Shown here in pieces: positions 1-48,518 of a DNA stretch of 48,518 nucleotides. This DNA is from Sphaerochaetaceae bacterium. GTDB taxonomy: Bacteria; Spirochaetota; Spirochaetia; Sphaerochaetales; Sphaerochaetaceae. The stretch's first letter is position 1. Each line of letters begins with the position of its first letter. The notes beneath the pieces were generated by a model. It saw only the letters and a list, made by a program, of their open reading frames with translations, was not told the origin of the DNA and did no database searches. The stretch is taken from assembly GCA_028532915.1 (NCBI GenBank), contig JAQQAI010000012.1, forward strand, positions 1-48,518, given 5' to 3'. The translations under genes were made by a program, and so were the position numbers.

Positions 1-1
1 G

Positions 2-580
2 GAGGAAGAAGAATTCTTCAGTCCGGAACCTCTTACCTCACGCGTAAGATCGACGGTCCTGCGCGGGACGACATACAGGAAGGCCACTCCTATCGGAACT
101 GCATATATCACGATCAATTCGGACGGAGCCGAGGATGAACCTTTCGAAGTATTCATCAATGTGGCAAAAGTCGGGTCGGATGTTTCTGCCGATGCGGAGG
201 GTCTCGGCCGTCTCATCAGCCTCCTTCTCAGGATGCCCAGCCCTCTTACTCCGATGCAGAGAACGAAGGCCGTGATCGCACAGCTGAGAGGAATCGGTTC
301 AGGACGGCCCCTCGGTTTCGGGAAAAACCGGGTAATGAGTCTGCCAGATGCTGTTGCACAGGTTCTCGAGGAACATATCGGATCTTCAGATGACAACAAC
401 TATCCCGAACTTCCCGATGAAGAGGATGCCCTTCAAAGTGCGAAGCAGTTCAACCTCGGACTTGAGAAGGAACTGAACAAGAGTGTTCTTCCCGATATCT
501 GTCCGGTATGCGGAAATGTCACCTTCGTGAATATCGAAGGCTGCAAGAAGTGCTTTTCCTGCGGTCACAGTGAATGCTGA
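2..580 (+). CDS. nrdJ: Vitamin B12-dependent (class II) ribonucleotide reductase, C-terminal part
   Basis: The frame is open from the left edge, so this is only the last 192 residues of a much larger enzyme. Class II reductases convert ribonucleotides to deoxyribonucleotides with adenosylcobalamin and work with or without oxygen. The segment GTAYITINSDG, then EVFINVAKVGSD and LGRLISLLLRMPSP, is typical of the end of the NrdJ barrel. It is followed by an acidic linker and a cysteine-rich tail with CPVCGN and CKKCFSCGHSEC, the redox-active and probably metal-binding end of the family. A hairpin follows 15 bases after the stop. The family call is firm; the start lies outside the window. Confidence 0.93.
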   Translation, partial: EEEEFFSPEPLTSRVRSTVLRGTTYRKATPIGTAYITINSDGAEDEPFEVFINVAKVGSDVSADAEGLGRLISLLLRMPSPLTPMQRTKAVIAQLRGIGSGRPLGFGKNRVMSLPDAVAQVLEEHIGSSDDNNYPELPDEEDALQSAKQFNLGLEKELNKSVLPDICPVCGNVTFVNIEGCKKCFSCGHSEC

Positions 581-595
581 TGAATTAGAATGAGT

Positions 596-624
596 GCCTT
601 CCGGTCATTACCGGAAGGCTTTCC
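596..624 (+). terminator. Hairpin terminator after nrdJ
   Basis: A perfect 10-bp stem (596-605 with 610-619) with a CATT loop is followed by a short pyrimidine run, TTTCCTCC. The T run is weak, so termination may be partial. Its place just after the nrdJ stop supports the call. Confidence 0.6.
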
Positions 625-662
625 TCCCCGCCGTTTTTCGGCTGTCTCAACAGCTCTCAAGG

Positions 663-691
663 TTGCAAACCCTTCAGTATTATAGTATAGT
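663..691 (+). promoter_or_regulatory. Predicted nifJ promoter
   Basis: TTGCAA (663-668) and TATAGT (686-691) are separated by 17 bases, a good housekeeping-sigma match. Transcription would start near 698, giving a leader of about 100 bases before nifJ. The inverted repeat at 703-725 would lie immediately after the start point. Confidence 0.55.
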
Positions 692-702
692 TGCTTAGTA
701 GA

Positions 703-725
703 TACCCTGTAGTGCATACAGGGTA
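703..725. promoter_or_regulatory. 9-bp perfect inverted repeat, putative operator or 5' hairpin
   Basis: TACCCTGTA (703-711) and TACAGGGTA (717-725) are exact reverse complements around a 5-base spacer. From the predicted start of nifJ transcription the element covers about +6 to +28, a position where a repressor would block elongation. It does not match the Rex box (TTGTGA-N6-TCACAA). In RNA it would also form a stable stem-loop. Confidence 0.5.
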
Positions 726-796
726 CTGTCGTGTGTAAAATAGTTGTGGGCAATTGGTGTCTGCAGGTAAAAAAATAATTTCAATGGAGTGTCAAT

Positions 797-3700
797 ATGA
801 GTAACAAAAAAATGGTTACTATTGATGGAAATACTGCGGCCGCGCACGTGGCTTATGCGTTCAGTGACGTCGCTGCAATATACCCCATCACACCATCTTC
901 ACCTATGGGAGAATATTCAGATTCATGGGCGAGTACCGGAAGGAAAAACCTGTTTGGTGAGAAAGTAGACATCACCGAGATGCAGTCGGAAGCCGGAGCT
1001 GCCGGAGCCGTTCACGGTTCGTTATCAGCCGGAGCTATGACAACAACGTTTACTGCAAGTCAAGGCTTATTGCTCATGATCCCGAACATGCACAAGATTG
1101 CAGGTGAAATGCTTCCTACGGTTTTCCACGTATCGGCCCGTTCACTCGCTGCGCAGTCTCTTTCAATCTTCGGTGACCACAGTGATGTAATGTCCTGCAG
1201 AAATACCGGATTCGCTATGACTGCCGCAAGCAGCATTCAGGAAACCATGGATCTTGCTCTCGTTGCTCATCTTGCCACACTGAAGGCTCAGGTTCCTTTC
1301 CTCTCTTTCTTTGACGGATTCAGAACTTCTCATGAAGTTTCCAAGGTGGAAGAGATCGCTTATGAAGATATGCTTTCTCTCGTTGAACCCGAGTACATCG
1401 AACGATTCAGAGACAGAGCTCAAAGACCTGACAAACCACGGTTGAAAGTCGCTGCACAGAATGAGGATGTATACTTCCAGGGTCGTGAAACTGTCAATAA
1501 ATACTATGATGCAGTTCCCGAGATCGTTCAGGAATACATGGATAAAGTCGCCAAGATCACAGGCAGATCCTACAAGCTGTTCGATTATGTCGGTGCTCCG
1601 GATGCGGACAGAGTCGTCATCGCAATGGGTAGTGCTCTCGATACATTCGAATGGGTCGCCGATTACCTGAACAAAAACGGCGAGAAAGTCGGTGTTCTCA
1701 AAGTACGCCTCTATCGCCCGTTCTCGGCAAAACACCTTGTGGCAGCTCTTCCTGAGACTGTTAAGAAGATTGCTGTCTTGGACAGAACAAAAGAGCCCGG
1801 TTCAATCGGTGAACCTCTCTATCTCGATGTTGTCACTGCTCTGACTCAGATGGGCAAGACCGATATCTCTGTTATTGGCGGCCGTTACGGTCTTTCAAGC
1901 AAAGATTTCACACCTACCCATGCAAAATCAGTGTTCGACCATCTCAACAACGGCAACTTCCACGACTTTACAGTCGGTATCAACGATGATGTCACTCATA
2001 AGAGCATTCCAATCTGCGATCCTATCGACGTAAGTCCCGAAGGTGTAGTCTCCTGTATGTTCTGGGGTCTCGGATCTGACGGAACCGTCGGTGCAAACAA
2101 GGATTCGATCAAGATCATCGGCGGAAACACCGATATGAACGCACAGGCTTACTTCTCATACGACTCCAAGAAATCGGGCGGTATCACCATCAGTCACCTC
2201 CGTTTCGGAAAAAGCAGTGTGAACATGCCCTGGCTGATCGACAGTGCCGATTTTGTAGCTTGTCACAATCCTGCTTATATCGGACGCTACGACATGCTCA
2301 AACCTCTTAAGAAAGGTGGAGTTTTCCTTCTCAACTCGCAGATCCCTACCGATGAGGTATTCTCTCATCTCACAGCTGATGAGCAGAAGCAGATCATCGA
2401 CAAAGAGATCAAATTCTATAACATCGATGCACTGAAGATCGCTGAGGAAGTAGGTCTCGGAACCCGTATCAATACCGTCATGCAGGCTGTATTCTTCAAG
2501 ATCTCAGGTATCTTCCCGGAAGAGGAAGCAATCTCACTCATCAAGAACGCCATCAAGAAGACCTTCAGCAAGAAGGGTGAAGATATCGTCAAGATGAACT
2601 GGGCTGCCGTTGATGCTGCATCAGCAGCTCTTGAAGAGGTCTCAGTGCCTAAGACTGTCGGTGAGGCATATGTTCCCAAGAAACTCATCAAAGAAGATGC
2701 CGATGATTTCGCCAAGGATATCATCGAACCGATCATGCACCTCAAAGGTAACGATATTCCGGTTTCCAAGATGAGCTTCGACGGTACGCTGCCTACGAAC
2801 ACAAGCAAACTGGAAAAACGCGGAGTTGCTCCGTTCGTTCCTCACTGGATCAGCGAGAACTGTATTCAGTGTAACCAGTGTGTACAGTCCTGTCCTCATG
2901 CTGCTATCAGAGCTAAACAGATTGATCCTAAAGATCTCGAGAATGCTCCTGAAACATTCACAACTTTGAAATCAACTACTAAGAATGACAGAGATCTCAG
3001 ATTCAAGATTCAGATCTATCCCGAAGATTGTCAGGGATGCGGAGTCTGTGTCGAAACCTGTCCTTCCAAGGTAAAATCTCTTGAACTCAGTCCGCTCCAG
3101 GTCGAGAGAGATAGAGGCGAGACTACGAACTCGGAATTCTTCGATGCTCTTCCGGATGACGTGACTGACGGAATCGCATTGACCACCGTCAAGGGTATGC
3201 AGTTCAAGAAACCTCTGTTCGAGTTCTCCGGTGCCTGTGCAGGTTGCGGTGAGACTCCATATGTGAAGCTCGTATCGCAGATCTGCGGTGAGAGAATGCT
3301 TGCCGCGAATGCAACAGGTTGTTCTTCAATCTACGGCGGAACTTTCCCGACGACTCCTTATGCACAGAGAAACGACGGACGCGGTCCTGCATGGGGTAAC
3401 TCACTGTTCGAAGATAACGCTGAGTACGGTCTCGGTATGAGACTTGCCGTCGAATCCAACAGAAGGCTTCTGAGAAGCGCAATCGACAGTCTTCTCGCTA
3501 TCGGTACCACAGATGCACTCAAAGCTGCTTTAGAGAAGAATCTGGAGCTGTGGGATGATAAAACTGAAGCGAGCATCGATGCTCAGAAAGAGACTCAGGC
3601 TCTTCTTGATGATGCTCTCGCTCAGGCAGGTTCGGACGAAGCAAAGCGCCTTGTCAAAAAAATCATCGAATTGAAAGACTACCTTTCCGACAAGGATGTC

Positions 3701-4330
3701 TGGATTATCGGCGGTGACGGTTGGGCATATGATATCGGGTACGGCGGTCTGGACCATGTTGTTGCTTCCGGTAAGAATGTGAATATCCTTGTTCTTGATA
3801 CAGAGGTTTATTCTAATACCGGTGGACAGGCTTCCAAAGCTACTCCTATCGGAGCTGTCGCGAAGTTCGCAAACGCAGGTAAGCAGATCGGCAAGAAGAA
3901 TATGGGCTTCATGATGATGAGTTACGGTCATGCATACGTCGCTTCAGTAGCGATGGGTGCCAACAGACTTCATACTCAGAAAGCGCTTCAGGAAGCTGTG
4001 GCGTTTGACGGACCTTCGATCGTCTTCTGTTACGCTCCCTGTATCAACCATGGTATCAACATGAGAATGAGTCAGGTTGAAGAAAAACGAGCAGTTGATG
4101 TAGGTTACTGGCCTCTGTTCCGCTACAATCCAAAATTAGAAGAAGGAAAGAGATTCAGCTGGGATGCCAGATCTCAGGATGGAGACTTCCAGGAGTTCAT
4201 CAAGAGCGAACGCCGTTACTCTTCTCTGTACAAGACAAATCCGGATAACGCCGATATGCTGTTCGAGAAGGCTGAAAAAGACGCGAAACATAGAATGGAA
4301 TTCTATAAGAACGTCGGACAGATCATGTAA
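797..4330 (+). CDS. nifJ: Pyruvate:ferredoxin (flavodoxin) oxidoreductase
   Basis: This 1177-aa single-chain PFOR oxidises pyruvate and CoA to acetyl-CoA and CO2 and passes electrons to ferredoxin. The length is normal for the fused form. Visible parts in order are the N-terminal domain with YPITPSSPMGEYSDSW (about residue 28), the middle domains, two 4Fe-4S motifs CIQCNQCVQSCP (from C689) and CQGCGVCVETCP (from C745), and the C-terminal TPP domain with CAGCGETPYVKL (about 814), ATGCSSIYGG, GGDGWAYDIGYGGLDH (about 972) and TEVYSNTGGQASKATPIG. TGGAG lies 7 bases before the ATG. The gene is monocistronic, with its own promoter and terminator. It marks an anaerobic fermentative metabolism. Confidence 0.97.
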   Translation: MSNKKMVTIDGNTAAAHVAYAFSDVAAIYPITPSSPMGEYSDSWASTGRKNLFGEKVDITEMQSEAGAAGAVHGSLSAGAMTTTFTASQGLLLMIPNMHKIAGEMLPTVFHVSARSLAAQSLSIFGDHSDVMSCRNTGFAMTAASSIQETMDLALVAHLATLKAQVPFLSFFDGFRTSHEVSKVEEIAYEDMLSLVEPEYIERFRDRAQRPDKPRLKVAAQNEDVYFQGRETVNKYYDAVPEIVQEYMDKVAKITGRSYKLFDYVGAPDADRVVIAMGSALDTFEWVADYLNKNGEKVGVLKVRLYRPFSAKHLVAALPETVKKIAVLDRTKEPGSIGEPLYLDVVTALTQMGKTDISVIGGRYGLSSKDFTPTHAKSVFDHLNNGNFHDFTVGINDDVTHKSIPICDPIDVSPEGVVSCMFWGLGSDGTVGANKDSIKIIGGNTDMNAQAYFSYDSKKSGGITISHLRFGKSSVNMPWLIDSADFVACHNPAYIGRYDMLKPLKKGGVFLLNSQIPTDEVFSHLTADEQKQIIDKEIKFYNIDALKIAEEVGLGTRINTVMQAVFFKISGIFPEEEAISLIKNAIKKTFSKKGEDIVKMNWAAVDAASAALEEVSVPKTVGEAYVPKKLIKEDADDFAKDIIEPIMHLKGNDIPVSKMSFDGTLPTNTSKLEKRGVAPFVPHWISENCIQCNQCVQSCPHAAIRAKQIDPKDLENAPETFTTLKSTTKNDRDLRFKIQIYPEDCQGCGVCVETCPSKVKSLELSPLQVERDRGETTNSEFFDALPDDVTDGIALTTVKGMQFKKPLFEFSGACAGCGETPYVKLVSQICGERMLAANATGCSSIYGGTFPTTPYAQRNDGRGPAWGNSLFEDNAEYGLGMRLAVESNRRLLRSAIDSLLAIGTTDALKAALEKNLELWDDKTEASIDAQKETQALLDDALAQAGSDEAKRLVKKIIELKDYLSDKDVWIIGGDGWAYDIGYGGLDHVVASGKNVNILVLDTEVYSNTGGQASKATPIGAVAKFANAGKQIGKKNMGFMMMSYGHAYVASVAMGANRLHTQKALQEAVAFDGPSIVFCYAPCINHGINMRMSQVEEKRAVDVGYWPLFRYNPKLEEGKRFSWDARSQDGDFQEFIKSERRYSSLYKTNPDNADMLFEKAEKDAKHRMEFYKNVGQIM

Positions 4331-4355
4331 ATCAGGTGATTATATCGCCATAATG

Positions 4356-4383
4356 AAAGCCGCCTTTTTTAGGCGGCTTTCTC
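4356..4383. terminator. Bidirectional terminator between nifJ and the nitroreductase gene
   Basis: A 10-bp stem (4356-4365 with 4371-4380) with a T5 loop carries AAA on one side and TTT on the other, followed by CTCTTT. It lies between two converging genes and can end transcripts on both strands. Confidence 0.75.
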
Positions 4384-4400
4384 TTTGATCCATATTGAAT

Positions 4401-5186
4401 CTATTCCATCCAGCGCTGGTAAAGCAGCTTTCCTGAACGGTTCATCTCCTCCATGAAATCACTCATATGCTTTCTGAAGTAGTAATCATCACTGATTGTC
4501 TCATCGGAATCCTCAGGCAGTCCCTTTCTTCTTCTCATCGCTTTTTCCTGTTCACCATAGGCGTATTTCAGCTTTTCCAGAGTGTAATCCTGATATGAAT
4601 TTTCCATGAAGACAGCATCAACCGACGGTCTGATGGAAGGGTGTGCCAGTTCCTGCGTGCTTTTCGGGTATCCGAAAACGAGCAGAGTTGCTACCGCCGC
4701 GTACTTTGGAAGCGAGAACATCGAGACGATCTGTTCATGGTTTTCGAGTATGTCTCCGATATAACATGAGCCGATTCCGAAAGATTCTGCTGCGATCACC
4801 GCATTCTGCGCAGCTATCAGAGCATCATCAAGTGCCAGAAAGAGTTCTCCGGCCCCCACCTTTCTTTCCTGAATGCCTCTCTGTTTTCCTTTCTCAACGC
4901 TTCCGTTGAGTCTGTAGAAATTTTCCCATTTCTGAACATCGGCGACGAAAAGCCATACCATAGGCGCTTTCGCTATCATCGGCTGGTTGTCACAGAGAAC
5001 TGCAAGCTTTTCCTTTATGTTCCTGTCTTTGATGTCTATGATACTATAGAACAGCTGATTGCCTGCGGTCGGTGCTCTCAGTGTCGCTTTCTGAATCATC
5101 TCTTTTTTTTCCGGTTCAATATCTTTTTGCAGAAAAGAGCGGCAGCTTCTTCTTTTCATCAATATATTCATCACTTCATTTTCCAT
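4401..5186 (-). CDS. Nitroreductase family protein (NADPH-dependent FMN flavoprotein)
   Basis: The 261-aa protein has the marks of the nitroreductase/FMN reductase fold: RRSCRSF at residues 12-18, APTAGNQ near 39-45 (FMN-binding positions), and a GIGSCYIGDI segment. The family reduces nitro compounds, quinones or flavins with NAD(P)H. The 50-residue charged C-terminal tail resembles the longer NfsA-like branch. The ATG at 5186 was chosen because AAGGAG lies 5 bases upstream; a TTG at 5204 would place the ribosome-binding site inside the gene. The gene diverges from the MFS transporter with about 69 bases between them. The substrate is unknown. Confidence 0.85.
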   Translation of the reverse strand: MENEVMNILMKRRSCRSFLQKDIEPEKKEMIQKATLRAPTAGNQLFYSIIDIKDRNIKEKLAVLCDNQPMIAKAPMVWLFVADVQKWENFYRLNGSVEKGKQRGIQERKVGAGELFLALDDALIAAQNAVIAAESFGIGSCYIGDILENHEQIVSMFSLPKYAAVATLLVFGYPKSTQELAHPSIRPSVDAVFMENSYQDYTLEKLKYAYGEQEKAMRRRKGLPEDSDETISDDYYFRKHMSDFMEEMNRSGKLLYQRWME

Positions 5187-5255
5187 ATTGGCTCCTTTGT
5201 TCAACCCACTATACTCATCAGCGGTGTTGTTGTAGTATAGAATCGGAAGGTGATA

Positions 5256-6563
5256 ATGAAAAGTATCCGAGTGTATTCATATCGATGGGTAGTCCTTTCT
5301 GCATTGATGATCGTTCTTATGGTTTCTGAGATGCAATGGTTGATTTTTGCTCCTATATCTAGAGCGGCTACAGATTTTTATCAATTACAGATTCCTTCCG
5401 ATTCAATCATCAGTCCCGATATCCTCACACTTATTCATCTGATTTCCTTTTTGATCTTTTCAGTACCGGCCTCTTTTCTGATAAATAAACTCGGACTGAA
5501 ATGGTCCTTGCGGACAGCTGCGATTCTCATCGCAGTGTTCTCTTTAATCAAAGGTTTCACCGCTGCGGATTTCAATTACGTGGTCTTCTCCCAGATAGGA
5601 CTTTCATTAGGGTATGTGATCATCCTGAACTCGGTCACAACGGTGACCAATAGATGGTTCCCGTTCAAAGAACGCGGATTTGCTGCCGGACTCGTCTCTT
5701 TTTCCCAGTATTTGGGATTGCTGCTGATCATGATCATCGCTCCCAGAATAGTGACCATTGATCCTGCCGACCCTGGATACGGTGACGGACTTCCGCGATT
5801 ACTGATGATGCTGGGGATAATCACAAGCGTGAGTGCTCTTGCTGTTCTCTTCTTCTTCAAAGAGAAACCTCCTACTCCCCCGACGAGGAAACCTGTCAAG
5901 ATAGAGAAGTTCTATGATTCACTGGTATTACTGCTGACAAAAAAGCATATGGGCGGATTCATGATCATCTTCGGTCTGGCCTGGGGGCTTTTCAATGTGT
6001 TCATCGCGAAAATCGATTCCATCACCGCCTTCGTGAAGATAGAGAATTCCAACGGGATTCTCGGAGTCCTTCTGCTTGTAGGAGGATTATTCGGTTCGAT
6101 CGTGATACCGTTTCTTTCAGACTACTATCGAAAAAGAAAATTCTTCTTCGCGATCTCGATACTGGGAATCTTTATAGGTGTCGTTCTTTTTGCTTTCGCA
6201 CCGACACTCCTTCGCGTTGGAATGCCTTTTTTCATCATTTACATCATTGTGACGGTTCTCGGCTTCTTCTTCCAGGGAACTATGCCTCTGGGTTATCAGT
6301 ATGCTTTCGAGCTGAGTTATCCCGTGCAGGAAGCTTCGTCACAGGGGGCACTGCTGCTCAACGGCCATCTGGTCGGGGCGCTTATTCTGATTTTTATGAA
6401 TATCGAGGGAGGGAAGCACCTCGAAGGAGTGCTGATCGCGAGTGTCGCGCTGCTGTTCGCTGCACTCATTGGGATTGCGTTTGTAAAGGAATCTCCGATA
6501 ATCGTGACCGAAGAAGAAAGGTTGAAAGAAGCTTCAGGAAAAGAGTGGGTACATCAACGTTGA
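5256..6563 (+). CDS. Major facilitator superfamily transporter
   Basis: The 435-aa hydrophobic protein has about 12 membrane segments and a charged central loop (PPTPPTRKPVKIEKFYDS) between two halves of six, the usual MFS layout. The NKLGLKWSLR region after the second membrane segment and DYYRKRKFFF in the second half occupy the places of the family loop motifs. The substrate cannot be read; the overall look is closer to organic-anion or sugar-phosphate-like carriers than to drug pumps, but this is only an impression. GGAAGG sits 5 bases before the ATG at 5256; the GTG at 5250 overlaps that site and is less likely. Confidence 0.85.
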   Translation: MKSIRVYSYRWVVLSALMIVLMVSEMQWLIFAPISRAATDFYQLQIPSDSIISPDILTLIHLISFLIFSVPASFLINKLGLKWSLRTAAILIAVFSLIKGFTAADFNYVVFSQIGLSLGYVIILNSVTTVTNRWFPFKERGFAAGLVSFSQYLGLLLIMIIAPRIVTIDPADPGYGDGLPRLLMMLGIITSVSALAVLFFFKEKPPTPPTRKPVKIEKFYDSLVLLLTKKHMGGFMIIFGLAWGLFNVFIAKIDSITAFVKIENSNGILGVLLLVGGLFGSIVIPFLSDYYRKRKFFFAISILGIFIGVVLFAFAPTLLRVGMPFFIIYIIVTVLGFFFQGTMPLGYQYAFELSYPVQEASSQGALLLNGHLVGALILIFMNIEGGKHLEGVLIASVALLFAALIGIAFVKESPIIVTEEERLKEASGKEWVHQR

Positions 6564-6564
6564 T

Positions 6565-6593
6565 AAAAAATGACCGCTTGACTTAAGCGGTCA
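6565..6593. terminator. Bidirectional terminator between MFS gene and rubredoxin gene
   Basis: The stem TGACCGCTT (6571-6579) with AAGCGGTCA (6585-6593) is preceded by six A, which read as a U run on the minus strand. It is therefore a good terminator for the rubredoxin gene and a weaker one for the transporter. Confidence 0.7.
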
Positions 6594-6610
6594 CTCGATT
6601 ACATCTTTTT

Positions 6611-6772
6611 TTATTCTTCAGGTGAGAAATCTGATTTTGCTGCACCACAAAGAGGACATACCCAATCTTCAGGGATATCTTCGAAGGCTGTTCCGGGCTG
6701 TACTCCGTTATCAGGGTCTCCGTCAGCTGGATCGTATACATATCCACACAAATCACAAACATACTTTTTCAT
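6611..6772 (-). CDS. Rubredoxin
   Basis: The 53-aa protein is a clear rubredoxin, a small one-iron electron carrier of anaerobes that often feeds electrons to superoxide reductase, rubrerythrin or oxygen reductases. The iron ligands are CDLCG (C6, C9) and CPLCG (C39, C42), and the family sequence [13 protein letters not shown] and the tryptophan before the second pair are present. GGAGG lies 7 bases before the ATG. It sits 80 bases downstream of the WYL regulator gene on the same strand, with no clear terminator between, so co-transcription is possible. No redox partner is adjacent; PFOR and the nitroreductase are the nearest redox genes. Confidence 0.95.
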
Positions 6773-6852
6773 GTCGAATCCTCCATTACTATAGATATTC
6801 CTAGAATAGCCTGTGTTATTAAAAAAAACAAGGCAAAGCGTTCAAAGTCGTA

Positions 6853-7830
6853 TCATTCTCTGCTTTCGGGATAGATTTCCAGAATTCTCTTCAGGTATGA
6901 AACATACTTTTTTCTGAAGGATTCAGGACCTATCACTTCGACGGCGTTTCCGCACTGTATGATCCGCAGCAGAAGCTCGATGGAGTTCTCGACCTCCATC
7001 TTGCAGATGGTTGATCCTCTTTCATCTTTCGAATAGCGCGGCGGGGTATGGGTGAGGTTATGGAAGGAGTTCATTGCCGATTTCTCTTTGAGCTTCAATG
7101 TCAGAGGTACGAAATCGACGCTGTCGTATCCGTTGTCGGGTTTATGCTGCTGAAACGGTTTGAGGTTATCGGGGATCGTATAGGTTTCATCGATGATTAC
7201 TGCGCTTACGATACTTGTGATATCGATGGTGATGATCTCCGAGGTATGACGAAGCCTTCCGGTAACGCTTATGGGATTCCTTCCTGTCTCATCCTCTCTG
7301 AAACCTATGAAATAGGGAGCGAACTCAGTCTCTACCCTGGTCGAACCCGATATATGCTGAATCTGGACCATTTTTCCAGAGACCCAGCTGTCGATCAGAA
7401 CCTCAAGCACCGTATTGAACTGCTTGTTCTGTTCTTCTTTCTTTTTCAGTTCGATATCTATCGATTCAGCGAGAGAAACGATATTGTCGGCGATGCTCGG
7501 TGCATATGAACGCATGTTCATCGCGATCTTCTTGAGACCGCTGGACAGATGTGGACTCTGCAGCTCACTGTTTGTCGCCAGAGCTTCGGCTGACAGGTTG
7601 AAAGCAAGAGATTCGTAGATGCTCAGAGAGATAGGCTCTTCGCCCTCTTTCTGATGGATCTTTATGAGATTGTTATCTTCATAGATATCGATGTATTTTT
7701 TCAGGTCATCAATATATCTGCTGATCGTCGAGCGGTGCACTCCGAGTCTGCGCGCGATCTCTGACCTTCTCAGCCCCTCGGGGTGGCTGTGCAGAAGGAG
7801 CTCTAGTTGAGCAACTCGTTCTCCTTTCAT
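6853..7830 (-). CDS. WYL-domain transcriptional regulator with N-terminal HTH
   Basis: The 325-aa protein begins with a winged helix-turn-helix (residues 1-50; LRRSEIARRLGVHRSTISRY). A WYL-like middle region (about 165-240, with TEFAPYFIGF and ITIDITSIVSAVI) and a WCX-type C-terminal extension (about 270-320) follow. Family members are ligand-responsive repressors or activators, often linked to DNA damage, phage defence or metabolism. ATG at 7830 is preferred, with GAGG about 9 bases upstream; a TTG at 7845 overlaps that site. Two inverted copies of TGCAACAAA flank its probable promoter and suggest autoregulation. The target genes are unknown; rubredoxin downstream is a candidate. Confidence 0.8.
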   Translation of the reverse strand: MKGERVAQLELLLHSHPEGLRRSEIARRLGVHRSTISRYIDDLKKYIDIYEDNNLIKIHQKEGEEPISLSIYESLAFNLSAEALATNSELQSPHLSSGLKKIAMNMRSYAPSIADNIVSLAESIDIELKKKEEQNKQFNTVLEVLIDSWVSGKMVQIQHISGSTRVETEFAPYFIGFREDETGRNPISVTGRLRHTSEIITIDITSIVSAVIIDETYTIPDNLKPFQQHKPDNGYDSVDFVPLTLKLKEKSAMNSFHNLTHTPPRYSKDERGSTICKMEVENSIELLLRIIQCGNAVEVIGPESFRKKYVSYLKRILEIYPESRE

Positions 7831-7857
7831 CCTTTTTTTCCTCAATTAGCACCAAAG

Positions 7858-7918
7858 TGCAACAAATTTTTTCACAGTATACCACGTGAAGGGCTTCTAT
7901 TGCATCATTTTTGTTGCA
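7858..7918. promoter_or_regulatory. Inverted operator-like pair around the WYL regulator promoter
   Basis: TGCAACAAA (7858-7866) and its exact reverse complement TTTGTTGCA (7910-7918) lie 43 bases apart. Between them, on the minus strand, is a -10-like TATACT (7882-7877). One half-site would fall at the transcription start and the other upstream of the -35 region, a layout suited to cooperative repression by the regulator encoded downstream. Confidence 0.4.
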
Positions 7919-7947
7919 ACTTCTTCGTAACTGTGGTTACATAGGCC

Positions 7948-8145
7948 ATGGACGATAGACTCATAGAGATAGAAACAAAACTGGCTTATTTGGAAGATAT
8001 GGTCACTACACTGAATGATCTGGTAGCTGAACAGCAGAAGCATATCGATCAGTTGGAGATCAAAAAGGCCCTGCTGGAGGAACAGATAGAGATTCTATTG
8101 GAGAATCAGGAAGATATTCCTCAGCGCAGACCTCCCCATTATTGA
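7948..8145 (+). CDS. slyX: SlyX-like coiled-coil protein
   Basis: The 65-aa acidic protein is nearly all heptad repeats (residues 1-50: LIEIETKLAYLEDMV, LNDLVAEQQKHIDQLE) and ends in a proline-rich RRPPHY tail. That tail and the length match the SlyX family, whose role is unknown and whose members are best known in proteobacteria. No strong ribosome-binding site is visible (only TAGG before the ATG). Its stop overlaps the end of the converging thioesterase gene by 7 bases. A 5-bp repeat GTAAC/GTTAC (7927-7940) precedes it. Confidence 0.75.
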   Translation: MDDRLIEIETKLAYLEDMVTTLNDLVAEQQKHIDQLEIKKALLEEQIEILLENQEDIPQRRPPHY

Positions 8146-8942
8146 TCAGATACCCTTCTTCTCCAGATAGTCTGTGCTGAACACAGCATTGTGATCTCCC
8201 CCTTATCATCTTCTTTGACGATCTGGTGGTCGAGGGTGAACATATCCTTGCGCATCTCTTCTTTACCCGGATATCCAGTATGGACACTGATTCTGTCATT
8301 ACGAAATGCCTGTTTCGAGTAGGTTATATCGATTGATGATGCCTGATAATCATCCAATATGGAAAACGGCAGAGACGAGAGGATGAACTTCACGTATGAG
8401 ACGTTGTTGACATGGAAGTTGCTGTCGGTGTCGTTGTAGGCGATGCACGTCGGTTTTTTCTCCACCGTGCTATAGAGCTCCGGCGAGAATATCTTTCTTT
8501 TTTCCATCTTCGGGTCCACGAATCTTGTGCACTGTGAGAACATCCCGTTATCTACCGAAGCGGGCTTGATGATATGATAGTTCTCGCTGTCTATGATCAG
8601 CCAGAGGGTCATCGACTCGAACAGCAGTCGATTTGTCTGCTGTTCATATGTTCTGCATCCCCTCGGGAAATAGAACTTCCACGGTTTCTGCGCCCATGTC
8701 TCAACGCGCATCTTCGCCGGCCACTGTGCATATGAATGGATATTCATCACCGTTCTTGTCACCACCCAGGTCATCTTCTTCTCTCTCAAATGAGGGATTC
8801 CCATGTTCATGCTGTATGCATGCATACCTGCCGACTCCTGCATCAGAGAGAAGTAGGTGTCAAGCCTGGCTGAATACCACGGATCCACATCAGCGGCTCT
8901 GAGCAGAAATGATTGCTGAGCTATACCCTGTTCGATTGTCAT
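8139..8942 (-). CDS. Acyl-ACP thioesterase
   Basis: The 267-aa protein has the double hot-dog layout of the FatA/FatB-like acyl-acyl carrier protein thioesterases, which release fatty acids from ACP. The N-terminal half holds YFSLMQESAGMHA. The second half holds NDTDSNFHVNNVSYVKF (about residues 169-185), which carries the conserved Asn and His of the family catalytic network. The length is typical for the bacterial form. The ATG is only 2 bases after the rsmD stop, so it is the last gene of the dnaE cluster. The 3' end overlaps slyX by 7 bases. In anaerobes these enzymes may supply free fatty acids or tune membrane lipids; the exact substrate is not readable. Confidence 0.88.
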   Translation of the reverse strand: MTIEQGIAQQSFLLRAADVDPWYSARLDTYFSLMQESAGMHAYSMNMGIPHLREKKMTWVVTRTVMNIHSYAQWPAKMRVETWAQKPWKFYFPRGCRTYEQQTNRLLFESMTLWLIIDSENYHIIKPASVDNGMFSQCTRFVDPKMEKRKIFSPELYSTVEKKPTCIAYNDTDSNFHVNNVSYVKFILSSLPFSILDDYQASSIDITYSKQAFRNDRISVHTGYPGKEEMRKDMFTLDHQIVKEDDKGEITMLCSAQTIWRRRVSDQ

Positions 8943-8944
8943 AA

Positions 8945-9493
8945 TTATTGTTCCTTCTCGATATTTCTGTAAAACCGCAGCAGAGATCTCCCATAGGTTC
9001 TCTCATCTGTGAAGGTGAGAGAACCTATCTTTTCGGGCCATAGGGACTGCTCTTCTCTCGGATAGTGAACGATAAAAAGTCCATTCTCATTTAAAAGTCC
9101 TTTTTTCTCGACTGCCTGCGCGATGGAGACCTTTCCTTTCATAGGAAACGGAGGATCTGCATAAATGATATCATATTTCATTTTTGCAGACGGGATGAAC
9201 CGGAACACATTCGAGATGAAAAGTTTAATGGAAGATGTGACGAAAGAGATGTTCTTTTCGATCGTATCTTTTTTCCCCCGGTCCATCTCGACAAGATGAA
9301 CCGGTTCAGCTCCTCTGGATGCGGCTTCGATCCCTACAAGACCGCTGCCGGAAAAAAGGTCCAGAAAAGTACAGTCTGTGATATCTCCGATGATCGAGAA
9401 CATCGATTCTCTCATTCTGTCCATTGCGGGTCGGATTACTCCGGGGGGACAGATTACAGTTCTACCGCGGTATGTTCCTGATGTGATTCTCAT
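8945..9493 (-). CDS. rsmD: 16S rRNA (guanine(966)-N2)-methyltransferase
   Basis: The 182-aa protein starts MRITSGTYRGR, the usual RsmD beginning, and has the SAM-binding motif DLFSGSGLVGIEAASRGA and the catalytic YADPPF motif. RsmD methylates one guanine of 16S rRNA during 30S assembly. An upstream in-frame start exists, but the ATG at 9493 matches the family N-terminus and has TAGGG a few bases before it. It lies 46 bases downstream of recG and 2 bases before the thioesterase start. Confidence 0.93.
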   Translation of the reverse strand: MRITSGTYRGRTVICPPGVIRPAMDRMRESMFSIIGDITDCTFLDLFSGSGLVGIEAASRGAEPVHLVEMDRGKKDTIEKNISFVTSSIKLFISNVFRFIPSAKMKYDIIYADPPFPMKGKVSIAQAVEKKGLLNENGLFIVHYPREEQSLWPEKIGSLTFTDERTYGRSLLRFYRNIEKEQ

Positions 9494-9539
9494 AAACCCT
9501 ACTGTATGACAGGAGACTGAAAATTGCAATAAATCGTGA

Positions 9540-11615
9540 TCACATCTCGCTGTTTGTCGAAAAATAGGGAGATTCAGCAAGGAGTTTTCTGATCCTTTCA
9601 TGCTTCATCGAAAGCAGCCCCTTGTCGTTGGCGATGATCGAATCAACTTCATGTTTGACCGAGGCCAACAGATCGATATCATTGGTAAGACTTGCAAACC
9701 TGAGTTTCAGAAATCCCGACTGTTTCGTTCCGACAACATCTCCGGGACCTCTGATAAGCAGGTCCTGTTCCGCGATATAGAATCCATCATTCGATTCTTT
9801 GAGCACTTTCAGTCTCTTTTGAGCATCTTCGGCGAGCGGGGTTTCATAGACAAGGAAGCAGTAGGACTGAAGTGAGGATCGTCCGACCCTTCCCCTTAAC
9901 TGATGCAGAGCAGCAAGGCCGAAACGTTCGGCATGCTCTATCACCATCACTGTCGCATCGGGGATATCGAGACCGACTTCGACTACGCTCGTGCTTACGA
10001 TGTAGGTGAGCTTTTTCTCTCTGAAATCCCGCAATATCGTGATCTTTTCCTGTTCGCTGAGCCTGGAATGGATAAGTGCGCTGGGAATGTCGGGATACAT
10101 CTCCTTAGAGAGGAAGGCGTACATCGTCTCAACATCACGAAGAGAGGATTCGCCGCTGTCGTCTATGCGGGGATAGACGAAGTAGGCCTGATGTCCTCTT
10201 TCGAATTCGACTCCTACCGATTTGTACATCCTCTCTCTGCTTCTGTTCGAGACCAGATATGTGATTATCGGGATCCTTCCGGCCGGCATGCTCCTGATGG
10301 TGCTCAGGTCGATGTCGGAAAAGACTGTCAGTGCGAGAGAGCGGGGGATGGGAGTCGCGCTCATCATCAGAACGTGCGGATCGGTTCCTTTTTCTTCCAA
10401 TGACATCCTCTGAACGACTCCAAACCTGTGCTGTTCGTCGATAATTATATAGCGGAGATTTTTGAAGGTCACATCCTGGGAAAACAGAGCATGAGTTCCT
10501 ATTGCGATATCGATGTCTCCCATCTTCAGTGCATCGAGAAGATAGGTTCGGGCTTTCTGTCTGACAGCTCCGGTGAAGAATGCTATACGGATACCGAGAG
10601 GTTCGAGATGTTTCGCAGCCTGCTCGGCATGCTGTCTGGCAAGAAGCTCTGTCGGAGCCATGAAGGCTACCTGTCCTCCGTTGAATATAACATGGAGAGC
10701 GGAGACCCAGGCGACAAGAGTCTTTCCAGAACCGACATCTCCCTGCAGCATCCGGTGCATCGGATGATTCTGGTAAAGATCCTGTTTTATACGGGCAAGA
10801 ACACTCTTTTGATCTTCAGTCAGGGAAAATGGAAAAGAATCGAGCAGCTCCTTCTCCTTCTGCTGCGCCCGGGGGGCGAAATTAACCGGGACGGACGGTC
10901 TTTTCTCTCTTGATGAGGCGAGAAGGAGATAGAAAAGCTCCGTGAATGCGAGTGTCTTCTTCGCCGTTTCGGCCTGTTCCATATTTGCGGGGGTGTGAAG
11001 CATTCTGACCGCATCGTCGGTCGAAATCAGATTGTGAGAAGCTATGATCGATTCGGGCAGTTCATTTTCAATATGTGGTATCGTGGAAAGGACTTCCCTG
11101 ATGTGGTTGCGTACTGAATTATGAGTCAGCCTGCCTGAGAGAGGATACAGAGGGACAAGCTTTCCGAAAGTCGCGACATCTTCCAGGGTATCGTGTATCG
11201 GGATCATCTCGAACTGTGAGCTCTGAAGTTCCCTGTAGCTGTAAGAGATCTGACCGTAAAGATAATAACGGCGTCCGATCCGGAGTACTTTTTCCAGAAA
11301 GTTTCTATTGAAACACAGCAGGGAGGCTTTCATTCCTCTTCCCTCATCGGCGATATCTTTGATGATGACCTTCAGAGTTCTCTTTTTCCCGTGACCGAAA
11401 TAGGAGTGGGAGACAACCTCAACCATCGTATTGGCAAATTCGCCGTCTTTGACGGTGGACAGCGGTATTATCTTTGTTCTGTCTTCATATGCTCTGGGAG
11501 GAAGCTGAAGAAGGTCTCCGCAGGTTTGTACTCCCAGATTAAGATATGCTTGAGATAGCTGTTTTCCGACTCCTTTCAATGAGGATACTGGTGTGGTGAT
11601 ATTCCTCAGGTACAC
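9540..11615 (-). CDS. recG: ATP-dependent DNA helicase RecG
   Basis: RecG remodels stalled replication forks and Holliday junctions. The 691-aa length equals that of well-known RecG proteins. The order is an N-terminal wedge/OB domain (through about residue 200), the Walker A motif GDVGSGKT (about 287), the DEQH box (DEQHRFG, about 391), SATPIPRSL, and the C-terminal helicase lobe with VGLDIPDA and LRGRVGRSS. The GTG start at 11615 gives MYLRNITTPVSSLKGVG, which matches the family N-terminus; longer readings would run into yggT in another frame. It starts 14 bases after the yggT stop. GGGAAAGAG upstream is a moderate ribosome-binding site. Confidence 0.95.
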   Translation of the reverse strand: MYLRNITTPVSSLKGVGKQLSQAYLNLGVQTCGDLLQLPPRAYEDRTKIIPLSTVKDGEFANTMVEVVSHSYFGHGKKRTLKVIIKDIADEGRGMKASLLCFNRNFLEKVLRIGRRYYLYGQISYSYRELQSSQFEMIPIHDTLEDVATFGKLVPLYPLSGRLTHNSVRNHIREVLSTIPHIENELPESIIASHNLISTDDAVRMLHTPANMEQAETAKKTLAFTELFYLLLASSREKRPSVPVNFAPRAQQKEKELLDSFPFSLTEDQKSVLARIKQDLYQNHPMHRMLQGDVGSGKTLVAWVSALHVIFNGGQVAFMAPTELLARQHAEQAAKHLEPLGIRIAFFTGAVRQKARTYLLDALKMGDIDIAIGTHALFSQDVTFKNLRYIIIDEQHRFGVVQRMSLEEKGTDPHVLMMSATPIPRSLALTVFSDIDLSTIRSMPAGRIPIITYLVSNRSRERMYKSVGVEFERGHQAYFVYPRIDDSGESSLRDVETMYAFLSKEMYPDIPSALIHSRLSEQEKITILRDFREKKLTYIVSTSVVEVGLDIPDATVMVIEHAERFGLAALHQLRGRVGRSSLQSYCFLVYETPLAEDAQKRLKVLKESNDGFYIAEQDLLIRGPGDVVGTKQSGFLKLRFASLTNDIDLLASVKHEVDSIIANDKGLLSMKHERIRKLLAESPYFSTNSEM

Positions 11616-11629
11616 GGGCTCTTTCCCTG

Positions 11630-12229
11630 TCAGAACGGTAATGAAAGAAGTGCCGATGAGAGGAAGTTTACCACCTGCATCATGACAATGTAGAACAGGA
11701 CGGAAATAACGATAGAGGTATACAGAAGAACTCTGTCGGAAATCTCTCTGCCCTGGAAGATGACCGAATGTACGAGATTGAGGATCTTTTCCAGCCATGT
11801 ATTGAGCATCATGATGTACTGTATCGAGTTGTTGGTTTTCTTGTAGGTGAGTACGAGCCTGACGATCAGAAGGACGATGATAATGCCGATGAGAAGCGAC
11901 CCGATGGACCACCACAGAGACTGAAGAATCGTTGCAAGTGCATACCCGACGCTCATCTGACCCGAATATGCATAGCTTGAAAGCAGGTTCTGAACGATGG
12001 AGATGCTCATGAGGGCCAGCAGAACCGTGAAATCGAATCTCTTGAACTGCAGAAATCTCACTTTTCTGAATATCTTGAGAAACGGGTCCGTGATCTTTGC
12101 GATGATATCAAGTATTCCTCCGGGAGTCGACTGCCTGAACGGAGTGACCCATGTCGTGAATATCCGCACGAGGATAAGCAGGTTGTATACCGATAGGATC
12201 GAAGCGATGATTCTAGCTAGCTCTCTCAT
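11630..12229 (-). CDS. yggT: YggT family membrane protein
   Basis: The 199-aa protein carries two YggT repeats, each with two membrane segments: LILVRIFTTWVTPFRQ with DPFLKIFRK in the first half (residues 18-55) and a second copy from about residue 95. Family members are inner-membrane proteins of poorly known role, linked in some bacteria to osmotic tolerance or cell-envelope assembly. AAGGAG lies 7 bases before the ATG and the gene begins 14 bases after dnaE, so it belongs to the dnaE operon. Confidence 0.85.
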   Translation of the reverse strand: MRELARIIASILSVYNLLILVRIFTTWVTPFRQSTPGGILDIIAKITDPFLKIFRKVRFLQFKRFDFTVLLALMSISIVQNLLSSYAYSGQMSVGYALATILQSLWWSIGSLLIGIIIVLLIVRLVLTYKKTNNSIQYIMMLNTWLEKILNLVHSVIFQGREISDRVLLYTSIVISVLFYIVMMQVVNFLSSALLSLPF

Positions 12230-12243
12230 TGTAATTCTCCTTG

Positions 12244-15200
12244 TTAAACGAACCAGATATCGTCAACGGCCTGGAATTCTCTTATTGCACTTTCCAGGTC
12301 CGGACGATAGGCGACACTGAAATCTCTGCCTGCCTTAATAATAGTATCTTTTTTCTTATTCGGCGAATCCTCCTGTTCTTCAACAGGCAGTTCATCATGG
12401 ACATGAATCATAAGTGTAAGAGGCCCCGGGAAGGAGATGCATGTATCTACGATATTTCTCAGTTCCTGTTCCGAACAGAACTGTTTGAGCAGGGAGAGGT
12501 GAGCCTCCTTCAATGCCGTCGGTTCGAGTTTATCCGGCTCTGTTATATTCTCGATGATATAGGACATCTCACTGTTTCTCATTTCAAACTTACCGGTAAA
12601 ACCGTAGATGGAGTCTACATGAATCTCTTTATCGATGGTCTCCCATGCCTGAGGGAATACGACAGCACTGATTTCACCGTTGAAATCGGCCAGCTGCATG
12701 AATGCCATCCTTTTTCCGGCACCACCTTTGGTGACATGTTCTCTGACCTGAGTCACCATCGCGACGAGATTCAGCGACCTTCCTGTCGGGATCTTGTCAA
12801 GGTGCTGCAGATTTACGGAGACGGAACGGGACCAGGCATCTCTGTACATATCGAGCGGATGTCCTGAAACGTAGAATCCCAAAAGCTGTTTTTCGATCTG
12901 AAGTTTCTCAAGCAGGGTGGAATCTTCCACTTCTTCCATCTCGAAGGTTTCCATCGAGGCTTCCTCATCGGCATCGAAGAGAGAGACCTGTCCGAAAGCC
13001 GTACTTTCCTTCCTCTTGGCGGCATACTTGATCGCCCGCTCGGCATTGGCAAGAAGAGTGGGCCTGTTGACCTTAAGTGTATCGAATGCTCCGGCATTTA
13101 TCAAAGATTCGACAAGACGTGAATTGAGTGCCTTCGGTTCACTGCGGTAAAGGAAGTCGAGAAAACTTGTGTACGGACCGTTTTCCATCCGTTCTTTCAG
13201 AATGCTTTCGACGGCGGCGGCTCCCACATTCTTTATTCCCTGAAGACCGTAGACGATCTTTCCGTCAACGACCGTGAACTGTTTTCCCGAAGTATTTATG
13301 GACGGAGGGAGAATCTTCAGCCCCATCGCCTTGGTGTCTGCCAGGTACTGGGAGAATTTGTCGGGACTGTTCATTTCATTGGTAAGGTTTGCCGCCATGA
13401 ACTCTGCGGGGAAATTCGCTTTCAGATAGGCTGTCTGATATGCGACCACCGAATAGGCTGCTGCGTGGGATTTGTTGAATCCGTACCCTGCGAACGGCAG
13501 AAGCATCTCGAAGATGCCTTCGGCTGTCTCTTTTGAATATCCTTTCTTCTGCGCTCCCTCTATGAAGATGGCTTTCTCCTTTGCCATCACATCTGCCTTC
13601 TTCTTTCCCATCGCTCTTCTGAGAAGGTCCGCATGGCCCATCGAATAACCTGCTATGATCTTCGCGACCTCCATAACCTGCTCCTGATAGACAATGACTC
13701 CGTAGGTCGTCTTCAGAGGAGGTTCCAGATCGGGATGGAAATATTCAACCACGTTCTTTCCATTCTTCGAGTCGGTGAATTTCGGGATGTATGCCATAGG
13801 GCCGGGTCTGTATAGGGCGTTCAATGCGACAAGGTCTTCTATGGAGGCGGGTCTGGCATCCTTGAGAACCTTTCTCATCCCCGCAGATTCGAACTGGAAG
13901 ACTCCTCCGCTTTCCCCGTTGCATAACATCTCGAACGTCTTCGGGTCCTTTTCATCGATCTCGGAGATCGAAAAATCGGGGATCTTCTGCCGGATAAGCT
14001 CTTCGGTATGTTGAATCAGAGTGAGAGTCTTAAGACCGAGAAAGTCCATCTTGACCAATCCGCAGTCTTCAAGCATATCCATCGTGTACTGTGTCGATAC
14101 CGAGTTCGTCTTCGGTTCATAATAGAGCGGTACATAATTGGTCAGTTCGCTCTTTCCGATCACGACTCCCGCCGCGTGGGTGGATACGTGGCGGTTTAGT
14201 CCTTCAAGACGTTTTGCCACATCGAATAGCTCGGCATAGACTCCCCCTTTTTCGATCATCTGCCTTATTTCAGGTCTGTAGTCGATGACTCCCTGTACGG
14301 TGAGCTTCGGAGGTTTCTCTCCTTCGTTTTTCGGCGGAAGGGCATCGGGGACCATATTGACGATGCTGGTCGCTTCGGCAAAGGGGATGTCAAGAACTCT
14401 TGCGACATCCTTGAGCACCTGTTTGACCTTGAGTGTCCCGAAAGTCGCTATCTGAGCTACCCGGTCAGTCCCGTATTTTTCGGTAACGTAGTCTATGACT
14501 TCCTGACGCCGTTCATAACAGAAGTCAATGTCGAAATCAGGCATTGAAACTCTCTCGGGATTCAAAAACCGTTCGAATATGAGGTTGTATTTGATCGGAT
14601 CTATATCTGTGATCGTCATCGCATACGCGACAAGAGAACCTGCGCCGGAACCTCGTCCCGGCCCGACAGGGATCCCATGTTCCTTTGCCCAGTGTATGAA
14701 GTCCCAGACTATGAGAAAATAACCGGTGAATCCCATGTTGATGATGATACCGAGTTCATAATCAAGTCTGTTCTGCAGCTCTTCAGTTATCTGGTCATAC
14801 CGTTTTCTCAATCCTTCATTTGCAAGATGTCTCAGATATTCGGTATCGGAATCGAAACCTTCAGGAATCTGGTAATCAGGAAGCAGGGGGCCTGGAAGGG
14901 TGATGTTCAGATCGATCTTATCAGCGATCCTGGCCGTATTCTCAAGAGCTTCGGGAACCCATGAGAAAAGCTCATACATCTCATCTGCACTTTTAAGGTA
15001 GAACTGATCAGAGACGAACTGCATCCGGTTCGGATCGTTCTTCTTTTTGTTCGTTCCGATGCATACCGCGATGTCCTGAGCGTTCGCATCCGACTGTTCA
15101 ATGTAGTGGATGTCGTTTGTGGCAATGAGAGGAAGATTTGTCTCCTTCGCAAGTTTTACCATCAGTTCGTTGACCTTCTTCTGTTCGGGGATGCCGTGGT

Positions 15201-15732
15201 CCTGAAGCTCGAGGTAATATCGTTCGTTGTCGAAAATAGAGCTGTAAAAGAGAGCTCTCTCTTTAGCTCCCTCATAGTTATCGTTGTTCAAAAGGGAGGG
15301 GATCTCTCCGCCGAGGCAGGCGGAGGTACAGATGAGTCCTTCGTTATAGGTTCTTATGAGTGAATCATCGATCCTCGGCTTATAGTAGAATCCTTTCGTG
15401 TAGGAAAGGGAGTTGAGAGCAAGAAGATTGCGGTAACCGGTCTCGTTCATCGCCAGCAGAACGAGGTGGTAGTATCTGTCTCCGCTCATAGTCAGCGACC
15501 TTGCCGTGTATGATTCAGGATTCACATAGAATTCACAGCCTATAATCGGTTTTATATCATTTGATTTGCATGCACGATAGAATCTGAGGGCACCGAACAT
15601 GTTGCCGTGGTCGGTAAGAGCGAGGGCCTTCATCCCCAGTTCTTTTGCCTTGGCCATATATCTGTCTATAGGGGCGACACCGTCGAGAAGGGAAAAATCG
15701 CTGTGGTTATGCAAATGGACAAAATCTCGCAT
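12244..15732 (-). CDS. dnaE: DNA polymerase III alpha subunit
   Basis: This is the replicative polymerase, 1162 aa, normal length for DnaE. The order is an N-terminal PHP domain (HNHSDFSLLDG, residues 8-18; TDHGNMFGALRF), the polymerase palm with GPGRGSGAGSLVAY and PDFDIDF (about residues 395-401, catalytic aspartates), YRPGPM, the HhH region, and a C-terminal OB fold (FMQLADFNGEISAVVFP). AAGGAG lies 8 bases before the ATG. It is the first gene of a five-gene leftward cluster with yggT, recG, rsmD and the thioesterase. A TACAAT element upstream could be its -10, but no convincing -35 was found. Confidence 0.96.
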   Translation of the reverse strand: MRDFVHLHNHSDFSLLDGVAPIDRYMAKAKELGMKALALTDHGNMFGALRFYRACKSNDIKPIIGCEFYVNPESYTARSLTMSGDRYYHLVLLAMNETGYRNLLALNSLSYTKGFYYKPRIDDSLIRTYNEGLICTSACLGGEIPSLLNNDNYEGAKERALFYSSIFDNERYYLELQDHGIPEQKKVNELMVKLAKETNLPLIATNDIHYIEQSDANAQDIAVCIGTNKKKNDPNRMQFVSDQFYLKSADEMYELFSWVPEALENTARIADKIDLNITLPGPLLPDYQIPEGFDSDTEYLRHLANEGLRKRYDQITEELQNRLDYELGIIINMGFTGYFLIVWDFIHWAKEHGIPVGPGRGSGAGSLVAYAMTITDIDPIKYNLIFERFLNPERVSMPDFDIDFCYERRQEVIDYVTEKYGTDRVAQIATFGTLKVKQVLKDVARVLDIPFAEATSIVNMVPDALPPKNEGEKPPKLTVQGVIDYRPEIRQMIEKGGVYAELFDVAKRLEGLNRHVSTHAAGVVIGKSELTNYVPLYYEPKTNSVSTQYTMDMLEDCGLVKMDFLGLKTLTLIQHTEELIRQKIPDFSISEIDEKDPKTFEMLCNGESGGVFQFESAGMRKVLKDARPASIEDLVALNALYRPGPMAYIPKFTDSKNGKNVVEYFHPDLEPPLKTTYGVIVYQEQVMEVAKIIAGYSMGHADLLRRAMGKKKADVMAKEKAIFIEGAQKKGYSKETAEGIFEMLLPFAGYGFNKSHAAAYSVVAYQTAYLKANFPAEFMAANLTNEMNSPDKFSQYLADTKAMGLKILPPSINTSGKQFTVVDGKIVYGLQGIKNVGAAAVESILKERMENGPYTSFLDFLYRSEPKALNSRLVESLINAGAFDTLKVNRPTLLANAERAIKYAAKRKESTAFGQVSLFDADEEASMETFEMEEVEDSTLLEKLQIEKQLLGFYVSGHPLDMYRDAWSRSVSVNLQHLDKIPTGRSLNLVAMVTQVREHVTKGGAGKRMAFMQLADFNGEISAVVFPQAWETIDKEIHVDSIYGFTGKFEMRNSEMSYIIENITEPDKLEPTALKEAHLSLLKQFCSEQELRNIVDTCISFPGPLTLMIHVHDELPVEEQEDSPNKKKDTIIKAGRDFSVAYRPDLESAIREFQAVDDIWFV

Positions 15733-15812
15733 GTATTGGACTCCTTGGAATGAACATCATTGTAGCATAACTGTCTTATAATTTTTAGTATCACCGAAGA
15801 AAGGAAACTGAT

Positions 15813-16718
15813 TTATCGTTCAGATAATCCCTGAGCATTCAGGGCGTGCAGCGATGCTTCGATAGCCCGTCTGGCTCGCTCTGTCTGGATAACGGGACTT
15901 GAAGAATCGGTATTGGCCGAGATCCTTTCGGTCACAAGTGAGACGATTCTCTCTATCTGGCTGGTGCTCAGAGGTACAGGAAGGCCGTTTATGTACGTAG
16001 AAATTTCCTGCGGAATGAGAAAAAGAGAGGTCGGAAATACGAGGCACATCCTGAATGAAGTGATAACAGACTGGTCATATGTACATCTCAGCGCGAGGAT
16101 CACGGCCTCTTCCCTGTTTCTCATTACATCATCAGCTACGATGAATGTGGAGAACGTTTCCTTGCCTAACGAGATTCTGATACTGCTCAGGATGTTTTTA
16201 TCCTTCGATAACTCGGCCAGTTTCAGTTCTCCGTTGCGCTTATAGAGATCCTTGATGGGAATCCATCTTGCCAAAGGAGTTCCCGATCCTTTGAATGAGC
16301 GGATTTCGACTTCGGCATCCAAAGCTGCCAGCACCGCACAGATGAGAAGACGGTGATGAGAGATGCACAGTGTTCCCCCTATGGTGATCTGACGACGTAC
16401 GATGGTGGTGGACGTGGATTCGATCGCTTCTGTAAGGAGAGACGGCAGAACCTGTTTCCCGACCGTCAGCAGCCGTTGGAGAGTAACTCCCGCTCCGAAC
16501 TCGATGTAGCGGTCGTTTCTTGTGATTCTGTTGATCTCTGAAATGCCTCCGAGATAGATGATATCCTGCTCACCCTCTTTAGGATAATAGCCCGGGGTGC
16601 TCATGATATAAGTCCCTCCCGCAAAGATTGTGGGATTGGTGCTTCTTTTGAGAGCGACAGACAGATCCGAAAGACTTTTCGGTGTATGAACTGTCGGTGA
16701 CCTAATACCTTCGTACAC
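15813..16718 (-). CDS. FAD-binding subunit of a molybdenum hydroxylase-like complex (CoxM/XdhB type)
   Basis: In this family the medium subunit carries FAD and passes electrons from the iron-sulfur subunit to an acceptor. The 301-aa protein retains the first FAD motif (AGGTYIMS, about residues 38-45) and the second (TIGGTLCISHHR, about 113-124), but the second differs from the usual TIGGNLANASPAGD. The GTG at 16718 has GGAGGA 7 bases upstream and overlaps the 2Fe-2S gene by 17 bases; a longer ATG reading from 16769 lacks such a site. It is the last of three coupled genes. Substrate unknown. Confidence 0.8.
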   Translation of the reverse strand: MYEGIRSPTVHTPKSLSDLSVALKRSTNPTIFAGGTYIMSTPGYYPKEGEQDIIYLGGISEINRITRNDRYIEFGAGVTLQRLLTVGKQVLPSLLTEAIESTSTTIVRRQITIGGTLCISHHRLLICAVLAALDAEVEIRSFKGSGTPLARWIPIKDLYKRNGELKLAELSKDKNILSSIRISLGKETFSTFIVADDVMRNREEAVILALRCTYDQSVITSFRMCLVFPTSLFLIPQEISTYINGLPVPLSTSQIERIVSLVTERISANTDSSSPVIQTERARRAIEASLHALNAQGLSER

Positions 16719-17208
16719 GGCGTTTCCTCCGATATGAGACAGCTGCATTGAAGATTGCGATAATCTCATGGGCTTCGAGACATGAGCATCTGTTCAGTCT
16801 CATCTCCCTGACGATCGTTTCTTCTCCGATGGTGCTTTCATCGATCTTGTCCTGACTGAAAAACTGCTGCAGCAGCTCTTCCAGAATCAGGGTCTTGGAT
16901 TCGAAGCAGTGGGAGCAGGGATGTATGTTCGTGTCATTGTAGGCCCGTTCGATATCGTTGAAAAAACGGGTCTTCCTGAATCCTTCGAAAGTGAGGATTT
17001 CCTTGTTTTTTATAAGAAATGCCGGGATCAGACAGGAGAGGACAGCCTGCTGATTCAGCAGGACAACACAGTTCCCGCACAGCCGGCCGTCGCATTGGCT
17101 TACCCGTATCTGACTTCCGATATCCTCGCTCAATATCATATTCAGAGGTTTGTTGCTGTTTACATTGAGCGTGTGGGCGGTTCTGTTGATAGTACATTCA
17201 ATCTTCAT
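16702..17208 (-). CDS. 2Fe-2S subunit of a molybdenum hydroxylase-like complex (CoxS/XdhC type)
   Basis: The 168-aa protein has the two-cluster plan of the small subunit. The plant-type site is CDGRLCGNC followed 12 residues later by SCL. The second site is CSHC and CSC, with the spacing but not the usual surrounding residues (QCGFCTPG and NLCRCTGY in canonical members). It starts with ATG inside ATGA, overlapping the stop of the large-subunit gene by 4 bases, and AAGGAGGTGA lies just upstream, so translation is coupled. It should relay electrons from the large subunit to the FAD subunit. Confidence 0.82.
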   Translation of the reverse strand: MKIECTINRTAHTLNVNSNKPLNMILSEDIGSQIRVSQCDGRLCGNCVVLLNQQAVLSCLIPAFLIKNKEILTFEGFRKTRFFNDIERAYNDTNIHPCSHCFESKTLILEELLQQFFSQDKIDESTIGEETIVREMRLNRCSCLEAHEIIAIFNAAVSYRRKRRVRRY

Positions 17209-19172
17209 ATCTCACCTCCTTGAAATATGATATCGTCCGATGTGACGGGAATCGAGGTGATATCCTTACCGAGTGCCTGAGAGAATGCCGCCGTATAGGC
17301 GGAATAGACCATCGCTTTTACTGTCTGGGTAGCAGAGGATGGCAGATTTCCTTCACCTGTACTCTCTATATCGATTTCGATGAGAGGAGGCTCCTTCATG
17401 AAATAAAAATCGATGAGATCAAGTTCATGTAATACATCATAGATTACATGGCGGAATTTGGATTCAAGCTGCTCCTTATTCATCACATATGAGAAGATGA
17501 TTTTGGCGACAACCCTTCTGACGAGTGCTTTGAGGGTGATCGTATTGACTTCCAGTTCCAGCGTGAGGCATCCCCATGAAGAGCTGATGAATCGGGTTTG
17601 TGATGTCGGAATCATGCTCTTCGCACTGACTGAAGCTGTGATCGGCAGAGGTTCCTGGAACCGTTTGTTCTTGATGATGGTACAAATCTGACGAATCATG
17701 GCTGTGGATCTTTCCACATCGAGGGAAAGAACTTCGGGACCAGTATCAACCATAGAAGACGTGTCTTGTGCTACACTTCCTATGATCGATGGGTCTACCG
17801 AAAGCTCCTGAGAGATGATCGTGCTCCATAGCTTGTTCGTCTTTTCACCGAGGTAGAAACTCGAGTTGATGGTTATCGAATTGTTGTCAAACGTTATTGA
17901 TATTTTGCTGTCGCGATGGAGAGCGCTGTTGAGATTGAAACCGCTGATTCCCGGACCGCATGCTATACCGATTCCTCTGCTGTAATTCAGAAAGGTCGAT
18001 AACGACTGTTTCTTCGAGATTCCCTGCAGCTCATAGACGGCATTGTGGCGTGCGAAATCAGACTGTTCACACACATCACTGACAAGATCCTTCAGATGCC
18101 GTACATCCAGAGTGCTGATGATCTGTTCCTTTTCAGGATAGGCCGCATAATTCGACATCCGCCAGTTCGCCGGATTTTTCTTAAGATGGCGGGCGAGAGA
18201 CGATATATGGGCTTCACTGGAAAATAGAGCAGAAGTGTATCCCAAAGTCCCGAAGAAATGGGCAGGTTTCTTATGTGATTCTTCGATTCTGATCGAACAA
18301 TGGAATGCTTTGACAGGATATTGAGGCAGCAGTCCGGCCAGCATCTGCTGTATCATCTCACCGCTGAACAGCGGATAAGCTCCCTGATCCACTGTCACGA
18401 ATACTTTTTCCGCAGCCGGTTTCTGATTCTCATCAAGAAGGGTTTCTCTTGTGATGGTGAATCGGCTTTTACAGGTCGGTTCCTGAGAATAGATCTTCAC
18501 TCTCTTATTCGTGTGAAGGGCCGATATCGCTGCAACCGAAGAGAGAATCGATGGATCCAGCAGTTTCTCATCATGTTTCGAATAATGCCCTTCGTTCAGT
18601 ATAACGACGCTCTTTTTCGTTCTTGAACAGGTTTGAGCGACGCAGTCGAGGACATGGAACGGCCATTGGGTCGCTACTTTCACGTAGAGGATATCGTTTT
18701 CTACCCATGCTTCAGCGACACTCGGCATATCATCCCGGGTCTGCCGATCCTTATCTGTGTAGGTCCTTGTGAACGAAGTCATATTCTCTGCCGAGAAGAG
18801 ATCAAGATCTCCGAAGGAGTATTCTATAGGAGAATGGTCGTTCAGCTGACCATCCGGTATTGATGTGCTTGTATTCTGGTATTCGATCTCAATCTGCCGG
18901 GCGCGGACTTTGACCTCTTCCAACGAAGGTCCCACAAGAGCCAGGACAGGTTCTCCGCTATATTTGATGTGTTGCGATGCGAACAGAGGGAGCTGTTCAT
19001 TGTGAACGGTTATCATATTCGACCCGAAAACACTCGTAGCATCGAATATAAAGAAAGGTTCTTCGCTGTCGATTCTGGAGTATCCGATGATCGCACCGGA
19101 GTCTCTCGATGAACCTATGATGATCCCGTGGAGAGTATTCTGTTCTGTAGAAAAGCTGCTTTTTATCGCCAT
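17205..19172 (-). CDS. Large subunit of a degenerate xanthine dehydrogenase/CO dehydrogenase-like molybdenum hydroxylase
   Basis: At 655 aa it is about 100 residues shorter than usual members. The fold can be followed end to end: the hammerhead-like N-terminus (SGEPVLALVG, about residue 72), VTVDQGAYP, a region ending in FFGTLGYTSALFSSE, and a C-terminal STGEGNLPSSA (about 602-612) that keeps the glutamate position of the family. Several cofactor motifs are altered: GHYSKHDEK (about 193-201) where GGxFGGK is expected, no Arg in the place of the RGxG loop (about 305), and LGEKTNK (about 440) where GQGxxT is expected. It heads the operon. It may use an unusual cofactor arrangement or have lost Mo binding. 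No strong ribosome-binding site precedes the ATG. Confidence 0.72.
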   Translation of the reverse strand: MAIKSSFSTEQNTLHGIIIGSSRDSGAIIGYSRIDSEEPFFIFDATSVFGSNMITVHNEQLPLFASQHIKYSGEPVLALVGPSLEEVKVRARQIEIEYQNTSTSIPDGQLNDHSPIEYSFGDLDLFSAENMTSFTRTYTDKDRQTRDDMPSVAEAWVENDILYVKVATQWPFHVLDCVAQTCSRTKKSVVILNEGHYSKHDEKLLDPSILSSVAAISALHTNKRVKIYSQEPTCKSRFTITRETLLDENQKPAAEKVFVTVDQGAYPLFSGEMIQQMLAGLLPQYPVKAFHCSIRIEESHKKPAHFFGTLGYTSALFSSEAHISSLARHLKKNPANWRMSNYAAYPEKEQIISTLDVRHLKDLVSDVCEQSDFARHNAVYELQGISKKQSLSTFLNYSRGIGIACGPGISGFNLNSALHRDSKISITFDNNSITINSSFYLGEKTNKLWSTIISQELSVDPSIIGSVAQDTSSMVDTGPEVLSLDVERSTAMIRQICTIIKNKRFQEPLPITASVSAKSMIPTSQTRFISSSWGCLTLELEVNTITLKALVRRVVAKIIFSYVMNKEQLESKFRHVIYDVLHELDLIDFYFMKEPPLIEIDIESTGEGNLPSSATQTVKAMVYSAYTAAFSQALGKDITSIPVTSDDIIFQGGEI

Positions 19173-19250
19173 AGTCTGTGTTTATGAACCTCTGTGCTAA
19201 AAATAGCATTTTACTATAACCGTCGCAATGGAAAAAGATGTCGTTTTCGG

Positions 19251-19256
19251 TATACT
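19251..19256 (+). promoter_or_regulatory. Possible -10 element for ligA
   Basis: TATACT stands 21 bases before the ligA ATG. The -35 position 17 bases upstream reads ATGGAA, a poor match, so the call is weak. The 105-base gap between the divergent large-subunit gene and ligA holds nothing else obvious. Confidence 0.3.
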
Positions 19257-19277
19257 GTAGAGGAAGAGAGGCAATAT

Positions 19278-21329
19278 ATGGATGAAATTGATAGGATCAG
19301 AGATGAGATAAAGCACCTGTGTGATCAATTGAAGACGTATCAGGAAGAGTATTATAAAAAGAGCAGATCTGTGGTCAGTGATTTCGAATATGATCTGCTG
19401 ATGGACCGCCTGATCGAGCTGGAAAAAGAGTATCCCCAGTTCGCCCTTCCCGATTCTCCGACACTCAAAGTCGGCAGTGATCTTACATCATCATTTCCGG
19501 AAGTGCAGCATACATATCCGATGTTATCTCTGGATAAAGTCTATACTTCTGAAGGAATCATCTCCTGGATTGAGAAATGCTCGAAGAAAGCACTAAAGCG
19601 TCTCACATTCACTGTTGAGGAGAAGATCGATGGGGTCAGCCTCGTATTATACTATCGTAACGGAATTCTGGACAAAGCTGTCACCCGGGGTAACGGTCTT
19701 GTGGGAAATGATGTGACACCCAATGCCCGCACGATATCTTCGGTTCCTTTGCGTCTTTCAGAGCCTGTCACTGCTGCCGTGCGGGGGGAGGTGTTCATCA
19801 ACAAAGAAGACTTTCTCAAACTCAATGAAGAACTTGAAGTCCCGTTCGCGAATGCGAGAAATCTTGCAAGCGGAACATTGCGGCGGATCAAAAGCAGTGA
19901 GACAGCTTCGGTTCCTCTCAAGATGTATGTATACGATGCATATCTTGAGGATGCGGACAGCTCGTATCCAACCCAGGCTGAAATGCTTGATTATATGAAG
20001 AGGCTAGGACTTCCGGTCAATCCCGATTACGCGCTCATAGCTGACTCTCAAAAGGAAATGGATGTAACGGTTATAGGAACTGATGATCTGGAATCTTATC
20101 TGCGGCAGTTTCAAGAGAGAAGAGATGCTCTGTCTCATGAGATCGACGGTATGGTCATCAAGGTCAATGAACTTGACGAGCGTGAAGATCTGGGATACAC
20201 CAACCACCACCCGAAATGGGCTCTCGCATACAAATTCGATTCTCCGCAGGGAGAGACAGTCGTCTCTGCAATAGATGTACAGGTCGGAAGGACCGGAAGA
20301 ATCACTCCCGTAGCGAGAGTCAATCCCGTGAAAGTTGCAGGGTCGACCATCAGCAATATCACACTGCATAATCAGGATTATATCGATCTGCTGGAATTAT
20401 CCGTCGGTGATACCGTGACGATTTCCAAGAGGGGAGATGTTATTCCTGCGGTCGAACGGGTCGTTGAAAAGAATGATGAAGGAAACCGTACATACCGTCT
20501 GCCCGATACCTGTCCTTCCTGCGGCAGTAAACTGATCTCCGTAGGTGCTCACCGTTTTTGTCCCAACCGCCGTCTGTGCAGAGACCAGGTGATCGGCAGG
20601 ATAGCGTTCTTTGTGGGCAAAGGGCAGATGGATATCGAAAATTTCGGTCCCGAGACCGTCAATGTACTGTTCGACAAGGGGCTTCTCCGTGATATCCCGG
20701 ATCTTTATTCGATAGATTACTTCTCATTGATCGGCGAGATGGGATTCGGTGAAAAAAAGGTTCAACTGCTTCATGATGGAGTAGTATCGAGCAGGGAAAG
20801 GCCTTATGAGACGGTTCTGGTATCTCTCGGACTTCCCGATCTGGGGAAAAAGGGTGTACAGCTTCTTATAGACGGGGGAATCAGGGATATCGATACCCTT
20901 ATGCGGCTTGCGAAGGATGATGACAGTTCCAGACTTATGGCTATAAAGGGTATCGGTGAAAAGAGTGCATCGACACTTCTTTCAGCTTTGAGAGATCCCT
21001 ACATGATCGACCTCATCGACAAGCTTAAGAAAGCAGGGCTGAGATTCGAATCGGTTAGGGATAAGGAGAAAGAATCTCTTCCTCAGATATTCTCAGGACA
21101 GACCTGGGTGATTACAGGGTCGTTTACCAGATTCGCACCCCGTTCGCTTGCTGAAAAAGAGCTTGTTGCCCGGGGCGCGAAGGTTACAGGTTCCGTATCC
21201 GGATCGACTACCTTTCTTCTGGCCGGAGAGAAAGGCGGGTCGAAGATCGAGAAAGCAAAGAAACTCAATGTGAAGATAGTTGATGAACAGCAGTTCATAG
21301 CAATGCTGGAGGGAGAAGGCAGTGAATAA
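19278..21329 (+). CDS. ligA: NAD-dependent DNA ligase
   Basis: The enzyme seals nicks in replication and repair using NAD+. The 683-aa protein has the adenylated lysine in EEKIDGVSL (K116), the OB fold, a four-cysteine zinc site (CPSCGSKL near residue 412 and two further Cys), helix-hairpin-helix repeats, and a C-terminal BRCT domain (about 610-683, with TWVITGSF). The ATG at 19278 was chosen because GAGAGG lies 6 bases before it and the protein then starts like other LigA. It opens an operon with the aminotransferase, the ModE-like gene and phosphofructokinase. Confidence 0.96.
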   Translation: MDEIDRIRDEIKHLCDQLKTYQEEYYKKSRSVVSDFEYDLLMDRLIELEKEYPQFALPDSPTLKVGSDLTSSFPEVQHTYPMLSLDKVYTSEGIISWIEKCSKKALKRLTFTVEEKIDGVSLVLYYRNGILDKAVTRGNGLVGNDVTPNARTISSVPLRLSEPVTAAVRGEVFINKEDFLKLNEELEVPFANARNLASGTLRRIKSSETASVPLKMYVYDAYLEDADSSYPTQAEMLDYMKRLGLPVNPDYALIADSQKEMDVTVIGTDDLESYLRQFQERRDALSHEIDGMVIKVNELDEREDLGYTNHHPKWALAYKFDSPQGETVVSAIDVQVGRTGRITPVARVNPVKVAGSTISNITLHNQDYIDLLELSVGDTVTISKRGDVIPAVERVVEKNDEGNRTYRLPDTCPSCGSKLISVGAHRFCPNRRLCRDQVIGRIAFFVGKGQMDIENFGPETVNVLFDKGLLRDIPDLYSIDYFSLIGEMGFGEKKVQLLHDGVVSSRERPYETVLVSLGLPDLGKKGVQLLIDGGIRDIDTLMRLAKDDDSSRLMAIKGIGEKSASTLLSALRDPYMIDLIDKLKKAGLRFESVRDKEKESLPQIFSGQTWVITGSFTRFAPRSLAEKELVARGAKVTGSVSGSTTFLLAGEKGGSKIEKAKKLNVKIVDEQQFIAMLEGEGSE

Positions 21330-22608
21330 GATCGCTCAACAGTTGAATGAGACACTGAAAGAAAGCGGGGTGTACCATATGCTTTCCTCATCGGGCAAGC
21401 GCCTCTATTTCCCCCACGGAATAGTTAGTCAGAGTCAGCAGGCAACCGAGGCCGGCTGTCAGTACAATGCGACAGCCGGGGTGGCGCTTGAAGACCACCA
21501 CTATATCACGCATCCGTATTTTTCCGGATTCTCCTGCGATATCTCGAGCGACCAGATGGTGAAATATGCACCGACTACCGGATCAGCAGAATTGCGGAAA
21601 CTCTGGGATGCTCATTTGATGGAGGCAAATCCCTCCTTGAAGGATGTCTCTCATTCTCTGCCGGTGGTGACCGGCGGGATAACTCATGCTCTTTCTATTG
21701 CAGCCTCTCTTTTTACAGACGAGTCGACGACAGTTCTCATTCCCTCACCGTGCTGGGATAATTATCCTCTTGTGTTCGAAGACAACCGGGGAGCACACCT
21801 TCGCCATTACCAGATGTTCGATGAACATGACTGCTTCACGGTCGAAAGCTGGCAAGAGCAGTTTCTCTCGATTGATTCGGATGTGATCGTGGCTCTATTC
21901 AACTTTCCCCACAATCCGACCGGGTTTACTCCTGACCAGTCTCAGATGATGCAGATAGCCGGGCTTCTCAAATCCCTCGCGCTGAAAGGAAAGAAGATAG
22001 TGGCGATTGTCGACGATGCATATTTCGGTCTTTTCCATACGGTTGATTGCAGTCCTTTTTCTCTCTTTTCCTATCTTGCAGACCTTCATGAGAATATCCT
22101 CGCGGTGAAGTGTGACGGTGCGACAAAGGAATCTCTTGTATGGGGATTCAGAGTAGGGTTCATCACGTATGCGAACAAAGGTCTGACCGAAGCCGGTTAT
22201 GAAGCTCTGCTGGAAAAGACCAAGGGAGCTGTCAGGACCTCCATCTCAAGCGCTTCGATGGTCTCACAGTCCCTACTCATCAATGTGATGAAAAGTGAAT
22301 CATACCCTCATTCGGTACAGAGGGTGAAAGATATCATGCGACGCAGGTATGAAAGGATAGTGAATTGCATCGATACGTATGATCATGCTTCCCGATTCAC
22401 TATGCTTCCTGCAAATTCGGGCTATTTTATCTCCCTTCGTTATGAAGGGAATGCGTACGACCTTCGACTCTCTCTGTTAAAAGAGGGGATTGCCGTCATA
22501 GCTCTCGATGAACATCTTATCAGGATCGCATATTCAAGTGTTGATGACCATATGATAGAGCATATTGTGAAAAAACTTTTCGAAGGAGACTGTATCGATG
22601 GAAATTAA
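21322..22608 (+). CDS. PLP-dependent aminotransferase, class I/II
   Basis: The 428-aa enzyme has the fold type I pattern: YAPTTGSAELRKLW (cofactor phosphate loop region), NFPHNPTGFTP (about residues 193-203; substrate-carboxylate Asn), VDDAYFG (PLP-ring Asp and Tyr), and the Schiff-base lysine in ATKESLVWGFRVG (about 272). It transfers amino groups between an amino acid and a keto acid; which one is not readable. GTG at 21322 overlaps the end of ligA by 8 bases with GGAGGG 9 bases upstream, so it is translationally coupled. It overlaps the next gene by 11 bases. Confidence 0.85.
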   Translation: MNKIAQQLNETLKESGVYHMLSSSGKRLYFPHGIVSQSQQATEAGCQYNATAGVALEDHHYITHPYFSGFSCDISSDQMVKYAPTTGSAELRKLWDAHLMEANPSLKDVSHSLPVVTGGITHALSIAASLFTDESTTVLIPSPCWDNYPLVFEDNRGAHLRHYQMFDEHDCFTVESWQEQFLSIDSDVIVALFNFPHNPTGFTPDQSQMMQIAGLLKSLALKGKKIVAIVDDAYFGLFHTVDCSPFSLFSYLADLHENILAVKCDGATKESLVWGFRVGFITYANKGLTEAGYEALLEKTKGAVRTSISSASMVSQSLLINVMKSESYPHSVQRVKDIMRRRYERIVNCIDTYDHASRFTMLPANSGYFISLRYEGNAYDLRLSLLKEGIAVIALDEHLIRIAYSSVDDHMIEHIVKKLFEGDCIDGN

Positions 22609-22975
22609 ATCCAAGATCTATCTGACCGATTCTGACGGAGAGAAGTTCATGGGCATCGGCGTCATGTGGCTTTTGAGAGAACTGGAAGAAAAAGGCTCTC
22701 TGCGCAGTGCAGCCAAAAATCTCGGAATTTCTTATTCCAAGGCCTACCAGATGGTGAAAAATCTGGAAGAAAAACTGGGTATGACAGTCATCGATAGGAA
22801 AAAAGGGGGCAGCAAGCATGTCGGATCGAGCCTGACACCTTTCGGAAAAAAGTTCCTGTTACTGTACGATCGCTTCCAGATGGAAGCGAAGGAAGTTTTA
22901 CTCTCCCCATTCAAAGATTTTTCTGATAAAGTAAACGAACTGATCAACGATACTGTAGAGCAGGAGAAGGAGTAG
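22598..22975 (+). CDS. ModE-type winged-helix DNA-binding protein without molybdate domains
   Basis: The 125-aa protein matches the N-terminal DNA-binding domain of Mod[38 protein letters not shown], the [14 protein letters not shown] wing. ModE normally controls molybdate uptake and molybdoenzyme genes through a C-terminal pair of Mop domains, absent here; a short helical tail replaces them. AAGGAG lies 9 bases before the ATG. Its neighbours (ligA, aminotransferase, phosphofructokinase) have no molybdenum role, but the molybdenum-hydroxylase-like operon diverges from the same intergenic region 3.4 kb upstream and is a natural candidate target. Confidence 0.82.
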
Positions 22976-22979
22976 TTTG

Positions 22980-24320
22980 ATGGAATTCAATGTTTCAAAG
23001 AAAAAATACGATTTTACGGTGCCCAACCTCGGAACCCCGAAAATATCATCTCCTATTAAAATGTCATCTACTTTGGATGACGGCCTTGCAGATTACGTTT
23101 CAGAAAACAGAAGGATCCTTTACGGGATCGATGCCTATGTGAATGAGAAAGGGGAGGAGATTCCTGAGTATCATGATACGGTGGAACTTGCAGGTCCGAG
23201 GGAGAAGATATATTTCAATCCGGCACATGTTCATGTGGCAATTGCGACCTGCGGTGGTATCTGTCCTGGACTTAACAATGTCATCCGTGCAGTAGTGAGA
23301 TGCTTCTGGTATCGTTACAATGTCCGGCGGATTTCCGGTATCAGATTCGGATACCGCGGTCTTCTTGAAGACTCCCCCTATTCTCTGGTCCAGCTGAATC
23401 CTGATGTTGTCGATGACATCCAGGAGAAGGGCGGTTCGATTCTGGGATCCTCCCGCGGAGGGGGAGACAGAGTGGATGAGATTGTCGACTCTCTCGAAAG
23501 GCTCAATATCAACATCCTGATCACCATAGGCGGTGACGGGACATTGAGAGGTGCGTGGGAGATCGGTGAAGAAGTGAAAAAGAGAAAACTGAAGATCTCG
23601 ATCATCGGAGTTCCGAAGACAATCGATAATGATCTCTCTTTCATTCAGACTTCTTTCGGATTCGATACAGCGGTAGCTCAGGCTGTTCCTTCAGTCAGAG
23701 GAGCTCATACCGAAGCCAAGGCCTCGGTGAACGGGATCGGACTGGTGAAGGTCATGGGAAGAGAATCGGGATTTATTGCGGCGAGTACCGCTTTGGCTAT
23801 GAGCGATGTCAATTTCTGTCTCATTCCGGAAAATCCGTTCGATCTTGAAGGGCCTAACGGTCTGCTCGAGCACCTGAGGCTCCGTATTCTCGATAGAGGG
23901 CATGCCGTCATACTTGTTGCCGAGGGTGCCGGCCAGAATCTGGTGGAACAGACCGGAGAAAAAGATGCCTCGGGAAACCTGAAGTATCGTGATATCGGGA
24001 TTTTTTTGAAAAATAAAATCTCAGAGTATTTCAAAGAGAATGGAATAGAGATGAATCTCAAATACATCGATCCGTCCTATATCATCAGAAGCGCCCCGGC
24101 GAATCCCAATGATTCGATCTACTGTTCGCGTTTAGGTTCGCATGCAGTTCATGCGGCAATGACAGGAAAGACTCAGACCTTGATCTCGATGATGAACAAC
24201 AAATTCGTCCATATTCCCATAAAGGTTGCTGTTTCGGAACGAAATCATGTGAACATCGAAGGAGCTCTCTGGAGAGATGTGCTGGAGAATACCAGGCAGC
24301 CGGCTTCGATGAAAAATTGA
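22980..24320 (+). CDS. 6-phosphofructokinase, Treponema-type long form
   Basis: The 446-aa enzyme phosphorylates fructose 6-phosphate. It has an extra N-terminal segment of about 80 residues, then [23 protein letters not shown] (about 184-192), PKTIDND (about 212-218), GRESGFIAA and VAEGAGQN. The glycine in GGDGT is the residue of ATP-using enzymes (PPi enzymes have Asp there), while the Lys of PKTIDND is otherwise typical of the PPi branch. This pair is found in the ATP-dependent group that includes trypanosome PFK and spirochaete homologues, so ATP use is most likely. ATG at 22980 has AAGGAG upstream at good spacing. Last gene of the ligA operon. Confidence 0.88.
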
Positions 24321-24605
24321 TCAGTTGCTTTTTATGTGAATCTATCGGAAATAATATATTCTATGACCGGATCATGTTTTCTTGGGTATATCAAGTAGGG
24401 ATAGCCGGTCATTAAGTATTGTTCATATTTTATGATATTGTAATAATTTTGTTAATTGGTAAAAAAATTTAATAAAATGGTTGATTATTTTTTGTTAAAT
24501 AGTTATGTTTCTTCTCGAAAGGATTGATAACTGGAATACAACTTCCGTAGTATGATAATCCAAGTATTAACTTTTCATAACCTCCTTTTTGTTCCCCTCG
24601 GGTTT

Positions 24606-24633
24606 AACCTCCTTTTCCCCGGGGGGTTTTTTT
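24606..24633 (+). terminator. Intrinsic terminator, second of two tandem copies
   Basis: AACCTCC (24606-24612) pairs with GGGGGTT, one pair being G-T, around a C-rich loop, and a run of seven T follows. A looser relative (AACCTCCTTTTTG...CGGGTTT) lies directly upstream at 24579-24605. It would end rightward transcripts from the phosphofructokinase operon or from a local promoter. Confidence 0.65.
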
Positions 24634-24672
24634 GTCCATATGATGAGAAATCACCTGAGCACACAGAGACAG

Positions 24673-24702
24673 GAAAGAGGCAAAACAGGTTCTGCCTCTT
24701 TC
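24673..24702 (-). terminator. Hairpin terminator downstream of pgi
   Basis: A perfect 10-bp stem (24673-24682 with 24693-24702) carries an AAAG/CTTT base. It lies 24 bases past the pgi stop on the minus strand. The U run is mostly within the stem, so it may act mainly as a transcript-end hairpin. Confidence 0.6.
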
Positions 24703-24725
24703 TGAAAGTTTGAATGTTTCGGGTA

Positions 24726-26306
24726 TTATAGAAGTATCTTCATGAAAGACCGGAGAATGGTATCTCCCTGAGCGCCGGAGAGGACTTTCTTTGCCAGAAC
24801 CTTTCCGAGCTGGACACCTTCCTGGTCGAATGAATTGATATTCCAGATAAAGCCCTGGAACATCACCTTGTTCTCATAGTGAGCCAGAAGGGCTCCGAGA
24901 TTCTTCGGAGTGAGTCTTGAACCGTAGATGAGAGAAGAGAAGCGGTTTCCCGAAAATCTTTTATTACCGTTCTCATCCTCTTTTCCCAGAGCGAATGCGA
25001 CAATCTGCGCGATGAGGTTTGCAAGCAGTTTATCCTGACTTGTACTTCCTTCGGTCTCTATATCGTATTTTCTCTGATTCTCTTTGAATCCGATGAACTG
25101 CAGGGGGATGCTGTCGGTTCCCTGATGAAGCAGCTGATAGAATGAGTGCTGCCCGTTGGTTCCCGGTTCTCCGAATATGATCGGTCCGGTAGGGTAATGT
25201 ATGCTTTTTCCTTCTCTGTTCACGCTTTTCCCGTTGCTTTCCATGTCTAGCTGCTGCAGATGCGCCGGGAAGCGGGAGAGAGCCTGCGAATAGGGGAGAA
25301 TCGCCGTAGTCGGCATATTCAGCACATTTCTCAGATACACACCGATGAGCGCATCGAGAAGAGCTCCGTTTTTCAACGGGTCGGTTTCGAGTGCTCTGAT
25401 GTCTGCCTCATGGGCCCCTTCAAGAAACTGGGAGACCACCTCTTTACCGAATGCAAGAGAGAGTACCAGTGCCCCTACGGCACTTGTAGACGAATATCGT
25501 CCTCCGATATAGTCATCGATGTAGAATGCATCCATCACATCATCGGAAGATGCGAGAGGGCTCGTGTTGCTTGTTACCGCGACAAGATGTCTGGAGGAAT
25601 CAAAACCTGCTATCCTTTTTTCTTCCATCGTCTTCTTCACCAGCTCGAAATTGGTTAGAGTCTCCTGTGTGGTTCCGCTTTTGGAGACGAGAATGAATAG
25701 CGTAGACTCTATATCTGCATCCTGAAGTACCTGTTTGGCATCATCCGGGTCTACATTACTGATGAATCTGGCATCAATCGTTTCTATCCCTTCTCCCTGT
25801 GCCCATCCTTCCATCGCAAGATACATGGCTCTCGGACCGAGGTCGGAGCCGCCGATTCCTATCTGGACGACAGTAGTAAACGGTTTTCCTGTAGAGCCGA
25901 CAATCTTTTTCTCTCTTACTTTCGAAGCAAATTCATACACTTTTTCGAGCTGCTGGCTGTAGAATGCTTCCTTATCCGTAGAGTCTGCGATGACAATATT
26001 ATCTTTTAAAGCATTTTTTCTGGTCAGTTGATGAAGAACGAGTCTGTTCTCTCCCGGATTCATAACCTGTCCGGACAGAAGCTCTTTGTATTTTTCGATT
26101 ACTTCCTGTTCCTCAGCTAAATCACACAGTACCTTCAGGTGTTCTTCTTCAACCGGCATAGCACTGTAATTGTAGATGAGGTCTCCTCCCAGAGGAATCT
26201 GTGAGGACCGTATCCGCTGCTCGTTGAGAATTGTTCTGAGCTCTACCGGAAAAAGAGCCTGAAGTGCCGCAAAGCTTTCTGTTTTGTCAAGATCGATGAA
26301 TTTCAT
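24726..26306 (-). CDS. pgi: Glucose-6-phosphate isomerase
   Basis: The enzyme interconverts glucose 6-phosphate and fructose 6-phosphate. The 526-aa protein shows the family motifs VQIGIGGSDLGPRAM (about residues 147-161), SKSGTTQET, GEPGTNGQHSFYQLLHQG (catalytic Glu and His) and FIWNINSFDQEGVQLGK near the C-terminus. GGAGGA lies 6 bases before the ATG. It follows argR on the same strand after 63 bases and faces the phosphofructokinase operon, so two consecutive glycolytic steps end in the same intergenic region from opposite strands. Confidence 0.96.
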   Translation of the reverse strand: MKFIDLDKTESFAALQALFPVELRTILNEQRIRSSQIPLGGDLIYNYSAMPVEEEHLKVLCDLAEEQEVIEKYKELLSGQVMNPGENRLVLHQLTRKNALKDNIVIADSTDKEAFYSQQLEKVYEFASKVREKKIVGSTGKPFTTVVQIGIGGSDLGPRAMYLAMEGWAQGEGIETIDARFISNVDPDDAKQVLQDADIESTLFILVSKSGTTQETLTNFELVKKTMEEKRIAGFDSSRHLVAVTSNTSPLASSDDVMDAFYIDDYIGGRYSSTSAVGALVLSLAFGKEVVSQFLEGAHEADIRALETDPLKNGALLDALIGVYLRNVLNMPTTAILPYSQALSRFPAHLQQLDMESNGKSVNREGKSIHYPTGPIIFGEPGTNGQHSFYQLLHQGTDSIPLQFIGFKENQRKYDIETEGSTSQDKLLANLIAQIVAFALGKEDENGNKRFSGNRFSSLIYGSRLTPKNLGALLAHYENKVMFQGFIWNINSFDQEGVQLGKVLAKKVLSGAQGDTILRSFMKILL

Positions 26307-26369
26307 ACATACTCCTCCAGATGTAGAGTGTATAGTGAGAAGATAGGATTATCAATAATGATATTTCTG

Positions 26370-26840
26370 CTATCCTTCGATTTCAGGAATTCTTAACTTG
26401 AAGCTCTCCAGAAGGTCTTCTTTCGACATTCCTTCCCGCAGTATGACGAATATCGTATCATCTCCTGCAAGGGTTCCCAGAATCTCCGGCAGGGCAAGAA
26501 CATCGAGTGCCAGAGCAACACTGTTCGCATGTCCGCTGCGGGTTTTGATGACTCCGAAGTTCTGGCTGAATTCAATCGAGAGGACTCCGCGACGAACGTC
26601 CTGTATGTATGATTTTTCTGATTCGCTGATAAGATCGTTTTCCGGAAGAGCGTAATAATAGCCGGACCATCCGTCGGAGATCTTTCCCACCTTCAGCATC
26701 TTAAGGTCTCTTGAAAGTGTTGCCTGTGTAACTGTATATCCTGCCTCGGAAAGCAGTTCCAATAGCATATCCTGATTATCGATACGATTGTTCTTGATTA
26801 GTTCTTTCACGACAGAAAGTCGGTTGTGGCGTTCTTTCAT
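26370..26840 (-). CDS. argR: Arginine repressor, ArgR family
   Basis: ArgR senses arginine as a hexamer and represses synthesis or activates catabolism. The 156-aa protein has an N-terminal winged helix (VTQATLSRDLKMLKVGK, residues 36-52) and a C-terminal oligomerisation and arginine-binding domain with LALPEILGTLAGDDTIFVIL. Length and both domains are normal. No arginine genes are within the window; pgi is downstream. Two ARG-box-like palindromes overlap its promoter, which fits autoregulation. Weak ribosome-binding site (CGGAGA) before the ATG. Confidence 0.93.
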   Translation of the reverse strand: MKERHNRLSVVKELIKNNRIDNQDMLLELLSEAGYTVTQATLSRDLKMLKVGKISDGWSGYYYALPENDLISESEKSYIQDVRRGVLSIEFSQNFGVIKTRSGHANSVALALDVLALPEILGTLAGDDTIFVILREGMSKEDLLESFKLRIPEIEG

Positions 26841-26853
26841 TCATTTCTCCGTT

Positions 26854-26910
26854 TGAATATTTATTCTTTATATTCTGTATGAATATACAATACTATAATT
26901 TAAAATTCAA
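26854..26910 (-). promoter_or_regulatory. argR promoter with overlapping ARG-box-like palindromes
   Basis: On the minus strand TTGAAT (26910-26905) and TATATT (26887-26882) are 17 bases apart. TGTATGAATATACA (26876-26889) overlaps the -10, and TGAATATTTATTCT (26854-26867) lies just downstream. Both resemble the AT-rich ARG-box palindrome bound by ArgR, so ArgR probably limits its own transcription. Confidence 0.6.
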
Positions 26911-26982
26911 GAACAATCAGTAGCGTATCTCTTTAAGGTAAAGTATGATGGTAGTTGTCTATATCTATATAAGGAGAATCCT

Positions 26983-27537
26983 ATGGGTTTTATCATTTTT
27001 CTTGTCGTTGTGTTTTTATTGGTGTTGTATGGGGTCGGAGTGTACAACAAACTTATCCGCCTCAGAAATCAGAGCGAAGAATCAGGCAGTGCGATTGATG
27101 CTCATCTGAAAAAGAGATATGATCTCATTCCCAATCTCGTTGAAACGGTGAAAGGATACGCATCCCATGAGCAGGAGACGCTTACCAATGTCATCAAGGC
27201 AAGAAATTCCGCAATGGGCGGATCGACCCTTGCAGAGAGGAACGAAGCGGCCAATCAGTTCAGTCATACTCTCAAATCTTTGTTCGCTCTGAGCGAAAGC
27301 TATCCTGACCTGAAAGCGAATCAGGGTTTTCTGGATCTGCAGAATCAGCTGCAGGTGATTGAAAACGAGCTGTTGCATGCGAGAAAATATTATAACGCCA
27401 TCATAAGTGATATAAACACGATCGTTGAAACGGTTCCCAGTTCGATCATCGCCTCGATGACCCACTTCAAAAAATTGGATTATCTGGCGATAGAGGAGGA
27501 AGCCCGTGAACGTGTATCAGTATCTTTCTCGAAATAG
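26983..27537 (+). CDS. lemA: LemA family membrane protein
   Basis: The 184-aa protein has one N-terminal membrane anchor (residues 3-22) and the helical LemA domain with YNKLIRLRNQSEESGSAID, LKKRYDLIPNLVETVKGYA and ARKYYNAIISDIN. The role of LemA is not established; it is widespread and often paired with a DUF2207 or TPM-domain membrane protein, as here. AAGGAG lies 7 bases before the ATG. It overlaps the following gene by 32 bases, so the two are co-expressed. Confidence 0.93.
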   Translation: MGFIIFLVVVFLLVLYGVGVYNKLIRLRNQSEESGSAIDAHLKKRYDLIPNLVETVKGYASHEQETLTNVIKARNSAMGGSTLAERNEAANQFSHTLKSLFALSESYPDLKANQGFLDLQNQLQVIENELLHARKYYNAIISDINTIVETVPSSIIASMTHFKKLDYLAIEEEARERVSVSFSK

Positions 27538-29380
27538 GGCAGGCTTCACTGCGGGCATTCTTTTACTGTGTCTCTTGTTTCCTCTGAGTGCTGCAGATTA
27601 TACGATTGATTCTTTCAATTCCAGCATCATTATCACCTCTGAAGGACATTATGATATCGAGGAGTCGGCCACTCTCACGTTCAATGTTCCCAAACACGGA
27701 TTTTACCGGACAGTGCCGGTCTCCTTTACTCTAGATGACGGCAGTTCGATAAAGGCCAGAGTCACAAAAATAAGAGCAAGCGAAGATCTCGAAGTTTCCC
27801 GCAATTCCTATTCGGTCGTGATGAGACTCGGCAGTCCTGATTACACGGTGACAGGGACACATGATTACGCTATTTCCTATCGCTACGATATCGGAGAGGA
27901 CCGTTTTACCGATAAGGATGAATTCTATTTCAATATCATAGGTACCGACTGGGATGTGCCTCTCGAAGAGAGTTCGTTCACGATAGAATTTCCCTTTCCG
28001 ATAGATACCGATGCGATATCTTTCACCAGCGGGGAAGCCGGATCGACGAGTGGGGAGCAGGTCTCATGGTCAATCGATGATTCGGGAAAGACAATCACCG
28101 GAACTGCCGGACGTATCGCTCCCGATGAGGCTGTGACTGTGAAAGTCGATCTTCCTGAAGGATATTTTGAATCAAGGACGAACTGGCAGGCTATCATCGC
28201 CCCTTTTGCACTTGTTCTTACCCTTCTCGGTCTTTTTCTCGCGTTTCGATGGTGGAGAACTTACGGAAGGGATAAAAACCTTGTCATCGTTCCCGTTTTC
28301 ACCGCACCGGAGGATCTTTCTCCTCTGGATGCCGGGTATATCATTGACAGCTCTCTGGATATTCATGATGTGACGAGTATGCTTTTCTACTGGGCTGACA
28401 AGGGAGCGGTCACGATAGTGGAGGAAGATAAAAAGATATCCTTCATAAAGGGCAAACCTCTCACCGATTCTTTACCGCATGAGCAGCAGCTGTTCGACAG
28501 GTTCTTCGCTCTGGGGAAGAACGGAGTCGTGACCGAAAAGGATCTGAAAAATGATTTTATCAAGGTGTATGCCAAAGTCCAGCAGACTGTCGCTAAACAT
28601 TATACGAAGGAGAGAAGACTCGACAGCAGAGAAGCGAAGGTCAAAGCAGGGCTCACGTTCCTGCTCGGGCTCATTCCCGTTCTGACGCTGCCGCTGGTTC
28701 TTACTGTTAATTATCCCGGAGCAATCACACTGGTGATCGCCGGTATCTCGCTTGCTTACCTGATCACTGATACGGTGATCATTCAGGCGGCGATGAGCCG
28801 ATGGCATATACGCAAGACTTTCTCGAAGGTAATGTTCTTCTTCCTGTTATTTCTCATATTCGTCATAGTCTCATTCGTGGTATTTGCTATAGCCTATTTT
28901 GAGACTTCACAGCAGTCTCTGGCTCTGTGGGCTGTTCCTGCGGCTTTCATTTCACTCTTCATTTTTGCTCTGTTTACAGTCATCACGACGAAACGCAGTG
29001 ATTATGGTGTGAAAAAGCTGGAGGAAGTGATGGGATTGAGAGAATTTATCGAGAAAGTCGAGATAGATGAGCTGAAACGGATGATCGAGAAGGACCCCGA
29101 GTATTATTATCATCTTCTTTCGTACGCGATAGTTCTCGGTCTGGAGAAAAAGTGGGCCAAAAAATTCGATTCTTTCACTCTGGAACCGCCGAGATGGTAT
29201 TCGGGTGATCAGGTTCTGTTCAATTCACTCGCGATAAGCGCCATTGTGAACCGATGTGACAGATCACTGGCTTCGAACCTTGCGCCAAAGGGATCTTCCT
29301 CTCCGGGTCATGTCTCTTCAGGATTCTCGGGAGGCTCAAGCGGAGGCGGCTTCGGAGGAGGAGGCGGAGGAGCCTGGTAG
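27506..29380 (+). CDS. DUF2207 family membrane protein with Gly-rich C-terminus
   Basis: The 624-aa protein has a signal peptide (about residues 14-30), an extracytoplasmic DUF2207 domain (to about 225, with DYTIDSFNSSI and GFYRTVPV), a membrane segment near 228-248, a soluble part, two pairs of membrane helices (about 383-430 and 440-495), and a serine/glycine-rich tail (SSGGGFGGGGGGAW), which is the usual end of this family. The function is unknown; the LemA partnership is recurrent. The GTG start at 27506 has GAGGAGG 6 bases upstream and lies inside the end of lemA. Confidence 0.87.
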   Translation: MNVYQYLSRNRAGFTAGILLLCLLFPLSAADYTIDSFNSSIIITSEGHYDIEESATLTFNVPKHGFYRTVPVSFTLDDGSSIKARVTKIRASEDLEVSRNSYSVVMRLGSPDYTVTGTHDYAISYRYDIGEDRFTDKDEFYFNIIGTDWDVPLEESSFTIEFPFPIDTDAISFTSGEAGSTSGEQVSWSIDDSGKTITGTAGRIAPDEAVTVKVDLPEGYFESRTNWQAIIAPFALVLTLLGLFLAFRWWRTYGRDKNLVIVPVFTAPEDLSPLDAGYIIDSSLDIHDVTSMLFYWADKGAVTIVEEDKKISFIKGKPLTDSLPHEQQLFDRFFALGKNGVVTEKDLKNDFIKVYAKVQQTVAKHYTKERRLDSREAKVKAGLTFLLGLIPVLTLPLVLTVNYPGAITLVIAGISLAYLITDTVIIQAAMSRWHIRKTFSKVMFFFLLFLIFVIVSFVVFAIAYFETSQQSLALWAVPAAFISLFIFALFTVITTKRSDYGVKKLEEVMGLREFIEKVEIDELKRMIEKDPEYYYHLLSYAIVLGLEKKWAKKFDSFTLEPPRWYSGDQVLFNSLAISAIVNRCDRSLASNLAPKGSSSPGHVSSGFSGGSSGGGFGGGGGGAW

Positions 29381-29398
29381 AAGGCAGGTTCCACATGA

Positions 29399-29440
29399 CA
29401 AAAAAAGACCACCTGATATCAATCGGGTGGTCTTCAGCAT
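29399..29440. terminator. Bidirectional terminator between DUF2207 and RRM genes
   Basis: A 12-bp stem (29405-29416 with 29423-29434, one G-T pair) has a run of A on its left side, which is a U run for the minus-strand RRM transcript. It separates two converging genes. Confidence 0.75.
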
Positions 29441-29453
29441 TTCTACCTGAGAA

Positions 29454-29729
29454 TTAGTCGCGATAGCTTCTGCTTGGTCGTGGCTTTGCGATAGCTTCGT
29501 TAACACGAAGATTACGTCCGCCGAACTCTTTCCCGTCAAGCTGAGAAATAGCGGCTTCTGCAGCAGAATCCTCTTCCATTTCGACGAAACCGAAGCCCTT
29601 AGGGCGATGAGTTTCTCTGTCGATGATGATGTTTGCACTCAATACAGTTCCGTATTGTGAGAAAAGGTCCCGAAGTTCTTCCTCGGAAGTGGCGTAGCTC
29701 ATGTTGCCAACATAGATTTTTTTTGCCAT
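29454..29729 (-). CDS. Small RRM-type RNA-binding protein
   Basis: The 91-aa protein is a single RNA recognition motif with RNP2 (IYVGNM, residues 5-10) and RNP1 (KGFGFVEM, about 44-51) and a short basic tail ending SRSYRD. Such single-RRM proteins are common in cyanobacteria and spirochaetes and are often cold-induced RNA chaperones. AAGGA lies 7 bases before the ATG. A strong promoter far upstream implies a leader of about 155 bases, which includes a CACAGG/CCTGTG palindrome (29741-29753) near the ribosome-binding site, so post-transcriptional control is plausible. Confidence 0.92.
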   Translation of the reverse strand: MAKKIYVGNMSYATSEEELRDLFSQYGTVLSANIIIDRETHRPKGFGFVEMEEDSAAEAAISQLDGKEFGGRNLRVNEAIAKPRPSRSYRD

Positions 29730-29891
29730 AAAGCATCCTTCACAGGCCCTGTGTCCTGTTTTTTTATAATTGCTTCATTTGGCGGCATGTTTGGTTCAAA
29801 TTAATCGCTCTGTTGGGAATACGAACTAAACGACTCAAAAAAGAAACTAGATTAAAAGACCCACCTGCAACTCAAAAACGAAAGCATAAAA

Positions 29892-29920
29892 ACAATACCA
29901 CGCCGTTATATAACTGTCAA
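29892..29920 (-). promoter_or_regulatory. Strong promoter for the RRM gene with long 5' leader
   Basis: On the minus strand, TTGACA (29920-29915), a 17-base spacer and TATTGT (29897-29892) form a near-consensus promoter. Transcription would start near 29885, about 155 bases before the RRM start codon. It is back to back with the rightward promoter at 29925-29953. Confidence 0.55.
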
Positions 29921-29924
29921 TATA

Positions 29925-29953
29925 TTGAAAAATTGTCCAATACCCTTTATATT
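29925..29953 (+). promoter_or_regulatory. Promoter giving a leaderless transcript for the VTE5-like gene
   Basis: TTGAAA (29925-29930), a 17-base spacer and TATATT (29948-29953) are followed by only six bases before the ATG at 29960. The predicted first transcribed base coincides with the A of the start codon. No ribosome-binding site is visible before that ATG, which agrees with leaderless translation. Confidence 0.5.
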
Positions 29954-29959
29954 CTTGTA

Positions 29960-30628
29960 ATGAATATAACAGGCTTGGCAGTATCATTCGCCTTCATCGG
30001 AATAGTTGTCGCCATAGGTTTTCTGATGGCTTATTCCAAAAAATTCTCCCCCGAAGTAGTACGGAAATTTATTCACATAGCAGTTTCGAACTGGTGGATA
30101 TTCCTTCTGATATTCTTCGACAGCCTTCAGACTGCAGTTGTCGGTCCTGTCGTATTCATATTCATCAATGCGGCCGCGGTCTATTCAAAGTTTGCCGATA
30201 AACTCGGTGTCCGTGACTGGAAGAGGAATCTGGGACTGGTCTATTTTCCCGTTTCTCTATTGATAATAGTCATTCTGACCTACACGGAAATGATTCCTTT
30301 CTGGGCAGGTACCATAGGAGTCTTTGCCATGGGCTATGGAGACGGCCTTGCTGCTCTGATCGGATACTCCTGCGGAAAAAGGAAGATCATGCATGATAAA
30401 TCTCTGGTAGGTTCCGCCGTCATGTTCCTCGTTACTGCAGTCCTTATTCTGATCGTAGGATTCGTCTACGGTCTGGCAGGTTCATCATTCTTCAGTTTTC
30501 TTCTTTTTACGATCGTCATCTCGGTCTTTCTGACACTGATTGAGCTGTTCACACCGTGGGGACTTGATAACATAACGGTGCCTATCGGCGGAGCTCTTCT
30601 CAGTGCGTTTCTTCTGGGAGCTCTCTGA
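29960..30628 (+). CDS. Polyprenol/phytol kinase-like membrane protein (DGK1/VTE5/dolichol kinase superfamily)
   Basis: The 222-aa protein has about six to seven membrane helices. It shows the superfamily marks: VVRKFIHIAVSNWW near residue 34, MGYGDGLAALIG near 124, and KSLVGSAVMFLV near 146. This CTP-dependent kinase/cytidylyltransferase superfamily phosphorylates lipid alcohols such as phytol, dolichol or diacylglycerol. Phytol kinase VTE5 is the closest functional model because the next gene is a DUF92/VTE6-like protein. ATG at 29960 fits the family start; longer readings add an unlikely basic, non-membrane leader. The stop overlaps the next ATG by one base (TGATG). Confidence 0.75.
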   Translation: MNITGLAVSFAFIGIVVAIGFLMAYSKKFSPEVVRKFIHIAVSNWWIFLLIFFDSLQTAVVGPVVFIFINAAAVYSKFADKLGVRDWKRNLGLVYFPVSLLIIVILTYTEMIPFWAGTIGVFAMGYGDGLAALIGYSCGKRKIMHDKSLVGSAVMFLVTAVLILIVGFVYGLAGSSFFSFLLFTIVISVFLTLIELFTPWGLDNITVPIGGALLSAFLLGAL

Positions 30629-31443
30629 TGATCTCACTGTACGATATGGTTATCCCGTTCATTGTGAATCTGCTGCTGCTGTTTGCAGCTCTGAAACTGA
30701 AGCTCCTTACCGTTTCAGGAAGCGTTGCCTCATTCCTTCTGGGATTCATAATCTTTTATTTCATGAACTTCGTCGGTTGGCTCATTCTTGTCTTCTTCTT
30801 CGTTTCTGCCAATATTCTGGGGAAGGTCGGGAAACTGGTAAAACAGGTCGATATCTCGAAGATCCACAAAAAGGGAGAGACGCGCGACTGGGTTCAGGTC
30901 TTCGCAAACGGAGGAATTGCAGGAATCGCGGCTCTTTTTTACGGATTGACCGGTTCGATCATACCTCTTGTCATGTTCGGTGCCTCTCTGGCTGCAAGTA
31001 CTGCAGATACATGGGCGAGTGAAGCGGGAATTCTCTCTTCGGAAAATCCTGTTTCGATCCTCACTTTCACTCCGGTTACTCCAGGAATGTCGGGAGGTGT
31101 GAGCTGGCTCGGGTCGTTGAGCTCGATCATCGGTTCCATTCTGATAAGCTCACTGTGGTACGTTTCATACAGGATTGCCGGAGATTTCAGGTTTTTTCTT
31201 CTTGCATCGATCATCGCATTATCGGGAATTGCCGGTTCTCTCGTCGATTCATATCTGGGAGCGACAGTACAGGGACACTACTGGGATCCTATCAACGAGC
31301 TGGTGACCGAGCGTGAGCGTTCAGATGACGTGGTGTTCGAACTGTGTCGGGGTATCCGATGGATCGACAATGATATAGTCAACCTTATGAGCAATGTTGT
31401 TTCCACTCTTCTTGCCGGAGGACTTACCCTGATAGTCCTGTGA
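30628..31443 (+). CDS. DUF92 family membrane protein (VTE6/phytyl-phosphate kinase-like)
   Basis: The 271-aa protein has six or more membrane helices and the DUF92 marks: TRDWVQVFANGGIAGIAAL (about residues 85-103), AASTADTWASEAG (about 124-136), PVTPGMSGGVSWLGS and GSLVDSYLGATVQG. The plant member VTE6 phosphorylates phytyl phosphate to the diphosphate. The start codon shares a base with the stop of the VTE5-like gene, so the two are translated together. Together they could convert a prenyl alcohol to its diphosphate; the true substrate here is unknown. Confidence 0.85.
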   Translation: MISLYDMVIPFIVNLLLLFAALKLKLLTVSGSVASFLLGFIIFYFMNFVGWLILVFFFVSANILGKVGKLVKQVDISKIHKKGETRDWVQVFANGGIAGIAALFYGLTGSIIPLVMFGASLAASTADTWASEAGILSSENPVSILTFTPVTPGMSGGVSWLGSLSSIIGSILISSLWYVSYRIAGDFRFFLLASIIALSGIAGSLVDSYLGATVQGHYWDPINELVTERERSDDVVFELCRGIRWIDNDIVNLMSNVVSTLLAGGLTLIVL

Positions 31444-31489
31444 AATTAACCGGTGTCGTCTAGTAAAAGATTCTTTTTTCAGTGTAATA

Positions 31490-31517
31490 TTGGGAAATTA
31501 TTTAAAATCATTAGAAT
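31490..31517 (+). promoter_or_regulatory. Possible promoter of the glycerate kinase gene
   Basis: TTGGGA (31490-31495) and TAGAAT (31512-31517) are 16 bases apart, 17 bases before the ATG. The ribosome-binding site AGAGGG would lie at or just after the start of transcription. Weak -35, moderate -10. Confidence 0.35.
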
Positions 31518-31533
31518 GTTAGAGAGGGATTGT

Positions 31534-32667
31534 ATGAAAAAGTGTATTCTCATACCGGATTCATTCAAAGGAACAATGAGTTCTCAGGAAGTTTGTTCAT
31601 TGATGAGTGATGCGATCAACACATATTACGAAGATGTCCAAATCGTCTCTATTCCCGTTGCCGACGGGGGAGAGGGAACTGTTGATTCTTTCCTGACTGC
31701 AGTCGGTGGAGAAAAGATTTTTCTTGATGTTACCGGTCCCCATTTCGAGAAGATGAACAGTTTTTACGGAATTATCGAGGGTACGACTGCAATCATCGAG
31801 ATGGCAAGCTGTGCAGGACTTCCTCTTGTCGGCGAAGATCTCCGTCCCGGACAGGCGACTACATTCGGTGTCGGTGAGATGATGGTCGATGCGGCAGAAA
31901 GAGGGTGTGCAAAGATTATCGTCGGTCTGGGAGGATCCGCTACCAATGACGGTGGAGCCGGTGCCGCAGCCGGTGCAGGTGTTACTTTCCTGGATGCCGA
32001 AGGTTCTCAGTTCGTACCGACAGGAGCCACTCTCGACAAGATCGCCTCTATCGACAGGTCGACTATGAATCCCGCATTGAAAGGAGTCGAGGTCGTCACA
32101 ATGTGCGACATAGACAACCCTCTGTTCGGTGAGAGCGGAGCGGCCTACGTTTTCGGACCTCAGAAGGGTGCTGACCAGAAGATGGTTGAAATTCTTGATG
32201 AGAAACTGAGAGCCTTCTCGACTATCGTGGAAAAGAATCTCGATGTAGATATTTCTGAGCTTCCCGGTTCCGGAGCCGCAGGCGGTATGGGAGGGGGGAT
32301 GGTTGCTTTCTTCAATTCTTCTTTAGAGATGGGCATCGAAGTCGTTCTCGATACGGTCCATTTCGACAGGGAGCTCGATGATACCGATATAGTCTTCACA
32401 GGAGAAGGGAAAATCGATTTCCAGTCTCTGAGAGGGAAGGTGGTTATCGGTATCGCCAGAAGAACAAAGAAAAAAGAGGTTCCGCTCGTAGCCGTTGTCG
32501 GTGACATCGGAGATAATCTGGAAGCGGCTTATCAGGAAGGTGTGACCGGAATCTTCTCAATCAACAGAGTCGCACAGGACTTTCCTAAGGTGAAACATAG
32601 AGCAAAAAGCGACATGGCGCTTACGATGGACAATCTGATCCGCTTTGTGAAGCGTCTCGGGTTTTGA
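31534..32667 (+). CDS. glxK: Glycerate kinase
   Basis: The enzyme phosphorylates glycerate to a phosphoglycerate, feeding glycolysis. The 377-aa protein has the GarK/GlxK family pattern: ILIPDSFKGTMSS at the start, PVADGGEGTVD (about residues 45-55), GLGGSATNDGGAGAAAGAG (about 132-150), GFxxGLxxxVD-type PGSGAAGGMGGGMVAF, and FTGEGKIDFQS near the end. ATG at 31534 has AGAGAGGG 5 bases upstream; readings further upstream lack one. The 3' end overlaps the converging ferredoxin gene by 47 bases. Confidence 0.94.
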   Translation: MKKCILIPDSFKGTMSSQEVCSLMSDAINTYYEDVQIVSIPVADGGEGTVDSFLTAVGGEKIFLDVTGPHFEKMNSFYGIIEGTTAIIEMASCAGLPLVGEDLRPGQATTFGVGEMMVDAAERGCAKIIVGLGGSATNDGGAGAAAGAGVTFLDAEGSQFVPTGATLDKIASIDRSTMNPALKGVEVVTMCDIDNPLFGESGAAYVFGPQKGADQKMVEILDEKLRAFSTIVEKNLDVDISELPGSGAAGGMGGGMVAFFNSSLEMGIEVVLDTVHFDRELDDTDIVFTGEGKIDFQSLRGKVVIGIARRTKKKEVPLVAVVGDIGDNLEAAYQEGVTGIFSINRVAQDFPKVKHRAKSDMALTMDNLIRFVKRLGF

Positions 32668-33535
32668 ACATCTGAGTTCCGTGGACTATAGCATTGTGGG
32701 GACATGCGGCTATGCAGTCTCCACAACGTATGCATGCGCTGCTGTTCGGCGTGGCGTAGGTCGGTATGTCCAGCTTGCATGCCGTCTGACATGCTTTGCA
32801 TTTCGTACACTTTTGTTCATCTATCGAGAATCTGTATAATGCGACAGGGTTGAACAGACCGTAGACGGCGCCGAGAGGGCAGATGTATCTGCAGAACGGC
32901 CGGTATAGTATGATCGAAAGCACGATTACGGCGGCAAGGATGAAGAACTTCCAGGCGAACAGCCAGCCGACAGCGGATCTCAACCCTTCATTTCCTATCA
33001 TGAGAAGAATACCCGAAGCTGTTCCGGAGGGGCAGATGTAGGAGCAGAAGGCCGGAGACCCCTGGCCGAGAAAATCGACGGCAAATAGAGGTATCAGTAT
33101 CACGAACACAACGAGCAGCACATAGCGGAGTTTTTCGATGATCTGCTCGCCCGGCAGCCGTCTCATCTTTCTGTCTCTGAACAGCGGGATCTTATAGAGA
33201 AGATCCTGAAGATAGCCGAACGGGCACAGCCAACCGCACACGAACCGTCCGCCGGCGGCTCCGACAGCAATAAGATATCCTGTAATGTAAAACGAGAAAG
33301 ATTTATCACGTGTTCCTAAAACTGCCTGAAGCGACCCTATGGGACAGGATCCGAGTGCTCCCGGGCAGGCGTAACAGTTGAGCCCCGGTACGCAGAAGGC
33401 CTTGGTACCTCCCTGGAAGATCTTTCCCTCAATGAATCCTATGATATATGCATTGGAGATTATCGCGGTCAGAAGCTGAATCAGTGAGCGTCTTTTATCA
33501 TGTGCTTTTTGTTCTTTCCTACCCAATTCCGACAC
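32621..33535 (-). CDS. NapH/YccM-like membrane 4Fe-4S ferredoxin protein
   Basis: The 304-aa protein has about five membrane helices with cysteine motifs between them: NCYACPGALGSCP, CGWLCPFG, CSYICPSG and CRYICPLG. Two 4Fe-4S ferredoxin motifs follow near the C-terminus, CTKCKACQTAC and CIRCGDCIAACP. Proteins of this kind pass electrons across or at the membrane to extracytoplasmic partners. The next genes upstream encode a CXXC membrane peptide and a TlpA thioredoxin, suggesting a thiol-redox relay. The start is uncertain: the GTG at 33535 has GGAG only one base upstream, while a TTG at 33526 would have better spacing. Both overlap the preceding small gene. Confidence 0.87.
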   Translation of the reverse strand: MSELGRKEQKAHDKRRSLIQLLTAIISNAYIIGFIEGKIFQGGTKAFCVPGLNCYACPGALGSCPIGSLQAVLGTRDKSFSFYITGYLIAVGAAGGRFVCGWLCPFGYLQDLLYKIPLFRDRKMRRLPGEQIIEKLRYVLLVVFVILIPLFAVDFLGQGSPAFCSYICPSGTASGILLMIGNEGLRSAVGWLFAWKFFILAAVIVLSIILYRPFCRYICPLGAVYGLFNPVALYRFSIDEQKCTKCKACQTACKLDIPTYATPNSSACIRCGDCIAACPHNAIVHGTQMFKTRDASQSGSDCPS

Positions 33536-33671
33536 ACTCCAGACAGATGACCGTCGCCTTCTGCAGCACGATGAGGTGTTCTTTGCCGAGAATCCCTAAC
33601 AGGATGAGAACGACTCCCGCGGCTATGAGAGCTGCAGGGATGATCATCCTTCTTCTGTGTTCAGTCGACAT
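33519..33671 (-). CDS. 50-aa membrane peptide with conserved CXXC end (CD1871A-like)
   Basis: A short gene between tlpA-like and napH-like genes encodes one membrane helix (residues 9-29, after an RRR patch), then GKEHLIVLQKA and a C-terminal ICLECVGIG that holds the CXXC pair (C43, C46). The ending is characteristic of the CD1871A family of CXXC peptides known from anaerobic firmicutes. The ATG overlaps the end of the TlpA gene by 11 bases and the stop overlaps the start of the ferredoxin gene, so all three are translationally linked. The cysteines probably exchange electrons between TlpA and the ferredoxin protein. Confidence 0.85.
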   Translation of the reverse strand: MSTEHRRRMIIPAALIAAGVVLILLGILGKEHLIVLQKATVICLECVGIG

Positions 33672-34209
33672 AGTCTTCGATCATCTTGTCGATGATCCTT
33701 CTCCATGAATTCTCACTTCGGCTGCTGATGTATTCCTTTCCCAGTATGGTTCCTTCACTGTCGACGAAGAAAGTCGTCGGTATCACCTGAACATTCTTGA
33801 GATAGTTCTCGCTGAGGTCAGCTGACTGGAGGAGGTGAGGATAATCAGCCTGAGTGTATTCGATTATCGACCGTGCAGTCGCCAGTTTTTCCATGAAGAC
33901 GTCCTGATCGTTACTGTATACATCGACCACGATTCCCACGATCTGGACTCCCTTCGGTTCGTACTCGCGATAAAGATTGCCGAGATCGGGCATCTCGCTT
34001 ATACATGGCTGACAGAAGGTCCCCCACACATTCACCATGGTGAGATCGTAGGGGGCGAATATCTCTTCGGTGACAGTTTCCCCATCAAGATTGAAAGTCT
34101 GAAACGGTGCAAGTGAGACTTCCGGTTCTCCGCCTGCAAAAAGAACAGACGGGAAAAGAACAAGAATCAGTCCGATAAGGAAAGCCGGTATGTATCTGTT
34201 GCGTATCAT
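33661..34209 (-). CDS. TlpA/ResA-family thiol-disulfide oxidoreductase, exported
   Basis: The 182-aa protein has a signal peptide (residues 1-25, cleavage after VLFA likely) and a thioredoxin fold with the active site FCQPCISEMP (CXXC, about residues 66-69) after MVNVWGT and a cis-proline region QVIPTTFFVD. Such proteins reduce disulfides outside the membrane and need an electron donor there; the two downstream genes look like that donor. AGGGG lies 5 bases before the ATG. It is the first gene of the trio; the upstream EamA gene on the same strand ends 72 bases before it. Confidence 0.9.
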   Translation of the reverse strand: MIRNRYIPAFLIGLILVLFPSVLFAGGEPEVSLAPFQTFNLDGETVTEEIFAPYDLTMVNVWGTFCQPCISEMPDLGNLYREYEPKGVQIVGIVVDVYSNDQDVFMEKLATARSIIEYTQADYPHLLQSADLSENYLKNVQVIPTTFFVDSEGTILGKEYISSRSENSWRRIIDKMIEDYVD

Positions 34210-34281
34210 GGTAATCCCCTTATTTTACAGTAAGAAAAAGGTAACATACTCGATTGTGGAAGGCAAGAAGCAATACCGTTT

Positions 34282-35208
34282 CTATGCTTTCACTCTTTTC
34301 AGAGAAAATCTGTGTTCACTGAGATATAATCCTCCGATGATGCATACGGAACCGATCACGGCATGCAGTGTTATCGGTTCATGAAGTACGACGCCTGCGG
34401 TGACTAGTGTGACAAGAGGACTTGCATAGATATAGGCACTCGCTTTGTATACACCCAGATGGTCGACCGCATAGTTCCACAACATGAAGCATAATGCACT
34501 TGCCCCGATACCGAGAAAGATCAGAAGAAGGAAGATGTTCTGGAGTGTGAAATCAGAGGGAGTGATATCAAAGCCGGACAGATATCCGAACGGAATAAGA
34601 ACGATCAGCCCGTACATAAGTATCTTCTTCGTATACGTGATGATATGATATTTCCCCGTATCGATCCTTTTGAGAATCAGCGAATAGGACGCCCATGCGA
34701 AAGTTCCTAAAACAGCTATCATGTCTCCTGCAGCGGAGAACCCCTCCAGTTCGCTGCCGTTGGTGATGACAAGGTAGACTCCGATGAACGCAATGATGAA
34801 TCCGTACAGATAGGATATGTAAAAACGTTCCTCTTTCAACCAGATCAGGGCCAAAGCTGCTGTGGTTATGGGTGCAAGGCTCACCAGGATTCCAACATTG
34901 GATGCGCTGGTCTTCGTCAGAGCGACAGTTTCCATCATGTAATAGAGGGCTACTCCGGATACCCCTGCGAAAAAGAAGGTGATCTCATCCTTCATGGAAA
35001 GTCTCTTTCTCTCTTTCTCCGCTCTGGTTCTTATCGCATCGACAATAGTGAGCACTATCACTCCGATCGTAAAACGGAGGACAAGTATTTCTATTGTCGA
35101 AAAGGTGTCGAGCAGGATCTTTGAGGCTATGAAAGTAACTCCCCAGATGATGATTGTTACCGTTGCTCCGATATGGCTCAATGGAATGGATTTGTCTGAT
35201 GGCGGCAC
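34282..35208 (-). CDS. EamA-family (DMT superfamily) transporter
   Basis: The 308-aa protein has about ten membrane helices in two EamA repeats (residues about 10-145 and 155-295). ATVTIIIWGVTFIASK at the start and SLAPITTAALALIWLKEE at the end of the first repeat are typical. Members export metabolites or amino acids; the substrate is not readable. GTG start at 35208 with AAGGA 9 bases upstream. It is transcribed away from groEL; the 72-base gap to the TlpA gene shows no clear terminator. Confidence 0.87.
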   Translation of the reverse strand: MPPSDKSIPLSHIGATVTIIIWGVTFIASKILLDTFSTIEILVLRFTIGVIVLTIVDAIRTRAEKERKRLSMKDEITFFFAGVSGVALYYMMETVALTKTSASNVGILVSLAPITTAALALIWLKEERFYISYLYGFIIAFIGVYLVITNGSELEGFSAAGDMIAVLGTFAWASYSLILKRIDTGKYHIITYTKKILMYGLIVLIPFGYLSGFDITPSDFTLQNIFLLLIFLGIGASALCFMLWNYAVDHLGVYKASAYIYASPLVTLVTAGVVLHEPITLHAVIGSVCIIGGLYLSEHRFSLKRVKA

Positions 35209-35332
35209 TGTCTGGTATCCTTGGTGATTAATCTAAATTATAGTGAGTGTTTTACTCTATTTCTTTTCTTGAAAATAGTAAAGAATGGAAGGACCGATAA
35301 GGAACAGTGGAAAAATTTTTTTTAAAATATTG

Positions 35333-35361
35333 TTGATGTTCACCAATTTTATTTGTATGTT
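35333..35361 (+). promoter_or_regulatory. Predicted groEL promoter
   Basis: TTGATG (35333-35338) and TATGTT (35356-35361) are 17 bases apart. The leader of about 78 bases contains a small hairpin AAGCC/GGCTT (35392-35408). No CIRCE element (TTAGCACTC-N9-GAGTGCTAA) was found. Confidence 0.45.
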
Positions 35362-35373
35362 ACATATCGGTGA

Positions 35374-37092
<1,719 letters not shown>

Positions 37093-37123
37093 AATCATTT
37101 CCCTGTTGCTAAATGATCAGATG

Positions 37124-37158
37124 GCGGTGGATTCTCATCTCATGAGATCCACCGTTTT
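37124..37158 (+). terminator. groEL terminator
   Basis: CGGTGGAT (37125-37132) pairs with ATCCACCG (37147-37154), extended by CTCAT/ATGAG inside, and TTTT follows. A long, stable hairpin 32 bases after the groEL stop. Confidence 0.75.
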
Positions 37159-37195
37159 AGTATCGCTCGGTGCGCTTATGTTCTTGAGACAAAAC

Positions 37196-37225
37196 TTGAC
37201 TACTCCATCATTAACATGGTACGTT
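37196..37225 (+). promoter_or_regulatory. Predicted promoter of yajC-secD-secF
   Basis: TTGACT (37196-37201) and TACGTT (37220-37225) are 18 bases apart, about 45 bases before the yajC ATG. Good -35, moderate -10. Confidence 0.4.
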
Positions 37226-37270
37226 ATGCGGTACGTATATTTTTATACCCTATAGAGAGGTTAACGTTTT

Positions 37271-37798
37271 ATGAATGCATTGCTTGCAACCATGGGAACT
37301 ACCGGGGCCACATCGGCCAGTTCGACTGGTTCAATGACTACAACTTTCATCACTTTCGGTCTTATCATCCTGATTTTTTATTTTCTGATTATCAGACCTC
37401 AGAAAAAGAGAGAGAAAGAGACGAAGGATATGCTTTCTTCAATGAAGAAGGGCGATAAGGTTGTTTCGATCGGAGGAATCAGAGGTACGATCACTATTGT
37501 AAAAGACGCTACAGTCGTAGTGAAAGTCGACGACAATACCAGAATCGAATTTTCCAAGAATGCTATTGCACAGATACTCGACCGAAAAGCCGAGGCCGGT
37601 GCGAAGACAGCAGCTCCTGCAAAGGAAGCGGCTCCAGCGAAGGAAGAGAAAAAAGAAGCGGTAAGTGCTGCTCCAAAGAAAAGAAGCAGAAAAGCTAAAG
37701 TAGCTACTCCAAGTTCTAAAGAACCTGAAGATGCGGTAGTTGTCGAAGAGACTCCTGCAGCTGAAACTTCCGGCGAAGAGAATAAAGAGACAAAATAA
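37271..37798 (+). CDS. yajC: Preprotein translocase accessory subunit YajC with long charged tail
   Basis: YajC is a single-pass partner of SecDF. The 175-aa protein has the membrane helix (about residues 25-42, ending FLIIRPQKKREKE), the conserved MLSSMKKGDKVVSIGGIRGTI segment in shortened view (about 54-72), and an unusually long C-terminal tail of Ala, Lys, Pro and Glu (about 105-175). Typical YajC is near 100-110 aa, so the tail is an addition of about 65 residues. AGAGG lies about 11 bases before the ATG. It opens the yajC-secD-secF operon. Confidence 0.93.
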   Translation: MNALLATMGTTGATSASSTGSMTTTFITFGLIILIFYFLIIRPQKKREKETKDMLSSMKKGDKVVSIGGIRGTITIVKDATVVVKVDDNTRIEFSKNAIAQILDRKAEAGAKTAAPAKEAAPAKEEKKEAVSAAPKKRSRKAKVATPSSKEPEDAVVVEETPAAETSGEENKETK

Positions 37799-37826
37799 GA
37801 AACATCGAAATCATACGGAGAGCATC

Positions 37827-39551
37827 ATGAAAAAACGAGGGCGATTGGTCGTCGTTCTTCTGGTAGCGGTGGTGTGTGGAATCTTTTTATACCCCACCGT
37901 TCGATGGTACGCGTTCGTACCGCAGGAGACGAAGGATCTTGCAACAGGATCAATGATTCAGATTAGGGAATATGCACAAGGGCAGGCGAGCAGAGGATTG
38001 AGAGAACTGAAAGATATGTTCTATGAAGATCCCGATACGGATGTCCCCGATGAATATTCATTCCTTATTGATGTCGCAAAAGACAACTATAAGAATATGA
38101 AATCGGATGTCCCTAAGACATGGACACTGGAGAATCTTTTCAGAGGTTTCTATACCGAGAAAGATCTATTTGACACTATCGAGAATGAATATCGTACGGA
38201 ATTAATTGATCTGAAGACGCTCAGCGGCAGGATCCTGCAGTTGGGTCTCGATCTGAGAGGCGGTATGAGTATTCTTCTTGAGGCGGATGTCGCCGCATAT
38301 GAGGAGAAGCATTCCGAATCGGCTTCGAGCTCGGAGGTTGCAGAGCTTATCTCTGAAGATATCGCGATTCTTAATGAACGAATCGACCAGTTCGGCGTTT
38401 CCGAGCCGAATATCAGAAAGCAGGGATCCGACCAGATCCTTATCGAGATTCCAGGTGCCGCCGATCCTGAACGTGTGAACAGTTTCCTCAAAGGAAAGGG
38501 TTCTCTGACGTTCCAGATTGTCGATGAAGAACTTACAAGTGAACTCAATACCTATTTTGCCGCGAATCCGAGTGAGATCTATTCCGATAGCGGTCAGTTG
38601 ATGCAGCCGGATTTCTTGCCTGCAGGAAAGATTGCAACAGCCTATTATGTGAATGATGAATATGGTCTTGATGAACTTGCTTCCTATGTCGTTCTCGACG
38701 AGGAAATCGGCCTGGACGGAATTCATATCACCAACGCAAGTGTAGGGACGAATGCGATAACCGCACAACCTACTGTCAACTTCGAACTTGATTCCGAAGG
38801 CGGAGAGCTTTTCTATAAGCTTACGTCTACTCATACAGGCGAAAGAATGGCTGTGGTTCAGGACGGAAAAGTCAAAGCTATGGCGACCATCACCGAAGGG
38901 ATCAGAAACAATGTTCAGATCACCGGATTCGATCAGGATGAAGCCTCGGACCTTTCTGTTACTCTTAAGACAGCGGCGCTGCCTATCGAGCTGATTGTCG
39001 TCAGCCAGCAGGCTGTCGGAGCTTCTCTCGGTGAAGACACCGTTGAGGCCGGTCTTATCGCTATTCTCGTCGGTTTGGCTCTCGTATTCATCTTCATGAT
39101 CGTGATCTACAAAGGAAGCGGTATTTACGCTGACATTGCTCTTCTGTTCAACCTGGTAATTCTCATCTCCGTTCTTTCAGCATTCAATCTGACGTTGACA
39201 CTTACAAGTATCGCCGGTCTGGTTCTGACAGTCGGTATGGCAGTTGATGCGAACGTAATCATTCTTGAAAGGATCAAAGAGGAACTCTCTCTCGGAAAGA
39301 GCGCCGAATCTTCGGTGAAAGCAGGGTTCGCCAAAGCGTTCTGGACCATCATGGATGCGAATGTTACCACAATAATTGCAGCCCTGGTGCTGTCACAGCT
39401 CGGTTCCGGTTCTATCAAGGGATTCGCAAACACTCTTGCTGTAGGTATCGTAAGCAGTATGTTTAACGCTCTCTTTGTTGTAAAGCTTATGTATGATGCC
39501 TCCTTATCTGGGAAAAACCCCAGACTGAGCATCAGCTGGAGGAAAAAGTAA
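37827..39551 (+). CDS. secD: Protein translocase subunit SecD
   Basis: SecD with SecF uses the proton or sodium gradient to help pull proteins through SecYEG. The 574-aa protein has TM1 (residues 7-24), LGLDLRGGMSILLE (about 139-152), the periplasmic P1 domain, and five further helices at the C-terminus with VGMAVDANVIILERIKEE. About 100 residues lie between TM1 and the GLDLRGG motif (residues 35-135), more than in common SecD. ATG at 37827 has GGAG 6 bases upstream; longer readings run into yajC. It ends 2 bases before secF. Confidence 0.95.
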   Translation: MKKRGRLVVVLLVAVVCGIFLYPTVRWYAFVPQETKDLATGSMIQIREYAQGQASRGLRELKDMFYEDPDTDVPDEYSFLIDVAKDNYKNMKSDVPKTWTLENLFRGFYTEKDLFDTIENEYRTELIDLKTLSGRILQLGLDLRGGMSILLEADVAAYEEKHSESASSSEVAELISEDIAILNERIDQFGVSEPNIRKQGSDQILIEIPGAADPERVNSFLKGKGSLTFQIVDEELTSELNTYFAANPSEIYSDSGQLMQPDFLPAGKIATAYYVNDEYGLDELASYVVLDEEIGLDGIHITNASVGTNAITAQPTVNFELDSEGGELFYKLTSTHTGERMAVVQDGKVKAMATITEGIRNNVQITGFDQDEASDLSVTLKTAALPIELIVVSQQAVGASLGEDTVEAGLIAILVGLALVFIFMIVIYKGSGIYADIALLFNLVILISVLSAFNLTLTLTSIAGLVLTVGMAVDANVIILERIKEELSLGKSAESSVKAGFAKAFWTIMDANVTTIIAALVLSQLGSGSIKGFANTLAVGIVSSMFNALFVVKLMYDASLSGKNPRLSISWRKK

Positions 39552-39553
39552 TC

Positions 39554-40855
39554 ATGGCAAAAAAAACTTATCCAATAACAAAATTCAGATTTATTGCCGT
39601 CACCCTGTCAGCGATTCTCCTGGCTGTAGGAATCATCTCCTATTTTGCTCTGGGCGGTTTTAATCTGGGAATTGATTTCCAGAGCGGTTTCTCCCAGCGT
39701 GTACAGATTGCTCCTGCAACACTTTCTTTGACCTATTCAGGCGAGGATACTGTCACTCTGGATGTTTCTAACGGTGATGTTTCTCTTATTGTCCGCGACG
39801 GTATGGGATCAAGATATCTTGAATTCCCCGCAGCGACCTATTCGACCGCCGACCAGATGGCAGAGGCCTTAAACGGTGCGGTTGAAGGTTTGTCGGCTGT
39901 CGCCCTGGACGGAAGCGCCCCTATGACTTCTCTGATCACAGGCTTCGGTCTTCCCGCCACGCTTGATGACTCGGCCCTGATTCTCAATGGTGCCAATACA
40001 GATACTTCGAATTATATCACGATTGATGAAATGAGAAGTGTTCTCGGTTCGGAAGCCCAGGTTCAGATCGTTTCCGACGAAAAACTGCAGATCTTCCAGA
40101 TCCGGCTGGCAAATGAAGACGGGCTGCTTGAGGACGAACTGTCCGATCAGCTGTTTGCCGATCTTTCAGGGGAATTCGGCGAAGATTCGATCGTGATTCT
40201 GCAAAGCGATTTTGTCGGGCCGAAATATTCTTCGACATTGGTGAGCGGGTCGATTCTGATCGTCGTAGTGGCGATTGCCCTGATCCTGCTGTACATCTGG
40301 TTCAGATTCAAACTCGCCTATGCATTGGCGGCTATTATCACCCTGGTTCACGATACATTCCTTCTGATCGGATTCATTGTCCTGTTGAGACTTGAAGTGT
40401 CGAGCACTACTATTGCCGCGTTGCTGACGATCATCGGATATTCTTTGAACAACGTTATCGTTATCTTCGACAGAATCCGTGAGAACAGACCTCTTCTGAC
40501 CGACCTTACGGTCATGGAACTGATCGATACCAGTGTATCCCAGTCCCTCTCCCGTACTCTCTTCTCGTCACTGACGACTGTATTTGCTATTCTTCCTCTG
40601 GCTATCTTCGCTTCGGGAGCGATTCAGTTGTTTGCTATCGAGATGGTGTTCGGAATCGTTGTGGGAGCATATTCAAGTAATCTTCTTGCACCTGCTTTAT
40701 TCATGTGGATCTCGAAAGATAAGAAAGATGATTCACCTTCTCCTGCCGCGAAGGCGGAAGTGAAAGAGATCCCGGCTTCTCCCAAGGAGAATGTTGAGGT
40801 CCCTATTCCGACTGCTGAGAGGAAGCTATCCGGAAAACGCAAAAAGAAGAAGTAG
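39554..40855 (+). CDS. secF: Protein translocase subunit SecF with large periplasmic insertion
   Basis: The 433-aa protein has TM1 (residues 12-34), GIDFQSG (39-45), a periplasmic region, and a C-terminal block of five helices with IGYSLNNVIVIFDRIREN (about 295-312). Usual SecF is about 300-330 aa. The surplus is an insertion of about 100 residues (51-152) just after GIDFQSG, and a basic KRKKKK tail. GGAGG lies before the ATG, which is 2 bases past the secD stop. A hairpin with a T-rich run follows the gene. Confidence 0.94.
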   Translation: MAKKTYPITKFRFIAVTLSAILLAVGIISYFALGGFNLGIDFQSGFSQRVQIAPATLSLTYSGEDTVTLDVSNGDVSLIVRDGMGSRYLEFPAATYSTADQMAEALNGAVEGLSAVALDGSAPMTSLITGFGLPATLDDSALILNGANTDTSNYITIDEMRSVLGSEAQVQIVSDEKLQIFQIRLANEDGLLEDELSDQLFADLSGEFGEDSIVILQSDFVGPKYSSTLVSGSILIVVVAIALILLYIWFRFKLAYALAAIITLVHDTFLLIGFIVLLRLEVSSTTIAALLTIIGYSLNNVIVIFDRIRENRPLLTDLTVMELIDTSVSQSLSRTLFSSLTTVFAILPLAIFASGAIQLFAIEMVFGIVVGAYSSNLLAPALFMWISKDKKDDSPSPAAKAEVKEIPASPKENVEVPIPTAERKLSGKRKKKK

Positions 40856-40879
40856 GATATTCAACATTGAATCGTTAAT

Positions 40880-40925
40880 GGTCGCCTCACACCGATTTAA
40901 AGGTTGATGGCGACCTGTTTGTTTT
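40880..40925 (+). terminator. Hairpin terminator between secF and ispH
   Basis: GGTCGCC (40880-40886) pairs with GGCGACC (40909-40915), followed by TGTTTGTTTT. The T run is directly followed by the ispH ribosome-binding site GGAGG (40926-40930), so any transcript that reads past the hairpin enters ispH at once. It may act as an attenuator. Confidence 0.6.
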
Positions 40926-40935
40926 GGAGGGCCAT

Positions 40936-41799
40936 GTGCAGATTTATCGATCAGAAGTTATGGGATATTGCAGAGGAGTCTCCGGTGTCATCTCACTTGC
41001 ACAGACGTGTATCGACATGGCCGCAGAGAAGGGCCTGCCCGCCTACAGTATCGGCTGGTTCATTCACAATCCGACAGTCGTTCAGCGGTTCGTATCGCAG
41101 GGAATGATTCATATAGACGGTCCTGCCGGAATACCTCCGGGTGTAGCTTTAGTGAGAGCACACGGTATCTCCGACCCGCTGAGAAAGGAATTCATCGATG
41201 CCGGTTTCATTCTGATCGACGGTACCTGCGGCACAGTGGCACATTCTCAGCAGCTGGTGAGAATGTGCAGAAAAGACCAGCATGTCGTTATCGTCGGTTT
41301 GAGAACGCACAGTGAAGTTGTAGCTCTCTCGTCTGTATTTGATGATGAAGGGAACATTGTCCCCGTATCTGTAGTCGAGACGACAGGCGATATAGATAAG
41401 CTGAAAGCCTTTAGCACCAGTCAGTTCAAAGTGGTCGTGCAGACAACTTTCGACAGTGCACAGTTTTCAACCATCATGGAAGAACTGTATTTTCGATATC
41501 CCGACACGATATTAGCCAATCGTCTGTGTCCTTCAACGAAGAGAAGACATGACGCTCTGCTGGAAATGCTGAAAGTTGTTGACGCTGTATTGGTTATTGG
41601 TGGTAAAATAAGTGCGAACACTACGGCTCTTGCCCGTCTGGTTGAGAGCCGCAAAGTTCCTGTGTGGCACATCGAGAATGAACGGGAGATTCCTGAAGAG
41701 ATCTATTCCTTCAATCATGTCGGAGTCACAGCAGGAACTTCTACACCTGAAGAAGATATCGATGCGATCATCAGGACATTAGAGGAGAAAAGTATTTGA
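40936..41799 (+). CDS. ispH: 4-Hydroxy-3-methylbut-2-enyl diphosphate reductase
   Basis: IspH makes the isoprenoid precursors IPP and DMAPP in the last step of the MEP pathway, using an oxygen-sensitive 4Fe-4S cluster. The 287-aa protein has the three cluster cysteines (GYCRGV near residue 12, GTCGTVAHS near 95, and RLCPST near 198), the substrate histidines in IHNPTVV and LRTHSEV, and the end GVTAGTSTPE. The GTG at 40936 has GGAGG 5 bases upstream; the TTG at 40924 overlaps that site. It leads an operon with the HAD gene, rex and the sulfoxide reductase gene. Confidence 0.94.
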   Translation: MQIYRSEVMGYCRGVSGVISLAQTCIDMAAEKGLPAYSIGWFIHNPTVVQRFVSQGMIHIDGPAGIPPGVALVRAHGISDPLRKEFIDAGFILIDGTCGTVAHSQQLVRMCRKDQHVVIVGLRTHSEVVALSSVFDDEGNIVPVSVVETTGDIDKLKAFSTSQFKVVVQTTFDSAQFSTIMEELYFRYPDTILANRLCPSTKRRHDALLEMLKVVDAVLVIGGKISANTTALARLVESRKVPVWHIENEREIPEEIYSFNHVGVTAGTSTPEEDIDAIIRTLEEKSI

Positions 41800-42635
41800 A
41801 TACCATGGAAAAATTTTGTTCTTCCGCTTCACAGCTGGAAGTCATTCGATCAAAGAGTGCATTCATCTGCGATATGGATGGAGTGATTTATCATGGAAAC
41901 AGGATCCTCCCCGGAGCCATCGAATTCATTACATGGCTGCAGAAATCAAATAAAAGGTATCTTTTCCTTACCAATTCCAGTGAGAGAAGTGCATATGAAC
42001 TGCACCTGAAGATGAAAAGACTCGGGATAACAATCGACCCATCCCATTTCTATACTTCAGCCCTCGCGACTGCAGGTTTTCTGGCGACTCAGGTTCCTCA
42101 GGGGACGGCCTATGTTATCGGAGAGGCCGGTCTGATCAATGCACTGTACGATGCAGGATATTCGATGAATGATGTGAATCCCGATTATGTTGTGGTCGGT
42201 GAATCCAAAACATACAGCTTCGAAACTGTCACCAAGGCTGTATCTCTTGTTCGCAAAGGAGCCCGTCTTATCGGGACCAATCCCGATACCAGCGGACCTT
42301 CGGAAGAGGGCCTGATACCTGCTACAGGGTCGCTTATCCTGCCGATTGCAAAGACTGCGGGCGTGGAACCCTATTTCATCGGGAAGCCGAATCCTGTTAT
42401 GATGAGACAGGCCCTGAAAAGGCTTGAGACCAAAAGAGAGGAAACTGCCATCATCGGTGACAGGATGGATACCGATATCGTGAGCGGAATCGAAGCCGGT
42501 ATCGATACGGTCCTGGTACTCTCCGGAGTCTCCGATGTTGATACTCCGAAGGTCTTTGCGTACAGGCCCTCTCTGGTACTTGACTCTGTTGGAACTATAT
42601 CAGAAGGTTTGAATGAATTAATGGAGGATAAATAA
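41796..42635 (+). CDS. HAD-superfamily hydrolase, NagD-like (class IIA)
   Basis: The 279-aa phosphatase has the class IIA signature: FICDMDGVIYHG (nucleophile and acid aspartates, about residues 23-34), LFLTNSS (about 52-58), GKPNPVMM (about 196-203) and GDRMDTDIVSGIEAG (about 222-236). Substrates in this group include nucleotides, sugar phosphates, 4-nitrophenyl phosphate and phosphoglycolate. The TTG at 41796 overlaps the ispH stop and has GGAG 8 bases upstream; an ATG at 41805 is too far from that site. A housekeeping phosphate-repair role is likely but unproven. Confidence 0.86.
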   Translation: MNTMEKFCSSASQLEVIRSKSAFICDMDGVIYHGNRILPGAIEFITWLQKSNKRYLFLTNSSERSAYELHLKMKRLGITIDPSHFYTSALATAGFLATQVPQGTAYVIGEAGLINALYDAGYSMNDVNPDYVVVGESKTYSFETVTKAVSLVRKGARLIGTNPDTSGPSEEGLIPATGSLILPIAKTAGVEPYFIGKPNPVMMRQALKRLETKREETAIIGDRMDTDIVSGIEAGIDTVLVLSGVSDVDTPKVFAYRPSLVLDSVGTISEGLNELMEDK

Positions 42636-42638
42636 AGC

Positions 42639-43292
42639 ATGGTATCAATCCCGACAATCAAACGTTTTCCCTCGTACTTGAGACTGCTGAGACAATACAA
42701 AGAGGATGGACAGATCTGGATTTCCGCGACAAAACTCGCTGCTGATCTGGATCTTACAGCTATTCAGGTCAGAAAGGATATGGCCGGTACCGGCGTTGAA
42801 GGAAAACCTAAAGTGGGGTTCGAGATCAACGCACTCATCGCGGCGATCACGAAGAACCTCGGGTGGGATAACACGACAGATGCCGTTCTCATCGGTGCAG
42901 GACACCTTGGTGTCGCGCTTTCACGCTATGACGGGTTTGCCACCTATGGGCTGAGAATCGTTGCAGCATTCGAGAAGGATCCGAACAAGGTAGGACTTCC
43001 GATCGGCAGGACTTTCGTTCTCCCCATGGAAGATCTTAAAAACTATATCAGAGAGCATTCCATCAATATTGCAGTCATTACGGTACCTGCGGAATCGGCA
43101 CAGGATGTGGCCGATCAGCTCGTCGATGCCGGAATTAAGGGAATCTGGAATTTTGCTCCCAAGGATCTTAAGCTTCCTCCCCATATCGTCATTCAGCGGA
43201 CAGACCTTGCAACGAGCTTCGCTGTCCTCTCCGCCAAATGCAGACGCCATTTTCAGGAAGACTCGGAGGATAGGGCGGATGAGATCGATTGA
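42639..43292 (+). CDS. rex: Redox-sensing transcriptional repressor Rex
   Basis: Rex binds DNA when NADH/NAD+ is low and leaves it when NADH builds up, switching on fermentation and NADH-recycling genes. The 217-aa protein has an N-terminal winged helix with LDLTAIQVRKDMAGTG, a Rossmann motif GAGHLGVALSRYDGF (about residues 87-101, canonical GxGxLG), and NFAPKDLKLPPHI with the C-terminal domain-swap helix. No clear Rex box was found near other genes in the window. It sits in an operon with the oxygen-sensitive IspH and a methionine-repair enzyme, and it overlaps the next gene by 14 bases. Confidence 0.94.
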   Translation: MVSIPTIKRFPSYLRLLRQYKEDGQIWISATKLAADLDLTAIQVRKDMAGTGVEGKPKVGFEINALIAAITKNLGWDNTTDAVLIGAGHLGVALSRYDGFATYGLRIVAAFEKDPNKVGLPIGRTFVLPMEDLKNYIREHSINIAVITVPAESAQDVADQLVDAGIKGIWNFAPKDLKLPPHIVIQRTDLATSFAVLSAKCRRHFQEDSEDRADEID

Positions 43293-43833
43293 AGACAATG
43301 AGAGTTATGAAATTCTGCTGGAGCAGGTAAGAGGACTGTGTTCGGACGATAAACAGTCATTCTTTTCTCTCAACGGTGCACTGGCCAATGTGAGTACTCT
43401 TCTTCGTCATTCTCTTGAAGCCTTGAACTGGGTCGGTTTCTACTTTAGAAACAAAAGCGGAGATCTATTGCTGGGGCCTTTCAGCGGAGAGGTCGCATGC
43501 GGGTGTCTACCGGCCGGAAAGGGTGTGTGTCAGAAGGCACTAAGCGATAAAGATGTGGTGAATGTACCCGATGTGAACGACTTTCCTTCCCATATCGCCT
43601 GTGATTCAAAGAGCAGAAGCGAACTTGTCGTTCCGCTGTTTGCATCAGATGAGGTCGTGGCTGTCCTTGACATTGACAGTTCACAGTATGACCATTTCGA
43701 CCGCAACCTTACCAGTCTGTTCAGAAAGACCGGAGAAATCATCTCCGGCAGGTTCGGGTTGATTCCGAATTATCTTGACATTATCAGAATAAATTCACAC
43801 TATATCGGTAGTAGCGATGAAAGAGACGAGTAA
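43279..43833 (+). CDS. msrC: Free methionine (R)-sulfoxide reductase (GAF domain)
   Basis: The enzyme repairs oxidised free methionine. The 184-aa GAF protein has NWVGFYF (about residues 50-56), LLLGPFSGEVACGC, GKGVCQKAL, HIACDSKSRSELVVPL and VAVLDIDSS, the fRMsr pattern, and the three cysteines of the family (in VAC, GVC and IAC) are present. ATG at 43279 has GGAGGA 8 bases upstream and overlaps the rex end. Last gene of the ispH operon; the likely thrS promoter starts within its 3' end. Confidence 0.92.
   Translation: MRSIEDNESYEILLEQVRGLCSDDKQSFFSLNGALANVSTLLRHSLEALNWVGFYFRNKSGDLLLGPFSGEVACGCLPAGKGVCQKALSDKDVVNVPDVNDFPSHIACDSKSRSELVVPLFASDEVVAVLDIDSSQYDHFDRNLTSLFRKTGEIISGRFGLIPNYLDIIRINSHYIGSSDERDE
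43775..43803 (+). promoter_or_regulatory. Possible promoter of the thrS leader
   Basis: TTGACA (43775-43780) and CACTAT (43798-43803) are 17 bases apart and lie inside the 3' end of the sulfoxide reductase gene. Transcription would begin near 43810, just ahead of the T-box leader. The -35 is perfect, the -10 partial. Confidence 0.42.
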
Positions 43834-44120
43834 CCAGATGTTCTGTATTTTAGAGAGGATGTCCCTGAATCTTTCGATTCTCGGGTGGGAGACATCTATT
43901 ACTGCTTTGGTGAAAACCCCTCTGGAGCTGTAGGGCGAACGTATCACTACCAGTAGTCTTACCGTTTTTCCTGACGTACAGGATCAAATTGAGTGCCTAT
44001 CACCTTGGTGGTAGGAAGTAAGGTGGAACCGCGGAAACATGACCCTTCATGTTCTCGTCCTTACCAGAGCCATAGTAATGTGGTTAAGGAGGAAGAGAAG
44101 ATGAAGGGTTTTCTTTTTCC
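43830..44120 (+). promoter_or_regulatory. T-box riboswitch (tRNA-Thr sensing) controlling thrS
   Basis: The T-box motif AAGGTGGAACCGCG lies at 44020-44033. Before it come a Stem I region (43834-43925, with an AGAGAGG/CCTCT base and a GATGTC/GACATC arm), a CCTG/CAGG hairpin (43970-43982) and Stem III (43996-44015). The antiterminator pairs AAGG (44020-44023) with CCTT (44059-44062) and AACATG with CATGTT. The competing terminator pairs CCCTTCAT (44043-44050) with ATGAAGGG (44101-44108), continues as TTCTC/GAGAA and TCC/GGA pairs, and ends in TTTTCTTTTT (44109-44118). Thr codons ACT (43901) and ACC (43916) lie on the 3' side of Stem I; I cannot tell which is the specifier. Uncharged tRNA-Thr would favour readthrough into thrS. 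Confidence 0.9.
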
Positions 44121-44152
44121 GATGAGATGGAAACTGTAGAAGGAGATTTTAA

Positions 44153-45901
44153 ATGGCTAATAAACAACCAGTTGATGAAAAATTGGCAAAGATCAGACAC
44201 TCGATGTCACACGTGATGGCAGAAGCTGTCCTGCAGATGTTCCCGGACGCACAGATAGCGATCGGTCCTGCGATAGAGAACGGTTTCTATTATGATTTCG
44301 ATCTTCCAAGAACATTGACAAGTGATGACCTCGAAGAGATCACACAGCGGATGAAAGATATCATCAAAGAAGACAAAGAGTTCAAGAGAATCGTGGTAAG
44401 CAGAGACGAGGCGAAGAAGATGTTTGCCGGTCAGACCTATAAGATGGAGCTCATCGATGCCATCGAAGAGGATCAGGAAGTATCGATCTATAATCAGGGA
44501 GGATTCACAGATCTCTGTAAAGGGCCTCATGTCGGTTCGACAAAGGAGCTTAATCCCGGGGCTTTCAAGCTGCTTTCGATTGCGGGTGCATACTGGAGAG
44601 GAAAAGAGACAAATCCCATGCTTACCAGAATCTATGCGACAGCGTGGAACAATCCGAAGGAACTGCGTCTCTATCTGACAAAACTCGAAGAGATCGAGAA
44701 ACGGGACCACAGAAAACTCGGAAAAGAGCTCGATCTGTTCAGTTTCCATGAAGAAGCGGGTCCCGGACTGGTATACTGGCACCCCCGCGGGGCCAGAATC
44801 AAGCTGGCAATAGAGAATTTCTGGAAAGATCAGCATTACAAGAACGGATATGAGATGGTCAGTACACCTCACGTCGGTAAATCTTGGTTATGGGAAACCA
44901 GCGGGCACCTCGATTTCTATAAGGAGAGCATGTACTCCCCCATGGAGATGGATAAGGCCGATTATTATGCGAAACCGATGAACTGTCCTTTTCATATCAT
45001 GATCTATCAAAACGGTAAGCACTCCTATAAAGATCTTCCGTTCAGATGGGCTGAACTCGGGACCGTCTACCGCTATGAGAAGGCGGGAGCTCTTCATGGT
45101 CTGATGCGGGTCAGAGGCTTTACTCAGGATGATGCACATCTTATCTGTACTCCCGATCAGATGGAAGAGGAAATCAAGGAAGTCCTCAGATTCTCTCTGT
45201 TCATGCTGCGATCCTTCGGATTCACCGAAATCGCGGCATACCTGTCCACCAAGCCTGCCAAGAGTGTCGGCGGACAGGAACAGTGGGATGCGGCGACTCA
45301 GTCTCTCCGTACAGCTATCGAAAATGAAGGTCTGCAGTATGATATCGATGAAGGCGGCGGAGCCTTCTACGGACCGAAGATCGATCTGAAGGTGAAAGAT
45401 GCTCTCGGAAGAGAATGGCAGCTTTCCACAGTCCAGTTCGATTTCAATCTGCCTGAAAGATTCGATATGGTCTTCGTGGACTCCGACGGAGTTGAAAAAC
45501 GGCCGTATATGATACACAGAGCCCTTCTCGGTTCTATCGAACGGTTCTTCGGAGTTCTTGTCGAACATTTCGGCGGAGCCTTCCCTCTGTGGCTTGCTCC
45601 CGAACAGGTTTGCGTGATTCCTGTCGCGAAACATTTTAACGGCTACGGTGAACAGGTAATGCAGAAACTGAAGGAAAAAGGATTCAGGGTTTATATCGAC
45701 GACAGTGACGACAGGATGAATGCGAAGATAAGAAAGGCTCAGAAGATGAAAGTCCCCCATATGCTTATTCTTGGAGAACAGGAAGAGGCTCAAGGTGCGA
45801 TCTCTGTCCGCTACAGGACCGGGAAGCAGGAGAATGGGATTGCGTTCGACACCTATGTGGAAATGCTTGCTGACCGTATCGAAAAACACGAGATGGTGTA
45901 A
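44153..45901 (+). CDS. thrS: Threonyl-tRNA synthetase lacking the TGS domain
   Basis: The enzyme charges tRNA-Thr and edits mischarged serine. The 582-aa protein begins almost directly with the editing domain (HSMSHVMAEAV, residues 16-26; TDLCKGPHVG), so the N-terminal TGS domain of about 60 residues found in 640-aa relatives is missing. The class II catalytic core follows, with MNCPFHIMIY (zinc Cys), RVRGFTQDDAHL (motif 2 and zinc His), MIHRALLGSIERFFG (zinc His and motif 3), then the anticodon-binding domain (about 480-582). AGAAGGAG lies 7 bases before the ATG. It is controlled by the T-box and leads an operon with the carboxypeptidase and the phosphatidyltransferase. Confidence 0.96.
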   Translation: MANKQPVDEKLAKIRHSMSHVMAEAVLQMFPDAQIAIGPAIENGFYYDFDLPRTLTSDDLEEITQRMKDIIKEDKEFKRIVVSRDEAKKMFAGQTYKMELIDAIEEDQEVSIYNQGGFTDLCKGPHVGSTKELNPGAFKLLSIAGAYWRGKETNPMLTRIYATAWNNPKELRLYLTKLEEIEKRDHRKLGKELDLFSFHEEAGPGLVYWHPRGARIKLAIENFWKDQHYKNGYEMVSTPHVGKSWLWETSGHLDFYKESMYSPMEMDKADYYAKPMNCPFHIMIYQNGKHSYKDLPFRWAELGTVYRYEKAGALHGLMRVRGFTQDDAHLICTPDQMEEEIKEVLRFSLFMLRSFGFTEIAAYLSTKPAKSVGGQEQWDAATQSLRTAIENEGLQYDIDEGGGAFYGPKIDLKVKDALGREWQLSTVQFDFNLPERFDMVFVDSDGVEKRPYMIHRALLGSIERFFGVLVEHFGGAFPLWLAPEQVCVIPVAKHFNGYGEQVMQKLKEKGFRVYIDDSDDRMNAKIRKAQKMKVPHMLILGEQEEAQGAISVRYRTGKQENGIAFDTYVEMLADRIEKHEMV

Positions 45902-45913
45902 GGAGGAACGTCT

Positions 45914-47431
45914 ATGGACAAGGAGAATGCACTGAAGACTCTGCGTTCGATCGATAATGAGCTGGTCCTGCTTGAACATATCACTGCCACGCTGTACTGG
46001 GATCAGGAAGAAGCCCCTCCTCTCGCACAGGAGGAGAGGTCCCGTCAGATCGGTCTGCTGGAGAAGAAGATTCATGAACTTGCCACGGGAGATTCTCTTA
46101 TGGAGGCGCTCGTCTCTCTGGGAGCTGACGAGAAGAAGAAAGACGGCGATGATGACCTGGATCCTGAAACGAAGGCTCTGGTGCGTCAACGTTACAGACA
46201 GCTGTCGAAGGAGAGTCGGTTGAGTTCAGATTTCGTCCGGACTTTCTCCGAGACGACGAGTTCAGCCCATCAGGTGTGGGCAAAAGCCCGTCAGGATAGT
46301 GATTTCTCCCTATTCGAACCCGTGCTGGAGAAGATTGTGGGTCTTCTTCAGCAGAAGGCAGACTTCTACGGTTTCGAAGATGATCCGTATGATCCTCTCC
46401 TTGATAACTTTGAGCCGGGGATGAAAGCTCGGGATGTGGAAAGTGTTTTCTCTCCCTTGGAGAAGCAGCTGCAGTATATAGTGGAACAGCTGCGCGGACG
46501 GCCTGAAGTCGATGACTCGTTTCTGTATCAGAGCTATCCGGTTGATCTTCAGAAAAAATTCAGCGATAAAGTACTGAATGCTATGGGTTTCGATTTCGAC
46601 CGGGGGAAGGTCGGGCTGTCGACTCATCCGTATACGACTACTCTCGGAGCCGATGATATCCGTATCACGACCCGTTATACGGAGGCGAGTGTTGCCAGTC
46701 CTCTCTATTCGATAATTCATGAAGGGGGACATGCACTGTACGAGATGGGTGTCTCTCACGGATCGTTGAAAGGTACGTGTCTGGCGAATGCAGCCTCACT
46801 GGCTTTTCATGAAAGCCAGTCCCGTCTATGGGAAAATATGGTAGGCAGAAGCAGGGAGTTCTGGCACTGTTTCTATCCTGAATTCTCTAGGCTGTTTCCG
46901 GCCCAGCTGAAAAATGTTGATGAAGAAGCATTCTATCAGGCGATAAACAGGGTGAAACCCGGTACGATCAGAGTGGATGCCGACGAGGTGACCTATTCTC
47001 TGCATATTATCCTTCGTTTCAATCTTGAACGTAAGCTTCTTTCAGGGGCTTTGGCTGTCAAAGATCTGAGAGACGCCTGGAATGATGAGCTCAGGCGCCT
47101 TTTGGGTGTTGACGTTATGAGTGACAAAGAAGGTGTCCTCCAGGATGTTCACTGGTCTATGGGAGAGTTCGGTTATTTTCCCACCTATGCTCTGGGGAAT
47201 GTCTATGCTGCGCAGATTTACGATGCGATGAAAAATGAGGTCGATGTCGATTCGGTGATCGAAGGTGGTGATTTTTCACCTATTCACGATTATCTGAACA
47301 AGAACGTCTATTCTTTCGGATCGATACATGACCCGAAGGATCTGCTGATGAAAGTTACCAAAGAAGACCTCGACGCGTCTCACTACATCTCTTATCTTAC
47401 TAAAAAATATGTTTCGCAGGAGGGGTATTGA
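45914..47431 (+). CDS. Carboxypeptidase, M32 (Taq) family
   Basis: The 505-aa enzyme is a zinc carboxypeptidase of the all-helical M32 family. It shows the zinc motif HEGGH in SIIHEGGHALYEMG (about residues 267-280), the downstream zinc glutamate in HESQSRLWEN (about 297-306), and the family segments TRYTEAS and GTIRVDADEVTYSLHI. It trims C-terminal residues from peptides in the cytoplasm. AGGAGG lies 8 bases before the ATG, 12 bases after thrS. Its stop shares one base with the next start codon (TGATG). Confidence 0.94.
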   Translation: MDKENALKTLRSIDNELVLLEHITATLYWDQEEAPPLAQEERSRQIGLLEKKIHELATGDSLMEALVSLGADEKKKDGDDDLDPETKALVRQRYRQLSKESRLSSDFVRTFSETTSSAHQVWAKARQDSDFSLFEPVLEKIVGLLQQKADFYGFEDDPYDPLLDNFEPGMKARDVESVFSPLEKQLQYIVEQLRGRPEVDDSFLYQSYPVDLQKKFSDKVLNAMGFDFDRGKVGLSTHPYTTTLGADDIRITTRYTEASVASPLYSIIHEGGHALYEMGVSHGSLKGTCLANAASLAFHESQSRLWENMVGRSREFWHCFYPEFSRLFPAQLKNVDEEAFYQAINRVKPGTIRVDADEVTYSLHIILRFNLERKLLSGALAVKDLRDAWNDELRRLLGVDVMSDKEGVLQDVHWSMGEFGYFPTYALGNVYAAQIYDAMKNEVDVDSVIEGGDFSPIHDYLNKNVYSFGSIHDPKDLLMKVTKEDLDASHYISYLTKKYVSQEGY

Positions 47432-48027
47432 TGAATCTTCCGAATAAAATTACTGTCACCCGTCTGGTGCTGACTCCTATGTTCTTCATTGTGTTCTTTC
47501 TGCCGCAATGGATCGACCCTTCTTTATCGGCAGCATCGGCGGTGTTGATGCTGGTGCTGTGGGCTCTGATAGAAATCTCTGATCTTGCAGACGGCATAAT
47601 CGCGCGGAAATATCATCTTGTTACCGATCTGGGAAAGGTGATGGATCCCTTCAGTGATACTCTTGCCCGCCTTACTTACTTTGTATGCCTCGCAGCGGTG
47701 TCTGTGATGCCTGTGTGGGCCTTTATCATCATCATGTACAGAGAGTTCTCGATCCTCTTTCTGAGAATGCTCATGATGAAGACGGGGAAGGCGGTTGCCG
47801 CAAACAGCTGGGGAAAGGCGAAGGCTGTGATGTATGCTGTCAGCGGTGTCGCGGGAATCATCTATGTATCGGTTTCCCGTCTGATTGAAAGTCAGAACTG
47901 GAAGAGTTTTGCCGACCCGGTGATGCTTATATTGTTCATTTTGGCGGCATTATTTTCTCTGATTTCCTTTTTTACTTACGTGCTATCGATTTACAGAAGC
48001 AGGGCTCTTGCAGATCTGTCGCGATAA
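47431..48027 (+). CDS. pgsA: CDP-alcohol phosphatidyltransferase (phosphatidylglycerophosphate synthase-like)
   Basis: The 198-aa membrane protein has the full family signature in DLADGIIARKYH followed by GKVMDPFSD, i.e. D-G-x2-A-R-x8-G-x3-D-x3-D, and about six helices. The N-terminus NLPNKITVTRLVLTP is typical of PgsA, which makes phosphatidylglycerophosphate from CDP-diacylglycerol and glycerol 3-phosphate. The exact alcohol is not proven by sequence. ATG at 47431 has AGGAGGGG 5 bases upstream and overlaps the preceding stop by one base; a TTG three bases earlier is too close to the ribosome-binding site. Confidence 0.9.
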   Translation: MNLPNKITVTRLVLTPMFFIVFFLPQWIDPSLSAASAVLMLVLWALIEISDLADGIIARKYHLVTDLGKVMDPFSDTLARLTYFVCLAAVSVMPVWAFIIIMYREFSILFLRMLMMKTGKAVAANSWGKAKAVMYAVSGVAGIIYVSVSRLIESQNWKSFADPVMLILFILAALFSLISFFTYVLSIYRSRALADLSR

Positions 48028-48196
48028 GGTGATTTTCTCCTTAATTTGATATTTTTTTCAATATTTTTCGAAAACCTACTAGACGTATTTGTCTAAAACG
48101 GGTAGTATCCCCTTCGTTGCCTAAAACAACATCGGCTGAAAAAACGGTGAGACAGAGGGCAATGAGAAATTAAAAAAAAGAGTTCAGCAAAAACGC
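48028..48196. other. Intergenic region between pgsA and the rRNA promoter
   Basis: No gene was seen. A hairpin TAGAC/GTCTA around GTATTT sits near 48080-48096 with loosely pairing flanks, possibly a weak terminator for the thrS operon. An A-rich tract (48167-48182) directly upstream of the promoter resembles an UP element. Confidence 0.45.
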
Positions 48197-48226
48197 TTGA
48201 CACTTTGATGAGATTTCTGGTATAAC
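48197..48226 (+). promoter_or_regulatory. Strong promoter, probably of an rRNA operon
   Basis: TTGACA (48197-48202) and TATAAC (48221-48226) are 18 bases apart with an A-rich stretch upstream. Transcription would begin near 48233. The strength and the leader that follows fit an rRNA promoter. Confidence 0.65.
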
Positions 48227-48232
48227 AGTCGA

Positions 48233-48507
48233 GCGCCTCAACGAGAGGTTGCGAGATAAACGGCCGAAAGGCTGAGATTTTTGACAGAGATATAAGAGAA
48301 GAGAAGGAAGGAATAGCAGAGTAACGATTACCGGTTTCGGTCGTTGGTTACGATGCAGACAACGAAAGTTGTTTAGGAAGTGTAAGGGCTTCCAAGTCAA
48401 TTCAAAACGAATAGAAGTAAAAAGCTAACGTTTGGCTGTCGAAAGGCAGCGCGAGATGACAGGGGAAGACTTAAAGTTGAATAAACTCCGGCATTTATGT
48501 CGGAACT
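48233..48507 (+). ncRNA. Structured leader, probably the 5' leader of a 16S rRNA transcript
   Basis: About 275 bases without a reading frame contain a series of hairpins: 48236-48248; 48261-48274 (GAAA loop); 48321-48351 (GTAAC/GTTAC with ACCG/CGGT inside); 48359-48372 (ACAAC/GTTGT, GAAA loop); 48376-48393 (GGAAG/CTTCC); 48435-48450 (GAAA loop); 48487-48504 (TCCGGC/GTCGGA). Leaders of rRNA operons carry processing and antitermination elements of this kind. A different structured RNA cannot be excluded. Confidence 0.55.
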
Positions 48508-48518
48508 TATATAACGGA
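48508..48518 (+). rRNA. Probable extreme 5' end of 16S rRNA, cut by the window edge
   Basis: The window ends TTATATAACGGA. In many bacteria the 16S gene begins with a similar sequence just before GAGTTTGATCCTGGCTCAG (for example TTTATCGGAGAGTTTG in Bacillus). The decisive bases lie outside the window, so this rests on context and a short match. Confidence 0.4.

Follow-up and report, generated by a model that had tools for sequence, protein, structure and literature searches.

Does a spirochaete control a threonyl-tRNA synthetase gene through a T-box riboswitch and, if so, from where did the leader come? The question is raised by a 48,518-nucleotide contig of a Sphaerochaetaceae bacterium (hereafter the window), in which a sequence-only reading had recognized such a leader upstream of thrS. 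Published surveys place T-boxes elsewhere: none was counted in six spirochaete genomes in 2008 (PMC2494555), and the hosts listed in 2013 were Firmicutes, Actinobacteria, Chloroflexi, Deinococcus-Thermus, and Geobacter (PMC3766115). A 2023 Borrelia paper gives the TPP riboswitch as the only riboswitch characterized in spirochaetes (PMC10319736). We found no report of a spirochaete T-box in the open-access literature; an earlier listing in the species tables of TBDB or Rfam is possible. The feature thus belongs to a known RNA family whose host phylum here is absent from the published open-access surveys. Our analysis leaves little doubt that it is a canonical, threonine-specific T-box riboswitch of the transcription attenuation type, probably an old trait of spirochaetes and not a recent clostridial import.

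A full-length T-box precedes thrS

A covariance-model search with the Rfam T-box family, the check that the sequence-only reading had proposed, matched RF00230 at positions 43808-44065 of the + strand, on which all features described here lie. The match spans the full length of the model (1-219; E 4.6e-20), and its score of 96.5 bits is only just above the family gathering cut-off of 93. It is the sole gathering-level Rfam match within the window and the single T-box match in the whole genome (2.64 Mb, 97% complete). Together with the leaders of relatives and the covariation described below, this full-length match upholds the claim of a complete T-box riboswitch before thrS in a spirochaete.

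The gene itself (44153-45901) encodes a threonyl-tRNA synthetase (ThrRS) of 582 amino acids with the Pfam domains tRNA_SAD, tRNA-synt_2b, and HGTP_anticodon, and it aligns with the Staphylococcus aureus enzyme 1nyq (E 2.4e-169) from residue 67. The window ThrRS is without the N-terminal TGS domain, its alignments starting at residues 65-67 of the E. coli and S. aureus enzymes. The suspected spirochaete host was confirmed as Sphaerochaetaceae by the nearest ThrRS relatives (Sphaerochaetaceae and Spirochaetia metagenome-assembled genomes [MAGs], 84-85% identity) and by the gene order HAD-Rex-GAF-thrS-M32-CDP-alcohol transferase, which is kept in close relatives. Assembly contamination was considered and rejected, as both the gene order and the leader are common to the relatives.

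Anatomy and covariation of the leader

The leader promoter (43775-43803) consists of a -35 hexamer TTGACA (43775-43780), a 17-nt spacer, and a -10-like hexamer CACTAT (43798-43803), from which transcription most likely starts near position 43810. A generic sigma-70 scan did not list this promoter because its -10 hexamer is weak; in most of the 16 related leaders compared, TTGAC and a hexamer resembling CATTAT/CACTAT are found similarly far upstream of the T-box. The preceding GAF-domain open reading frame (43069-43833) extends at its 3' end across the promoter and into the first bases of Stem I.

Stem I (43814-43928, about 115 nt) was placed by the Rfam alignment, and its helices covary across 24 leaders. 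It contains the AGUA S-turn (43829-43832), the AG bulge (43852-43856), and the GGUG of the terminal loop (43884-43887). The earlier suggestion of a short Stem I, and hence of a reduced T-box, was therefore rejected: that reading had started the element at 43830, inside Stem I, which cut off the promoter and the 5' strand, and restoring those 16 bases gives a full-length stem. The specifier codon ACC (Thr; 43916-43918) lies within GAAAACC and is cognate to the gene downstream; ACC in the context GAA-N-ACC is kept in nearly all spirochaete thrS leaders. Stem II (43930-43962) follows from the Rfam alignment, with 77% of cells paired and two-sided changes in five of its six pairs, and Stem III (43996-44015) is defined by the same alignment and by the covariation test.

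The switch region begins with the antiterminator (44018-44064), which holds the 14-base T-box AAGGUGGAACCGCG (44020-44033) and is formed by helix A1 (GUAAGG/CCUUAC), the 7-nt bulge UGGAACC (44024-44030), and helix A2. Folded alone, this segment has a minimum free energy (MFE) of -15.4 kcal/mol and shows exactly the 7-nt bulge UGGAACC; helix A1 is paired in 100% of cells across the 24 leaders and covaries from U-A to C-G. The intrinsic terminator (44041-44118) is a hairpin (44041-44110) with a T-rich run (44109-44118) ending in TTTTCTTTTT, and it takes up the 3' strand of the antiterminator, so that the two overlapping structures are mutually exclusive. The hairpin reaches -39.3 kcal/mol (z -8.4), a stability matched by none of 200 shuffles, and terminator equivalents are present in most relatives. 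All of the parts of this switch that had been paired by hand, namely the 14-base T-box, Stem III, the antiterminator, and the competing terminator with its T-rich run, were thus recovered in sequence and folds. The Shine-Dalgarno AGGAG of thrS (44140-44144) lies beyond the terminator and is largely unpaired in the fold. A leader peptide was also considered, as the terminator contains AAGGAGG and an ATG (44101) that opens a 12-codon frame; the pair is not conserved in relatives and arises from pairing with the antiterminator, and this candidate was dropped.

The MFE fold of the entire leader is the terminator state, and Stem I folded freely by itself does not recover its motif; comparative evidence was therefore used for the structure. 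In an alignment of 24 spirochaete leaders, 86.9% of cells were paired in the stated structure, compared with 73.7% in shuffles and 40-49% with partners slid, a percentage biased by the partial derivation of the structure from the Rfam alignment and the window fold. Two-sided changes, which are much less affected by this bias, occurred in 36 of the 52 pairs, as expected of a conserved structure. The covariation score was 0.457 (0.095-0.178 with partners slid), and RNAalifold independently recovered Stem I, Stem III, and the antiterminator.

The tRNA partner and the mode of control

The genome encodes tRNA-Thr with the anticodons GGU, UGU, and CGU, all three with discriminator U. The ACC specifier pairs fully with the GGU anticodon and the UGGA of the bulge with the tRNA UCCA end, so that the variable base A of the T-box stands opposite U73 of the genome's own tRNA-Thr(GGU). 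U73 was present in all 16 tRNA-Thr(GGU) checked (own genome and 15 further spirochaete genomes), and most of these genomes have A or G as the variable T-box base. Six of them (G030, G248, G306, G352, G387, and G397) have U at this position, giving a U-U mismatch that is either tolerated or indicates a different contact there. Strict matching of the variable base to the discriminator across the phylum was accordingly dropped as a rule, since A and G fit U73 and the U of the six genomes does not; the discriminator match seen in the window is not universal in the phylum.

These elements suggest the following course of events. RNA polymerase would start at about 43810 and make the leader. Uncharged tRNA-Thr(GGU) would bind Stem I by its anticodon, at the ACC specifier, and the antiterminator bulge by its free UCCA end, at UGGA, and both contacts would hold the antiterminator, blocking the terminator and allowing thrS to be transcribed. 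With charged tRNA-Thr, the amino acid would prevent the end contact, the terminator would form, and transcription would stop before thrS. Sequence and comparison supply the parts of the leader with their covariation, the matching tRNA, the competing hairpins, and the conservation of these; that the RNA would bind tRNA, sense its charging, and regulate in the stated direction follows by analogy with the known T-box family. Transcription attenuation by uncharged tRNA-Thr is the best-supported reading of these features.

A translational mode of action, in which the leader hides the ribosome-binding site instead of terminating transcription, is very improbable for the window: although four relatives (L094, L096, L097, and L100) have no terminator and hide the ribosome site in the predicted fold, here a -39 kcal/mol hairpin and a T-run precede thrS and the ribosome site lies outside the hairpin, mostly unpaired. 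The features of class II elements (a sequestered ribosome site, absence of a terminator, and a short Stem I) are not found in the window element.

The relatives present a different picture in their own right. Six ACC-specifier thrS T-boxes, comprising the four above together with L127 and L135, are without a terminator or T-run. L094, L096, L097, and L100 have a full Stem I, and in the predicted folds of these four and of L127 nearly all of the ribosome-site GGAGG is paired. These are probably translational T-boxes in spirochaetes.

Distribution across spirochaetes

We examined the occurrence of T-boxes at several levels, and all of the counts below should be read as minima, since many apparent spirochaete copies fall short of the Rfam model's cut-off. 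The model matched 35 of 61 genomes (own and relatives) and 72 of 393 genomes of the phylum, figures that count T-box matches and not thrS leaders, as the gene behind a match was established at inspected loci only. Of the 72, 31 belong to the window's own family, from which 36 genomes were sampled; 40 more are members of the class in different families, and one is not of the class. A motif pattern found 48 of the 393 genomes with few control hits, its own-family hits agreeing with those of the covariance model. Among relatives, 26 of the 29 inspected T-box-core loci stand before thrS.

At named spirochaete thrS loci with upstream sequence, the core motif was present in 56 of 73, for example in Sphaerochaeta halotolerans and Sphaerochaeta sp. 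S2, and absent from 17. Given its place before thrS at this many named loci and its occurrence in about 20 family codes within the class, the leader is probably an old trait of spirochaetes that has undergone losses.

Several loci depart from the common arrangement. Three thrS genes without a T-box (L085, L088, and L090) have a TTGACA-type promoter immediately upstream of the ribosome site, the arrangement that loss of the leader would leave. In another spirochaete family (L002, L111, L112, and L113), T-boxes occur whose specifier is probably UAC (Tyr), the gene after that of L002 resembling a sodium-solute symporter-type transporter. Two own-family genomes (L015 and L019) have a T-box with variable base C, which fits G73, before a TrpX-like ABC transporter substrate-binding protein. 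The main ThrRS is of a different type behind an ACC T-box at L024 and L029 (genomes G025 and G006) and at L006 and L132 (G053 and G397), placed either among proteobacteria or, by a long branch, on the side of the Firmicutes. Here, either the gene was replaced behind the leader or both were acquired together.

Origin of the gene and its leader

A ThrRS phylogeny was built from spirochaetes, Clostridia, Bacilli, Fusobacteria, Bacteroidota, Actinobacteria, cyanobacteria, proteobacteria, and one Chloroflexi sequence. Spirochaete ThrRS formed one clade (support 100/98), which takes in Brachyspira and one Bdellovibrionales MAG; several supported branches lie between this clade and Clostridia and Bacilli. 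The single Chloroflexi sequence (Anaerolineales, L103) is 58% identical to the window ThrRS, stands just outside the spirochaete clade, and has an ACC-specifier T-box, so that the link to Chloroflexi is that of one sequence.

On this tree, at least six changes of T-box state were required among 38 spirochaete rows. We read them as mostly losses because the deep branches have the element with the same specifier. A tentative proposal, to which we give slightly less than even weight, is that T-box control of thrS is ancestral in the class Spirochaetia, that the ThrRS lineage behind it neighbors that of Chloroflexi and not Firmicutes, and that the output switched from termination to ribosome-site hiding at least once with the full Stem I kept.

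Alternatively, the leader alone may be an ancient acquisition by spirochaetes from a different phylum (Firmicutes or Chloroflexi), with later spread or loss inside the class. This is the less likely account, with several observations on its side: the patchy leader, with its repeated changes of state and its 17 core-less loci among 73, the T-box before an Anaerolineales thrS that branches close to the base of the clade, and the two spirochaete lineages whose T-boxes stand on unrelated ThrRS types. However, inheritance with losses agrees with the same position, the same ACC specifier, the similar promoter spacing, and the occurrence of the element in deep branches, and the T-box-less thrS of L085 and L090 keep a TTGACA-type promoter right before the ribosome site, as they would after a loss. 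Joint acquisition of thrS and leader from clostridia is hardly credible: T-boxes are best known from Firmicutes, and several sampled Firmicute thrS also have T-box cores upstream, but forcing the spirochaetes with Clostridia cost 213 log-likelihood units (p-AU 3.7e-37, in the sample used), the window ThrRS is 45-48% identical to clostridial enzymes, no more than to cyanobacterial or actinobacterial enzymes (48-50%), and the leader and gene order are shared across the family. The sequence-only reading had raised such a transfer for the leader and perhaps thrS, had suggested a ThrRS phylogeny with and without clostridial sequences, and had named an ancestral leader on spirochaete thrS as evidence against it; the tree places the window enzyme with spirochaetes, and the leader is indeed widespread on their thrS.

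An ancestral Spirochaetia T-box, if the proposal of inheritance is true, would bear on whether T-boxes spread from Firmicutes or predate them, the two scenarios for their origin being spread from Firmicutes and common ancestry (PMC3766115). With a class-wide T-box in spirochaetes, this question gains a further host group and a testable case, and cultured Sphaerochaeta strains make it accessible to experiment.

Comparison with known T-box systems

The closest known system is the class I (transcriptional) T-box of the Firmicute thrS type, within RF00230. The window element shares its Stem I with AGUA, AG bulge, and terminal-loop motif, its ACC specifier, Stems II and III, the 7-nt bulge containing UGGN, the antiterminator/terminator switch, and the position before thrS. 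It differs from that type in its spirochaete host, in the variable base A against U73 of tRNA-Thr, and in an extra small hairpin in the terminal loop of Stem I, found in the window and some near relatives. The T-boxes of Chloroflexi, Deinococcus-Thermus, and Geobacter (PMC3766115; phylum counts in PMC2494555) likewise occur outside Firmicutes and Actinobacteria. The translational (class II) T-boxes of Actinobacteria sense tRNA through the same elements, whereas in the window element a terminator accompanies a full Stem I; a translational appearance is limited to some of its spirochaete relatives, and those have a long Stem I.
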